Assembly: GCA_030531185.1 (NCBI GenBank) | Contig: JAUNOG010000015.1 | Location: 1-50,271, forward strand | DNA length: 50,271 nt | Origin: Ruminococcus sp. | GTDB lineage: Bacteria > Bacillota > Clostridia > Oscillospirales > Ruminococcaceae | Direction of reading: 5' to 3' | Shown: one piece after another, positions 1 to 50,271 of the stretch | Layout: every line of letters begins with the position of its first letter | How positions within the stretch are numbered: position 1 is the first letter of the stretch | The notes under the pieces: model-generated | What the model was told of the DNA's origin: nothing | Databases searched by the model: none | Seen by the model: the letters and a program-made list of their open reading frames with translations, nothing else | Program-made: the position numbers and the translations under genes

Positions 1-51
1 CCACGAAAGTCCGAAACATATGAGCATACGCGCTTCCAGTAATTGTGACAT
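1..51 (-). CDS. Truncated N-terminus of a small membrane protein (PQ-loop/YgjV-like?)
   Basis: Only the first 17 codons lie in the window; the gene runs off the left edge. An AAGGAG site on the minus strand (63-68) lies 11 nt before the ATG at 51-49. The visible residues, MSQLLEARMLICFGLSW, resemble the start of small multi-TM Firmicutes proteins of the PQ-loop/YgjV type, whose first helix carries a LICFG.SWP pattern. It is divergent from the LysR gene, and the LysR operator lies between the two starts, so it may be a LysR target. The assignment rests on a very short stretch and is weak. Confidence 0.4.
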   Translation of the reverse strand, partial: MSQLLEARMLICFGLSW

Positions 52-122
52 TTTACATACAACTCCTTACAACTTCTAACCAAAATTTGATCTGATTTTT
101 TCTTTCTGTTATTATTATACCA

Positions 123-151
123 TTGACAAATCCATAAGTCTAATATATAAT
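123..151 (+). promoter_or_regulatory. Sigma-A promoter of the LysR gene
   Basis: TTGACA (123-128) and TATAAT (146-151) are separated by exactly 17 nt, a full consensus promoter. It sits just upstream of the LysR operator and the TTG start at 200. Confidence 0.85.
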
Positions 152-163
152 ATAAATAAAATC

Positions 164-180
164 AATAGGTTTTGCCTATT
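164..180. promoter_or_regulatory. LysR-type operator (T-N11-A inverted repeat)
   Basis: AATAGG-TTTTG-CCTATT is a perfect 6-bp inverted repeat with a 5-nt spacer. It contains T166-N11-A178, the classic LysR-family box. It overlaps the initially transcribed region of the LysR promoter, which suggests autorepression and possibly control of the divergent gene. Confidence 0.65.
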
Positions 181-199
181 AATAAAGGAGCTGACAGAA

Positions 200-1084
200 T
201 TGGAGCTTACACAGTTACGTTATTTTATGGTAGTAGCACAGACCCAGCATATTACGAGAAGCGCGGAGATACTGCACATCGCGCAGCCCTCCCTCACCCA
301 GTCAATTCATCGTCTGGAGGACGATCTGGGCGTTCCGCTTTTCTCCGCAAAGGGACGAAACATTGTGCTTACCGAATACGGAAAATATTTTTACGAGAAG
401 CTGTGTCCTATTATAGAGGAACTGGACGCTCTGCCCGAAAAGCTGAAAATAAAAGCCAAGCTAAGCGGCGAGACTATACATATGAATGTGCTTGCCGCCT
501 CCGCTCTTGTGACCGAGGCTATTATAGACTACAAAAAGGACAGGAGCAAAATAAACTTCCAGTTTCTACAGAACCAGCAGGAGGAGCTGTATGACATTGA
601 GATAACCACCAAAATGTTCTATCAGATGAACAGCAGCGAGCAGAAAAACAAATTTGTATGCAGCGAAAAAATCTTCCTTGCCGTACCGAACAACGAAAAA
701 TATGAGGGAAGATCCTCCATACGGCTTGAGGATCTTATGAACGAGGGCTTTATCAGTCTTTTCGGTTCAAAGCAGTTCCGCACCATTACCAATAAATTCT
801 GTCACCACGCAGGATTTCACCCGAAAATTATCTTTGAAAGCGACAGTCCCGACGCTGTACGGAATATGATAGCCGCCAATATGGGCGTCGGTTTCTGGCC
901 CGAATTCACTTGGGGAACTATGAACAGCGATCAGGTAAAGCTATTGGAAATCGAAGACGTTTTCTGTTCCAGAGACATCGTTATTTCCTGCAACCTGAAC
1001 AAAACGGACAACGCCAATGTCATCGAGTTTTTTGAATTCCTGAAAAAATATTTTGAAAGCAGACGTATGCATCGGCACGATTAA
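200..1084 (+). CDS. LysR-family transcriptional regulator
   Basis: A 294-aa LysR-type regulator. The N-terminal winged helix-turn-helix (about 1-60) has the usual ELxQLRYF start, a HITRSAEILHIAQPSLTQSI recognition region and a DLGVPLF wing. A periplasmic-binding-protein-like effector domain follows (about 90-285). The start is TTG at 200, set by AAAGGAG at 184-190; the family-typical N-terminus begins exactly there. A T-N11-A box lies in its own leader, so autoregulation is likely. It sits directly upstream of the malate/fumarate operon and is a plausible regulator of it, but no second copy of the box was seen before mdh, so that link is inference. The effector ligand cannot be told from sequence. 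Confidence 0.9.
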   Translation: MELTQLRYFMVVAQTQHITRSAEILHIAQPSLTQSIHRLEDDLGVPLFSAKGRNIVLTEYGKYFYEKLCPIIEELDALPEKLKIKAKLSGETIHMNVLAASALVTEAIIDYKKDRSKINFQFLQNQQEELYDIEITTKMFYQMNSSEQKNKFVCSEKIFLAVPNNEKYEGRSSIRLEDLMNEGFISLFGSKQFRTITNKFCHHAGFHPKIIFESDSPDAVRNMIAANMGVGFWPEFTWGTMNSDQVKLLEIEDVFCSRDIVISCNLNKTDNANVIEFFEFLKKYFESRRMHRHD

Positions 1085-1170
1085 AACTGCGGACGTTATT
1101 TACGATACGCCGTAAATATATATCATATAACAAATACATTCAATATTAATTATTATTAAAAAGAAATAAC

Positions 1171-1199
1171 TTGTCAAAACGTATTTTTTTTGCTATAAT
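1171..1199 (+). promoter_or_regulatory. Promoter of the mdh-hdr-flx-frd-fum operon
   Basis: TTGTCA (1171-1176), 17-nt spacer, TATAAT (1194-1199), with a TG one base before the -10 (1191-1192), i.e. an extended -10. No other clear promoter was noticed between here and the hairpin at 12581, consistent with one roughly 11-kb transcript. Confidence 0.75.
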
Positions 1200-1206
1200 A
1201 AATATT

Positions 1207-1280
1207 ATGCGGAAATATGTTGATTTGAGCAGAACTGCGCAATGTAAAATTATGTTAGTTCGCCGGTTTCATATCCGCAT
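1207..1280 (+). ncRNA. Structured 5' leader of the fumarate operon
   Basis: The transcript should start near 1206. ATGCGGA (1207-1213) pairs perfectly with TCCGCAT (1274-1280). The stem continues, after a two-A bulge, as TATG (1216-1219) with CATA (1270-1273). Inside, GCG(C)AA (1237-1242) can pair with TTCGC (1259-1263). About 90 nt of AT-rich RNA then separates this domain from the mdh start. The long structured leader suggests a cis-acting RNA or protein-binding element. It matches no riboswitch I know. Confidence 0.45.
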
Positions 1281-1370
1281 AGAGAAGAATATGATAAAAT
1301 GCTGTGCTTGCTTTATATAATGTATAGCTCATGGATTTTATTAGAAAATATGAAAATGGAGTGTGACATT

Positions 1371-2318
1371 ATGGGTAGTAAAATTACCATCATCGGTGCG
1401 GGCAGTGTAGGTGCGACTATCGCTTACACACTGTCAAATGAAAGCGTCGCTTCTGAAATCGTTCTTATCGATATCGATAAGCGAAAGCTGGCGGGCGAAG
1501 TAATGGATATTATGCAGGGTACAGGTTTCCGCGATCCTATATCCGTTATTGCAGGCGATTACGAGGACGCTAAGGATTCGGATATCGTCATCATTACGTC
1601 GGGTATTGCAAGAAAACCGGGACAGACGCGTCTGGAGCTTGTACAGACAAACGTTGATATCCTCAAGAGCATTACTCCCGAGGTTGTAAAGGCTGCCCCT
1701 AATGCGCTTTACATAATCGTAAGCAATCCTGTGGATATTCTTACTTATGTATTCACAAAGATATCGGGACTTCCCGACAGACAGGTCATCGGCTCGGGCA
1801 CTCTGCTTGACACCACGAGACTTCGCGCCTGCATATCGGAAAAGTTCTCCGTTTCTCAGAGAAACATTCACGCTTACGTATTCGGTGAGCACGGCGACTC
1901 ATCGTTCGTTCCGTGGTCGTGCGCTGAGATCGCAGGCTTTGATTTTGACGACTATGCAAACTGGATGATCCAGAACGGAAAGCTTGACGCAGCTCCCGAC
2001 AAGGACGCTATTATCGAGTACGTTCACAAGTCCGGCGGACAGATCATTGCAAACAAGGGCGCGACCTTCTACGCTATCGCAGTTTCGGTATGCAGACTTT
2101 GCAACATTCTGCTTTCCGCATTCAACTCTATCATTACGGTTTCTTCTGTAATGCACGGCGAATACGGCATTGACGGATGCAGTCTCAGCACGCTGAACCT
2201 TGTAGGTCCAAAGGGTATCGAGGCTAAGCTGCCGCTCAAGCTCACGGACGAGGAAGTCGCTAAGCTTGTGGACAGCGCAAACAAGATGAAGGAAGTTATC
2301 AGTCATATCGACATTTAA
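1371..2318 (+). CDS. mdh: Malate dehydrogenase of the LDH-like fold (NAD-dependent)
   Basis: A 315-aa enzyme of the lactate/malate dehydrogenase family. It has the GAGSVG nucleotide loop (9-14), Asp34 after the second strand as expected for NAD, catalytic His174 in GEHGD, Asp147 and the substrate-binding arginines Arg87 and Arg150. In lactate dehydrogenases the substrate-loop residue (position 102 in LDH numbering) is Gln; here it is Arg81 in GIARKPGQTR, the residue that selects oxaloacetate/malate. Thr232, at LDH position 246, is still LDH-like, so the signature is mixed. The start is ATG 1371, which gives the family-typical N-terminus after a GGAG site; an in-frame ATG at 1299 would add an implausible extension. 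As first gene of an operon with fumarase and fumarate reductase, malate dehydrogenase activity (oxaloacetate + NADH -> malate) is favoured. Confidence 0.8.
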   Translation: MGSKITIIGAGSVGATIAYTLSNESVASEIVLIDIDKRKLAGEVMDIMQGTGFRDPISVIAGDYEDAKDSDIVIITSGIARKPGQTRLELVQTNVDILKSITPEVVKAAPNALYIIVSNPVDILTYVFTKISGLPDRQVIGSGTLLDTTRLRACISEKFSVSQRNIHAYVFGEHGDSSFVPWSCAEIAGFDFDDYANWMIQNGKLDAAPDKDAIIEYVHKSGGQIIANKGATFYAIAVSVCRLCNILLSAFNSIITVSSVMHGEYGIDGCSLSTLNLVGPKGIEAKLPLKLTDEEVAKLVDSANKMKEVISHIDI

Positions 2319-2343
2319 TTTTTAAGTGAAAGGGTTATTTAAA

Positions 2344-3141
2344 GTGATTAAATACAGTTACTATCCGGGCTGCACTTTGAGAACAAAGGCTAAAAAGCTT
2401 GACGCTTACGCTAAGGCGTCCGCAAAGGCTTTGGGCTTTGAGCTTGAGGAAATCGAAAACTGGCAGTGCTGCGGAGGAGTTTATCCTTTGGGCAGCGACG
2501 AGATCGCCACAAAGCTTTCCTCGGTACGCGCTCTCAACGAAGCAAAGGAAAAGGGTCAGGAGCTTGTAACTCTGTGCTCCGCCTGTCATCACGTTATCAA
2601 AAGAGTTAACGACGATATGAAGCAGAATGGGGACATCTGCACAAGAGCAAATAACTATATGAAGCTTGACGAGCCTTACAAGGGCGAGACGGAGGTCCTG
2701 CATTTTCTGGAGGTGCTCAGAGACAAGGTCGGCTTTGACGAGCTGAAGAAAAAGGTCGTAAATCCACTGAAAGGAAAGAAGATAGGCGCATACTACGGAT
2801 GTCTCCTGCTAAGACCCAGCAAGGTGCTTGAATTTGACAATCCCGAAAATCCAAAGATTATGGAGGATTTCATCAGGGCTATCGGCGCCGAGCCTGTTAT
2901 TTATCCTTACCGCAACGAATGCTGCGGAGGTCATATCGCTCTCAAGGAGAGACAAATGGCGGGCAATATGTCGACCAATATTATGAACAGCGCAGAGGGC
3001 TTCGGAGCAGAAATGCTTATTACAGCCTGTCCATTGTGCCTTTATAATATGAATAAGAATTCAACAAGCGAGCTGCCCGTTTACTACTTTACGGAACTTC
3101 TGGCAGAGGCTTTGGGCGTTAAAGAGGAGGTTTGCGAATAA
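2344..3141 (+). CDS. hdrB: Heterodisulfide reductase subunit B (HdrB)
   Basis: A 265-aa protein with two complete CCG domains, the ligands of the non-cubane iron-sulfur clusters of HdrB. The first has YPGC, QCCGG and CSACHH; the second has YYGC, ECCGG and CPLC. In methanogens HdrB reduces the CoM-S-S-CoB disulfide; in bacteria it is the terminal electron-delivering subunit of HdrABC complexes. The start is GTG 2344, with AAAGGG at 2331-2334 and the family-typical KYSYYPGC start; a GTG 18 nt upstream has no ribosome site. Its stop overlaps the hdrC start by one base. With no disulfide substrate gene nearby, its likely partner here is the SdhB-like protein at 8835-9509 (inference). Confidence 0.9.
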   Translation: MIKYSYYPGCTLRTKAKKLDAYAKASAKALGFELEEIENWQCCGGVYPLGSDEIATKLSSVRALNEAKEKGQELVTLCSACHHVIKRVNDDMKQNGDICTRANNYMKLDEPYKGETEVLHFLEVLRDKVGFDELKKKVVNPLKGKKIGAYYGCLLLRPSKVLEFDNPENPKIMEDFIRAIGAEPVIYPYRNECCGGHIALKERQMAGNMSTNIMNSAEGFGAEMLITACPLCLYNMNKNSTSELPVYYFTELLAEALGVKEEVCE

Positions 3142-3530
3142 TGGATAAATCGGTTAAGCAGGCTGAGCTTATACGGGAAATCAGCGGCGTAAACCCCTAT
3201 AAATGTATGAAATGCGGCAAATGCTCCGCCTCATGTCCCTCCTACGACGAAATGGACATCAAGCCTCATCAGTTCGTTTCTTATGTGATAAACGAGGATA
3301 TCGAGTCTTTGGTAAATTCAAAGTCGCTGTGGAAGTGTCTTTCCTGCTTTGCCTGCGTTGAACGCTGTCCGAGAGACGTTAAGCCGGGCAAGCTTGTGGA
3401 CGCTGCAAGACAGGCTGTTGTAAGACAGAGAGGCGAGGATTATCTGCTTGCGGACGAAATTCCCGAGCTTATCGACGACGAAACTCCTCAGCAGCTTCTG
3501 GTAAGCGCATTCAGAAAGTACAGGAGGTGA
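3141..3530 (+). CDS. hdrC: Heterodisulfide reductase subunit C (HdrC)
   Basis: A 129-aa dicluster ferredoxin with two CxxCxxCxxxCP motifs, CMKCGKCSASCP and CLSCFACVERCP, which bind two [4Fe-4S] clusters and wire HdrA to HdrB. The start is ATG 3141 behind GAGGAGG (3124-3130) and overlaps the hdrB stop as TAATG, indicating translational coupling. Length and motifs are typical of HdrC. Confidence 0.92.
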   Translation: MDKSVKQAELIREISGVNPYKCMKCGKCSASCPSYDEMDIKPHQFVSYVINEDIESLVNSKSLWKCLSCFACVERCPRDVKPGKLVDAARQAVVRQRGEDYLLADEIPELIDDETPQQLLVSAFRKYRR

Positions 3531-3537
3531 GCACGAT

Positions 3538-5526
3538 ATGCAGAGAATAGGTGTATTTGTATGCCACTGCGGCAGTAATATCGCCGCTACGGTAGACGTA
3601 AAAAAGGTTGTAGAGGTTATCGGTATGGAGCCGGGCGTGGTTTATGCCGAGGACTATCAGTATATGTGCTCCGAGGCAGGTCAGGAGAAGATCGCGGCGG
3701 CTATAAAGGAAAAGAACCTCACGGGCGTTGTAGTCTGCTCATGTTCGCCTCGTATGCATGAGACTACATTCAGAAAATGTGCCGAAAAGGCGGGTATCAA
3801 CCCTTATATGGTTGAGATCGCAAATATCCGTGAGCAGTGCTCGTGGATACATAAGGATATGGAGGAGGCTACCAAGAAGGCCGTTATTCTTGCAAGAGCG
3901 GCTGTCGCTAAGGTAAACCTCAATACTCCTCTTCAGCCGGGCGAGAGCAGAGTTACAAAGAGAGCTTTGGTCATCGGCGGCGGTATAGCAGGTATCCAAA
4001 CCGCTCTGGACATCGCGGACGCGGGCTATGAGGTAGATATCGTTGAGAAAACTCCGAGTATCGGCGGAAGAATGTCACAGCTTGACAAGACATTCCCTAC
4101 TCTGGACTGTTCGGCTTGTATCCTTACGCCGAAAATGGTTGACGCCGCGGCTCACGATAAGATAAAGATATATTCCTACAGCGAGGTAGAAAACGTAAGC
4201 GGCTTTGTGGGCGACTTTACGGTCGATATCAGAAAGAAAGCAAGATACGTTGATATGGACAAGTGTACGGGCTGCGGAGCTTGTCAGGAGAAGTGTCCTT
4301 CAAAGAAAACTCCCAGCGAGTTCAACAGAGGACTTAATACAAGAAGCGCTATCTACACTCCTTTCGCTCAGGCTATCCCTAATGTGCCTGTGATCGACCC
4401 CAACGCTTGTATCAAGCTCAAAACGGGCAAGTGCGGAGTATGCTCAAAGGTATGTCAGGCAGGCGCTATCGACTACGAGCAGAAGGACGAGATAATTACC
4501 GAAAAGTACGGCGCGATCGTCGTTGCAACGGGCTTTGACATCATCAAGCTTGACAACTACGACGAGTACGCTTACAGCCAGAGCAAGGACGTTGTTACTT
4601 CCCTCGAGCTGGAGCGTATTATGAACGCCGCAGGTCCTACAAAGGGTCATCTTGAGCGTCTTTCCGACGGAAAGGCTCCCAAGAATATAGTATTCATTCA
4701 GTGCGTAGGCAGCAGATGCTCCGACAACAGAGGAAAGAGCTACTGCTCGAAGATATGCTGTATGTACACGGCTAAGCACGCTATGCTTATCAGGGACAAG
4801 TATCCCGATACGAACGTTACCGTGTTCTACATAGACGTACGTACTCCCGGCAAGAACTTTGACGAATTCTACAGACGTGCCGTTGAGGAATATCACGTTA
4901 ACTACATCAAGGGACAGGTGGGCAAGGTAGCTCCTCAGCCCGACGGTACTCTTATGGTTCACGGCGTCGACCTCATCGACGGCAAGCAGATAAAAATGGA
5001 GGCGGATATGGTCGTTCTTGCAGCGGCTATCGAGCCTGATCCGACCGTAAGAAAGCTTGCTACTATGCTTACGGCAAGTATCGATACCAATAACTTCCTT
5101 ACCGAGGCTCACGCTAAGCTCCGTCCTGTGGAGTCTCCCACTGCGGGCGTATTCCTTTCGGGCGTTTCACAGGGACCTAAGGATATCCCCGAAACGGTTT
5201 CTCAGGCGGGCGCGGCGGCTGTTAAGGTCGTGGGACTTCTCGCTAAGGATAAGCTGCTTACTAACCCATGTACCGCACAGTCCGACGAACTGCTCTGCAA
5301 CGGCTGTTCGACTTGTGCGAATGTTTGTCCTTACGGAGCTATTTCCTATGAAGATAAGCTTATAAACGATCACGGTATCCGTGAGACAAGAAGAGTTGCT
5401 CAGGTAAATACCGCGCTCTGCCACGGCTGCGGAGCTTGTACGGTTGCTTGTCCTTCAGGCGCTATGGACCTTCAGGGCTTCTCTAACAGACAGATCATTG
5501 CGGAGGTGGACGCTATATGCCGATAA
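3538..5526 (+). CDS. hdrA: Heterodisulfide reductase subunit A (HdrA), bifurcating flavoprotein
   Basis: A 662-aa HdrA. In order: an N-terminal domain with VCHCGSNIA and CSCSPRMHE cysteines; an FAD Rossmann motif GGGIAGIQTALDIA (about residues 144-160); the conserved PTLDCSACILTPKM segment; an inserted ferredoxin pair (CTGCGACQEKCP, CGVCSKVC); the second half of the thioredoxin-reductase-like fold; and a C-terminal dicluster ferredoxin (CNGCSTCANVCP, CHGCGACTVACP). HdrA carries the bifurcating FAD in Hdr complexes and reduces ferredoxin with one electron of each pair. The ribosome site is AGGAGG upstream of ATG 3538. The 3' end overlaps the next gene by 10 nt. Nothing is truncated. Confidence 0.93.
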   Translation: MQRIGVFVCHCGSNIAATVDVKKVVEVIGMEPGVVYAEDYQYMCSEAGQEKIAAAIKEKNLTGVVVCSCSPRMHETTFRKCAEKAGINPYMVEIANIREQCSWIHKDMEEATKKAVILARAAVAKVNLNTPLQPGESRVTKRALVIGGGIAGIQTALDIADAGYEVDIVEKTPSIGGRMSQLDKTFPTLDCSACILTPKMVDAAAHDKIKIYSYSEVENVSGFVGDFTVDIRKKARYVDMDKCTGCGACQEKCPSKKTPSEFNRGLNTRSAIYTPFAQAIPNVPVIDPNACIKLKTGKCGVCSKVCQAGAIDYEQKDEIITEKYGAIVVATGFDIIKLDNYDEYAYSQSKDVVTSLELERIMNAAGPTKGHLERLSDGKAPKNIVFIQCVGSRCSDNRGKSYCSKICCMYTAKHAMLIRDKYPDTNVTVFYIDVRTPGKNFDEFYRRAVEEYHVNYIKGQVGKVAPQPDGTLMVHGVDLIDGKQIKMEADMVVLAAAIEPDPTVRKLATMLTASIDTNNFLTEAHAKLRPVESPTAGVFLSGVSQGPKDIPETVSQAGAAAVKVVGLLAKDKLLTNPCTAQSDELLCNGCSTCANVCPYGAISYEDKLINDHGIRETRRVAQVNTALCHGCGACTVACPSGAMDLQGFSNRQIIAEVDAICR

Positions 5527-5957
5527 ATAATGAAGAATTCAGACCGAAGATCGTCGCTTTCTGCTGTAACTGGTGCAGTTATGCGGGAGCGGATCTGGCA
5601 GGCAGCAGCCGTCTTGCATATCCTGCCGACGTTAAGATAATCAGAGTTCCGTGCTCTTGCAGAGTTAATCCTATGTTTATCCTCCGTGCCTTTGAAAAGG
5701 GCGCAGACGGAGTTATTATGTGCGGCTGCCACCCCGGCGACTGTCATTACAGCACAGGTAACTACTATGCAAGACGCCGTATGACGCTGTTGTTCTCAAT
5801 GCTGGATTATATCGGCGTTGAGCAGGGACGTACCCGTGTTGAATGGGTATCTGCGGCTGAGGGCGTTAAGTTCTCCACAACTATGAACGAGTTTGTTGAG
5901 AAGATCCGTTCTCTTGGCAAGAACGTAAGATTGGAGGATTTGAGATGCAGGAATTGA
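5517..5957 (+). CDS. flxD: MvhD/FlxD-type electron-transfer subunit
   Basis: A 146-aa protein of the MvhD (F420-nonreducing hydrogenase delta) family, which binds a [2Fe-2S] cluster and hands electrons from the donor module to HdrA. Visible cysteine motifs are FCCNWCSYAGAD near the N-terminus, PCSCR, and CGCHPGDCHY. It overlaps hdrA upstream by 10 nt and the next gene by 13 nt, so it is tightly coupled. No hydrogenase large or small subunit is encoded nearby; the donor module is instead FlxABC, as in the Desulfovibrio flxABCD-hdrABC cluster. Confidence 0.88.
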   Translation: MPINNEEFRPKIVAFCCNWCSYAGADLAGSSRLAYPADVKIIRVPCSCRVNPMFILRAFEKGADGVIMCGCHPGDCHYSTGNYYARRRMTLLFSMLDYIGVEQGRTRVEWVSAAEGVKFSTTMNEFVEKIRSLGKNVRLEDLRCRN

Positions 5958-6919
5958 TTACCCGCATTAAAGAGCTCCTTGCCGACAAGACCGTTGACCG
6001 CGCTATCGGCTGGAGAGCGGGAGATTTAGGATACAATCCCGAACCGGCATATTTCAATTCGGTTGAGGATATGGACAATTTTGTATACGACGGATTCTGC
6101 GGCGCAAACCTCAGCAAGATGATGATAGAAGCGGCTAAGCTGGAGGGTAAGACACTTGTTTGTCTCAAGCCCTGCGATACATACAGCTTCAATCAGCTTA
6201 TCAAGGAGCACCGCGTTGACCGCGAAAAGACGTATATTATCGGCGTAGGCTGCAAGGGAAAGCTTGACCCGAGAAAGCTTGAGGAGCTTGGTATCAGGGG
6301 CGTTACGACTGTTAAGGGTGCAGAGCTTGAGGGCGACTGCGAGACCTTGAAATTCGATACTGTCTACGGCGAAAAGGAATGCGCTTACAGCGATCTTATG
6401 CTTGAAAGATGTCACGTATGCAAGGGTAAGGAACATAAGGTTTTCGACGAGGTGATCGGCGAGTCAAAGGACACCTCCACAGGAGACAGATTTGACGAGG
6501 TCGCGGCTATCGAGGCTATGTCCCCCGAGGAAAAGTTCGCTTTCTTCCAGGCTGAGCTGAGCAAGTGTATCAGATGCAACGCCTGCCGCAATGCGTGTCC
6601 TGCGTGCAGCTGCCGCAAGTGCGTATTCGACAGCAACAAATTCGACAGCGCACAGAAAGCAAACACCGTTTCCTTTGAGGAAAAGATGTTCCACATTATC
6701 CGCGCGTTCCACGTTGCTGGAAGATGTACAGACTGCGGCGAATGCAGCAGAGTATGTCCGCAGGGCATTCCGCTGCACCTGTTCAACAGAAAGTTCATTA
6801 AGGATATCAACGAGTTCTACGGCGAATATCAGGCGGGCGAGGACACCGAGTCAAAGGCTCCGCTTACGAATTTCACATTCGACGACGTTGAACCAAGTAT
6901 TGTAGGAGAAAGGGGATAA
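5945..6919 (+). CDS. flxC: FlxC-like iron-sulfur electron-transfer subunit
   Basis: A 324-aa protein with an N-terminal domain resembling coenzyme F420 hydrogenase beta-type proteins (LVCLKPCDTYSFNQLI; GVGCKGKLD) and a C-terminal dicluster ferredoxin (CIRCNACRNACPACSC about residues 205-220; CTDCGECSRVCPQG about 258-271). By family and position it matches FlxC of NADH-dependent Flx-Hdr complexes. It starts at ATG 5945 behind GGAGG, inside the 3' end of flxD. It probably relays electrons between FlxB/FlxA and FlxD. Confidence 0.75.
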   Translation: MQELITRIKELLADKTVDRAIGWRAGDLGYNPEPAYFNSVEDMDNFVYDGFCGANLSKMMIEAAKLEGKTLVCLKPCDTYSFNQLIKEHRVDREKTYIIGVGCKGKLDPRKLEELGIRGVTTVKGAELEGDCETLKFDTVYGEKECAYSDLMLERCHVCKGKEHKVFDEVIGESKDTSTGDRFDEVAAIEAMSPEEKFAFFQAELSKCIRCNACRNACPACSCRKCVFDSNKFDSAQKANTVSFEEKMFHIIRAFHVAGRCTDCGECSRVCPQGIPLHLFNRKFIKDINEFYGEYQAGEDTESKAPLTNFTFDDVEPSIVGERG

Positions 6920-6923
6920 TGCT

Positions 6924-7964
6924 ATGCTGAAAATGCCAAAAAGCAATATGACGGCATTATTCCGTCTGATAAATGAAAATCAGGAGCTTTTTGTTCCTGT
7001 TAAAAAAGCAAATCAGGTCAATTTCGGACTTTGGGACGATGAGGCTGAGGTTTCTCTCGAAACCCTAAAGACCGTAAAGTCCCCCAAGGACGTTTTCTTC
7101 CCGCAGAGCGAAACGCTCTATACCTGCGTTAAGGACGGAAAGAAGATCTCCATTAAGCCCGAGGAGCTTGCAAGCAGAGATTTCGTAGTTTTCGGTATGA
7201 AGCCCTGCGACGTCCGCGCGGTAGACGTGCTGGACAGAGTTTTCCTCACCGAACCGTGCGACTCATTCTACAAGGCTCGCCGCGACCACGGCACTATCGT
7301 GTCCCTCGCCTGCGGAGAACCGTCTGTAAGCTGTTTCTGCAAGGCTTTCGGTATCGACTGCACAGAGCCGAACGCAGACGCTGCGATATGGCTTACGGAG
7401 GACAGCCTTTACTGGAAGGCTATGACCGAAAAGGGCGAAAAGCTTACGGAGACTGTAAAGTCCTTGTTTGAAGACGCCGACGCTGCGGACGAGGAAAAGC
7501 TTGACGCTGTTAAGGAAACTACAAAGGCGATCGTTGAAAAGCTCCCCTATTCAAATCTTTCTCTGGAGGGCTGGAACGGCGACGCGCTTACGGAAAAATT
7601 CAATTCACCCGTATGGGAGGAGCTTTACAAGCCTTGTCTTGCCTGCGGTACTTGTACTTTTGTATGTCCTACCTGCCAGTGCTACGACATCAAGGACTAC
7701 AACACAGGTCACGAGATAAAGCGTTACCGCTGCTGGGATTCGTGTATGTATTCCGACTTTACAATGATGGCTCACGGAAACAACCGTACAACTCAGCTTC
7801 AGCGTTTCCGACAGAGATTTATGCACAAGCTTGTGTACTTCCCCGCCAACAACGACGGAATGTATTCCTGCGTAGGCTGCGGCAGATGTGTTGACAAGTG
7901 CCCGTCCTCGCTGAACATCGTCAAGGTAATTAAAGCATTTGAAAAGCAGGAGGGTGATAAATAA
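6924..7964 (+). CDS. flxB: FlxB-like / AsrA-family 4Fe-4S protein
   Basis: A 346-aa protein of the anaerobic sulfite reductase A/hydrogenase beta family. It has the GMKPCDVRAVDVLD and ACGEPSVSCFC segments in the N-terminal half and a C-terminal ferredoxin region with CLACGTCTFVCPTCQCYD and CVGCGRCVDKCPS. In Asr, sulfhydrogenases and Flx complexes this subunit takes electrons from the NAD(P)H flavoprotein (AsrB/FlxA), the next gene here. ATG 6924 follows AGGAGAAAGGGG; the stop overlaps the flxA start as TAATG. No sulfite reductase C subunit is present, so an Asr operon is excluded. Confidence 0.8.
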   Translation: MLKMPKSNMTALFRLINENQELFVPVKKANQVNFGLWDDEAEVSLETLKTVKSPKDVFFPQSETLYTCVKDGKKISIKPEELASRDFVVFGMKPCDVRAVDVLDRVFLTEPCDSFYKARRDHGTIVSLACGEPSVSCFCKAFGIDCTEPNADAAIWLTEDSLYWKAMTEKGEKLTETVKSLFEDADAADEEKLDAVKETTKAIVEKLPYSNLSLEGWNGDALTEKFNSPVWEELYKPCLACGTCTFVCPTCQCYDIKDYNTGHEIKRYRCWDSCMYSDFTMMAHGNNRTTQLQRFRQRFMHKLVYFPANNDGMYSCVGCGRCVDKCPSSLNIVKVIKAFEKQEGDK

Positions 7965-8818
7965 TGGGCGAATGCGTATGTCATCAGAATTTTACACTCG
8001 ATACGCTGATCCCGAAGATCGGCGTTATCACGGATATCCGACAGGAAACTCCGGACGTTAAGACCTTTCGTGTGAACGCTCCCGAGGGCGGCAAGGTGTT
8101 TGAGCATATGCCGGGACAATGCGCTATGCTCTGCGCTCCGGGCGTAAGCGAGGGTATGTTTTCTATTACGTCCTCCCCTACAAACAAGGAGTATCAGGAG
8201 TTCAGCATTAAAAAGTGCGGAATTCTCACAGAATATCTCCACGATTTGCAGGTAGGCGACGAGATCACTATCAGAGGTCCTTACGGCAACCACTTCCCTG
8301 TTGAAACTGAGCTGAAGGGCAAGGATCTGCTGTTTATCGCAGGCGGTATCGGTCTTGCTCCGCTAAGAAGCGTTATAAACTACGTTCTCGACAACAGAGA
8401 GGATTACGGCAAGATAGATATTCTCTACGGCTCGCGTTCCGCAAACGATCTTGTTCAGCTCAAGGAGATCAAGGAAAAGTGGATGACCGCTCCCGATGTA
8501 AACGTTCATCTCACTATCGACAGAGAGCAGGAAGGCTGGGACGGTCACGTAGGCTTTGTTCCCGCTTATCTTAAAGAGCTTGGTTTCTCCAATGACAAGA
8601 CTGCTCTTCTATGCGGTCCTCCGATCATGATAAAGTTCACTCTTCAGGGACTTATCGAAATGGGCTTCTCAAAGGAGCAGGTTTACACAACGCTTGAGCT
8701 GCGTATGAAGTGCGGAATAGGAAAATGCGGACGCTGCAACATCGGTTCAAAGTATGTCTGCAAGGACGGTCCCGTATTCCGCTGCGACGAGCTGGACGAA
8801 CTCCCCAACGAGTATTAA
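7964..8818 (+). CDS. flxA: FlxA-like NADH-binding FAD/2Fe-2S oxidoreductase
   Basis: A 284-aa ferredoxin-NADP-reductase-like protein. The FAD-binding barrel has MFSITSSP and RGPYGNHFP; the nucleotide domain has FIAGGIGLAPLRSVI, LYGSRSANDL and LLCGPPIM; the C-terminus has a [2Fe-2S] motif CGIGKCGRCNIG...C. It belongs to the AsrB/PyrK/hydrogenase-gamma family and is the expected NADH entry point of the Hdr-Flx complex. NADH rather than NADPH is inferred from Flx precedent, not shown by a residue. The start overlaps the flxB stop. Confidence 0.85.
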   Translation: MGECVCHQNFTLDTLIPKIGVITDIRQETPDVKTFRVNAPEGGKVFEHMPGQCAMLCAPGVSEGMFSITSSPTNKEYQEFSIKKCGILTEYLHDLQVGDEITIRGPYGNHFPVETELKGKDLLFIAGGIGLAPLRSVINYVLDNREDYGKIDILYGSRSANDLVQLKEIKEKWMTAPDVNVHLTIDREQEGWDGHVGFVPAYLKELGFSNDKTALLCGPPIMIKFTLQGLIEMGFSKEQVYTTLELRMKCGIGKCGRCNIGSKYVCKDGPVFRCDELDELPNEY

Positions 8819-8834
8819 GAAAGGACTTTGTAAA

Positions 8835-9509
8835 ATGGAAAATATGGTAAATGTATATTTTTTCGGTAAAAAATACAGCGTACCTGCGTCCTTGACGATC
8901 ATGACCGCTATGGAATATGCAGGCTACACGCTTAAAAGAGGCTGCGGCTGCCGTCACGGATTTTGCGGCGCCTGCGCTACGATCTACAGAATAAAGGGCA
9001 AGAACGAGCTGAAAACCTGTCTTGCCTGTCAAAAGCAGGTCGAGGAGGGTATGTATGTGGCAAGCATTCCTTTCTTCCCGACAGATAAGAGAACCTACGA
9101 TATTTCCGAGATAAAGCCCACACAGCAGATAATGATGGAGCTTTATCCCGAGATCTACAGCTGTATCGGCTGCAACGCCTGCACAAACGCTTGTACTCAG
9201 AACCTCAACGTTATGCAGTACATAGCTTACGCTCAGAGAGGCGAGTTTGAAAAGTGCGCTGAGGAGTCCTTCGACTGCGTAGCCTGCGGCTGCTGTACTG
9301 TAAGATGTCCCGCAGGTATCTCGCACCCGATGGTAGGTCTGCTGGCAAGAAGACTTACGGGCAAGTACATTGCTCCCGAGACAGAACACCTAAAAGAGCG
9401 TGTTGAAGAAATACGCCAAGGCGCTTACGACGAGCTTATTGAGCAGATTATGCAGAAGCCTATCACGGAAATGCAGGAGCTCTACAATACAAGAGAGATC
9501 GAGAAATAA
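8835..9509 (+). CDS. SdhB/TfrB-like fumarate reductase iron-sulfur subunit
   Basis: A 224-aa protein. The N-terminal plant-type [2Fe-2S] domain has CGCRHGFCGAC (37-47) and CLAC (62-65); two further clusters follow, CIGCNACTNAC (110-120) and CVACGCCTVRCP (148-159). This matches fumarate reductase/succinate dehydrogenase B subunits and the N-terminal half of methanogen thiol:fumarate reductase TfrB, but it lacks TfrB's C-terminal CCG (HdrB-like) half; a separate HdrB is encoded in the same operon. ATG 8835 is chosen because AGAAAGGA lies 10 nt upstream; the longer reading frame starts inside flxA. It should carry electrons from HdrB/HdrC to the flavoprotein encoded next. Confidence 0.82.
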   Translation: MENMVNVYFFGKKYSVPASLTIMTAMEYAGYTLKRGCGCRHGFCGACATIYRIKGKNELKTCLACQKQVEEGMYVASIPFFPTDKRTYDISEIKPTQQIMMELYPEIYSCIGCNACTNACTQNLNVMQYIAYAQRGEFEKCAEESFDCVACGCCTVRCPAGISHPMVGLLARRLTGKYIAPETEHLKERVEEIRQGAYDELIEQIMQKPITEMQELYNTREIEK

Positions 9510-9521
9510 GGAGGGCATAAA

Positions 9522-11132
9522 ATGAGCGCAATTTATTCAGAGAGCATGATGGAGTCAGTCAGGAAGGTCGAGGCTACAAGAGCTGCCCGTATGGCAACAG
9601 AGCCCAGACGTTTGACTGCCGAAGAAAAGGACGCCCTTTTAAAAGAGTTTCATCCTGACTTTAACGAGGCTTCATTTGCAGAAATAAAAGTAGGTCCCAA
9701 CAAGGGACAGAAAGCTCCTTTAGAGCTTGCGGAGATGCTTCATTCAACAAGCCGTCTTATGACAGACAAGGTTGATATTTCAAAGGTTGATTATGACGTA
9801 GACGTACTCGTTATCGGCGGCGGCGGAGCAGGCTCTTCCTGCGCTATCGAGGCTCATAACGCAGGCGCAAACGTAATGATCGTTACAAAGCTCCGTATCG
9901 GCGACGCTAATACAATGATGGCTGAGGGCGGAATACAGGCGGCGGACAAACCGAACGATTCGCCTGTTCAGCATTACCTCGACTGTTTCGGCGGCGGACA
10001 CTTTGCCGCTAAGCCCGAGCTTGTAAAAAGACTTGTTATGGAAGCTCCCGACGCTATCAAGTGGCTCAACGACCTTGGCGTAGAGTTTGACAAGGAACCG
10101 GACGGCACAATGGTAACAACTCACGGCGGCGGAACATCACGCAAGAGAATGCACGCTGCTAAGGACTATTCCGGCGCAGAGATAATGCGTACCATAAGAG
10201 ACGAGGTCATAAACCTCGGAATTCCCGTAGTTGAATTCACATCAGCTGTTGAGCTTATTATGGACGACAAGGGTCAGGCAGCAGGCGCGGTTCTCCTTAA
10301 TATGGAAACAGGTGACTATCTGGTTGCAAGGGCAAAGACCGTTGTTATCGCTACAGGCGGCGCAGGCAGAATGCACTACAACGGTTTCCCGACCTCAAAT
10401 CACTACGGCGCAACAGCCGACGGTCTCGTACTTGCTTACAGAGCGGGCGCACCTCTGCTTTATCAGGATTCTATCCAGTATCACCCGACAGGCGCCGTAT
10501 ATCCTTCACAGATCCTCGGCGCGCTCGTAACCGAAAAGGTTCGTTCGGTAGGCGCACAGCTTGTAAACGTAAACGGTGAAGCTTACATTCACCCGCTCGA
10601 GACCCGTGACGTAAACGCTTCGGGCGTTATCCGTGAGTGCAGAGAGGGCAGAGGCGTTGAAGCTCCCAACGGCGAAAAGGGCGTTTGGCTCGACACTCCG
10701 ATGATTGAGATACTCGGCGGCGAGGGTACTATCGAGAAGAGAATTCCCGCAATGTTCCGTATGTATATGAACTATGGCATTGATATGCGCAAGCTCCCGA
10801 TTATGATCTACCCGACCCTTCACTATCAGAACGGCGGCGTTGAGATCGACGGCGACGGCTTTACAAAGACTATCCCTAATCTCCTCGTTGCAGGCGAAGC
10901 AGCAGGCGGTATCCACGGAAGAAACAGACTTATGGGCAACTCGCTGCTTGACGTTATCGTATTCGGAAGAAACGCAGGCAAGAAGGCTGCCGCTAAATAT
11001 CAGAGCGTAGAGCTTGGCGAAATGAACCTTGACCATATTGCCGCATATGACGCAGAGTTAAAGAAAGCAGGAGTAGAAACAAACAAGGTTTCACCGCTTC
11101 TTCTTCCTAAGTACGCTCGTCACGAAAGATAA
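9522..11132 (+). CDS. frdA: Soluble fumarate reductase flavoprotein subunit
   Basis: A 536-aa flavoprotein of the FrdA/SdhA/NadB family. It has an FAD motif GGGGAG (99-104), a capping domain and the catalytic set: HPTGAVYP, TEKVRSVGAQLVN, ETRDV, YPTLHYQNGGV and NRLMGNSLLDVIVFGR. The RSHT histidine that holds FAD covalently in membrane enzymes is missing (KLRIGDANTMMAEGGI, about 123-138), so FAD is probably non-covalent, as in soluble fumarate reductases and NadB. A helical N-terminal extension of about 90 residues precedes the FAD domain. ATG 9522 follows AAGGAGGG. No membrane anchor gene exists in the operon. Fumarate -> succinate is the likely direction given the upstream malate dehydrogenase and fumarase. 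Confidence 0.88.
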   Translation: MSAIYSESMMESVRKVEATRAARMATEPRRLTAEEKDALLKEFHPDFNEASFAEIKVGPNKGQKAPLELAEMLHSTSRLMTDKVDISKVDYDVDVLVIGGGGAGSSCAIEAHNAGANVMIVTKLRIGDANTMMAEGGIQAADKPNDSPVQHYLDCFGGGHFAAKPELVKRLVMEAPDAIKWLNDLGVEFDKEPDGTMVTTHGGGTSRKRMHAAKDYSGAEIMRTIRDEVINLGIPVVEFTSAVELIMDDKGQAAGAVLLNMETGDYLVARAKTVVIATGGAGRMHYNGFPTSNHYGATADGLVLAYRAGAPLLYQDSIQYHPTGAVYPSQILGALVTEKVRSVGAQLVNVNGEAYIHPLETRDVNASGVIRECREGRGVEAPNGEKGVWLDTPMIEILGGEGTIEKRIPAMFRMYMNYGIDMRKLPIMIYPTLHYQNGGVEIDGDGFTKTIPNLLVAGEAAGGIHGRNRLMGNSLLDVIVFGRNAGKKAAAKYQSVELGEMNLDHIAAYDAELKKAGVETNKVSPLLLPKYARHER

Positions 11133-11147
11133 TTGGAGGTTTTGACA

Positions 11148-11990
11148 ATGCGTGAAATTAATGCAGATATTATCACCGACGTTGTTGAGAGACTGTGCAT
11201 TGCCGCTAACGAACATCTTCCCGAAGATGTAAAGTGTGCGATCAAGAACTGCCGTGCCTGCGAGGACGGCGTTATCGCACAGGGTATTCTCGACGACATC
11301 ATCAAGAATTATGAGATCGCCGACGCTGAGAATGTTCCTATCTGCCAGGATACGGGTATGGCTTGCGTATTCCTCGAGATTGGGCAGGACGTTCACATCA
11401 CAGGCGCAAATCTTGCAGACGCAGTTAACGAGGGCGTCCGCAGAGGTTACGACAAGGGTTACCTCAGAAAGTCCGTTGTTAAAGACCCTGTTCGCAGAGG
11501 TAATACAGGCGACAACACTCCCGCTATGATCTACACTGAGATCGTCCCTGGCGAGAACATCAAGATCACCGTAGGTCCAAAAGGCTTCGGCAGCGAGAAT
11601 ATGAGCGCGATCAGAATGTTCAAGCCGTCCCACGGTCTTCAGGGTATTAAGGACTTCATTCTTGAAACTGTTGAGAATGCAGGGCCAAATCCCTGCCCTC
11701 CTATGGTAGTAGGCGTCGGTATCGGCGGTACTTTCGACAAGGCGGCTCTGCTTGCCAAGAAGGCTCTTATGAGACCTATCGACTCCGAGAACCCCGACCC
11801 GTTCTACGCAGATCTTGAAAAGGAAATGCTTGAAAAGGTAAATCAGCTCGGTATCGGTCCTCAGGGCTTCGGCGGTAAGACAACTGCGATCGGTCTGAAT
11901 ATCGAGACTATGCCTACTCATATTGCAGGTATGCCCTGCGCTATCAACATCAACTGCCACGTTACACGTCACAAAACGGAGGTGATATAA
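11148..11990 (+). CDS. fumA: Class I fumarate hydratase, alpha (N-terminal) subunit
   Basis: A 280-aa subunit of the two-subunit, oxygen-sensitive [4Fe-4S] fumarase (malate <-> fumarate + water). Family landmarks are [10 protein letters not shown] (Cys66), [40 protein letters not shown] and [16 protein letters not shown] 11148 is chosen because GGAGG (11135-11139) lies 8 nt upstream; in-frame TTG codons before it overlap that site. The stop abuts the beta-subunit start. A related family is L(+)-tartrate dehydratase alpha; operon context favours fumarase. Confidence 0.9.
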
Positions 11991-12551
11991 ATGGAAAAGC
12001 ATATTACACTGCCCCTTACCGAGGAGCTTGCGAAAACTCTCCACGCAGGAGACAGAGTTTACCTCACAGGTACCATTTATACTTCCCGTGACGCAGGTCA
12101 CAAGAGAATGTGCGAGGCTCTTGCAAAGGGCGAGAAAATTCCCTTTGACCCCACAGACGCTACGATATACTATGTAGGTCCTACGCCTGCAAAGCCCGGA
12201 CAGGTCATCGGTTCGGCAGGTCCCACTACAAGCGGACGTATGGACGCTTACGCTCCTACAATGATGTCCGTAGGCGCAAGAGGAATGATAGGCAAGGGCG
12301 CGCGTCTGCCCGAGGTAGTTGACGCTATGAAAAAGTACAGCGGCGTTTACTTCGGAGCAATCGGCGGCGCAGGAGCTTTGCTTGCAAAGTGCATTAAGAG
12401 TGCGGAGCTTATCGCTTATGAGGACTTAGGCGCTGAGGCTCTGAGAAAGCTTTATGTCGAGGATATGCCTCTTATGGTCATCATCGACTGCGAGGGAAAC
12501 AATCTGTACGAAACAGGCCGTGCGGAGTACCTCGAAAAAAATAAGAAGTAA
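11991..12551 (+). CDS. fumB: Class I fumarate hydratase, beta (C-terminal) subunit
   Basis: A 186-aa beta subunit of split class I fumarase. It shows the family pattern TLHAGDRVYLTGTIYTSRDAGH (split here as TLHAGDRVYLTG then TIYTSRDAGH), YVGPTPAKPGQVIGSAGPT, TSGRMDAYAP and MIGKGA. The start immediately follows the alpha stop behind GGAGGTGATATAA. It completes the oxaloacetate-to-succinate set. The operon's coding part ends here, 30 nt before a hairpin. Confidence 0.9.
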   Translation: MEKHITLPLTEELAKTLHAGDRVYLTGTIYTSRDAGHKRMCEALAKGEKIPFDPTDATIYYVGPTPAKPGQVIGSAGPTTSGRMDAYAPTMMSVGARGMIGKGARLPEVVDAMKKYSGVYFGAIGGAGALLAKCIKSAELIAYEDLGAEALRKLYVEDMPLMVIIDCEGNNLYETGRAEYLEKNKK

Positions 12552-12580
12552 CAGTATATTTTCCCTGAAAAGCAAAAACG

Positions 12581-12616
12581 TCTGCGTACTGCGGAGAAAA
12601 TCTCCGCAGCGCAGAT
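12581..12616 (+). terminator. Hairpin at the end of the fumarate operon
   Basis: CTGCGGAGA (12589-12597) pairs with TCTCCGCAG (12601-12609), extended by an outer TCTGCG/CGCAGA pair across a two-base bulge. The following TTTCTTG is a poor U-tract, so this may be a leaky terminator or mRNA stabiliser that still allows read-through into the transporter gene. Confidence 0.55.
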
Positions 12617-12740
12617 TTCTTGCTGAATTAGTCTGTGATAAAAGGCTGTTCAAAGTCCTTTCAAATGGAGTTTGTACACTTTTTATTGCAGATTAGCAGG
12701 GTATAGTAATAGTAAAGTAATAATAAGGAGAAAATTTAAT

Positions 12741-13988
12741 ATGGCATTTCAGTTTATCGAGGCTGCCGGCACTTATATTTTCAATATGAAAGCAATGGCT
12801 ATCGTTTTGTTTTTCGTATTTGCAATTATCGCTGTCGGCTATCTGCTGGGCAGAATTTCCGTTAAGGGAGTATCTCTTGGCACTGCGGCTATCTTCATTG
12901 TCGCTCTTTTCGCAGGACACTTTAACGGCATCCTCACAGGCGAAGGCGGAGCATGGGAGGCAGAGGCAGGACAGGTCGCGCATTATTTCTCGCTGATTCA
13001 AAATTTGGGTCTTGTGCTCTTTGTAACCTCTGTCGGACTTATTGCCGGCCCCAGCTTTTTTAAGAATTTGAAGAAAAACGCTAAATCCTACGTACTCTTG
13101 GGCGCAATAATCATTGCGGCAGGCGCGGGAACCTGCGCTCTCATTACATTGTTCGCACCTAAAATGAACTCAGCAATGAGTACAGGTCTGCTTTCAGGCT
13201 CGCTTACAAGTACTCCTGCTTTTGCGGCGGCTCAGGGCGCGCTGGAGGGCAAGGTTTCAGACGAGGTATTCAAGCAGATATCGGTAGGTCACGCAGTTGC
13301 ATATCCTTTCGGCGTTATCGGCGTCGTACTTTTTGTACAGATAATTCCAAAGCTTTTAAAAGCAAATATGGACGAAGAAAGACAGAAGCTTGTAGTAGTT
13401 GACAGCGGCAAGGAAGTAAAGGGCGAAGAAAAGAAGCTGTTCACAATGGACAAATTCGGTCTCGGCTCATTTGCTCTTGCAGTTATGGTCGGTCTTATTC
13501 TTGGCTGTATCAACATTCCTCTCGGCGGAGGTTCTTCATTCAATCTCGGCACAACAGGCGGCCCGCTGATCGTCGGACTTCTCTTCGGTCACTTCGGCAG
13601 AATAGGCAAACTCAGCCTCAAGGTAGACGACAAAATGCTCAGCATTTTCCAGGAGCTTGGTCTTGTACTTTTCCTTATCGGCGCAGGCGTTGACGGAGGA
13701 GCAGGCTTTGTGTCAACACTCAGCGAGTACGGCGCGATCCTCTTCCTGTGGGGAGTTCTTATGACATTGGTTCCTATGATCATAGGTTTCCTTTTTGCAA
13801 AATATGTACTCAAGCTCAGCCTTTTCAACAACCTCGGTTCACTTACAGGCGGTATGACAAGTACTCCTGCTCTCGGCGCTCTTATCAATATGACAGGTAC
13901 GCCGAATGTTGCGTCGGCTTATGCGGCGACTTATCCTATTGCGCTTATCCTTGTAGTACTTGCATCGCAGTTCCTGACATATCTTTAA
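12741..13988 (+). CDS. AspT/YidE-family membrane transporter (putative C4-dicarboxylate or aspartate exchanger)
   Basis: A 415-aa hydrophobic protein with about ten TM segments and an internal duplication. Each half carries a GLVLF(V/L) helix followed by a conserved STPA re-entrant motif (SGSLTSTPAFAA and TGGMTSTPALGA). This is the Asp-Al exchanger fold seen in aspartate:alanine antiporters, succinate exporters such as SucE and YidE/YbjL. The central cytosolic loop is short and lacks the TrkA-C domains of AspT. ATG 12741 follows AAGGAG (12725-12730). Position right after the fumarate/succinate operon suggests C4-dicarboxylate exchange or export. The substrate is inferred. Confidence 0.75.
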   Translation: MAFQFIEAAGTYIFNMKAMAIVLFFVFAIIAVGYLLGRISVKGVSLGTAAIFIVALFAGHFNGILTGEGGAWEAEAGQVAHYFSLIQNLGLVLFVTSVGLIAGPSFFKNLKKNAKSYVLLGAIIIAAGAGTCALITLFAPKMNSAMSTGLLSGSLTSTPAFAAAQGALEGKVSDEVFKQISVGHAVAYPFGVIGVVLFVQIIPKLLKANMDEERQKLVVVDSGKEVKGEEKKLFTMDKFGLGSFALAVMVGLILGCINIPLGGGSSFNLGTTGGPLIVGLLFGHFGRIGKLSLKVDDKMLSIFQELGLVLFLIGAGVDGGAGFVSTLSEYGAILFLWGVLMTLVPMIIGFLFAKYVLKLSLFNNLGSLTGGMTSTPALGALINMTGTPNVASAYAATYPIALILVVLASQFLTYL

Positions 13989-14000
13989 CTGAATAAATTT

Positions 14001-14028
14001 ATGCGTCCGCTCGTCGGGCGCATTTTTT
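14001..14028 (+). terminator. Rho-independent terminator after the transporter
   Basis: ATGCGTCCG (14001-14009) and CGGGCGCAT (14015-14023) form a 9-bp stem with one G-U pair and a 5-nt loop, followed by TTTTTT. It closes the succinate region. Confidence 0.9.
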
Positions 14029-14073
14029 ATGCTGTAACGCTTTAATACCGTGAAAACAATTCGGCACGGCAGA

Positions 14074-14102
14074 TTGACAACCGTACTGTTTTGTGGTATT
14101 AT
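14074..14102 (+). promoter_or_regulatory. Sigma-A promoter
   Basis: TTGACA (14074-14079), 17-nt spacer, TATTAT (14097-14102), 40 nt before the ATG at 14142. It probably drives the four-gene group to 17298. Confidence 0.8.
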
Positions 14103-14141
14103 TAATATGCAAAAATATTTAATTTCAGGAGGCTGTATATA

Positions 14142-14771
14142 ATGGGAAGCGAAATATTATTGAAGAAAATCAAATCAGACGGAACAAAACAAATCATAGG
14201 CGGAATTATTATTATGCTTTTAGGAACTCTTTTTACAATAATAGCTGCATTTGACGATGAGGACGACGTGGCAATAGTCTGGATTTTTGCCGCAGTACTG
14301 CTGGCTCTGGGAATAATTTTGGCTGTTTTTGGAATTAAAAACCGTTCTCACCCCGAAAACGCAAAGGTTATCCGCAAAAATCCCGCTCTGCTGAATATGG
14401 CTGACGAGCTTTTTGCAGATATTATATATGAGGATAAATTTGTAAAAATCTCCAACCGTATTATCGCCAATCAAAAGGACATTACGCAGATGACTTATAC
14501 CAACGAAATTTTTCTGATGTATATTAGTAAGGAGAGCTACAATTTTGTCCCCACGGGCAAGGAGCTTATCCTTGAGACTGCAAGGGGACGACTTGCGCTT
14601 AACATATACGGCAGAACTAAAAACACCGTCAACGAGCTTGCCAATATGATTTGCCGGCTCAGCCCCAACACGAGAGTTGGCTATACCAATGAAAATCTTC
14701 AGTATCTTGCGCAGATGAGGCAGTCTTACAGCGAATATCTTAATAGGGTAAATTCCGAGAATATGCAGTAA
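14142..14771 (+). CDS. Unknown protein with two TM segments
   Basis: A 209-aa protein I do not recognise. A short cytosolic N-terminus is followed by two adjacent hydrophobic helices (about 18-36 and 44-64) separated by an acidic turn (DDEDD), then a soluble domain of about 140 residues. That domain may be PH-like, a common layout in Firmicutes membrane proteins, but no motif proves it. ATG 14142 lies behind CAGGAGG. The CPBP protease gene follows after 20 nt. Confidence 0.65.
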   Translation: MGSEILLKKIKSDGTKQIIGGIIIMLLGTLFTIIAAFDDEDDVAIVWIFAAVLLALGIILAVFGIKNRSHPENAKVIRKNPALLNMADELFADIIYEDKFVKISNRIIANQKDITQMTYTNEIFLMYISKESYNFVPTGKELILETARGRLALNIYGRTKNTVNELANMICRLSPNTRVGYTNENLQYLAQMRQSYSEYLNRVNSENMQ

Positions 14772-14791
14772 TGTGAACCTAGGAGAAAAAA

Positions 14792-15661
14792 ATGCAGAAA
14801 AACAAATGGATCTGCGACGTCATAGCCGTAATCCTTATAAGCTTATTGGGGTTAATTGCAGGAAAATTCACGATCGGCTTTGTTATTTCAATTCCTTTGA
14901 ATTTAATCAGCGGAAGTTTTTATCCTCAGCTGACTGACGAAACAATCAATGTGATAACCGACAATTTTTCTTTTTTAATGATAATTATTATTGTGTATTT
15001 ATATGCACGCAAGAAAAGAAACAGTGATTTGCATTCACTCTATTTTAGTAATGATAAAATGTTCAAGGCTTTAATTGGATTATCAGCAGGTATGATAATA
15101 TGCCTTGTAGTATGTTTTACTGCTATTATCAGCGGTAATTTAGTCCTGAAGTACAATCATTTTTATACTTTTACAGTACTTATGACATTTATTTCTGCAA
15201 TAGTGCAGGCTTCAGCGGAGGAACTTTTATTCAGAGGGTTTCTTGTTGAGAAATTGGTAAATAATTATTCGATGAAAATGGCAGTAATTACAAGCGGAAT
15301 TTTATTTTCGGTTTTACACGCATTTAATCCCGGAGTAACAGTATTGGCAATATTAAATATTACAATCGTAGGATTTGCTTTTTCGGCTTTAGCAGTGGCA
15401 TTCAACAGCTTGTATTTTATCATAGGCGTACATATAGCATGGAACTTCACAGAAGAAATTATTTTGGGATTACCCAACAGCGGAATTACATTTCCCGAAC
15501 CTGTTTTTGAAATTGTACAAAGCAGTAATTCGATACTTTATAACCGAACGTTCGGCATAGAAGCTACAATACAAACAATGGTAGTATGGGGACTAATTTT
15601 CGCTATATCATTTTACAGGCTGATAAAGAAGAACAAATCAAAAGAGGAGCATTCGTTATGA
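14792..15661 (+). CDS. CPBP-family intramembrane metalloprotease
   Basis: A 289-aa multi-TM protein of the CAAX protease/bacteriocin-processing (Abi) family. The three metal-site motifs are present: EELLFRG (EExxxR), VLHAFNPG with its His, and HIAWNFTEE (HxxxN). Such proteases act on membrane peptides, for example in bacteriocin self-immunity or prenyl-protein processing; the target here is unknown. ATG 14792 follows AGGAG. The stop overlaps the exonuclease start in an ATGA arrangement. Confidence 0.85.
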   Translation: MQKNKWICDVIAVILISLLGLIAGKFTIGFVISIPLNLISGSFYPQLTDETINVITDNFSFLMIIIIVYLYARKKRNSDLHSLYFSNDKMFKALIGLSAGMIICLVVCFTAIISGNLVLKYNHFYTFTVLMTFISAIVQASAEELLFRGFLVEKLVNNYSMKMAVITSGILFSVLHAFNPGVTVLAILNITIVGFAFSALAVAFNSLYFIIGVHIAWNFTEEIILGLPNSGITFPEPVFEIVQSSNSILYNRTFGIEATIQTMVVWGLIFAISFYRLIKKNKSKEEHSL

Positions 15662-16500
15662 ACCGACTTCTTCTTGTTGACGGCAGTAACTTATTATTTC
15701 AAATGTTTTTCGGTATGCCCGCAAGAATAGTAAACGGGCAAGGCAAAGCTATCCAAGGGACGCTCGGCTTTGTCGGAGCATTGCTTAAAATTATCCGCAG
15801 AACCGAGCCTACGCATATCGCGGTATTATTTGACGGAGAACACGAGAATGAGCGTTCTTCTCTTGATACGGATTACAAAGCAAACAGAGTTGATTACAGT
15901 CAAACTCCCGAGGAAGAAAATCCTTTTTCACAGTTGGATGACATATATGCCTCTCTTGACTTTCTCGGAATTAAGCATACAGAGACAACAGACTGCGAGA
16001 CCGATGACATTATTGCAGGTTATGCATTGACCTTTGGGAATAAAGCAGAGATAATTATATCCTCATTTGACAGCGATTTCTTTCAGCTCATAAACGATAA
16101 TGTGTCGGTACTCCGCTACAGAGGAGACAAGACGGTTATCTGCACTCCCGAATACATAAAGGAGAAGTTCGGTATCACTCCTGAACAATACGCCGATTTC
16201 AAGTCGCTTACAGGCGACGCTGCGGACAATATCAAAGGAGCGGATAAAGTAGGTCCGAAAACGGCGGCTTTACTTCTTAACGAGTTTGGTACGCTTGCAA
16301 ATATCCTTGCAAATGCCGAGAGCATAAAAAAGCCGTCTGTAAGGAACTCCATTATCAGAAACACTGAGAAACTGAAAATAAATTATAAGCTTATCAAGCT
16401 GGGCAACACGGAGCAATTACCTTTCGGCTTGCGCGAGCTTGAATACAGCTATAGCGGAATTACCACAAACGAAGTCCTGAAAGGCATAGGATTAAGATGA
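15658..16500 (+). CDS. Stand-alone 5'-3' exonuclease (flap-endonuclease-like)
   Basis: A 280-aa homologue of the N-terminal nuclease domain of DNA polymerase I. It has LLLVDGSNLLFQMFF at the N-terminus, the acidic metal sites DCETDDIIAGYA and SSFDSDFFQLI, and the helix-3-turn-helix DAADNIKGADKVGPKTAALLL. No polymerase domain is attached. ATG 15658 is preceded by AGAGGAG and overlaps the protease stop. It probably acts on flap or gapped DNA. Confidence 0.88.
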   Translation: MNRLLLVDGSNLLFQMFFGMPARIVNGQGKAIQGTLGFVGALLKIIRRTEPTHIAVLFDGEHENERSSLDTDYKANRVDYSQTPEEENPFSQLDDIYASLDFLGIKHTETTDCETDDIIAGYALTFGNKAEIIISSFDSDFFQLINDNVSVLRYRGDKTVICTPEYIKEKFGITPEQYADFKSLTGDAADNIKGADKVGPKTAALLLNEFGTLANILANAESIKKPSVRNSIIRNTEKLKINYKLIKLGNTEQLPFGLRELEYSYSGITTNEVLKGIGLR

Positions 16501-16521
16501 TTTACTTCTGCGGGAGGAAAA

Positions 16522-17298
16522 ATGAACTGCAAATTATTACTGTTTGACTTAGACGGAACCTTATTAAGAACCGACAAGACCATTTCGGCGCATACTCTGG
16601 AGGTTTTGCAAAAATGCCGCAGCAAGGGCATTTTAATAGGAGTATGCACTTCCAGAAGCGAGAAAAATTCTATGAAGTTTATTTCTGAGCTTTGTCCCGA
16701 TATTATTATTTCCAGTGCAGGAGCTTTAGTAAAATCGGACGGCAGATATATTTATAAGGCAGAGTTTTCCGTTGAAGAAACAATGAATATGATAGAAACC
16801 GTAAGAAAAATCTGCGGCGATGACTGTGAGATCACGATCGACACAGCAGACGAACATTACTGGAATTACAAAATTGCTCCCCAAAAGCAGGACGCCAGCT
16901 GGGGCGACAGCATTTATACCGATTTTTCGGACTTTTCAAAAGCGGCACTAAAAATGTGTGTGGAAATATTCGACGATACAGCCGCAGAAAAAATGAAATC
17001 CGCTTTGACTGATTGCGATTGCGTCCGCTTTTCAGACGGCTTCTGGTATAAATTCACTAAAAAGTCCGCCACAAAAGAGAATGCAATATTGAAACTATGC
17101 TCTAAGCGCAATATATCCACAGAAAATATCATTGCATTCGGCGATGACTTTGCAGATATGGGTATGCTGAGACTTTGCGGAACGGGAATTGCAATGGGCA
17201 ATGCAATAGAAGAGGTCAAATCCGCCGCCGATTTGACAATAGGCAGTAACGACAATGAGGGTATTGCCGAATATCTTACCAAAGCCTTCATATACTAA
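16522..17298 (+). CDS. Cof-type HAD-superfamily phosphatase
   Basis: A 258-aa HAD hydrolase of the Cof/YbiV type. All motifs are intact: nucleophile LLLFDLDGTLLRTD (Asp9, Asp11), motif II CTSR, a type II cap, the motif III lysine within KFTKKSATKENAI, and motif IV AFGDDFADMGML. Expected substrates are sugar phosphates or related small phosphates; specificity cannot be read. It has its own GGGAGG site. Confidence 0.88.
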   Translation: MNCKLLLFDLDGTLLRTDKTISAHTLEVLQKCRSKGILIGVCTSRSEKNSMKFISELCPDIIISSAGALVKSDGRYIYKAEFSVEETMNMIETVRKICGDDCEITIDTADEHYWNYKIAPQKQDASWGDSIYTDFSDFSKAALKMCVEIFDDTAAEKMKSALTDCDCVRFSDGFWYKFTKKSATKENAILKLCSKRNISTENIIAFGDDFADMGMLRLCGTGIAMGNAIEEVKSAADLTIGSNDNEGIAEYLTKAFIY

Positions 17299-17302
17299 AA
17301 AA

Positions 17303-17331
17303 ACGGCTTACGCCAAATCAGCGTAAGCCGT
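17303..17331. terminator. Bidirectional terminator between convergent genes
   Basis: ACGGCTTACGC (17303-17313) and GCGTAAGCCGT (17321-17331) form a perfect 11-bp stem. An A-run precedes it and TTTTTTT follows after a few bases, so it can serve the HAD gene on plus and trpB on minus. Confidence 0.88.
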
Positions 17332-17353
17332 AAATCATTTTTTTACAATTAAA

Positions 17354-18721
17354 TCAAACCTTGGGCAGTTCATTAAGGCTCTTTTTAAGCTCGTCGTCCG
17401 TAGGAATATAATCAGACATCTCACCGTCATTGTACTTCTGATATGCGACCATATCAAAATATCCCGTACCTGTGAGACCGAAAAGGATCGTCTTTTCTTC
17501 ACCTGTTTCCTTGCACTTGAGAGCCTCGTCGATAGCAACTCTTATAGCGTGGCTGCTTTCAGGAGCAGGAAGTGTTCCCTCAATTCTTGCGAACTGAGTA
17601 GCCGCCTCAAATACAGAGGTCTGCTCAACGCTTCTAGCCTCGATAAGTCCCTGATCGTAAAGCTCTGAAAGCACTGAGCTCATACCGTGATAACGTAATC
17701 CGCCTGCATGGTTAGGCGACGGGATAAATCCGCTGCCCAGCGTATACATCTTCGCAAGAGGACAAACCTTTCCCGTATCGCAGAAATCGTACGCATAAAC
17801 TCCTCTTGTGAGCGACGGACAGGACGCAGGCTCAACTGCTATGAACTTGTACTCTTCCTCTCCTCTGAGCTGTCTGCCCATAAACGGAGAAATAAGGCCG
17901 CCGAGATTGGAGCCGCCGCCTGCACAGCCGATGATGATATCGGGCTTAATTCCGTATTTGTCGCAAGCAGTTATAGACTCCAGACCGATAACAGACTGGT
18001 GCAGAAGTACCTGAGAAAGCACAGAACCGAGCACATATCTGTAACCCTCGGTGCTTGTCGCAACCTCCACAGCCTCGGAAATAGCGCAGCCCAGCGAGCC
18101 TGTAGTTCCCGGGAATTCAGCAAGAATTTTCTTTCCTACCTCGGTAGTATCCGACGGCGAGGGAGTAACGTCCGCACCGTAGGTTCTCATAACCTCTCTT
18201 CTGAAAGGCTTCTGCTCATAAGAGCATTTTACCATATAAACCTTGCAGTCCAGATCCATATAGGAGCAAGCCATAGAAAGCGCCGTACCCCACTGACCTG
18301 CGCCCGTTTCGGTAGTAACGCCTTTCAAGCCCTGCTTTTTAGCATAATAAGCCTGAGCTATCGCGCTGTTGAGCTTATGACTTCCCGAAGTATTGTTTCC
18401 CTCAAATTTATAGTAAATTTTCGCAGGAGTGTCCAAAGCCTTTTCAAGGAAATAAGCTCTTGTAAGAGGCGAAGGACGGTACATTTTGTAAAAGTCCAGT
18501 ATTTCCTGAGGAATGTCAATGTAGGGCGTAGTGTCGTCAAGCTCCTGCTTGGCAAGCTCGGTACAGAAGACGTGGCTCAGCTCGTCAAGAGTAATAGGCT
18601 GACCCGTACCCGGATTGAGCAGAGGAGCAGGCTTTTTCTTCATATCCGCTCTTACATTGTACCATTTGGTAGGAAGCTCGCTTTCGTCAAGATAAATTTT
18701 GTATGGAATATTTTTATCCAA
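17354..18721 (-). CDS. trpB: Tryptophan synthase beta chain, TrpB2 type
   Basis: A 455-aa PLP enzyme. The lysine motif NNTSGSHKLNSA holds the Schiff-base Lys, TETGAGQWGTALS includes the catalytic Glu, GCAGGGSNLGG binds the phosphate, and HAGGLRYHGM is diagnostic for the TrpB2 branch. TrpB2 makes tryptophan from indole and serine, often without a TrpA partner. The start is TTG 18721 behind AAAGGA with 9-nt spacing. No trpA or other trp gene is nearby and the gene has its own promoter, so it is probably an indole-salvage enzyme. Confidence 0.92.
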   Translation of the reverse strand: MDKNIPYKIYLDESELPTKWYNVRADMKKKPAPLLNPGTGQPITLDELSHVFCTELAKQELDDTTPYIDIPQEILDFYKMYRPSPLTRAYFLEKALDTPAKIYYKFEGNNTSGSHKLNSAIAQAYYAKKQGLKGVTTETGAGQWGTALSMACSYMDLDCKVYMVKCSYEQKPFRREVMRTYGADVTPSPSDTTEVGKKILAEFPGTTGSLGCAISEAVEVATSTEGYRYVLGSVLSQVLLHQSVIGLESITACDKYGIKPDIIIGCAGGGSNLGGLISPFMGRQLRGEEEYKFIAVEPASCPSLTRGVYAYDFCDTGKVCPLAKMYTLGSGFIPSPNHAGGLRYHGMSSVLSELYDQGLIEARSVEQTSVFEAATQFARIEGTLPAPESSHAIRVAIDEALKCKETGEEKTILFGLTGTGYFDMVAYQKYNDGEMSDYIPTDDELKKSLNELPKV

Positions 18722-18764
18722 TCAAATCAGTCCTTTCGGTTTATTGTAAAAATCTCACAAAACC

Positions 18765-18793
18765 ATTTTAACATTTTTTCGCAGTAATGTCAA
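18765..18793 (-). promoter_or_regulatory. Promoter of trpB
   Basis: On the minus strand TTGACA (18793-18788), 17-nt spacer, TAAAAT (18770-18765). No T-box or trp attenuator is visible in the roughly 40-nt leader. Confidence 0.8.
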
Positions 18794-18836
18794 TAATGCA
18801 AAGGGATTTTTCTTAAAAATATGTCTCAGACCTTTA

Positions 18837-20432
18837 TTAAGTACGCATAATTTTACCGTATACGCACAGCTTATCCTTACCTGAATTCTTAGCGCGGTAA
18901 AGAGCCTCGTCGCTCTCCCTTAGTATCTTTTCGACGTCGTGTCTGCCGTCGCCCTCAAGTATCGACTGGGAAATTCCCGCGCTGGCGGTCATAATACGGA
19001 ATTCCTCTCGTTCATCATAAACAGCTTTAAGCAAATCAAGAAAATCCTGCACTTTTTCCTCAGCCTGACCGAGAGTGACCTCTCCGCTTATCACCACAAG
19101 GAATTCGTCTCCGCCCAGTCTGGCGATAAAATCATCGGGAAAGCTTTGCAGCAGTCTTTGCGACGTAGCAATAAGCGCCTCGTCCCCCATATGATGACCA
19201 TAGCTGTCATTGACCTTTTTAAAATTGTCCAGATCGATCGTGATCAGCGTAAGCGTTTTCTCACCTGCACAGCGGTTCAGGTAGCTGAACAGACTGCGGC
19301 GGTTGTTAAGCCCCGTAAGGAAATCTGTATTAGCTCTGTGCATTGTCTGCTTGGCATATTCCTGCTCGCTGGTAATATCGCTGAACATCACAATATGACC
19401 TATGCCCTCTCCGAAAATGCTTTGCATAGGGATCTCCCTGAGCCAAAGGGTAATGCTCTTTCCGCCGATAGTGAGGCTTATCTCTTCTCCGCCGTGTATA
19501 TAGGGTTTTATGCCTTTAAGCTTCTGCGCTTTCCATTCTCTGTAATACTGCCCTGTGATCGCGCTCACTCCCGGGAACATTTCGCACAGCTTTTTATTTG
19601 TGCTTACGACTTTTCCCTCTCTGTCCTCTATAATTACGCCGAAAGGCATACTTTCCAGAACGACCATAAGCTCCCTATGTATATTATGCAAATCGGTCAC
19701 GTCATGGGCAATGCCGCAGGTGCCGAGAATTTCTCCGTTTTCGTCGATGAGAGGAGATTTATAGGTTTTGAACTGTCCCATACCGTGCTTGGTTTTTACC
19801 TTTTCATCAAACAGACAGGTCTTGCGAGCCTGCATTACAACGTCCTCGGATTCAAGGCAGACATACTCACCCTGATCGTATTCCTCCTTGGGGATATCCC
19901 AGATGTAGTAATGTCCCCTCTTGTAAATCTGCTCCTTGGTTTTTTCAACCGCATTGCAAAAACCGTTGTTGACCTTGAGGTGTGAACCTACGGTATCCTT
20001 GAACCACACAAGGTCAGGAATGCTGTCAAAGGCGGTATCAAAGCATATCCGCAGTCTGCGATAGTCAAAGGATTCCTTCATAGCCCCAGCAAGTCTGCCG
20101 AAATACGACATAAGCAGAGCCTCATTGTAAATATCGTCATCGGGCATAATCCATAAGTCGTCCGCCGAATTGAGAATACCGCCGTCAAATTCAGTAAGCG
20201 CAGAGGCAGGAACAATCGCTGCCAAACGTGCAGGTTTATACTTTTTTTCTGCGGATATCACAGCCTCTGCTCCGTCGGCAATGACCGCACAGTCAACTTC
20301 CAAGGGACAATCAAGAGTGCTCACTGTTCTGAAGCTGTATTCACAATCCTCCAGAGGAGAAATTTCGGAGAGAATTTCTTCTGTTTTTCTATTTTCGCTT
20401 AGAATATAAAAGGTAAATTTTCCGGTATACAC
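18837..20432 (-). CDS. Diguanylate cyclase with two PAS domains
   Basis: A 531-aa soluble signalling protein. An unassigned N-terminal domain of about 120 residues is followed by a PAS domain (around SIPDLVWFKDTVG), a second PAS (around VLESMPFGVIIEDREG) and a C-terminal GGDEF domain (DFLTGLNNRR... RLGGDEFLVV). The catalytic motif is intact, so it should make c-di-GMP. The RxxD inhibition site expected just before GGDEF reads FPDD, so product inhibition is probably absent. The start is GTG 20432, because CGGAG lies 8 nt upstream; an upstream TTG has no ribosome site. No TM segment is present, so it senses a cytosolic signal. Confidence 0.9.
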   Translation of the reverse strand: MYTGKFTFYILSENRKTEEILSEISPLEDCEYSFRTVSTLDCPLEVDCAVIADGAEAVISAEKKYKPARLAAIVPASALTEFDGGILNSADDLWIMPDDDIYNEALLMSYFGRLAGAMKESFDYRRLRICFDTAFDSIPDLVWFKDTVGSHLKVNNGFCNAVEKTKEQIYKRGHYYIWDIPKEEYDQGEYVCLESEDVVMQARKTCLFDEKVKTKHGMGQFKTYKSPLIDENGEILGTCGIAHDVTDLHNIHRELMVVLESMPFGVIIEDREGKVVSTNKKLCEMFPGVSAITGQYYREWKAQKLKGIKPYIHGGEEISLTIGGKSITLWLREIPMQSIFGEGIGHIVMFSDITSEQEYAKQTMHRANTDFLTGLNNRRSLFSYLNRCAGEKTLTLITIDLDNFKKVNDSYGHHMGDEALIATSQRLLQSFPDDFIARLGGDEFLVVISGEVTLGQAEEKVQDFLDLLKAVYDEREEFRIMTASAGISQSILEGDGRHDVEKILRESDEALYRAKNSGKDKLCVYGKIMRT

Positions 20433-20470
20433 ATAATCAACTCCGCCGTAATATTTCAATCAATATTAAT

Positions 20471-20499
20471 ATTATACAATATTTCCACTGATTTGTCCA
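20471..20499 (-). promoter_or_regulatory. Promoter of the diguanylate cyclase gene
   Basis: On the minus strand TGGACA (20499-20494), 17-nt spacer, TATAAT (20476-20471). Confidence 0.7.
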
Positions 20500-20567
20500 G
20501 TATTTTTATGAAAAATAATATTCCGAAGAGCAAAAATTCACATATTCTGAACTTCAATGAAATACAA

Positions 20568-20602
20568 CAGAGCAGGAACCGATAAAATCAGTTCCTGCTC
20601 TG
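20568..20602 (-). terminator. Hairpin at the end of the envelope operon
   Basis: CAGAGCAGGAAC (20568-20579) pairs perfectly with GTTCCTGCTCTG (20591-20602), a 12-bp stem. The minus-strand tail TTGTATTTC is only moderately U-rich. Confidence 0.65.
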
Positions 20603-20613
20603 CTAAAATCCGA

Positions 20614-21654
20614 TTACTGTTCAACCTGATCGTAAAACAGGTTCAGCACAATTTGCTGGAGGTCTTGCTCATCAACATAATACTCCATATACTCTTCGCC
20701 CTTAACTGCCTCGCCCTTTGTATCGATCACTCCGTTATCGGTGTATTCGGACATAAAATTTGCAAAATCCGAAAGTTCATTGATAGTCATATCGCTTACC
20801 ATATAATCGGAAACAAGCGTAAGCAGAGTTAATATAAAGGAGCTGTCCTTATTTATCTCCTCAAGAGCAAGCTTGTGCCAAGCGGACATATAAGTCTTTT
20901 GCCTTGACATACGGTTCAGATTAGTCTGATCGGAAACTCCTTTTCTGGAACGCACAAAATGCTCCGCCTGCTCGGCATTCAGTTTTATAGTTTCTCCTTT
21001 AACAAGCGTAGGATCCGTATCCCCGAAATCATCGTCGATCGTCACCGTAACGCCGCCTACCGCGTCGTTTGCAAGACCGATAGCAGGCATAGACAGAGCA
21101 GTATAGTGTTCAATCGGAACCTGATACAAAAGCTCCGATACAGCCCATACGGTATTTTCACAGCTATCTCTCAAGCCGCTTCCGTACGTGTGCGCCAGCG
21201 CAAGCTGTTCCTCTTTCCATTCAATGAAGAAACCGTCCACACCAAGAACGGGGACCTTCGTCATAGTATCTCGGTTAAGCGCAACAGACGTATACGACTT
21301 AGTACTGTGATCCACTACAATAAGCAAAAGAAAATCCGCCTGATTAGAGTTAAGAAACGTATCCGTATCCTGCTGAACATCAGAATCGTCAACGCCCATA
21401 ACAAGCACGGTCTCAAGCTCTTCCTTGAGCTTATAATGCTTGCCGTTAACAGTGATCTGCTTTTCTTCGTCAATAACAACATTCTCAGCAGATTTATCGG
21501 AAATCTGCTGAGAATTAGCAAGCTGTGCATTTTGTCTGTTGTCTGCCAAATGACCTGCTAATAAAGCCAAAACAATTACGGCGAATATAATTAAAAGCAA
21601 TATTAATCCGCGTAAAATCCAAATACGCTTATTAGCTGTTCTGCCATTTGACAT
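20614..21654 (-). CDS. LytR-CpsA-Psr (LCP) family ligase
   Basis: A 346-aa membrane-anchored LCP protein with one N-terminal TM helix (about 10-34) and an extracellular LCP domain. Conserved features are SVALNRDTM, DAVGGVTVTI and the arginine-rich HFVRSRKG...NLNRMSRQ segment that binds the polyprenyl pyrophosphate. LCP enzymes transfer polysaccharide or teichoic acid from lipid carriers to peptidoglycan. ATG 21654 follows AGGAG. It is last in an operon with Wzz-like, BY-kinase, sortase and surface-protein genes, so it probably attaches the polymer those proteins regulate. Confidence 0.88.
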   Translation of the reverse strand: MSNGRTANKRIWILRGLILLLIIFAVIVLALLAGHLADNRQNAQLANSQQISDKSAENVVIDEEKQITVNGKHYKLKEELETVLVMGVDDSDVQQDTDTFLNSNQADFLLLIVVDHSTKSYTSVALNRDTMTKVPVLGVDGFFIEWKEEQLALAHTYGSGLRDSCENTVWAVSELLYQVPIEHYTALSMPAIGLANDAVGGVTVTIDDDFGDTDPTLVKGETIKLNAEQAEHFVRSRKGVSDQTNLNRMSRQKTYMSAWHKLALEEINKDSSFILTLLTLVSDYMVSDMTINELSDFANFMSEYTDNGVIDTKGEAVKGEEYMEYYVDEQDLQQIVLNLFYDQVEQ

Positions 21655-21679
21655 TTGTTATTTCTCCTGTACTAAGAAA

Positions 21680-22477
21680 TTATGACTTCTTTGATTTTAC
21701 AACGCATACGCCTGAAGCTGCGATAGCGATAACTGCCGCAACAAGAAGAATGCCGTTGGACTCAACGCCGGTATTAGGAGAAGTTACCTTTCCGTCGCCG
21801 GAACCGGTCTTGCTGTCTGTCGAGGAACTACCGTCTGCCGATGAAGAATCGTCGCCGGGAATTACATCAGCGCTTGTCTCAACAAAAAATGCAAGAACGC
21901 CGCGGTCTGTCAAAGAAACTGTGATAGTACCGTCGTCATTGATAACAAAAGGAACTACCGCCCATGTATCGTCCGCTTTATGCATAATGAGTACCAGATC
22001 CTCCGCGTTGTCTACTGCCAATGTAGCTGAAATAGCGTCAACGCTCACCAGCTTGTTGTTGTCATCGATAACAGAAAGGTCTACCGCATTGCTTGCAACA
22101 ATAGTTTTTCCTCTTGATTCCGCGTCTTTCTTTACCTTGTCGAATTTTGCCTGATCGTCATCGCTGGTGAATACGATCTCCGACGTACCTGTTTTTGAAA
22201 TGTCGTTGTAAGCGGACTGAAGGTGCTGGGAAATCTCGTCGTTAGGAGCTGAGTCCTTTTCGGAAACAGGCGTTATTACCAGTCTTACATTTTGATCTGA
22301 GAGATCGTCAACAGGGATCTCCTTACCGTCCATAGTGACAGTCGTACCGGTCTTGATTTCAGGCGCGGGTTTCTGCTGGATACTTCCTACAAAACCTGTG
22401 CCTTCTTCTGCAAAAGCAGGCATTGCCAAAGAAACAAGCATTAATCCGGCAGCTAACATAGATACCAATTTTTTCAT
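21680..22477 (-). CDS. Sortase-anchored surface protein (SPNTG signal)
   Basis: A 265-aa secreted protein of unknown function. A signal peptide (about 1-23, ending AMPAFA|EE), a soluble domain of about 170 residues and a Ser/Asp-rich linker precede a sorting signal: SPNTG, a hydrophobic helix of about 20 residues and a basic tail (KSKKS). SPNTG fits the (S/P)PxTG motif described for Clostridioides difficile sortase B substrates. The sortase B gene lies immediately upstream in the same transcript, a typical dedicated enzyme/substrate pair. The soluble domain matches nothing I know. AAAGGAG precedes ATG 22477. Confidence 0.8.
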   Translation of the reverse strand: MKKLVSMLAAGLMLVSLAMPAFAEEGTGFVGSIQQKPAPEIKTGTTVTMDGKEIPVDDLSDQNVRLVITPVSEKDSAPNDEISQHLQSAYNDISKTGTSEIVFTSDDDQAKFDKVKKDAESRGKTIVASNAVDLSVIDDNNKLVSVDAISATLAVDNAEDLVLIMHKADDTWAVVPFVINDDGTITVSLTDRGVLAFFVETSADVIPGDDSSSADGSSSTDSKTGSGDGKVTSPNTGVESNGILLVAAVIAIAASGVCVVKSKKS

Positions 22478-22520
22478 AAATAATTTACTCCTTTCAGTAA
22501 AGTAAAAGTTATATACGGTA

Positions 22521-23324
22521 CTAGCATTCAGCTGCCAGCACCAAAAAGCGATGTGAATAATCGCCTTTTAAACAGGTTGATAATATTAACAGCCTCGTCC
22601 CCGATGACGGCAGAGCCGATTTGTCTATAATGCTGTTCAGCGCTCGGGTATCGGCTATTTCTTCTATAAAGTCGTCATAAACCTTATCGTTCGAGAAATC
22701 GTTATAATACAAAATATGAGAATCGTCATACGGAACTGCCGCAAAAACCTTATAAGTCCGCTCCTCATTTGGAAGATAGAGCTTTATGTTCCTGCATTCC
22801 TCAAACCTCTCCGGATCGGTAAAAATCGTCTGGAGCTGTCCGAACCATTCCCCGTTATTTATATTATGACCGTAAATCACCGCAGCCATATCACTGAAAT
22901 CATTCTTATTATAGTCCTCGATGTACGCCGCTCCGTAAATCGAATAGTTTCTTTCAAAATCGTGGGTAAGATAATAAGAATTATCCGTAGGATGCTGCAT
23001 AACGGGAAAGCTGAAATCGCTTTCGGGAATTTCCAGCCACGCGCAGGTGTCGGCGTTATCCTTTTTCAATTTGTCAAAATCAATAGGACTTACATATTCT
23101 TCGGTACTTTCAGTCTCCGAACTGTCGGAAGTCTCAGTTTCGGACTGATTTTTATATTTGTCAGCTTTATCGTCCGTCTCTGTGACAATATATGACGATA
23201 AAGAAGGATTTGCAGGTTCGTCATTTGTCAGACCGCGTTCCGACAGCAGATACTTACCTGTGAAAACAGCGGCTGCAGCCAATAAAATTACTGAGGCAGT
23301 CAGCAAAATCTTCTTTTTCTTCAT
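22521..23324 (-). CDS. srtB: Class B sortase
   Basis: A 267-aa membrane-anchored transpeptidase. An N-terminal TM helix (about 5-25) and a Ser/Thr/Glu-rich stalk precede the sortase fold. The catalytic triad is visible: His153 in YGHN, Cys251 in LSTC and Arg259 in HRF. It cuts between T and G of the sorting signal and links the protein to the wall. The next gene encodes its likely SPNTG substrate. The ribosome site GAAGGG precedes ATG 23324. Confidence 0.92.
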   Translation of the reverse strand: MKKKKILLTASVILLAAAAVFTGKYLLSERGLTNDEPANPSLSSYIVTETDDKADKYKNQSETETSDSSETESTEEYVSPIDFDKLKKDNADTCAWLEIPESDFSFPVMQHPTDNSYYLTHDFERNYSIYGAAYIEDYNKNDFSDMAAVIYGHNINNGEWFGQLQTIFTDPERFEECRNIKLYLPNEERTYKVFAAVPYDDSHILYYNDFSNDKVYDDFIEEIADTRALNSIIDKSALPSSGTRLLILSTCLKGDYSHRFLVLAAEC

Positions 23325-23416
23325 ACCGACCCTTCTCTATAAATCAAGTGAAATTATGCTCCGGCAGTTCAGTATGTAACACCAAATTATTCAAAAAAGC
23401 GTAAAGACATACCAAA

Positions 23417-24205
23417 CTACTTTTTCTTGTTTCCCGATGAATAATCTTCCGAATAATACTTCGAGTATTTTCTTTTCTTATAATATTTCTTTGAGTATGA
23501 ACCTCCGCTGCCGTCGTTGCCGTTGTAAACGAAGCCCAGAACCTTAGCGTTTGCGATCTTCAGCTGTCTTATTGTTTCCTCAACGGCTTTTTTGTCGGTA
23601 TATTCGTGACGCACGACCAAAACAATTCCGCTAATAAGCTGAGTTACTATCAGCGGATCGGGAACCGAGGTCACAGGCGGCAGATCAAAAACTATATAAT
23701 CATAATTTTCCGACAGTATGCCGATAAGACTTTTCATTCTCTGCGAACCCAGCAATTCCGACGGATTAGGCGGAATATCGCCTGATGTTATTACGTCAAG
23801 CTTTCCGTACGCGCGCTGCTGCAGCGCATCTACAACATCGTTGATCGAGCCTGTAAGAATATTGGAAAGTCCGGGCGCTTTTTTGATATTTAATTTTTTG
23901 GCAACAGTAGGAAGTCTCAGATCGCCTTCCAGCAAAAGAACCTTATTACCCGTTTCGGATAAAGAGTGGGCAATACAGCACGAAACAAATGACTTTCCCT
24001 CACCTCGTACAGAACTGGAAACACCGATAATTCTCGCTTTTGAAGAATCGGTAAACGAAAGCATAAGATTTGTTCTAAGACGGTTGAAAGCTTCCTTTGA
24101 GGCAAAGTCCAGCTCGCCGTCCAGTCCCGGCAGCCTTTCGGCACTGCCGTTCATTTTATTACGGTCGTTAAATTTCCCTTTAGCGTCTTTAACTCCCCAG
24201 TTCAT
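23417..24205 (-). CDS. Bacterial tyrosine kinase (CapB/YwqD type)
   Basis: A 262-aa BY-kinase. It has a Walker A SVRGEGKSF, Walker A' LLLEGDLRLPTV and Walker B YIVFDLPPV. The C-terminus has a tyrosine cluster (SYSKKYYKKRKYSKYYSEDY) for autophosphorylation. Like other Gram-positive members it needs a separate membrane activator, supplied by the upstream Wzz-like protein. It regulates polysaccharide polymerisation and export. ATG 24205 follows AAAGGAG. Confidence 0.92.
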   Translation of the reverse strand: MNWGVKDAKGKFNDRNKMNGSAERLPGLDGELDFASKEAFNRLRTNLMLSFTDSSKARIIGVSSSVRGEGKSFVSCCIAHSLSETGNKVLLLEGDLRLPTVAKKLNIKKAPGLSNILTGSINDVVDALQQRAYGKLDVITSGDIPPNPSELLGSQRMKSLIGILSENYDYIVFDLPPVTSVPDPLIVTQLISGIVLVVRHEYTDKKAVEETIRQLKIANAKVLGFVYNGNDGSGGSYSKKYYKKRKYSKYYSEDYSSGNKKK

Positions 24206-24264
24206 TCACAATACTCCTTTGGAAGAAAATTATATTTATCTTAGATAATGCAATTAGTTGCAGT

Positions 24265-24972
24265 CTATTCGCCGTCTTCCCTGACAATCGGAACAACGAT
24301 CAAAAGCGGCACGTTAGGATAATGATTAAGCAGATAATCCTCATCGTGAATAGTAGTATCCAGCAATTCCTTTATTACGATCACAGCACAGCATATAACA
24401 GCGCCCAAGAGCGCGCCTTTCAATGCATTGCTTTGATAACTGGGCGAAACGCGCGTCTCGGGAACAATAGCGTAATCAACTATTTTCACTGCGCTGCCGT
24501 CCATAATAGTGTCAATTCTTTTAGGGAGAACCTTAACGATCGTGTTGGCAATAAGCTCCGCTTCATTCGGATCGGTACTTGTTACCGTGACCTGAAAGAC
24601 CTCCGTCTCATTTACCGTTTGCGTTGAGATCATACCTTTAAGAGTTTCATAGCTGTAATCCACTCCGGTCAATTCTATTACCTGCTCCAACGTACCTCTG
24701 GAGTTAAGAATAACGGAATATGTATCGACCAATCCCTTTGAAGCGTTCAGATCGGACAAATCGATTTTTGTGCTTCCCACATCTAAAGACGAGTTATTCA
24801 CATAAAGCATAGCGCTGGACTCATAAAGAGGAGTTATGAAAAAAATCGTAAAGAAAAGGAAAACAGCCCCCCCGACAACAGTCGAAAGCACAATGATCCA
24901 GAGCTTTTTCCACAATGCGTTCAGCATCTGCATAATATCGATATAGTCTTCCTGTTTTGTATTATCATTCAA
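24265..24972 (-). CDS. Wzz/YveK-type polysaccharide co-polymerase and kinase activator
   Basis: A 235-aa protein with two TM helices (about 26-50 and 185-203) flanking an extracellular coiled domain, and a short cytosolic tail. The YESSAMLYV strand, the conserved VPETRVSPS before TM2 and the P-rich approach to the membrane are typical of the Wzz family. With the following kinase it forms the two-part BY-kinase system. The start is TTG 24972 with AAGGGG 7 nt upstream. It is first in the envelope operon. Confidence 0.88.
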   Translation of the reverse strand: MNDNTKQEDYIDIMQMLNALWKKLWIIVLSTVVGGAVFLFFTIFFITPLYESSAMLYVNNSSLDVGSTKIDLSDLNASKGLVDTYSVILNSRGTLEQVIELTGVDYSYETLKGMISTQTVNETEVFQVTVTSTDPNEAELIANTIVKVLPKRIDTIMDGSAVKIVDYAIVPETRVSPSYQSNALKGALLGAVICCAVIVIKELLDTTIHDEDYLLNHYPNVPLLIVVPIVREDGE

Positions 24973-25155
24973 AACTAAAACCCCTTATAAAATATAAAAA
25001 ATAGAAAAGGCACCAAAATATGCAAAAGAACACATTTTTTAGATATCCTTATTTTAACAGAATTAATAATCCGCTGCGGGTTTACTTTATAGCCTTGTCC
25101 GCCGCCTGCCAATAATCATATGTAAATTTTTGGCTACATAAACTTTATTACTAAT

Positions 25156-25184
25156 AGTATAACACATTTAAACATTTTTTTCAA
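25156..25184 (-). promoter_or_regulatory. Promoter of the Wzz-kinase-sortase-LCP operon
   Basis: On the minus strand TTGAAA (25184-25179), 17-nt spacer, TATACT (25161-25156), with an extended -10 TG. Confidence 0.75.
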
Positions 25185-25292
25185 GTGCCGAAAGCAAATA
25201 TGGCATTTTTCACAAAAAAATTGGTTTCCATATGGAGATTTCATACGTTTAAAATAAAGGCTCCTGTATAGCATTTAATTTTGCCATAAATC

Positions 25293-25318
25293 CGTAATAT
25301 CATTGCAACTATATTACG
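25293..25318. repeat. Inverted repeat upstream of sigK
   Basis: CGTAATAT (25293-25300) and ATATTACG (25311-25318) are perfect 8-bp arms separated by 10 bp, about one helical turn. This could be a dimeric regulator site for sigK; the protein is unknown. Confidence 0.4.
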
Positions 25319-25405
25319 ATATTTATCAGTCAAAGCGATTGACCGCATAGGACAATCACGAAAAATCATAAAATAAAATAATTTCCTTTGAAAGGCGGTA
25401 TTGCT

Positions 25406-26131
25406 ATGCTGTTAAGTCTGCTGAATTTCCTCAGCTCCAATTTTCTGTTTTTCGCTCTGCATTTTGATAACACAGGCGTTTTTCCAAAGCCTCTTTCCGC
25501 AAAAGAAGAACGGGAGTGTTTTGAAAGAATGGCGCAGGGCGACACTTCCGCAAGAGATAAGCTCATTGAGCACAATTTACGTCTTGTGGCACATATTATC
25601 AAAAAATACTATTCTGCCTCAAGCGAACAGGACGACCTGATATCCATTGGCACTATCGGACTTATAAAAGCGGTTTCGACTTTCGATCATACCAAGGGGT
25701 GCAGGTTTGCTACCTATGGAAGCAGATGCGTTGAAAACGAAATACTGATGCACTTCCGTACCCTGAAAAAATCAGCCTCCGACGTTTACTTTGACGAGCC
25801 TGTGGAAGCGGACAAAGACGGCAACAGCCTCTGTCTTATCGACATTATTTCCGACGGCGAGGACGTTGCGGATAAGATCGAGCTTATCATCAATTCGGAA
25901 CAGCTTTATAGGTTTATAAACGAGTGCCTTGATGAAAGGGAACGCACTATCATTACGCTTCGTTACGGACTTTACGACGGTGTTCCCCTCACTCAGCGGG
26001 AGGTTGCCAAGAAGCTGGATATTTCACGTTCGTATGTATCCCGCATAGAAAAAAAAGCCCTCGGCATTCTTAAAGACAAGTACGATAAAAGCAATCGCGT
26101 AACAGGCAAAAAAACAGACAAACCGGAATAA
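25406..26131 (+). CDS. sigK: Sporulation sigma factor sigma-K
   Basis: A 242-aa sigma-70 family factor closest to sigma-K. A hydrophobic N-terminal stretch (MLLSLLNFLSSNFLFF) looks like the membrane-bound pro-sequence removed from pro-sigma-K. It leads into FPKPLSAKEE, then region 2 (NLRLVAHIIKKY, DDLISIGTIGLIKAV, ATYGSRCVENEIL) and region 4 (LTQREVAKKLDISRSYVSRIEKK). The gene is uninterrupted; no skin-like element splits it. ATG 25406 follows AAAGGCGG. It indicates mother-cell sporulation capacity, or at least its relic. Confidence 0.85.
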   Translation: MLLSLLNFLSSNFLFFALHFDNTGVFPKPLSAKEERECFERMAQGDTSARDKLIEHNLRLVAHIIKKYYSASSEQDDLISIGTIGLIKAVSTFDHTKGCRFATYGSRCVENEILMHFRTLKKSASDVYFDEPVEADKDGNSLCLIDIISDGEDVADKIELIINSEQLYRFINECLDERERTIITLRYGLYDGVPLTQREVAKKLDISRSYVSRIEKKALGILKDKYDKSNRVTGKKTDKPE

Positions 26132-26234
26132 GGCGCTCATATCAGCGAATATGACTTGCGGACAGGCAAAAATTTGAATTTTCCGCATATAATACAACGT
26201 ACAACGTTTATTGATACTTTCGGGAGATGATATT

Positions 26235-28097
26235 ATGTGCGGTATTTCAGGGTTTTGCAGTTTTCGGGAAAATTACACACAATCCGAAAAAAGTTCGGAT
26301 CGCAGGTTAGGTATACTTAAAGCTATGCGGCTCGCGATCGCCCGAAGAGGAAACGATCAGACGGGCGAATATCTCAGAAAAAATACGGGACTAAGCCATA
26401 CCAGACTATCCATAAGAGACATTGCAGGCGGCGCTCAGCCAATGATAAGAAAACAAAACGGCGCAGAATACGCTGTCGTATTCAACGGAGAAATCTACAA
26501 CACCGACGAGCTTACGCGAAATCTGAAGTCCTTTGGCTACGAATTTCAAACCAGCTGCGATACCGAGGCTATACTGTACGCCTACATACAGTACGGAACA
26601 AAATGCGTGAATTACCTCAACGGGATATTCGCCTTCGCCGTATGGGACGGCGCGCAAAACAAGCTTATGCTTGCAAGAGACAGAGCGGGAGTAAAGCCGC
26701 TGTTTTATACCCTTCAAAACGGAGAATTGATTTTCGGCTCCGAAATAAAGGCTCTTTTCGCTCACCCCGACGTCAAGCCGAGAATTACAGCCGACGGTTT
26801 CAGGGAGTTCTTCGGCATAGGTCCTGCACGAACGCACGGCTGCGGAGTATTCGACGGCATATCCGAAATGATACCCGGATATTTCGCTGTTTTCGGAGAA
26901 AAGGGAATGGAATTTCATCAATACTGGGACCTGCAGAGCCGCGAGCATACGGACAGCTATGAGGAGACTGTCGATAAGGTATCCTATCTGGTTCGGGACG
27001 CCGTAACAAGGCAAATGATATCGGACGTTCCCGTTTGCAGTTTTTTATCGGGAGGAATAGACTCCACCATAGTGACTGCAATATCTGCCGAGTACATTAA
27101 AAATGCGGGTGGAAAGCTGAATACATTCTCATTCGATTTTTCGGGTAATGACAAATATTTTACGTCCAACAGCTTTCAGCCCGAGCGCGACAGACCCTAT
27201 GTGGATATAATGCTTTCGCATATCGATACAAATCATACTTATCTGGAATGCGATGAAAAACATCTCGCAGAGCTGCTCGGCGAGGCAATGAGAGCCAAGG
27301 ACCTGCCCGGTATGGCGGACGTTGACGCTTCTCTGCTGTATTTCTGCCGTCTGGTAAAGGAGAAAAACAAGGTCGCCCTTACGGGAGAATGCGCCGATGA
27401 GATATTCGGCGGCTATCCTTGGTTTTACCGTGAGGATCTGCTCAGCGGCGACGGTTTCCCCTGGTCAAGAAATATATCGGTGCGTCAATGTCTGCTGAAA
27501 GACGGTTTTACAGAACGTCTTGGTCTTGCGGACTATGTTAACGAGCGTTACAGGCAAGCGGTAAAGGCTGTTCCAAGGCTTGACGGGGAAACTCCCGAGG
27601 AGGCAAAACGCAGAGAGATAACCTATCTTAACATAAAATGGTTTATGCAGACGCTCCTTGACAGAATGGACAGAACCAGTATGTACTCAGGTCTTGAGGC
27701 AAGAGTACCCTTTGCAGACCATAGGATAATGGAATACGTATTCAATGTTCCGTGGGAAATGAAACGTAAAAACGGCGTAGAAAAATCACTTCTCCGAGAC
27801 GCATTCAAGGGAGTTATTCCCGACGAGCTGCTGCACCGTAAAAAAAGTCCGTATCCCAAGACGTATGATCCCGCTTACGAAAAAATACTTTCGGACAGGT
27901 TAAAAGCCATAATCGCAGACAGAAGTCTGCCTGTAAACGAGTTTATAGACAAGGAAAAAGTTTTGCGCTTTCTCGAGGCTCCCAACGAATACGGAAAGCC
28001 TTGGTTCGGACAGCTTATGACTGCCGTCCAGCTTACGGCGTATATTATTCAGTTCAGCGACTGGCTGAACGAATACAAGCCTGAGATCGCTATGTGA
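26235..28097 (+). CDS. asnB: Asparagine synthase (glutamine-hydrolysing)
   Basis: A 620-aa AsnB. The N-terminal class II glutaminase starts MCGISGF with nucleophile Cys2 and has RRGNDQTG and NGEIYN; the C-terminal synthetase has the PP-loop LSGGIDST and GECADEIFGGY. It makes asparagine from aspartate, ATP and glutamine. ATG 26235 is fixed by the required Cys2 and by GGGAG upstream. Length is normal for the family. Monocistronic, with a strong terminator after it. Confidence 0.92.
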   Translation: MCGISGFCSFRENYTQSEKSSDRRLGILKAMRLAIARRGNDQTGEYLRKNTGLSHTRLSIRDIAGGAQPMIRKQNGAEYAVVFNGEIYNTDELTRNLKSFGYEFQTSCDTEAILYAYIQYGTKCVNYLNGIFAFAVWDGAQNKLMLARDRAGVKPLFYTLQNGELIFGSEIKALFAHPDVKPRITADGFREFFGIGPARTHGCGVFDGISEMIPGYFAVFGEKGMEFHQYWDLQSREHTDSYEETVDKVSYLVRDAVTRQMISDVPVCSFLSGGIDSTIVTAISAEYIKNAGGKLNTFSFDFSGNDKYFTSNSFQPERDRPYVDIMLSHIDTNHTYLECDEKHLAELLGEAMRAKDLPGMADVDASLLYFCRLVKEKNKVALTGECADEIFGGYPWFYREDLLSGDGFPWSRNISVRQCLLKDGFTERLGLADYVNERYRQAVKAVPRLDGETPEEAKRREITYLNIKWFMQTLLDRMDRTSMYSGLEARVPFADHRIMEYVFNVPWEMKRKNGVEKSLLRDAFKGVIPDELLHRKKSPYPKTYDPAYEKILSDRLKAIIADRSLPVNEFIDKEKVLRFLEAPNEYGKPWFGQLMTAVQLTAYIIQFSDWLNEYKPEIAM

Positions 28098-28112
28098 TAT
28101 TCCGTTTTTTAC

Positions 28113-28147
28113 AAACCTCTGTCTGAATTTTTCGGACAGAGGTTTTT
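28113..28147 (+). terminator. Rho-independent terminator after asnB
   Basis: AAACCTCTGTC (28113-28123) pairs with GACAGAGGTTT (28135-28145), a perfect 11-bp stem running into TTTTT. Confidence 0.9.
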
Positions 28148-28180
28148 GTCCCTTTTTGTGAAATTACGATTTATTTTCTC

Positions 28181-28209
28181 TTGACTAAACGCCTGCAAAA
28201 GCATATAAT
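28181..28209 (+). promoter_or_regulatory. Promoter of the FUSC-HAD gene
   Basis: TTGACT (28181-28186), 17-nt spacer, TATAAT (28204-28209), 45 nt before ATG 28254. Confidence 0.8.
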
Positions 28210-28253
28210 ATATATTGTAAATTTATCCGCTTTTCCGAAAGGACTGTGACAAT

Positions 28254-29525
28254 ATGCTTTCCAAGCTTAATTTTCCGCACATCGGACACCGTATATTAAA
28301 ATCGGCGGCAGGAGTATTTCTTTGCTTTATAGTATACCTTTTAAGGAACAGAAACGGTATCCCGCTTTATACTATGCTCGCCGTTTTATGGTGCGTCCAG
28401 CCGTACACCGATAAAACTATGACTATGGCTTATCAGCGTACTGTCGGCACGCTGATAGGCGCATTTTTCGGACTTATAACCATACTGCTTGAAATTTACA
28501 TAATTCCCATATACGATACGCTTGCGGGCTTCGCTGTCATATCCGCAATGATAATCCCCGTAATTTATACGACAGTGGTTATAAACAAGAAAAACGCATC
28601 GTATTTTTCCTGCGTCGTATTTCTTTCCATTACAGTATCGCATCTTACAGACGAAAATCCTTTTCTGTTTGTGTTTAACAGAACTCTGGACACGTTCATA
28701 GGAATAATAATCGGAGTTGTGGTGAATTCAGCCCGAATGCCCCGAAAGAAAGTAAAGGACAAGCTTTTTGTTGCCGAGCTTGACGATATGCTGTCTCCTG
28801 TAAAGGACGAATTACAGCCTTATTCCAAAGTGGAGATAAACCGAATGCTGTCCGACGGATTAAAGCTTACGATATCGACCATGCGTACTCCTGCGTCTCT
28901 TATGAAACCTCTTGCGGACATTCATCTTAATATGCCCGTCGTAGTTATGAACGGCGCGGCGCTGTACGACATAAAGGAAAACACCTATGTCAAGGCATAT
29001 ATAATTTCAAACTCCACCTGCCTGAAAATCAAAGAGATAATAGACAAAGCGGATATGAACTGTTTTATCAACGCTCTTTCCGACGACAATCTGATGATAT
29101 ACTATGACAGACTTGAAAATCAGGCGGAGCGTACAATTTTTTCACAGCTGAAAAAATCTCCGTACCGCAATTATATAAAACGCGCGCCGTCGTCCGAGGA
29201 TAGGGTAATTTACCTTATGATAATAGATAAAGCGGAAAAAATAGCAAAATTATATAAATCCGTTTCCGAAAGCGAGGTCGGCTCGCATATAAAAATTCTC
29301 ACCTATCCCTCAGACGATTTTAAAGGCTACAGCTATATCAAGATATATAATAAAAACGCCAACAAGCATAATATGATACAGTATCTTATGGACGAATACG
29401 GTATCTCGTCTGCTTTGACTATCGGCGCGCACGATAACAACGATATAAAAGCCTCGGGAAGAAGTCTTAACAGCATTGCAAAAGAACTGAAAAGGAACTT
29501 TAAACCGATGATCTTCACTAAATAA
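28254..29525 (+). CDS. FUSC/aromatic-acid-exporter-like membrane domain fused to a degenerate HAD domain
   Basis: A 423-aa protein. Residues 1-160 hold about six TM helices of the FUSC/ArAE type (early HRILKSAAGVFLCF and a TVGTLIGA helix), usually found in exporters. Residues 170-423 resemble a Cof-type HAD phosphatase: MNGAALYD matches the family's NGA..YD strand and ALTIGAHDNNDIKASG matches motif IV. However, the nucleophile motif DxDG(T) reads ELDDM (175-179), with Glu at the catalytic Asp, and motif IV has HD where GD is expected. The HAD half is therefore probably a binding or regulatory pseudo-phosphatase. ATG 28254 follows AAAGGA. Substrate unknown. Confidence 0.7.
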   Translation: MLSKLNFPHIGHRILKSAAGVFLCFIVYLLRNRNGIPLYTMLAVLWCVQPYTDKTMTMAYQRTVGTLIGAFFGLITILLEIYIIPIYDTLAGFAVISAMIIPVIYTTVVINKKNASYFSCVVFLSITVSHLTDENPFLFVFNRTLDTFIGIIIGVVVNSARMPRKKVKDKLFVAELDDMLSPVKDELQPYSKVEINRMLSDGLKLTISTMRTPASLMKPLADIHLNMPVVVMNGAALYDIKENTYVKAYIISNSTCLKIKEIIDKADMNCFINALSDDNLMIYYDRLENQAERTIFSQLKKSPYRNYIKRAPSSEDRVIYLMIIDKAEKIAKLYKSVSESEVGSHIKILTYPSDDFKGYSYIKIYNKNANKHNMIQYLMDEYGISSALTIGAHDNNDIKASGRSLNSIAKELKRNFKPMIFTK

Positions 29526-29529
29526 ACGC

Positions 29530-29563
29530 CCCCGCTCGGACTAACGCTAACCGAGCGGGGTTT
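29530..29563. terminator. Bidirectional terminator between convergent genes
   Basis: CCCCGCTCGG (29530-29539) pairs perfectly with CCGAGCGGGG (29551-29560); TTT follows on plus. It separates the FUSC-HAD gene from the kinase gene. Confidence 0.75.
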
Positions 29564-29592
29564 GATATACGTTTTTTATATACAGAAAATAA

Positions 29593-30933
29593 TTACCTCA
29601 TATCCTCTACCTGATAAGGTAGCTCAATATTGAAGCACACGCCGCCCTCGAAAAGATTTTCCACAGAGACCTTGCCTCCGCTCAGATCGATAATTCGCTT
29701 GACAAGAGCAAGTCCGAGACCGTTTCCCTCGGTAGCTCTGGAATGGTCCGCCTGATAGAATTTCTCAAAAATCTTCTCGATTTTATCTGCGGGAATACAC
29801 GGTCCGTTATCGGATATCTTCACAACGATACCGTTATCGCTCCTGAATAGCCGTATCCTGATATTTCCGCCCACGGGAGTGAATTTAATAGCGTTATTTA
29901 TGACATTCTGCCACACCTGTCCCATAAGCTCCTCATTGCCCACATAAAAAACGTCCTCCAGATCGATATCCAGATTTATCTCCTTTTTCGACCACTCAGG
30001 CTCAAGCATAAGAATTATCTTGCGTATCTGCTCGTCGATAGAAAATCTATTTTTCTTTCCGATAGTAGTTTGATTTTCCAGCTTTGTAAGTCTGAGTATA
30101 TTGGAAGAAAGCTTTGTAAGTCTGGAGGTCTCGTCAATTATGATCTGAGTGTACTCCCGTCTGTCCTCGGAACTGAGACTTTCGTCCTGCAAAAGCTTTG
30201 CAAAGCCCTGAATGGAGGCGAGCGGAGTTTTGAATTCGTGGGACACGTTTGAAATAAAGTCCCCTCTTAAGGTCTCTATACCCGAAAGCTCCTGCGCCAT
30301 TTTATTGAAGTTTCTGGCAAGCGTTCCGTATTCGTTATCGGACGGCTCCTTTACACGCACCGAGAAGTTTCCTCTTGCGACCTCGGAGGTCGCCTTGCTG
30401 AGATCGTGGATAGGCTGAAGAATTGTCCGCCCCACAAAGCCTGTTATTATCGTACCGATAATAATACAAACTATAAACGCCACTATAATAACGAAATTTA
30501 CCACCCAGTAGAGATTTTCACTGGTAAAGCTGTTTATCTCCACATAAGTTCCGTCAATGCTGGTTATCATTGTCGCCTGCGGGATAATCCCGTCCGAATT
30601 TATGTAGCAGCCCTTTTCTTCAAGCTGTTTCTGATGATCGGCTACCTTGGCGCTGCCTTCATCGAGCGAAGAAATATTAAAGGAGGCAGTATTGGTTATT
30701 GCAATTATTTCATTGTAGGAGTAACCGTCCTCCTCCAGCATTTTTACGGCAGCGTCAAAGCTTAGCATCTGCTGCTCCGCATTTTCCTTCATTATAGGGC
30801 TGAAAACCAACAGCAGGACGCTTATGGAAATCGACGCGGAGATCGCCATTACCATAAAAAACATCAGCGCAAGCTTGAATTGCAGGCTTGTCCTGCTGCG
30901 CTTTACGGAATTCTTTTTATTTGCTTTACTCAC
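29593..30933 (-). CDS. Membrane sensor histidine kinase
   Basis: A 446-aa kinase: TM1 (about 22-46), a small extracellular domain, TM2 (about 142-166), HAMP (about 167-220), HisKA with SHEFKTPLASIQGF (phosphoacceptor His), and HATPase_c with NNAIKFTPVGG, DNGPCIP and GNGLGLALVKRI. It starts at GTG 30933 behind AAGGCGG and overlaps the regulator gene upstream by 8 nt, so the two are coupled. The signal is unknown; the layout is PhoR/VicK-like. Confidence 0.92.
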   Translation of the reverse strand: MSKANKKNSVKRSRTSLQFKLALMFFMVMAISASISISVLLLVFSPIMKENAEQQMLSFDAAVKMLEEDGYSYNEIIAITNTASFNISSLDEGSAKVADHQKQLEEKGCYINSDGIIPQATMITSIDGTYVEINSFTSENLYWVVNFVIIVAFIVCIIIGTIITGFVGRTILQPIHDLSKATSEVARGNFSVRVKEPSDNEYGTLARNFNKMAQELSGIETLRGDFISNVSHEFKTPLASIQGFAKLLQDESLSSEDRREYTQIIIDETSRLTKLSSNILRLTKLENQTTIGKKNRFSIDEQIRKIILMLEPEWSKKEINLDIDLEDVFYVGNEELMGQVWQNVINNAIKFTPVGGNIRIRLFRSDNGIVVKISDNGPCIPADKIEKIFEKFYQADHSRATEGNGLGLALVKRIIDLSGGKVSVENLFEGGVCFNIELPYQVEDMR

Positions 30934-31603
30934 TCTTTACCGCCTTATATCCAAGTCCTCTTACAGTCACGATCGAAAATGACTTACAGCTTCCGTAACG
31001 TTCTCTGAGTCTCTTAATGTGGACGTCCACGGTACGTTCGTCAACGTCCTTATCCATACCCCACAGCTCGTCAAGCAGCTGTCTGCGGGTAAAAATTTTG
31101 TTAGGATATGACAGCAGCTTAAACAGCAGCTTGAACTCCATTTGCGGAATGGTCTCCCCGGGCTGTCCGTCAAAGGACACCGACTGAGCGTCATAGTCAA
31201 GCACGCAGTTTCCCACAGTAAGCGAATGCTCCGTCGCCATTTTTGCACGTCTCAGCAATGCGCCCACGCGCAATATCATTTCGTTTATGTCAATGGGCTT
31301 GACCATATAATCGTCCGTACCTGCAATAAAGCCCTCCTGCTTATCCTCAAAGGTCTCCTTTGCTGTGACCATAAGGATTGGGAGCTGATAATCGGCCTTT
31401 CTGAGCTGTCTTGTCAACTCGTAGCCGTCCATATTGGGCATCATTATATCTGAAATTATCAGGTCGATATTGGTTTTTTCGAGCATATCCAGAGCCTCGA
31501 TACCGTCGTTTGCGGTGAAAGGCTGGTAGCCGTGCTGCTTGAGTGCGGCGGACATAAGCCTTCTCAGGCTTGCGTCGTCCTCAACAACTAAAATCTGGAA
31601 CAT
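30926..31603 (-). CDS. OmpR-family response regulator
   Basis: A 225-aa regulator. The receiver domain has phosphoacceptor Asp in LIISDIMMPNMDG and the conserved Lys in YMVKPID; the C-terminal winged helix ends VRGLGYKAVKSE. ATG 31603 is preceded by GGGAGG 8 nt upstream, better placed than the adjoining TTG. It is first in the two-gene operon with the kinase. Confidence 0.93.
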   Translation of the reverse strand: MFQILVVEDDASLRRLMSAALKQHGYQPFTANDGIEALDMLEKTNIDLIISDIMMPNMDGYELTRQLRKADYQLPILMVTAKETFEDKQEGFIAGTDDYMVKPIDINEMILRVGALLRRAKMATEHSLTVGNCVLDYDAQSVSFDGQPGETIPQMEFKLLFKLLSYPNKIFTRRQLLDELWGMDKDVDERTVDVHIKRLRERYGSCKSFSIVTVRGLGYKAVKSE

Positions 31604-31643
31604 CAAATTTACCTCCCGACAGTTAAAATAAAACTACATTGAT

Positions 31644-31671
31644 ATTTTACCGCAAAATTATGAATTTGCAA
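31644..31671 (-). promoter_or_regulatory. Promoter of the two-component operon
   Basis: On the minus strand TTGCAA (31671-31666), 16-nt spacer, TAAAAT (31649-31644), about 40 nt before the regulator start. Confidence 0.6.
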
Positions 31672-31754
31672 TTAACTTGAATTCTCTCAAATTTGATCCT
31701 GCAAAGCTGCCGAAAATTCATTTTCGGTTCATATAGGAATGATATTATATATGC

Positions 31755-31935
31755 AAATAAAGTTTGGCGGTTGGTAAAGCCTAAAGTACAAGCCGTTAAT
31801 CCTTCCCTCTTGCGGATCCCCCAATTCGCATAGCTGCCTGCACTCTAGGTTTTGCCAAATGTCAAACTATCCCATTCATAATTCTATAAAAATTAATGCT
31901 CATTTCCGCCGATAGAAGTGGGTATTAATTTTTTT
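31755..31935 (+). ncRNA. Candidate stand-alone small RNA (C-rich loops, own terminator)
   Basis: A TATTAT -10 (31743-31748) with a weak -35 precedes about 180 nt with no coding potential. Bases 31762-31787 pair with 31842-31867 as a 26-bp stem with only two mismatches. The 54-nt apical part has two pyrimidine motifs (CUUCCCUC, GAUCCCCC), and UAUCCC follows the stem. UCCC motifs in unpaired regions are how several Firmicutes small RNAs bind ribosome sites. The RNA ends in a strong terminator (31892-31935). The long stem with a large apical bubble also recalls 6S RNA, but I cannot match its conserved core. It is transcribed opposite to both neighbours. Confidence 0.6.
31892..31935 (+). terminator. 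Terminator of the candidate small RNA
   Basis: ATTAATGCTCATTTC (31892-31906) and GAAGTGGGTATTAAT (31915-31929) form a 15-bp stem using three G-U pairs, then seven Ts. Since no plus-strand gene precedes it for over 2 kb, it must end a non-coding transcript. Confidence 0.85.
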
Positions 31936-31964
31936 ATGCAAGGAACGCCGATCTGCTTTTTTTA

Positions 31965-32056
31965 GCGGGCTCTGCCCTGCGCCCGCAAGGGGCTACTCGC
32001 CCCTTTGAACCCTCGCAAGCGTCGCGCCGCTTGACCCGCGCCTTTTTGTGCGGGTC
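31965..32056. repeat. GC-rich multi-palindrome extragenic element
   Basis: Four consecutive hairpins in an otherwise AT-rich gap: GCGGGC/GCCCGC (31965-31986), AAGGGGC/GCCCCTT (31987-32005), CAAGCG/CGCTTG (32016-32033) and GACCCGC/GCGGGTC (32033-32056). Its GC content is far above the flanks. Such blocks recur in intergenic regions of Oscillospiraceae genomes (from memory). It abuts the pncB stop and may act as 3'-end structure for that mRNA, but no U-tract supports a classical terminator. Only one copy was noticed in this window. Confidence 0.6.
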
Positions 32057-32057
32057 T

Positions 32058-33500
32058 TTATTGTCCGTTCTTCGAAAGCAATTCGTTTTTGACCTTCCAC
32101 AGCTTTTCGGAGAGATCCACATAATAGGTATGGGGATTTTCAAATCGTGTGATCTCGTCCCACAGCGTTTCGACTTCCTGCTTACAATAGCTTACAATGT
32201 CCTCAAATTTCGGAGTTTCATACACGCACTCGCCGTTTTTGAATATAGGAACCAACAGCTCCCTTACCTTGAAGTTCGTGATCGTCTTTTTCTTCCAAGT
32301 ATACTGAGGGTCAAAAAGCGTAAGTTCCTTGCTCTCGTCAATAGTCTCGTCGTGGAGCGTAAGCAGGTCTGCGACCGCCTTGCCCATTTCCCTGTCGTAA
32401 ATTCTGTACACTTTTTTATAATGAGGATTGGTTATCTTCACCACATTCTCGGATATCTTAATTCTGGGCTTTATCTCGCCGTTGTCGTCCTCGACTGCCA
32501 CAAGCTTATAAACTCCGCCGAAAACAGGCTCGCTCCTTGCGGTAATAAGTCTTTCTCCCACGCCGAAGCTGTCAACCTTTGCCCCCTGAAATATCATATC
32601 CCTGATAATGTACTCGTCGAGAGAGTTGGAGGCGATAATTTTGCAGTCCTCATAGCCCGCCTCGTCGAGCATTTTTCTTGCTTTTTTTGAAAGATAGGTA
32701 ATGTCTCCCGAGTCAAGTCTTACTCCCAGCGGACGGCAGCCCTTGGGTTTAAGTACCTCGTCAAAAACCTTTATTGCGTTGGGGATACCGCTTTTCAGCA
32801 CATTATAGGTGTCCACCAGAAGTACCGTGCTGTCGGGATAGCATTCGCAGTAGGTCTTGAATGCGTCGTACTCGCTGTCAAACATCTGCACCCACGAATG
32901 AGCCATAGTGCCTGTGGCGGTAAATCCAAACTTCTGCTCGGTAACGGTACACGCCGTACCCGTACAGCCTCCGATACCTGCGGCTCTTGCTCCGTAAATT
33001 GCGGCGTCACCGCCGTGGGCGCGTCTTGAACCGAACTCGGATACCGCTCTGCCCTGTGCCGCTCTTACAATTCTGTTTGCCTTGGTGGCTATCAAGGTCT
33101 GATGATTGATGCACAACAGCAGGTAAGTCTCGATAAGCTGAGCCTCTATCGCACGTCCTCGGACGGTGATGATCGGTTCGTTAGGGAAGATAACCGTACC
33201 CTCGGGAACAGCCCATATATCCCCCGTAAATCTGAAGTCCTTTAAGAAATCAAGAAATTCCTCGCTGAAAATGCCCTTTGAGCGCAGAAATTCGATATCC
33301 TCTTTATCAAAATGCAGCTGCTTGATATAGCCTATTATCTGTTCCAGACCGCAGGCAATAGCAAAGCCTCCGTTGTCGGGCACCCGTCTGAAAAACAAGT
33401 CAAAATAAGATATCCTGTCTTTCAGACCGCTGATAAAATATCCGTTGCCCATAGTCAGCTCGTAAAAGTCGCACAGCATTGTGTAGTTCAGCTTATCCAT
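32058..33500 (-). CDS. pncB: Nicotinate phosphoribosyltransferase
   Basis: A 480-aa enzyme of NAD salvage (nicotinate + PRPP -> nicotinate mononucleotide). The start MDKLNYTMLCDFYELTMGNG (N-terminal YxLTM motif), the SEFGSRRAHGGDAA segment, GTMAHSWVQMF, and the phosphate-site run GVRLDSGD are characteristic. ATG 33500 is chosen because AGGTG lies upstream and the family N-terminus starts there; an in-frame ATG at 33518 overlaps the end of the preceding symporter gene. Confidence 0.92.
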   Translation of the reverse strand: MDKLNYTMLCDFYELTMGNGYFISGLKDRISYFDLFFRRVPDNGGFAIACGLEQIIGYIKQLHFDKEDIEFLRSKGIFSEEFLDFLKDFRFTGDIWAVPEGTVIFPNEPIITVRGRAIEAQLIETYLLLCINHQTLIATKANRIVRAAQGRAVSEFGSRRAHGGDAAIYGARAAGIGGCTGTACTVTEQKFGFTATGTMAHSWVQMFDSEYDAFKTYCECYPDSTVLLVDTYNVLKSGIPNAIKVFDEVLKPKGCRPLGVRLDSGDITYLSKKARKMLDEAGYEDCKIIASNSLDEYIIRDMIFQGAKVDSFGVGERLITARSEPVFGGVYKLVAVEDDNGEIKPRIKISENVVKITNPHYKKVYRIYDREMGKAVADLLTLHDETIDESKELTLFDPQYTWKKKTITNFKVRELLVPIFKNGECVYETPKFEDIVSYCKQEVETLWDEITRFENPHTYYVDLSEKLWKVKNELLSKNGQ

Positions 33501-33511
33501 AAATTTCACAC

Positions 33512-35308
33512 CTAACATTCTTCCGCTCTTTTAAGCGAATATTTCTCTGCATATTCCGCAATTTTCGCCTCGTATGACTTAGGTCCGTTTTTATGCAGTT
33601 CGTCCAGATATTCGTGCTTTTTCAGACCTGTAAATCTTTTCTGATTTGCAATAAGATAAATGGCAATATTGGAGCAGTGATCTGATATTCTCTCAACATT
33701 CGTGAGAATATCAAGGAAATTAATGCCTACCTCGATATTGCACAAACCGTTTTTAGCTCTGTCGATATGTACGGATTTAAGCTCCTCAACTATTCTGTCC
33801 ACGACCTCTTCCAGAGGTTCGATTTCCAGAAGGATTTCCATACTGTTGCTCTGCGTAGCCGCAATGGCAAGACTTATTATCTCGGTGATAGCATCGCAGG
33901 TAATTTTAAGCTCGCGGCTCGCCTGCTCCGAGAAGCTCATTTCCTTTTCGTAAAGTATTTCCGCAGTTTCATAAATGTTGACGGTGTAATCTCCGATACG
34001 CTCATATTCCGAAATAAGGTGGAAAAGCGTTGTCACCATTCGCGACTCGTCCTCGTTCAACCCGCAGTTATTGAGCTTTATGAGATATTGACCCACACGA
34101 TCCTCAAGTCGATCGATCAGCTCTTCACGTTCCTTTATTTTATCGATCACCTTTAAATCGTACTTATCGAACAGCGTAGTGACGGAAACAAAATTCTTAT
34201 GTGCCAGATGACCCATCTGTACCACAGCCTCGCTTGCCTGTGCTATCGCAACATTCGGAGTAACAAGAAATCTGTCGTCCAGCAGATCCTCTTTTGTAAA
34301 GGTTTCGTCGTCCTCGGCACTCTTTTTTTCTCTTACAGTCCATACTGCAAGCTTTTCAAGGACTGTATACACCGGCAGGAACAGAATAGTTACCGTAACG
34401 TTGAAAATCGTATGGAAATTCGCGATACTTCCCGTATCAAAATTACTGTTCCAGAACGGCAGTCCGATAGTATACTGAATAGCGTACACGCCGATAAGGA
34501 ACACTATCGTACCGATAAGGTTAAAATAGAAATGTATCATAGCTGCTCTTTTAGCGTTCTTTGACGCTCCGACAGAGGAAATAAGCGGCGTAGCGCAGGT
34601 ACCGATATTAGTGCCCATTACTATGGGGAAAGCCGAAGCAAAGGTAATTGCTCCCGAGGTGGACAATGCCTGCAAAATACCGATAGAAGCGGCGGAGGAC
34701 TGGATAATCGCCGTAAACACCGTTCCCACAAGCACGCCCAGTATAGGATTGCTCAGAGTAGCAAAAATTTCCTCAAACTGCGGAAGCTCGGCAAGCGGCG
34801 CAATTTTTTCCTGCATAAGTATCATACCCGTAAAGAGGATACCTACGCCCATCATAATTTCGCCCACATTTTTATTCTTATTCTTTTTGCTTAGCATTAT
34901 GATTATAAGACCAATAACGATCAGCATAGCCGAAAAATTTGACGGCTTGCAGAGCTGTAAAAGAAACGGACCGCCCGTCTCTCCCTCAAGATTCGTCAAA
35001 CGTAATATCTGCGTGGTCATTGTCGTACCTATATTTGCGCCCATTATAATGCCTACCGCGCCTTTAAGCTTAAGCAGTCCGGCATTTACCAGACCCACAA
35101 CAATAACCGTCGTAGCCGAGGAGGACTGTACGGCGGCTGTAACCAATGCGCCGAATAAAATTCCCGAAAAAACATTGCTCGACATTTTGGCAAGAACCTT
35201 TTCCATAAGACCGCCCGAGGCTTTCTCCAGACCGTTGCTGAGGATAGTCATTCCGTAAAGAAAAAGACCCAGACCTCCCGCCATTCCGATTATATTAAAG
35301 ATACTCAA
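33512..35308 (-). CDS. Na/Pi-cotransporter family protein with PhoU domain
   Basis: A 598-aa protein. The N-terminal membrane half carries the duplicated signature AAVQSSSATTVIVV and AIIQSSAASIGI of Na/phosphate symporters (NptA/YjbB type); the C-terminal half (about 370-560) is a helical PhoU-like domain with paired EYERIGDY and VERISDHC repeats. It probably moves phosphate with Na+, which suits the Na+-type ATP synthase next door. The start is TTG 35308 behind AAAGGA. Its stop lies 12 nt before the chosen pncB start. Confidence 0.88.
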   Translation of the reverse strand: MSIFNIIGMAGGLGLFLYGMTILSNGLEKASGGLMEKVLAKMSSNVFSGILFGALVTAAVQSSSATTVIVVGLVNAGLLKLKGAVGIIMGANIGTTMTTQILRLTNLEGETGGPFLLQLCKPSNFSAMLIVIGLIIIMLSKKNKNKNVGEIMMGVGILFTGMILMQEKIAPLAELPQFEEIFATLSNPILGVLVGTVFTAIIQSSAASIGILQALSTSGAITFASAFPIVMGTNIGTCATPLISSVGASKNAKRAAMIHFYFNLIGTIVFLIGVYAIQYTIGLPFWNSNFDTGSIANFHTIFNVTVTILFLPVYTVLEKLAVWTVREKKSAEDDETFTKEDLLDDRFLVTPNVAIAQASEAVVQMGHLAHKNFVSVTTLFDKYDLKVIDKIKEREELIDRLEDRVGQYLIKLNNCGLNEDESRMVTTLFHLISEYERIGDYTVNIYETAEILYEKEMSFSEQASRELKITCDAITEIISLAIAATQSNSMEILLEIEPLEEVVDRIVEELKSVHIDRAKNGLCNIEVGINFLDILTNVERISDHCSNIAIYLIANQKRFTGLKKHEYLDELHKNGPKSYEAKIAEYAEKYSLKRAEEC

Positions 35309-35354
35309 ATTAACTTCATTCCTTTTCCTTATTTAATATGTTTTGATCTTCAAT

Positions 35355-35368
35355 TTACATTTATGTAA
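35355..35368. repeat. TTACAT-N2-ATGTAA palindrome before the symporter gene
   Basis: A perfect 6-bp inverted repeat with a two-base centre, in the AT-rich leader between the atp terminator and the Na/Pi gene. It could be a regulator operator; the regulator is unknown. Confidence 0.35.
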
Positions 35369-35389
35369 TTTTTTATTAAATAAAACAAA

Positions 35390-35425
35390 GTCAAAGCCCT
35401 CACAAAAAACTTGTGTGACTTTGAC
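35390..35425 (-). terminator. Terminator of the atp operon
   Basis: GTCAAAG (35390-35396) pairs with CTTTGAC (35419-35425), with inner CACAA/TTGTG (35401-35405/35411-35415); on the minus strand it runs into TTTGTTTTATTT. Confidence 0.75.
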
Positions 35426-35433
35426 TCTGTTAT

Positions 35434-35838
35434 TTAACTTTTTTCTGCCACTACCAAACGGTTTAGAGCACGTTTAAGCTTTTGCTCCGCTAAATCAAAT
35501 TCGCGCTGACTTGCATTTTCCTTGATCTTTTTCTCAGCGTATTCCTTAGCCCTTTTTGCTCTCTCAACGTCGATTTCGTCCGCCCACTCGACAGCCGATG
35601 ATAAAACCGTTACCGTACCGTCCTGTGAAACCTTTATAATTCCGTCGGAGATCGCAGCCACTCTGTATTCCCCGTCGATCTTGATTTTCAAAGGCGACGC
35701 AACTAGATTTGCCACATACGGCGAATGTCCCGCAAGGATACCTACGTTTCCCGCAGAAGTCTTAGCTACGATCTGTTCGGTACGCCCGTCGTAAAAAATC
35801 TTTTCAGGCGTCAGAATTCTGATATTGTAAGGCGTCAT
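35434..35838 (-). CDS. atpC: F1 ATP synthase epsilon subunit
   Basis: A 134-aa epsilon subunit of the central stalk: N-terminal beta sandwich (ILTPEKIFYDG, VGILAGHSPYVANL) and a C-terminal helical hairpin. Last gene of the atp operon, followed by a terminator. Confidence 0.93.
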   Translation of the reverse strand: MTPYNIRILTPEKIFYDGRTEQIVAKTSAGNVGILAGHSPYVANLVASPLKIKIDGEYRVAAISDGIIKVSQDGTVTVLSSAVEWADEIDVERAKRAKEYAEKKIKENASQREFDLAEQKLKRALNRLVVAEKS

Positions 35839-35871
35839 AAATAATCTCTCCGATAATTCGTTGTTCAGATA

Positions 35872-38159
<2,288 letters not shown>

Positions 38160-38172
38160 AAATTACCGCTCC

Positions 38173-39705
<1,533 letters not shown>

Positions 39706-39763
39706 TCAAATATATTTCATTGATTGAGTTATCAATTTTTGATCCGTCAATTAAATGCAGCTG

Positions 39764-40312
39764 TTATGCAATAACATTATCTATCTGCGCTCTCAACTTA
39801 TCGAGCTTAGACTTCACGCTGGAATTTATCTCGGTATTGCCGTATTTCAGCACTATACCGCCGAGAATTGACTTATCCGTTTTTTCGGTAAGCACCACCG
39901 TCTTTCCCGAAACCTTTTCCAGCTTGGCTTTCAGCTTTGCGCTCAGTCCCGCGGACATAGGCTGCGCAGTGACCGCCGTAACCTCGAGAATATTCATCTG
40001 CTCGTTATACTTAGCCCTGAAATCCTCATACACCAGCGGCAGGTAGGAAAATCTTCCCTTTTCCGCAATAAGACACATAAAGTCCAGCGTCAAAGGAGAT
40101 ATCTTACCGCCGAACACAGCGTCCAGCGATCTCGTCTTATCCTCCGCAGAAATAAGCGGAGAGCTCAAAAACTGAGCATATTCCTTATTTTCATCGGAAA
40201 ATACCAGCTTTTCGATCTCGCCCAGCTCGTCAAAAACCGGACCCAGACAGTCCTGCTCGTTACACAGCTCAAAAAGCGCCGTACTGTATACGTTCTGAAT
40301 ACTGTCCGCCAT
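39764..40312 (-). CDS. atpH: F1 ATP synthase delta subunit
   Basis: A 182-aa peripheral-stalk subunit: N-terminal helical bundle (YSTALFELCNEQD) and the conserved C-terminal KTDKSILGGIVLKYG signature. Its ATG overlaps the atpF stop by one base. Confidence 0.92.
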   Translation of the reverse strand: MADSIQNVYSTALFELCNEQDCLGPVFDELGEIEKLVFSDENKEYAQFLSSPLISAEDKTRSLDAVFGGKISPLTLDFMCLIAEKGRFSYLPLVYEDFRAKYNEQMNILEVTAVTAQPMSAGLSAKLKAKLEKVSGKTVVLTEKTDKSILGGIVLKYGNTEINSSVKSKLDKLRAQIDNVIA

Positions 40313-40827
40313 TACACTTCACCCACACTGTCGATGAACTGCTCGATAAGGCGTTCATTATCCTTCGTATCCAAGTCCTTTTCAATGACTGCCTGCGCAG
40401 CGGAAAAAGCAATATCCGTAATATCGTCCTTGATCTGATTAACGGCGATTTTCTTTTCTCTTTCGATCTCCGCTCTTGCCTGCTCGGTAATTCCCTTAGC
40501 CTCACGCTTTGCGTCGCTGATTATCTCGTCGGAATGAAGCTGAGCTTTTTTCGTTGCTGCCTGAATTATCTGTGCGGACTCCTCTTTCGCTCCGCTTATT
40601 CTTTCCGCGTATTCAGCCTCGAGCTTTTTGGCGTTTTCCTTAGCCTCATCAGCGTCCTTATAGGTCTGTGCGACCTCGTTTTTACGGTCGTCCATAACCT
40701 TATTTACCTTATCAAAAAGGAAATGCTTGAGCACAAGAGTAAGTATCAGCAGGTTGAGCCACGTTGCAATAATTGTGGTAAGATTAATTGACAGAAAATC
40801 TGTCACGTCTCCTGCGGCTAAAACCAT
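40312..40827 (-). CDS. atpF: F0 ATP synthase b subunit
   Basis: A 171-aa stalk subunit with one N-terminal TM helix (about 18-36) and a long charged, Ala/Glu/Lys-rich coiled-coil helix. Single b gene, so probably a homodimer. GGAGG precedes ATG 40827. Confidence 0.92.
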   Translation of the reverse strand: MVLAAGDVTDFLSINLTTIIATWLNLLILTLVLKHFLFDKVNKVMDDRKNEVAQTYKDADEAKENAKKLEAEYAERISGAKEESAQIIQAATKKAQLHSDEIISDAKREAKGITEQARAEIEREKKIAVNQIKDDITDIAFSAAQAVIEKDLDTKDNERLIEQFIDSVGEV

Positions 40828-40874
40828 TTATAAAACCTCCCGTCTCCGATTTCGCGTTAACTGTATCACGTTTA

Positions 40875-41195
<321 letters not shown>

Positions 41196-41930
41196 TTATG
41201 CCTCCTCGGCAGCCGCGCCCACGTTTACCATTGTGAGCATTGAGAAAATGTACGCCTGTATGCACCCTGAGAACAAGTCGAAGTATACCGACAGCACAGC
41301 AGGTATACCTACCTGAAACACGCTGAACGCCCACGAACCCATTTCAAAATGCAGATGCAGAGCGCTTGAAAGCGCCCCCAGCGCTCCGTAAAGCAGTCCC
41401 GTGATGACCATACCGCCCGCAACGTTTCCGAAAAGACGGAACGCCATAGACGCAGGAGTTGCGACCTCGCTGATAATATTCAGCGGGAGAATGAACGCAA
41501 CAGGCTTTGCAAAACTCTTGAAATATCCGCCCAGCCCGTTAGCCTTGATTTTATGGTAGGTAATAAGTATAAACGTCATTATCGCCCATGTTGCGGTAAC
41601 GTTAATGTCCGCAGTCATAGAACGCAGACCTACCATACTGATAAGCGCGCCCAGCACAGCCGAGATAAGCAGCGCTCCGATATACGGCGAATAATACATA
41701 AGCTTTTCGCCCATATTGCCTCTAACCATATTATTGACAAAATTAACAAACATTTCCGCCACAACCTGACGTTTCTTTTCGGGAACCTTTTTCAGTCCCT
41801 TAGTCAGCCACATACACAGCAGAGTTACAACGACTATAATAAGCCAGCCCATAACTACCGTCTCAGTGACCTGAATTTTACCGTCAAGGAGTTCAAACAC
41901 AATTTTAGGTCCGTTTCCTATATCAGTCAT
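41196..41930 (-). CDS. atpB: F0 ATP synthase a subunit
   Basis: A 244-aa polytopic subunit forming the ion channels. The essential arginine lies in SMAFRLFGNVAGG; the last helix has VFQVGIPAVLSVYFDLFSGCIQ, quoted here only as VFQVGIPAVLS and FDLFSGCIQA. AAAGGA precedes ATG 41930. Confidence 0.93.
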   Translation of the reverse strand: MTDIGNGPKIVFELLDGKIQVTETVVMGWLIIVVVTLLCMWLTKGLKKVPEKKRQVVAEMFVNFVNNMVRGNMGEKLMYYSPYIGALLISAVLGALISMVGLRSMTADINVTATWAIMTFILITYHKIKANGLGGYFKSFAKPVAFILPLNIISEVATPASMAFRLFGNVAGGMVITGLLYGALGALSSALHLHFEMGSWAFSVFQVGIPAVLSVYFDLFSGCIQAYIFSMLTMVNVGAAAEEA

Positions 41931-41960
41931 CTGGATTTATCCTTTCTTAACGGGTACGCT

Positions 41961-42347
41961 TTATTTAGTGCGACCCTTAGTAAACTGCATTACCGTCAAT
42001 ATGATCTTCGGGAAAAACTGAGGCAGAAGTATACCTGCAAAATTCAGATATCCCGTAAGCATTCCCGCAGCACACAGCGCAAACAGTCCCGCAAAACGTA
42101 TCATATAGCAAGCTGTCACAGCCCTGCCGCCGCGCTTTTTGTCGAGCCTGACCGCCCGTTCGCACACCCTTGCAAGGTACTCATAGCAAAGGCACATATA
42201 TCCGTAGCCGACAAGAAAGCCCAGCAGAGTTTTAAGCTCAAATCCCCATATCAGGGTAAACAGCCAGCAAACCGCAGTCAAAACGCCGCCCGCAGGATAT
42301 ATTTTATTAAGCAGAGGACGCAGAGCAGATGTTTCGTTATTAGTCAC
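41961..42347 (-). CDS. atpI: AtpI-like ATP synthase accessory protein
   Basis: A 128-aa hydrophobic protein with about four TM helices, in the atpI position directly before atpB. AtpI proteins help assemble the c-ring, and in Na+ enzymes they are suggested to help cation supply. Sequence conservation in this family is low, so the call leans on position and topology. The start is GTG 42347 behind GGGAGG. Confidence 0.75.
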   Translation of the reverse strand: MTNNETSALRPLLNKIYPAGGVLTAVCWLFTLIWGFELKTLLGFLVGYGYMCLCYEYLARVCERAVRLDKKRGGRAVTACYMIRFAGLFALCAAGMLTGYLNFAGILLPQFFPKIILTVMQFTKGRTK

Positions 42348-42393
42348 GCAAATCCTCCCGCTTTCTTCTCAGGTCAATCAACTCAACGGTTTT

Positions 42394-42422
42394 ATTATAC
42401 CACTTCCCTCTGAATTTTTAAA
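42394..42422 (-). promoter_or_regulatory. Promoter of the atp operon
   Basis: On the minus strand TTTAAA (42422-42417), 17-nt spacer, TATAAT (42399-42394) with an extended -10 TG. Confidence 0.75.
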
Positions 42423-42558
42423 GAGGTCGAGCCAATTTTCAACATAGTTTTTACACTTTATTCATTTTTCACTAATAATATTTTCCTATTTTAGTTAAAA
42501 TTAGGAACAAATAAACATTTTGAATATAATCAAAGATTGATTTTTCTCAAAAATCAAA

Positions 42559-42594
42559 TGCGCCGCACAACGCCCTAAGCAGTCGTACGGCGCA
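42559..42594 (-). terminator. Terminator of the lipoprotein gene
   Basis: TGCGCCGCACAAC (42559-42571) and GTCGTACGGCGCA (42582-42594) form a 13-bp stem with G-U pairs; the minus strand then reads TTTGATTTTTG. Confidence 0.8.
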
Positions 42595-42632
42595 ATATCA
42601 CAGCGCAGTTATGATAAATCAAACTATCTTAC

Positions 42633-42950
42633 TTAGCGAAGGATATCGTCGATAACTCTTTCGCCTGTGCTGAGGGTGTCGTCGATAATTTCTCCGCCGC
42701 CGCTGATCGCATCGTCGATACCGTCGTCAATACGGCTCATCAGACCTTCTCCGCTTTCGTCCGCTCTCGAAGTATTTCTGCTTTCATCGGCTCTGGAAGT
42801 ATTTCTGCTTTCTTCCGCTCTTGAAGACGTAGTTGTTACGTTAGACGAATTCGCACCCGACGAAGCCGCATTGTCGTCTCTTGAGGAGCAAGCGGTCATA
42901 ACCGAAGCGCAGCAAATCACGCAAAGCGCCATTGCAAATAACTTTTTCAT
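42633..42950 (-). CDS. Small lipoprotein with a nine-residue tandem repeat
   Basis: A 105-aa exported lipoprotein. The signal peptide ends in a lipobox (SVMTAC, Cys21). A low-complexity Ser/Asn linker leads to repeats of the unit SR(A)(D/E)ESRNT, then a short acidic tail predicted to be helical (DDGIDDAI). No catalytic motif is present and no function can be assigned. GAAAGGA precedes ATG 42950. Confidence 0.75.
   Translation of the reverse strand: MKKLFAMALCVICCASVMTACSSRDDNAASSGANSSNVTTTSSRAEESRNTSRADESRNTSRADESGEGLMSRIDDGIDDAISGGGEIIDDTLSTGERVIDDILR
42763..42816. repeat. 27-bp tandem repeat inside the lipoprotein gene
   Basis: Two 27-bp units (42763-42789 and 42790-42816) with partial copies on both flanks encode the nine-residue repeat. 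They are nearly identical at the DNA level, so copy number may vary between strains. Confidence 0.7.
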
Positions 42951-43076
42951 AACTAAAATCCTTTCGTAATAAATGTAGCCAAATACATACCTTTTTCGGT
43001 ATTGCTGACACCTTTATTATCACTCGGATTTCAAGAGATATTCATTTTTCCTCAGTTGGATTATTTTTCCTAAAAT

Positions 43077-43778
43077 TCACAGAGAACCCGTAAGCTCGTT
43101 CACAATTCTGCCTGCAATGATAAGTCCCGCACAGGAGGGCACGAAAGCGTTGCTGCCGGGACACAGCTTTTCGCCCTCGGGAATTTGAGGTTTCTTAACC
43201 TCCTCCTTGGAATATACGACTGTAAGCTTTTTAATCCCGCGTTTTTTAAGTTCGCGGCGCATAACTCTTGCCAGCGGACAGACCGAGGTGTTATAAATAT
43301 CGGATATCTCCAGCATTTCGGGGTGAAGCTTATTTCCCGCTCCCATAGCCGATATCAGCGGAGTTCCCGCCTTTTGGCATTCTACGGCAAGACTGATTTT
43401 TCCGGGGACAAAGTCAATTGCGTCCACAACGTAATCATACTGCGCTAAATCAAATTCCGCCGCATTGTCGGGAGCATAGAATACTGCGTTCGCATTTACT
43501 CTGCACTGCGGATTTATCACTGAAATTCTTTCCCTTGCCGCCTCGACTTTCAGCACACCGATATTTTCCGCAGTTGCGATTATCTGGCGGTTCAGGTTTG
43601 AGGGCGCTACGGTATCGTTGTCGAACAGATCGAGCTGTCCCACTCCGCTGCGGGCAAGAGCCTCGACGGCATAACCGCCTACTCCGCCAACGCCGAAAAC
43701 TGCAATTTTTGATTTTCTGAGGATATCGACCTTTTCCTTACCGTAAAGCATTTCAAGTCTGGTGAGATAATTTTCCAT
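43077..43778 (-). CDS. tcdA: tRNA threonylcarbamoyladenosine dehydratase
   Basis: A 233-aa E1-like ATP-dependent enzyme that cyclises t6A37 of tRNA to ct6A. Nucleotide motif FGVGGVGGYAVEALARSG, DNDTVAPSNLNRQ and DAIDFVPGK are diagnostic; SVCPLARVMRRELKKRG follows. It is close to a tRNA-Thr gene, whose product carries t6A, but that is probably coincidence. AAAGGG precedes ATG 43778. Confidence 0.9.
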   Translation of the reverse strand: MENYLTRLEMLYGKEKVDILRKSKIAVFGVGGVGGYAVEALARSGVGQLDLFDNDTVAPSNLNRQIIATAENIGVLKVEAARERISVINPQCRVNANAVFYAPDNAAEFDLAQYDYVVDAIDFVPGKISLAVECQKAGTPLISAMGAGNKLHPEMLEISDIYNTSVCPLARVMRRELKKRGIKKLTVVYSKEEVKKPQIPEGEKLCPGSNAFVPSCAGLIIAGRIVNELTGSL

Positions 43779-43931
43779 TGATTACGACCCTTTCAGAAGT
43801 TAGATGTAAGAGGTTAGAAATTCCGTATCAGATTTTAGCCTCCGATTATAGTTTATCCGACATATCGGCAAATGTCAAGGGGGGGGGACGAAAATAACAT
43901 TTATTCCAAATTCCAACACACACTTGGGGTC

Positions 43932-43960
43932 TTGACTTACTTTAAAAGGTAGTGTATAAT
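43932..43960 (+). promoter_or_regulatory. Promoter of the TtcA-like gene
   Basis: TTGACT (43932-43937), 17-nt spacer, TATAAT (43955-43960). A run of nine Gs (43879-43887) lies 44 bp upstream of the -35. Confidence 0.8.
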
Positions 43961-43999
43961 TTACAATGTTAACGACAGCAACCGAAAGGACCGAGATAT

Positions 44000-44899
44000 A
44001 TGGCAAGAACTCTCACTTCCGCACAGATCATAGAGCGGAGCATTATAAAAAAATACCGCAGTAATCTATGGAACAAGTTTGTTATGGGCATTAAGGACTA
44101 CGGTCTCATTTGTCAAGGCGACAGGCTGGCAGTCGCTGTTTCTGGAGGACAGTCCTCTGCGGTAATGGCGAAGTGCATACAACATTTGCGGAAATATTCC
44201 GACGTGAAATTTGAGACTGTATATATCACTCTGGATCCGGGCTTTTCCGAGGATAAGCTCAGTAAGCTCGCAAATGATCTTGAAACGCTGAACCTCAATT
44301 CCGAGATATTCAAAGCGGACTGCGATATTTTCGGCAAATGTAAAAGCTCCGAAAATGTTTGCGAAAGCTACGCCGCCGCAGTAACGGAAGAACTGCTGAA
44401 AAAAGCACGGTCTTTAGGGTGCAATAAACTCGCGCTGGGAAATAATTTCGACGACGCGATAGAATATATTTTCACAAATATGGTTTACGCAGGCAAAGTG
44501 GAAAGTATGCTGCCAAAAGTCGTTGCAGAAAGCTGTCCCGAGGTTGAAATCATCAGACCGATGTATATGGTAAAGGACGAATACATCAGCGATTTTCAGA
44601 GATACAATTCTCTCAGCCTTACAGAAAGCATTTACGAGGGTACTCCCCTTGAGGACGATACTCGGGTATTGGAAATGTTCCGTCAAAAGTCCGAGGTCAA
44701 GTCGCTTATGAACCGTTTCAGAAACACCAATGAAAATATAGAAAACAACATATTCAAGAGCGTTTATAATGTAAATCTCCGCACTATCGTATCTTACAGT
44801 TCCCAAGGGAAGAAGTACAGTTTCTTGGACAATTACCGTCTTAACGGTACCGCAGGCACTCTGGACGAAACGGGCGGCGAGTATGAAATTTACTACTGA
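44000..44899 (+). CDS. Degenerate TtcA-like PP-loop protein
   Basis: A 299-aa protein with the overall layout of TtcA, the enzyme that makes 2-thiocytidine in tRNA. The PP-loop SGGKDS reads SGGQSS (48-53). The LGHxxDD element reads LALGNNFDD. The first CxxC of TtcA is spread out as CKSSENVC and the second CxxC, expected after the IIRPMYMVKDEYI strand, is absent, so a [4Fe-4S] cluster cannot be built in the usual way. The protein is therefore unlikely to be a standard tRNA thiolase and may be a regulatory or recruited paralogue. It has its own promoter and GAAAGGA site. Confidence 0.75.
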   Translation: MARTLTSAQIIERSIIKKYRSNLWNKFVMGIKDYGLICQGDRLAVAVSGGQSSAVMAKCIQHLRKYSDVKFETVYITLDPGFSEDKLSKLANDLETLNLNSEIFKADCDIFGKCKSSENVCESYAAAVTEELLKKARSLGCNKLALGNNFDDAIEYIFTNMVYAGKVESMLPKVVAESCPEVEIIRPMYMVKDEYISDFQRYNSLSLTESIYEGTPLEDDTRVLEMFRQKSEVKSLMNRFRNTNENIENNIFKSVYNVNLRTIVSYSSQGKKYSFLDNYRLNGTAGTLDETGGEYEIYY

Positions 44900-44933
44900 A
44901 CACAAAAGATTGTGAGAAAATTTCAAAAAAGTC

Positions 44934-44962
44934 TTGACAAAACAAGCTCGATAGTGTATAAT
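44934..44962 (+). promoter_or_regulatory. Consensus promoter of tRNA-Thr
   Basis: TTGACA (44934-44939), 17-nt spacer, TATAAT (44957-44962), 15 nt before the mature tRNA 5' end. Confidence 0.9.
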
Positions 44963-44977
44963 ATATTACTGTTGAGT

Positions 44978-45053
44978 GCTGCTATGGCTCAGCAGGTAGA
45001 GCACATCCTTGGTAAGGATGAGGTCACCGGTTCAAATCCGGTTAGCAGCTCCA
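44978..45053 (+). tRNA. tRNA-Thr (anticodon GGT)
   Basis: A full cloverleaf: acceptor GCTGCTA/TAGCAGC, D stem GCTC/GAGC, anticodon stem CATCC/GGATG with loop TTGGTAA (anticodon GGT), T arm ACCGG-TTCAAAT-CCGGT. The CCA end is encoded (45051-45053). It is a single tRNA gene with its own promoter and terminator. Confidence 0.96.
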
Positions 45054-45060
45054 GCGAAAG

Positions 45061-45099
45061 CGCCCTGAAATCGCGTATTTGCGTGATTTTGGGGCGTTT
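45061..45099 (+). terminator. Terminator after tRNA-Thr
   Basis: CGCCC (45061-45065) pairs with GGGCG (45092-45096) and AAATC with GATTT inside, followed by a short TTTATT tail. Confidence 0.65.
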
Positions 45100-45292
45100 A
45101 TTGTAAATGGAGTATTTAAATGATAAAGCTTGCCGCGTTCTCAGAACACGTTACAAGGTCATACTTTTAATAAAAAAATTGCTCCTTGCTGATACTGTTC
45201 TTTATGTGTACTGATGAAAAAATCTGCCTATAAGTTTCTCCTTAAATTCTTGAGTATTTTTGTATGAATTTTGTTGATTGAACTCCGTTAAA

Positions 45293-45324
45293 AGATAAGA
45301 TAAACAACGTTATTTATCTTATCT
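45293..45324 (-). terminator. Perfect AU-rich hairpin abutting repeat copy 1
   Basis: AGATAAGATAAA (45293-45304) and TTTATCTTATCT (45313-45324) form a perfect 12-bp stem with an 8-nt loop; the minus strand then reads TTTT. It lies directly after the repeat when read on minus, where it could end a short transcript. Confidence 0.5.
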
Positions 45325-45353
45325 GAAATACGGTCATAAATTCGGCGTAAGCG
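45320..45353. repeat. 34-bp perfect direct repeat, copy 1
   Basis: Identical to 45988-46021, with starts 668 bp apart. On the minus strand both copies begin with the same leader and encode MTVFQI; here the frame stops one codon later. TATAAT-like minus-strand elements lie just before it (45359-45371). Confidence 0.9.
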
Positions 45354-45397
45354 ATTAAATTATAAATTATATTGTAAAACGCCTTAAAAAGGAAAAA

Positions 45398-45417
45398 GCG
45401 GACAAAAATCTGTCCGC
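45398..45417 (-). terminator. Terminator of the GyrI-like gene
   Basis: GCGGACA (45398-45404) pairs perfectly with TGTCCGC (45411-45417); the minus strand continues TTTTTCC. Confidence 0.9.
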
Positions 45418-45423
45418 CTATTG

Positions 45424-45870
45424 TCAAACAATATTACCGTTTATTCCTACATAAATATCCACCAAATTATTCCTGCTAACATAGTAATAATAATCAGTTA
45501 TCGGCTGATAGCTGTTTTGGGATAAGTAATCTTGTATTCTCTTTCGGGAATTTACTAATGTGTCATAAGTACCGGAATGTCTCGCCCTGACTGCGTTGCA
45601 CAGTCTGAACTGAGGCTTGTAAACATAAAACTCGTTGCTTTTAAACTCCTTGCCGACGGGAACAAAAAATTCCAGATCAAGTATCGTTTCGTCTGTTCCG
45701 TAGGTATTTTCTTTCAGAGAAAAAATAATACTTCCCGTCTGTTCCATTTCGAGGAATTTCAGACTTTCTGATATGTGTTCGATAAGCTTCCCGAGTTTAC
45801 CGTATGTTGACCTTGTCTTATACGACAGCAGGGATTCTACGGATAAATATTGCTTTTCAATTATTTCCAT
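45424..45870 (-). CDS. GyrI-like/effector-binding-domain protein (unknown)
   Basis: A 148-aa soluble protein. Its C-terminal half (ARHSGTYDTLVNSRKRIQDY, then ITDYYYYVS) resembles the effector-binding fold of GyrI/BltR/Rob-type proteins, where a RHxGxY segment precedes a helix and a Tyr-rich strand. There is no DNA-binding domain. ATG 45870 lies 12 nt after the stop of a small upstream ORF, with only a weak AGGT ribosome site, so translation may be coupled. It diverges from the Agr-like pair and could sense a small molecule. The assignment is tentative. Confidence 0.55.
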   Translation of the reverse strand: MEIIEKQYLSVESLLSYKTRSTYGKLGKLIEHISESLKFLEMEQTGSIIFSLKENTYGTDETILDLEFFVPVGKEFKSNEFYVYKPQFRLCNAVRARHSGTYDTLVNSRKRIQDYLSQNSYQPITDYYYYVSRNNLVDIYVGINGNIV

Positions 45871-45882
45871 ACCTATCCCGTC

Positions 45883-46005
45883 CTATTTCTTAAAAATGAT
45901 CTGCCAGATGTATCTCCACATTTTATATCCCTCCTTGTTTTTCATCTCGGGAGTAGTATAGATCAATTTTTCCAAATCGTCTATGGATATCTGAAATACG
46001 GTCAT
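45883..46005 (-). CDS. Small ORF (40 codons, or its 12-codon C-terminal part)
   Basis: The full frame starts at ATG 46005 inside repeat copy 2 and has no ribosome site. An internal in-frame ATG at 45921 is preceded at 8 nt by a near-perfect AAGGAGGG (45928-45936) and would encode only MWRYIWQIIFKK. Either product ends 12 nt before the GyrI-like start. The short, aromatic, cationic peptide could be a leader peptide, a coupling ORF or a secreted/membrane-active peptide. It lacks the Cys/Ser-containing core of an AgrD autoinducer. Confidence 0.45.
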   Translation of the reverse strand: MTVFQISIDDLEKLIYTTPEMKNKEGYKMWRYIWQIIFKK

Positions 46006-46021
46006 AAATTCGGCGTAAGCG
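45988..46021. repeat. 34-bp perfect direct repeat, copy 2
   Basis: Identical to 45320-45353. It covers the start of the small minus-strand ORF and lies 34 bp upstream of the plus-strand promoter of the Agr-like pair. Confidence 0.9.
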
Positions 46022-46054
46022 GTAGTTTTTACATAATAAATTATAAGATTTTAC

Positions 46055-46083
46055 TTGAAATCCAAATAGTAATATGTTATAAT
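46055..46083 (+). promoter_or_regulatory. Promoter of the Agr-like regulator/kinase pair
   Basis: TTGAAA (46055-46060), 17-nt spacer, TATAAT (46078-46083) with an extended -10 TG. The ribosome site GGGAGG follows at once. Confidence 0.75.
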
Positions 46084-46107
46084 CAATAAATATAGGGAGG
46101 CGAAATT

Positions 46108-46815
46108 ATGAAGATTGCCGTATGTGACGACGAAATAATATTATATGAAGAATTGTATACGCTCTTGAATGAATATTCCGCGCTAAAAAAGGAACCGATT
46201 TTGTCAACATATTTTAAAACCGGACGGGAACTTTTATCAAGTACCGAAAAATTTGACATTATATTTATGGACTATCAAATGGACGATTTGAACGGAATGG
46301 AAACTTCTAAACGTCTGAGATTGAAAAATTCAGATGTTACTATTATTTTCCTCACCGCATTTCCTAAAATCGTTTTTCAGTCCTTTGAAGTAAATACGTT
46401 TCGTTTTCTTTTAAAACCGATAAAAAAAGATGAACTGTTTAAGTCTATAGACGATTATCTGGATTCCATACGATCAGATGATTTTCTCATTTTAAACACT
46501 AACGACGGCTCTTGGAAAATCAGATTATCGGAAATTATTTATGTAGAGTCAAAGGAAAAACATACGGTAATACGAACTGTTGATAATAACTTTGAATGCT
46601 GCCGATACATACAGGAAATTGAAAAAATGCTTCCAAAAGACCGATTTATACGTTCTCACAGATCCTGTATCGTAAGCTTCCTGCACATAAGAAATCACGA
46701 CGGCAAAATCATATATTTTGATAATAACGAGCGTGCTTCCATAAGCAGAAGATATCTGACCGATTTCAAAAAAGCTTTTCAGGAATACATAGTAAGATAC
46801 AACACAAAGGACTGA
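46108..46815 (+). CDS. LytTR-family response regulator (AgrA/VirR-like)
   Basis: A 235-aa regulator. The receiver domain has the acidic pair CDDE, phosphoacceptor Asp in IIFMDYQMDDLNG and Lys in FLLKPIKK. The C-terminal LytTR DNA-binding domain has the IIYVESKEKHTVIRT strand and FIRSHRSCIVSF. These regulators usually bind pairs of 9-bp direct repeats. ATG 46108 follows GGGAGG; the kinase gene follows after 4 nt. Confidence 0.92.
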   Translation: MKIAVCDDEIILYEELYTLLNEYSALKKEPILSTYFKTGRELLSSTEKFDIIFMDYQMDDLNGMETSKRLRLKNSDVTIIFLTAFPKIVFQSFEVNTFRFLLKPIKKDELFKSIDDYLDSIRSDDFLILNTNDGSWKIRLSEIIYVESKEKHTVIRTVDNNFECCRYIQEIEKMLPKDRFIRSHRSCIVSFLHIRNHDGKIIYFDNNERASISRRYLTDFKKAFQEYIVRYNTKD

Positions 46816-46819
46816 TATA

Positions 46820-48118
46820 ATGAGCGGAGTAATTTCAACTATAGCCTTTACTTTCTCGGACTTGCTTCTGCTTGTAAACTTAATTTTAATCAATAAATCT
46901 GTTGGGCTTGGCGTCTCTCAGCCAAGCTTGATCAAATTGATCCCCATATCGGTTGTTCATTGCGGGTTTGCGCTGATTTTCAGTTCATATTTTGATAAGT
47001 CGTCCCAAGCTGTAATGGCGGTGCTGCTTGCGGTTTATTATCTGCGTTTCTTGATTTTTCCATATTTTCTTACACTAAAAGTAAGGTTCATTTCATTGTA
47101 TATGCCGTTGCTTCTGATATCTCTGGACTCGCTTACGCAAAGCTGTGTTTCGTGGATATTCAAGCTCATATCTCCGGGTTCAAACGAATGGACAATAAAT
47201 AAAATCACCTCAATGACGTTTCAGCTTTTCATTTTGGGTCTGATATGCTTTCTGAACAAAAAGGGGTTCTTCAAAAATCTGGAGTTCGCATTTAAGTCGA
47301 CTTCCAAAACAGTGGGAATACTGATACTTTTATGCGTTTTTATTATGGAAGGCATTGTCACTCTTATTTCTTTTGACGCAGAAAACGTTTCAATGCAAAA
47401 GAAATTTTCAGAATTATTCTTATTGATATTAATGATAGTAATGTTTGCAATAATGCTGCTTTTGATAATAAACAATATGTCAAAAAAGTATTTTAAGGAC
47501 ACATCCGATCTGCTTTTAAAACAGATCGATACTCAGCTCAGGCACTATGAAGCCTTAGATGATATGAAGAAAGAATTTCATTCCTTCAGACACGATTATA
47601 TTAACCATATGCAATGTGTTGCGGCACTGATATCTTCAAACAAGAACGAGGAGGCTGTACAGTACATAAACAAATTATCTAATTCCAAAACCATAACAGA
47701 AAAACCGTATGAATGCGGAAATCATATTTTGGATTCCATTTTAACTGAAAAAGCCGCGGCCGCGAAAAAATGCGATACAGAGATATGCTTGGACGGTTTG
47801 TTTACGCACGATTTCGATCCTGTCGACTTATGCGTTATATTTTCCAACGCTCTTGACAATGCCATAGAAGCCTGCCGTAAGATCGGCGGTCATAAAACAA
47901 TTGATGTCAAACTGAACATACAGCAGGGTTATCAATTTATTTCTATCAGCAATCCTACAAATGAGGAGAATAATAGTTTATTAACAACTAAAGATGATAA
48001 GACGCATCACAGGTTTGGTATTAACAATATACGAAATGCTGTTAACAGGCATAACGGAACTTTTGATTTAAGTAACGGCAATGGTTTGTTTTGTATTAAT
48101 ATTTTACTGAAACTATGA
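46820..48118 (+). CDS. AgrC-like sensor histidine kinase (GHKL type)
   Basis: A 432-aa kinase with about six to seven TM helices in the first 215 residues. The cytosolic part has a phosphoacceptor motif FHSFRHDYINHMQ and a GHKL ATPase domain with N-box FSNALDNAIEAC and the late G-box HHRFGINNI. This layout is that of AgrC/ComD/BlpH peptide-pheromone receptors. No AgrB protease or AgrD precursor is encoded in the window, so its ligand gene is elsewhere or is the small ORF nearby (speculative). Confidence 0.88.
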   Translation: MSGVISTIAFTFSDLLLLVNLILINKSVGLGVSQPSLIKLIPISVVHCGFALIFSSYFDKSSQAVMAVLLAVYYLRFLIFPYFLTLKVRFISLYMPLLLISLDSLTQSCVSWIFKLISPGSNEWTINKITSMTFQLFILGLICFLNKKGFFKNLEFAFKSTSKTVGILILLCVFIMEGIVTLISFDAENVSMQKKFSELFLLILMIVMFAIMLLLIINNMSKKYFKDTSDLLLKQIDTQLRHYEALDDMKKEFHSFRHDYINHMQCVAALISSNKNEEAVQYINKLSNSKTITEKPYECGNHILDSILTEKAAAAKKCDTEICLDGLFTHDFDPVDLCVIFSNALDNAIEACRKIGGHKTIDVKLNIQQGYQFISISNPTNEENNSLLTTKDDKTHHRFGINNIRNAVNRHNGTFDLSNGNGLFCINILLKL

Positions 48119-48138
48119 CGTAAAATTCTCCTGTAAGC

Positions 48139-48188
48139 AAAAAAAGTGATGATTTGTTTCGTTTTCGGAAACATTTCATCACTTTTTT
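48139..48188. terminator. Bidirectional terminator
   Basis: AAAAAAGTGATGA and TCATCACTTTTTT are mirrored arms, with inner TTGTTTC/GGAAACA. It serves the kinase gene on plus and the PLC-like gene on minus. Confidence 0.85.
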
Positions 48189-48223
48189 CATTTTGTATGC
48201 GGGAGCATCATAAAAACAAAGTG

Positions 48224-48787
48224 TCAATTGACGCTTCCATCAACGTTTTCGGTACACATTGACGGAATAGCTTTTGGCAGATGCCAAGAAACATTCTTTA
48301 TTGTCTCACAAACCTTACAGCATACTTTGACCGCAAAAATTATGTCCGTATAAAAATCAAATTTCGGCGCATTGAAGTAGCTGCTGAGAATATTATTAAT
48401 ATCTGTCATTTTCAAATCCTTAAAATACTGCGATCTGAAAGTTTCATAATTTTCTAAAGCATAGCGGTTCAGTTTTCTCTCATATGACATATGCTCCCTG
48501 ACATTTCCGATGTTTCCTCCAACGTGTACGGAACAGCAGAAATCACTGAGATAATGAGCCATTTTTCCGTATTCAAATAAAGATAAAAGTGATTGTCGGT
48601 TAGACAGCTTTTTAAGCTTGCTTAAAACGTATTCCCCGGAGCTTTCATAAAAGTGACGGTGTACAAACTGCATAGGCGATAAATCAGGAATCAGCGAACC
48701 GACACAAAATGCAATGCATTCTGCTTTTGTTAAACCTACGCATTCAGCTGCAATTTTCGCTATTATAAAATGTGTCCGCAATTTCAT
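48224..48787 (-). CDS. Zinc-dependent phospholipase C-like protein
   Basis: A 187-aa protein with the His/Asp pattern of the zinc PLC/S1-P1-like family: His6, IPDLSPMQFVHRHF, and GKMAHYLSDFCCSVHVGG with the HxxxD...H spacing, then EHMSYERKL. No signal peptide is visible, so it may be cytosolic. Its start overlaps the end of the glycosyltransferase gene by 44 nt, which implies coupled translation and a joint role, perhaps in membrane lipid turnover. Activity is inferred only. Confidence 0.7.
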   Translation of the reverse strand: MKLRTHFIIAKIAAECVGLTKAECIAFCVGSLIPDLSPMQFVHRHFYESSGEYVLSKLKKLSNRQSLLSLFEYGKMAHYLSDFCCSVHVGGNIGNVREHMSYERKLNRYALENYETFRSQYFKDLKMTDINNILSSYFNAPKFDFYTDIIFAVKVCCKVCETIKNVSWHLPKAIPSMCTENVDGSVN

Positions 48788-49940
48788 AGTGATCCCTCTT
48801 TTCTAAAATTTCCATATAGACAGTTTCTACATCCTTTGCAAACTTTTCTACGGAATACTTTTGAGCCGTCCGAACTGCATTTTCAGACATAGCTTTATAC
48901 AATCCGTCGTTATTCAAAATCGCTTCTGTCAAAGCCGAAAATTGCTTGAAATCAGTGTATTGACCGCCGTTTTTACCGTCAATTATCACTCCATTCAGAC
49001 AATCGTCCCTTCGGCATACAGCAGGCAAACCGCTTGCCAAAGCTTCAATATAAGTCAAACCCTGAGTTTCGCTCTGTGATGCGCTAAGGAATACATCACC
49101 CAGTTTGTAATATGCCGCAACGTTTAAAGGTTCAACCGCACCGGTAAAAATCACCCTATCGGATATATGCTCAGAATAAGCAACAGCTTTCAAAGTATCA
49201 AGATAAGGTCCTCCGCCGACAATTAAAAGAACTGCATTTTTCATATCCAGCAGCTTGAAGTATCTTATCAGCTCGTCGATATTCTTTTCCTTTGCAGCTC
49301 TGCCTACAGTAATAAAAATTCTGTTCCCCTGCGGTATGCCAAGTTTAATTTTCAGTTCATCTATTGCATTTGCCGAAATATTCTCAGAGAACCTTGACAG
49401 CCGAAGTCCGGTAGGAACAACCTTTATCGGCTGTTCAACGCCATACTCTTTCAGCATTCTTTCAATTTTTCCGCTGGGAGCAATAACTGCTTTAGTGTTC
49501 CGTAGAATCCGCTTTGTCATCGCTATTACCGCCTTTCTTCCCAAAGTAATACTGGGTGAGAAATAGTGCGTATAGTTTTCATAAACCGTATGATAAGTGT
49601 GAACGATCGGACAGCCAACTTCCGCCGCAATTCTCTTTGCCATAATAAACGATGTAAATTCTGACTGTGAATGGATTATATCGGGTCTCCAGTCGATCAG
49701 CTTTTGCAGATTGTTTTGACTGATACGCAGAGCCGCTCTTGCACCGCAGTAGATCCTGCCTACGCCTACAGAACCGATCCTATATACATTTTCGCTTTCA
49801 CAGCAATGAAAATTTTCTGACGGACAAAGTATTTTTACCTTATGTCCCATTCTGCGCAATTCCGTTTCAAGATTGAGAATTGACGTAACCACGCCGTTTA
49901 TCGTTGGGATATAGCAATCGGTCGTAATTAATATTTTCAT
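48744..49940 (-). CDS. GT4-family glycosyltransferase (diacylglycerol glucosyltransferase-like)
   Basis: A 398-aa GT-B enzyme. The N-terminal domain starts MKILITTDCYIPTINGVVTS and has HSQSEFTSF and HTYHTVYENYTHYF; the C-terminal domain has ITVGRAAKEKNIDELI and the EX7E-type donor site SETQGLTYIEALASGLP. The N-terminus and the YHT.YE.Y segment resemble 1,2-diacylglycerol 3-glucosyltransferases, which make membrane glycolipids, so that is the best guess. AAAGGAGG precedes ATG 49940. Confidence 0.85.
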   Translation of the reverse strand: MKILITTDCYIPTINGVVTSILNLETELRRMGHKVKILCPSENFHCCESENVYRIGSVGVGRIYCGARAALRISQNNLQKLIDWRPDIIHSQSEFTSFIMAKRIAAEVGCPIVHTYHTVYENYTHYFSPSITLGRKAVIAMTKRILRNTKAVIAPSGKIERMLKEYGVEQPIKVVPTGLRLSRFSENISANAIDELKIKLGIPQGNRIFITVGRAAKEKNIDELIRYFKLLDMKNAVLLIVGGGPYLDTLKAVAYSEHISDRVIFTGAVEPLNVAAYYKLGDVFLSASQSETQGLTYIEALASGLPAVCRRDDCLNGVIIDGKNGGQYTDFKQFSALTEAILNNDGLYKAMSENAVRTAQKYSVEKFAKDVETVYMEILEKRDHYEIADTFYNSENCS

Positions 49941-49978
49941 AGAATGGCCTCCTTTTAAAATATCGCTGATAATTAACC

Positions 49979-50271
49979 TTATAGTTCAAACCCGCAATTC
50001 GTTTTTAATACCATATTGGGAAAATGCTTCTGCATAAACTTATCATCAAATAAACAATCTATAAAATTATATATGAAATTATTACAGTAAAAATCGTTAT
50101 TCCTTTGAAAATACCTTGTTATAGCGATTATTGTAAGGGCAGCGTCCAGAACAATTGATACAGCCATTATAATTGCTATATTTTTCTTTACTTTATACGG
50201 CATTCGATTGATGAAAGACAGATAATAAGGAAAAATAAAAACAATAGCTATCAAACACAAAACTCCCCAGA
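49979..50271 (-). CDS. C-terminal part of a CmpB-type membrane protein (truncated by the window edge)
   Basis: An open frame from the right edge (first visible residues WGVLCLIAIVF) to a stop at 49979, about 96 residues. It has two TM segments and a tail with R.F.RNN, FIYNFIDCLFDD and HFPNMV, a pattern typical of the C-terminus of the putative ABC-transporter permease family (CmpB, PF06541). The start lies outside the window. It is upstream of the glycosyltransferase on the same strand. Confidence 0.65.
   Translation of the reverse strand, partial: WGVLCLIAIVFIFPYYLSFINRMPYKVKKNIAIIMAVSIVLDAALTIIAITRYFQRNNDFYCNNFIYNFIDCLFDDKFMQKHFPNMVLKTNCGFEL

Follow-up and report, generated by a model that had tools for sequence, protein, structure and literature searches.

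A soluble fumarate reductase encoded with Flx-Hdr subunits in a Ruminococcus sp. operon, and its putative coupling to ferredoxin

Gene content of the operon

The window analyzed here is a stretch of 50,271 nucleotides from Ruminococcus sp., and positions 1371 to 13988 of its + strand hold 13 named genes with open frames, all co-directional and forming a single operon. Beyond position 17300, coverage of the window was confined to a listing of open reading frames. Their order is malate dehydrogenase (MDH), HdrB, HdrC, HdrA, FlxD, FlxC, FlxB, FlxA, an SdhB-like protein, FrdA, fumarase alpha, fumarase beta and a permease, just as a preliminary description of this DNA had it. With the listed starts, the gene junctions comprise 4 overlaps, 7 gaps of 0 to 16 bases and a final gap of 189 bases. 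The true starts of some genes are uncertain, HdrB and HdrC among them, and for these two a ribosome site is better placed at alternative starts (GTG 2344 and ATG 3141, respectively).

Upstream, a LysR-type gene (200..1084, + strand) possibly encodes a regulator of the operon. Its top NCBIfam match is a GltC-type model at 166.7 bits, under the cut-off of 350, and 80 loci hold no relative covering 90% of its length, with weaker relatives in L041, L054, and L110. A promoter-like site (TTGTCA-17-TATAAT with TG; 1171..1199, + strand) was recognized solely by its match to the consensus; because 34 such matches occur across the region versus 17.3 in shuffled sequence (about 2-fold), no individual promoter site counts as proof. 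A terminator-like hairpin with a T tail follows the operon (14001..14023, + strand) and has 9 pairs, 6 of which are G-C.

The first gene (1371..2318), of the LDH/MDH family, carries the NCBIfam label L-lactate dehydrogenase (334 bits, cut-off 303.6). Its residue R81, however, occupies a position that we take to select malate and that is Arg in 36/36 aligned MDH rows, and on this residue lactate dehydrogenase was rejected and malate dehydrogenase preferred. At the other end lie the class I fumarase alpha (11148..11990; NF004885, 419 bits; PF05681) and beta (11991..12551; NF005310, 289.6 bits; PF05683) subunits, both above cut-off, and an AspT/YidE-type permease (12741..13988; TIGR01625 above cut-off; PF06826). 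This permease is a putative exporter with succinate as its presumed substrate, and in 33/58 loci an AspT-type gene follows FrdA at a distance of no more than 5 kb.

All seven subunits of FlxABCD-HdrABC are present in one cluster. HdrB (2326..3141, starting at GTG 2326 or 2344; PF02754) matches HdrB of solved Hdr complexes at E 2.9e-33, and its 10 cluster cysteines, with both CCG sites intact, are all kept in 54/54 rows. HdrC (3132..3530, starting at TTG 3132 or ATG 3141) has two 4Fe-4S motifs and keeps 8 cysteines in 52/52 rows. HdrA (3538..5526) is full length, matches 5odc_A at E 1.6e-205 and would hold the putative bifurcating FAD. The flavin site claimed for it earlier is supported by its residues: the cluster cysteines are retained, as are the two nameable FAD-site residues, K413 and E359, which correspond to K409 and E356 of the solved HdrA, and among relatives K413 is found in 53/53 rows and nearly all cysteines are conserved. 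The Flx part consists of a FlxD/MvhD-type Fe-S subunit (5517..5957; PF02662, 184.8 bits), the Fe-S subunit FlxC (5945..6919; named from Fer4_8 and its position within the operon), a sulfhydrogenase beta-like FlxB (6924..7964; PF17179; ShyB and HydB models at 202 and 168 bits, under cut-off), and a sulfhydrogenase gamma-like FlxA, the FAD/NAD(P)-binding entry subunit (7964..8818; PF00175 and PF10418; 9nez_C at E 2e-58).

The SdhB-like protein (8835..9509), a candidate adaptor, combines a 2Fe-2S domain with an RnfC/HdrC-like 2x4Fe-4S domain. Reading of its four-Cys motifs revealed no 3Fe-4S-type motif, and a domain search found no CCG domain of its own. Its gene adjoins FrdA in 74/74 loci where this is visible. 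FrdA itself is a FrdA/TfrA-like flavoprotein (9522..11132; PF00890, 229 bits) whose closest NCBIfam model is TfrA (NF004900), although the score of 331 bits is under the cut-off of 718; the TfrB model gives 28.6 bits for the SdhB-like protein and 38.9 bits for HdrB versus a cut-off of 385. The residues H321, T337, E338, R362, H434, and R469, presumably catalytic from alignment to solved Sdh, are kept in 80/80 rows. So is N130, at the position where complex II has the histidine tying FAD covalently, and absence of this histidine is expected if the enzyme reduces fumarate and does not oxidize succinate. FrdA also has an N-terminal extension of about 90 residues (HPD...GPNKG) and is missing the SdhA C-terminal domain. 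Because FrdA proteins that are linked to NuoF or stand as orphans also have the extension, we rejected a role in Hdr docking as a general rule.

Distribution and gene neighborhoods

Among 394 genomes of the order, 62 have both FrdA and HdrA, 4 have FrdA only, 3 have HdrA only and 325 have neither (Fisher p 1.8e-63, kinship ignored), and coordinates place the two genes on one contig in 59 of the 62. Where named records extended 7.2 kb or more upstream of FrdA, the nine-gene order HdrBCA-FlxDCBA-SdhB-FrdA was intact in 54/54 loci, and MDH adjoins HdrB upstream in 29/50 loci. The earlier claim that a cytosolic fumarate reductase is genetically tied to Flx-Hdr is supported. The nine-gene order recurs in Ilyobacter polytropus (Fusobacteriota), adjoining aspartate ammonia-lyase, and a Blautia luti genome has the same Hdr-Flx-Frd genes. 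As a general explanation of succinate in Ruminococcus-like bacteria, however, the operon was credited with too much, since the FrdA-type system is present in 66/394 genomes of the order, and 6 of these 66 (the window's genome included) belong to its own family, for which the sample comprised at least 42 genomes.

Linkage of the Hdr, Flx, and Frd genes persists after rearrangement (L157; L184, L185). Smaller sets also exist, namely HdrCB+SdhB+FrdA without HdrA (L178, L183) and HdrCBA+FlxD+SdhB+FrdA without FlxAB (L175-L177), and the nesting of these contexts within the full set fits passage of electrons from HdrB/HdrC to SdhB. Elsewhere, SdhB-FrdA adjoins NuoF, HdrCB, or a giant HdrA, or stands alone. 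The NuoF neighbor occurs in Pseudoroseomonas (Pfam) and, together with a DctA-like carrier, in Cupriavidus (by reading), so that NADH and C4-dicarboxylates are paired once more.

In G179 and G286 (L165, L166), both with a listed completeness of 99%, SdhB-FrdA occurs with no HdrA at E 1e-100, and FrdA stands without Hdr in 12/20 stretches from other classes, including L192, where the contig extends only 3.2 kb upstream. Hdr is therefore not essential to FrdA. Distances for FrdA correlate with those for Hdr/Flx at 0.52-0.59, compared with 0.64-0.90 among Hdr/Flx themselves and 0.65-0.81 between Hdr/Flx and fumarase. The lower values for FrdA count against a tight co-evolving interface, and strict FrdA-Hdr co-evolution was rejected; FrdA has been exchanged between operons.

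Proposed electron flow and its alternatives

The host genome is a metagenome-assembled genome (MAG) that is 87% complete and contains PEPCK and two FeFe hydrogenases. As far as it is assembled, a search confined to the SdhC-type anchor family PF01127 gave 0 matches, in line with the earlier claim of succinate formation without a membrane fumarate reductase, and DsrC gave no match above cut-off (best E 0.35). DsrC is thus ruled out as electron acceptor to the same extent, which agrees with the suggestion that fumarate stands in place of the disulfide. Rnf, which the preliminary description expected, was not found in this 87%-complete MAG, nor was any NiFe hydrogenase or Ech-type enzyme. Since 40 listed genomes of the family have Rnf, an assembly gap is possible. 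Rnf would be required for membrane energy gain, and the failure to find it in the MAG was counted against the bifurcation reading.

The operon encodes the whole branch from oxaloacetate through malate and fumarate to succinate and probably its export, and the nine proteins would assemble into, or work together as, a single soluble NAD(P)H:fumarate oxidoreductase. FlxA would oxidize NAD(P)H, and its electrons would reach the HdrA FAD by way of FlxB/FlxC and FlxD and be split there. The up-potential electron would travel via HdrC, HdrB, and the SdhB-like adaptor, arrive at the FrdA FAD, and reduce fumarate, while the other would descend to ferredoxin (2 NADH + fumarate + Fd -> succinate + Fdred). 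The computed energetics are favorable (-18 to -53 kJ/mol), as had been argued from the drop between NADH and fumarate. From the observed genes, motifs, linkage, and co-occurrence we infer one physical complex, this electron path, NADH rather than NADPH as donor, and the ferredoxin branch. Direct flow of electrons from NADH to fumarate is very probable, and its putative combination with ferredoxin bifurcation is the reading toward which we lean. Succinate formation by the operon probably needs no membrane enzyme, and the Hdr/Flx machine may also charge ferredoxin. Our literature search found no demonstrated complex, NADH:fumarate activity, or ferredoxin reduction, and no assay that settles the coupling.

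Because neither Rnf nor a NiFe hydrogenase was found, reduced ferredoxin in the host would most likely leave as H2 via the two FeFe hydrogenases, and without Rnf the energy gain would be substrate-level. By arithmetic per glucose, bifurcation would change acetate:succinate from 1:1 to 2:1, double H2 from 1 to 2, and lift ATP from 3.0 to 3.33. In relatives with Rnf, including all 5 other FrdA genomes of the window's family, ferredoxin would instead power ion pumping. Rnf is missing in 22/66 FrdA-bearing genomes versus 39/328 others (p 5e-5), a depletion that was not used as proof since kinship is ignored.

A plain soluble NADH:fumarate reductase, in which Flx-Hdr merely conducts electrons to SdhB-FrdA, no ferredoxin is reduced, and the benefit is NADH disposal, is the best of the rivals, though we consider it rather unlikely. 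The NADH-to-fumarate drop is big enough to run uncoupled, and the simple NuoF adjoins SdhB-FrdA in Proteobacteria; yet with so much simpler a partner in existence, the HdrA of the operon is still full length and retains both its clusters and its FAD-site residues, and the known characterized Hdr complexes of this type bifurcate. A 2026 study of B. luti (PMC12773636) models its fumarate reductase as just such a simple NADH-dependent enzyme. On sorbitol plus phosphinate, B. luti formed 1.9 mM H2 versus 0.67 mM acetate, and the excess of 1.23 mM is compatible with an additional route from NADH to ferredoxin and equally with HydABC, Rnf running in reverse, or the use of acetyl-CoA for biomass. As the Rnf of B. 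luti can return ferredoxin electrons to NADH, such product balances do not decide the matter and were rejected as a test of the ferredoxin branch.

In an improbable thiol route, HdrB would act as in Desulfovibrio and reduce a redox protein or small disulfide, with the resulting thiol feeding FrdA/SdhB, as in methanogen Tfr, and no direct Hdr-Frd contact. Two features speak for it: HdrB conserves both CCG sites, where classical Hdr handles the disulfide, and TfrA is the NCBIfam model closest to FrdA. But DsrC is not found in the host genome, a CCG domain is missing from the SdhB-like protein, and CoM/CoB thiols are methanogen cofactors. Reverse running, with succinate oxidation and confurcation of ferredoxin and FrdA electrons to NAD, is very improbable: at L175 genes for succinyl-CoA synthetase and 2-oxoacid:ferredoxin oxidoreductase accompany a relative of the core, but that ferredoxin-dependent enzyme equally fits the reductive direction, the covalent-FAD histidine is absent, and MDH, fumarase, and permease in the operon plus PEPCK in the genome form a reductive branch.

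Returning to fumarate-driven bifurcation, we tentatively suggest, at somewhat less than even confidence, that the SdhB-like protein and HPD-type FrdA are a mobile plug-in fumarate reductase core fed by whichever module adjoins (NuoF, HdrCB, giant HdrA, or Flx-Hdr). With Flx-Hdr, the core would become a machine that is fully soluble and uses fumarate to drive ferredoxin reduction; in hosts with FeFe hydrogenases but without Rnf/Ech, it would be a fumarate-powered valve from NADH to H2, raising ATP by about 11% without a membrane complex. It would be common in gut Clostridia, including B. luti, where it may have been mistaken for an ordinary fumarate reductase. Both hosts and cross-feeding are affected by the succinate that gut Clostridia make. 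Should the ferredoxin branch prove true, the yields of ATP and H2 would have to be recalculated for many gut fermenters, and fumarate would be added to the few acceptors able to drive ferredoxin reduction.

Comparison with known systems

Complex II, or quinol:fumarate reductase, shares the flavoprotein family and catalytic residues with the system described here, whereas the latter has no detected membrane anchor, covalent-FAD histidine, or 3Fe-4S-type motif (by reading), and its FrdA has an extra N-terminal part and no C-terminal domain. Methanogen TfrAB likewise has a TfrA-like flavoprotein, and its Fe-S and CCG parts are split in the window into the SdhB-like protein, HdrC, and HdrB. The window's proteins, however, fall under the TfrA/TfrB cut-offs, there is no fused TfrB, and NAD(P)H instead of CoM/CoB thiols is the probable donor. 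The FlxABCD-HdrABC of Desulfovibrio vulgaris, reportedly described by Ramos et al. in 2015, has the same seven Hdr/Flx subunits, to which the window's operon adds the adjoining SdhB-like adaptor and FrdA in a host genome where DsrC was not found. In tubeworm symbionts (PMC6315080), tfrAB is interspersed with flxABCD-hdrABC and korABCD, and a Flx-Hdr complex is likewise proposed to feed fumarate reduction, but there in the reverse TCA cycle of Gammaproteobacteria rather than in a fermentation operon.

The preliminary interpretation is partly supported overall, and its bifurcating fumarate-reduction idea is already in print, having been proposed in 2019 for another bacterium. According to PMC7282089 (2020), which cites the 2019 preprint for ferredoxin coupling, the "succinate operon" of Pseudoclostridium thermosuccinogenes likewise brings together fumarate hydratase, Flx-Hdr, fumarate reductase, and a putative succinate transporter, and fumarate reduction is proposed to drive ferredoxin reduction. 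As described there, the operon differs in that fumarase comes first by locus tags and MDH lies outside, and the genome has Rnf and Ech. That operon was about 4-fold up at 1% CO2, with significance not reached for all subunits, and in older work cited by the same paper, succinate was nearly abolished under H2, with the opposite effect of Na2S. To the 2019 proposal, the present analysis adds the order-wide co-occurrence of FrdA and HdrA, the nine-gene order, its recurrence in Ilyobacter, and the plug-in contexts of SdhB-FrdA; since B. luti and I. polytropus are named, cultured species with these genes, that proposal is directly testable.

The operon and its gene products

All of the genes named in the preliminary description are present on a single strand and in the order it gave (1371-13988, forward strand), from malate dehydrogenase (MDH) through HdrBCA, FlxDCBA, the SdhB-like protein and FrdA to both fumarase subunits and the permease, and the operon is real and coherent. 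With the given starts, its junctions comprise four overlaps, seven gaps of 0 to 16 bases and one gap of 189 bases, the largest, directly upstream of the permease gene. A promoter-like site (1171-1199) and a terminator-like hairpin (14001-14023) occupy its 5' and 3' flanks, respectively, and opposed promoter-like sites overlap in the LysR-MDH gap (1149-1199), with 11/12 matches per strand. The start codon of the SdhB-like gene is ATG 8835; for HdrB and HdrC, positions 2344 and 3141, respectively, are alternative starts. The lactate dehydrogenase label that NCBIfam assigns to gene 1 was set aside because R81, presumably the residue pointing to malate as the substrate, occurs in 36/36 aligned relatives.

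HdrA aligns over its full length with the HdrA of a solved methanogen complex (5odc_A, E 1.6e-205). Its K413, found in 53/53 aligned relatives, corresponds to K409 of the solved protein and its E359 to E356, both of which we take to sit at the bifurcating FAD. The ten cysteines of the two CCG sites in HdrB are all kept in 54/54 relatives, as are eight cysteines of HdrC in 52/52. FlxA is closest to a sulfhydrogenase gamma subunit (9nez_C, E 2e-58), and because of this likeness its donor could be NADH or NADPH. In the SdhB-like protein, a 2Fe-2S domain is combined with two 4Fe-4S motifs, which are closest to RnfC.

The catalytic residues of FrdA are kept in 80/80 relatives, and its best NCBIfam model is TfrA (331 bits, far below the cut-off of 718). 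Whereas complex II flavoproteins have an FAD-binding His and a C-terminal domain, the window's FrdA has Asn130 at the position of the His and lacks that domain. Its N-terminal extension of about 90 residues resembles nothing among solved structures (best E 2). All six FrdA compared (window, Ilyobacter, Pseudoroseomonas, Cupriavidus, and loci L157 and L165) have the extension, which is therefore a mark of this type of FrdA. A role for it as an Hdr-docking device was ruled out as a general rule, since FrdA proteins that stand beside NuoF or as orphans also have it.

Linkage of FrdA to Hdr and Flx, and its apparent exchange

The gene order recurs in other genomes. Among contigs of named records we kept the best 80 of at least 559 FrdA relatives, and within these the order HdrBCA-FlxDCBA-SdhB-FrdA was found in 54/54 loci whose contig extends 7.2 kb or more beyond FrdA on the upstream side, with SdhB adjoining FrdA in all 74 loci where this was visible. 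MDH adjoins HdrB in 29 of 50 loci; 51 of 64 loci have fumarase no more than 3.5 kb away, and 33 of 58 have the permease no more than 5 kb away. The 80 loci are close relatives (identity of at least 70%), and their conserved order is partly due to shared descent. The frdA of Sporofaciens musculi (L060:10001-11611) reads with stop codons in this record, which may reflect an assembly error or a broken gene.

Across 394 genomes of the order, FrdA matched at E 1e-50 in 97, of which 66 encode window-type FrdA (identity of at least 63%); the remaining 31 matches (31-38% identity) were rejected as other flavoproteins, probably L-aspartate oxidase and similar. HdrA was found at E 1e-100 in 65 of the 394 genomes. 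Both proteins occur in 62 genomes, FrdA only in four and HdrA only in three, a near one-to-one pairing of window-type HdrA with window-type FrdA that is a new point. Two of the FrdA-only cases are fragments at contig ends (genomes G202 and G253) and two are real (G179 and G286); among the HdrA-only genomes, G096 has a 47% HdrA relative in a different setting, and in G142 and G380 the expected FrdA site is lost to a contig end. FrdA was further found in 54 of 391 genomes of the class and 43 of 398 of the phylum, where four matches at 39-40% identity, with the N-terminal part absent, were set aside; the order, class and phylum counts all include the window's own genome.

Among the matches listed, the window's FrdA is 92% identical to FrdA of a horse-gut MAG and 88% identical to those of Blautia luti and B. 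schinkii, and four genomes from other orders of the class reach 89-92%. The best identity is 81% within its own order (394 genomes) and 69-71% within its own family. A 59-row tree places it inside a starred clade (100/99) of 14, whose other members comprise eight titled or placed as Lachnospiraceae, two from other orders (L161 and L162) and three with order-less titles. The label "own order" must change at least eight times on this tree, a soft count, as rows with an Oscillospiraceae title may be unlabelled members of the order. Over 42 loci, FrdA distances correlate with those of Hdr/Flx at 0.52-0.59, and Hdr/Flx distances correlate among themselves at 0.64-0.90; the SdhB and fumarase subunit distances follow Hdr/Flx at 0.66-0.80 and 0.65-0.81, respectively. 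Because FrdA tracks Hdr/Flx less closely than these track each other, FrdA seems, judging from sequence comparison, to have been exchanged between operons of one plan. The spread of the SdhB-FrdA core by gene exchange is likewise a new point.

Other settings of the SdhB-FrdA core

From the 39 FrdA places of the phylum survey outside the window's genome, 20 stretches were taken. Three have the full Hdr-Flx set (L184, L185 and L187, with SdhB-FrdA placed first in L184 and L185), three have HdrCBA-FlxD without FlxAB (L175-L177), and two have HdrC-HdrB only (L178 and L183). Hdr was not found in the other 12, among them L192, which spans just 3.2 kb of contig upstream; some of these Hdr-less stretches lie beside genes for fumarase, pyruvate carboxylase (L180) or multihaem cytochromes (L179 and, by reading, L191). 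The series HdrCB, HdrCBA-FlxD, HdrCBA-FlxDCBA is as expected if electrons enter via HdrB/HdrC, the route by which they would reach SdhB-FrdA in the proposed mechanism. A further new point is that the SdhB-FrdA core may be regarded as a plug-in unit.

Giant HdrA-like proteins accompany FlxD and SdhB-FrdA in L175:4534-15744 (1070 aa), L177:6222-16591 (1489 aa) and L176:12284-15562 (1092 aa). L175 also has 2-oxoacid:ferredoxin oxidoreductase and succinyl-CoA synthetase genes, L177 has succinyl-CoA synthetase by reading, and these gene sets look like a reverse-TCA module. In genome G855, two FrdA genes are separated by about 90 kb (L188 and L189); one stands with SdhB and fumarase, and no SdhB gene was found within the stretch around the other.

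The identical nine-gene order also occurs beyond the phylum, on plasmid pILYOP01 of Ilyobacter polytropus DSM 2926 (Fusobacteriota; 44-68% identity), where it adjoins aspartate ammonia-lyase, a fumarate-making enzyme. Downstream of SdhB-FrdA stands a NuoF-like gene in Pseudoroseomonas (L171:7264-10867, by Pfam), and a NuoF-like gene with a DctA-like carrier in Cupriavidus metallidurans (L170:9324-14364, by reading); these proteobacterial sets are possibly a soluble NADH:fumarate reductase of another make. Orphan SdhB-FrdA pairs (L165:7892-10251 and L166:3367-5660) occur in two same-order genomes, 99% complete and without HdrA, and offer natural controls without Flx-Hdr. A class II fumarase stands beside the pair in L165 by reading.

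Host energetics and published precedents

PEPCK is encoded in the host's genome, an 87% complete assembly of 2.48 Mb in 121 contigs. Its trimeric FeFe hydrogenase consists of NuoE-like, NuoF-like and HydA genes, with HydA scoring 674.8 bits for group A6, below the cut-off of 765; a monomeric group B hydrogenase is above its cut-off. The two sets lie about 8 kb apart (L121:4516-18112), and B. luti has the same pair (PMC12773636). Rnf had been predicted and was not found in this 87% complete genome; given that Rnf occurs in 40 of the family's listed genomes, its genes may have been lost to a gap in the assembly. The predicted lack of a membrane anchor agrees with our search of the same assembly, where Sdh_cyt, DsrC and NiFe hydrogenase were not found either.

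Assuming potentials of +33 mV for fumarate, -280 to -320 mV for NADH and -400 to -500 mV for ferredoxin, we computed -18 to -53 kJ/mol for 2 NADH + Fd + fumarate. By arithmetic, bifurcation without Rnf would give succinate and acetate at 0.67:1.33, 2 H2 and 3.33 ATP per glucose, and a plain NADH enzyme 1:1, 1 H2 and 3.0 ATP.

Titles and abstract openings, in a search that left most subscription journals and bioRxiv outside, held no enzymatic demonstration that fumarate drives the reduction of ferredoxin by Flx-Hdr. A "succinate operon" is described in P. thermosuccinogenes, about 4-fold up at 1% CO2 with significance lacking for some subunits (PMC7282089); for coupling fumarate reduction to ferredoxin, that paper refers to Ramos 2015 and to a preprint (Koendjbiharie and van Kranenburg, 2019). 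CRISPRi has been reported for the species (PMC9044749). In B. luti, frdAB is strongly transcribed, methyl-viologen:fumarate reductase reaches 504 mU/mg on glucose, and the enzyme is modelled as NADH-dependent (PMC12773636); no mention of Hdr, heterodisulfide or Flx was found in the main text of that paper. The frdA of B. luti MSK.16.34 (L046), a strain that may differ from the one in that paper, lies behind HdrBCA-FlxDCBA-SdhB. Cultured hosts of these genes exist in which the proposal can be tested, which is a new point. In tubeworm symbionts, Flx-Hdr has been proposed to feed Tfr and Kor (PMC6315080), and the window's operon belongs to a kind already proposed, though unproved, in the literature.
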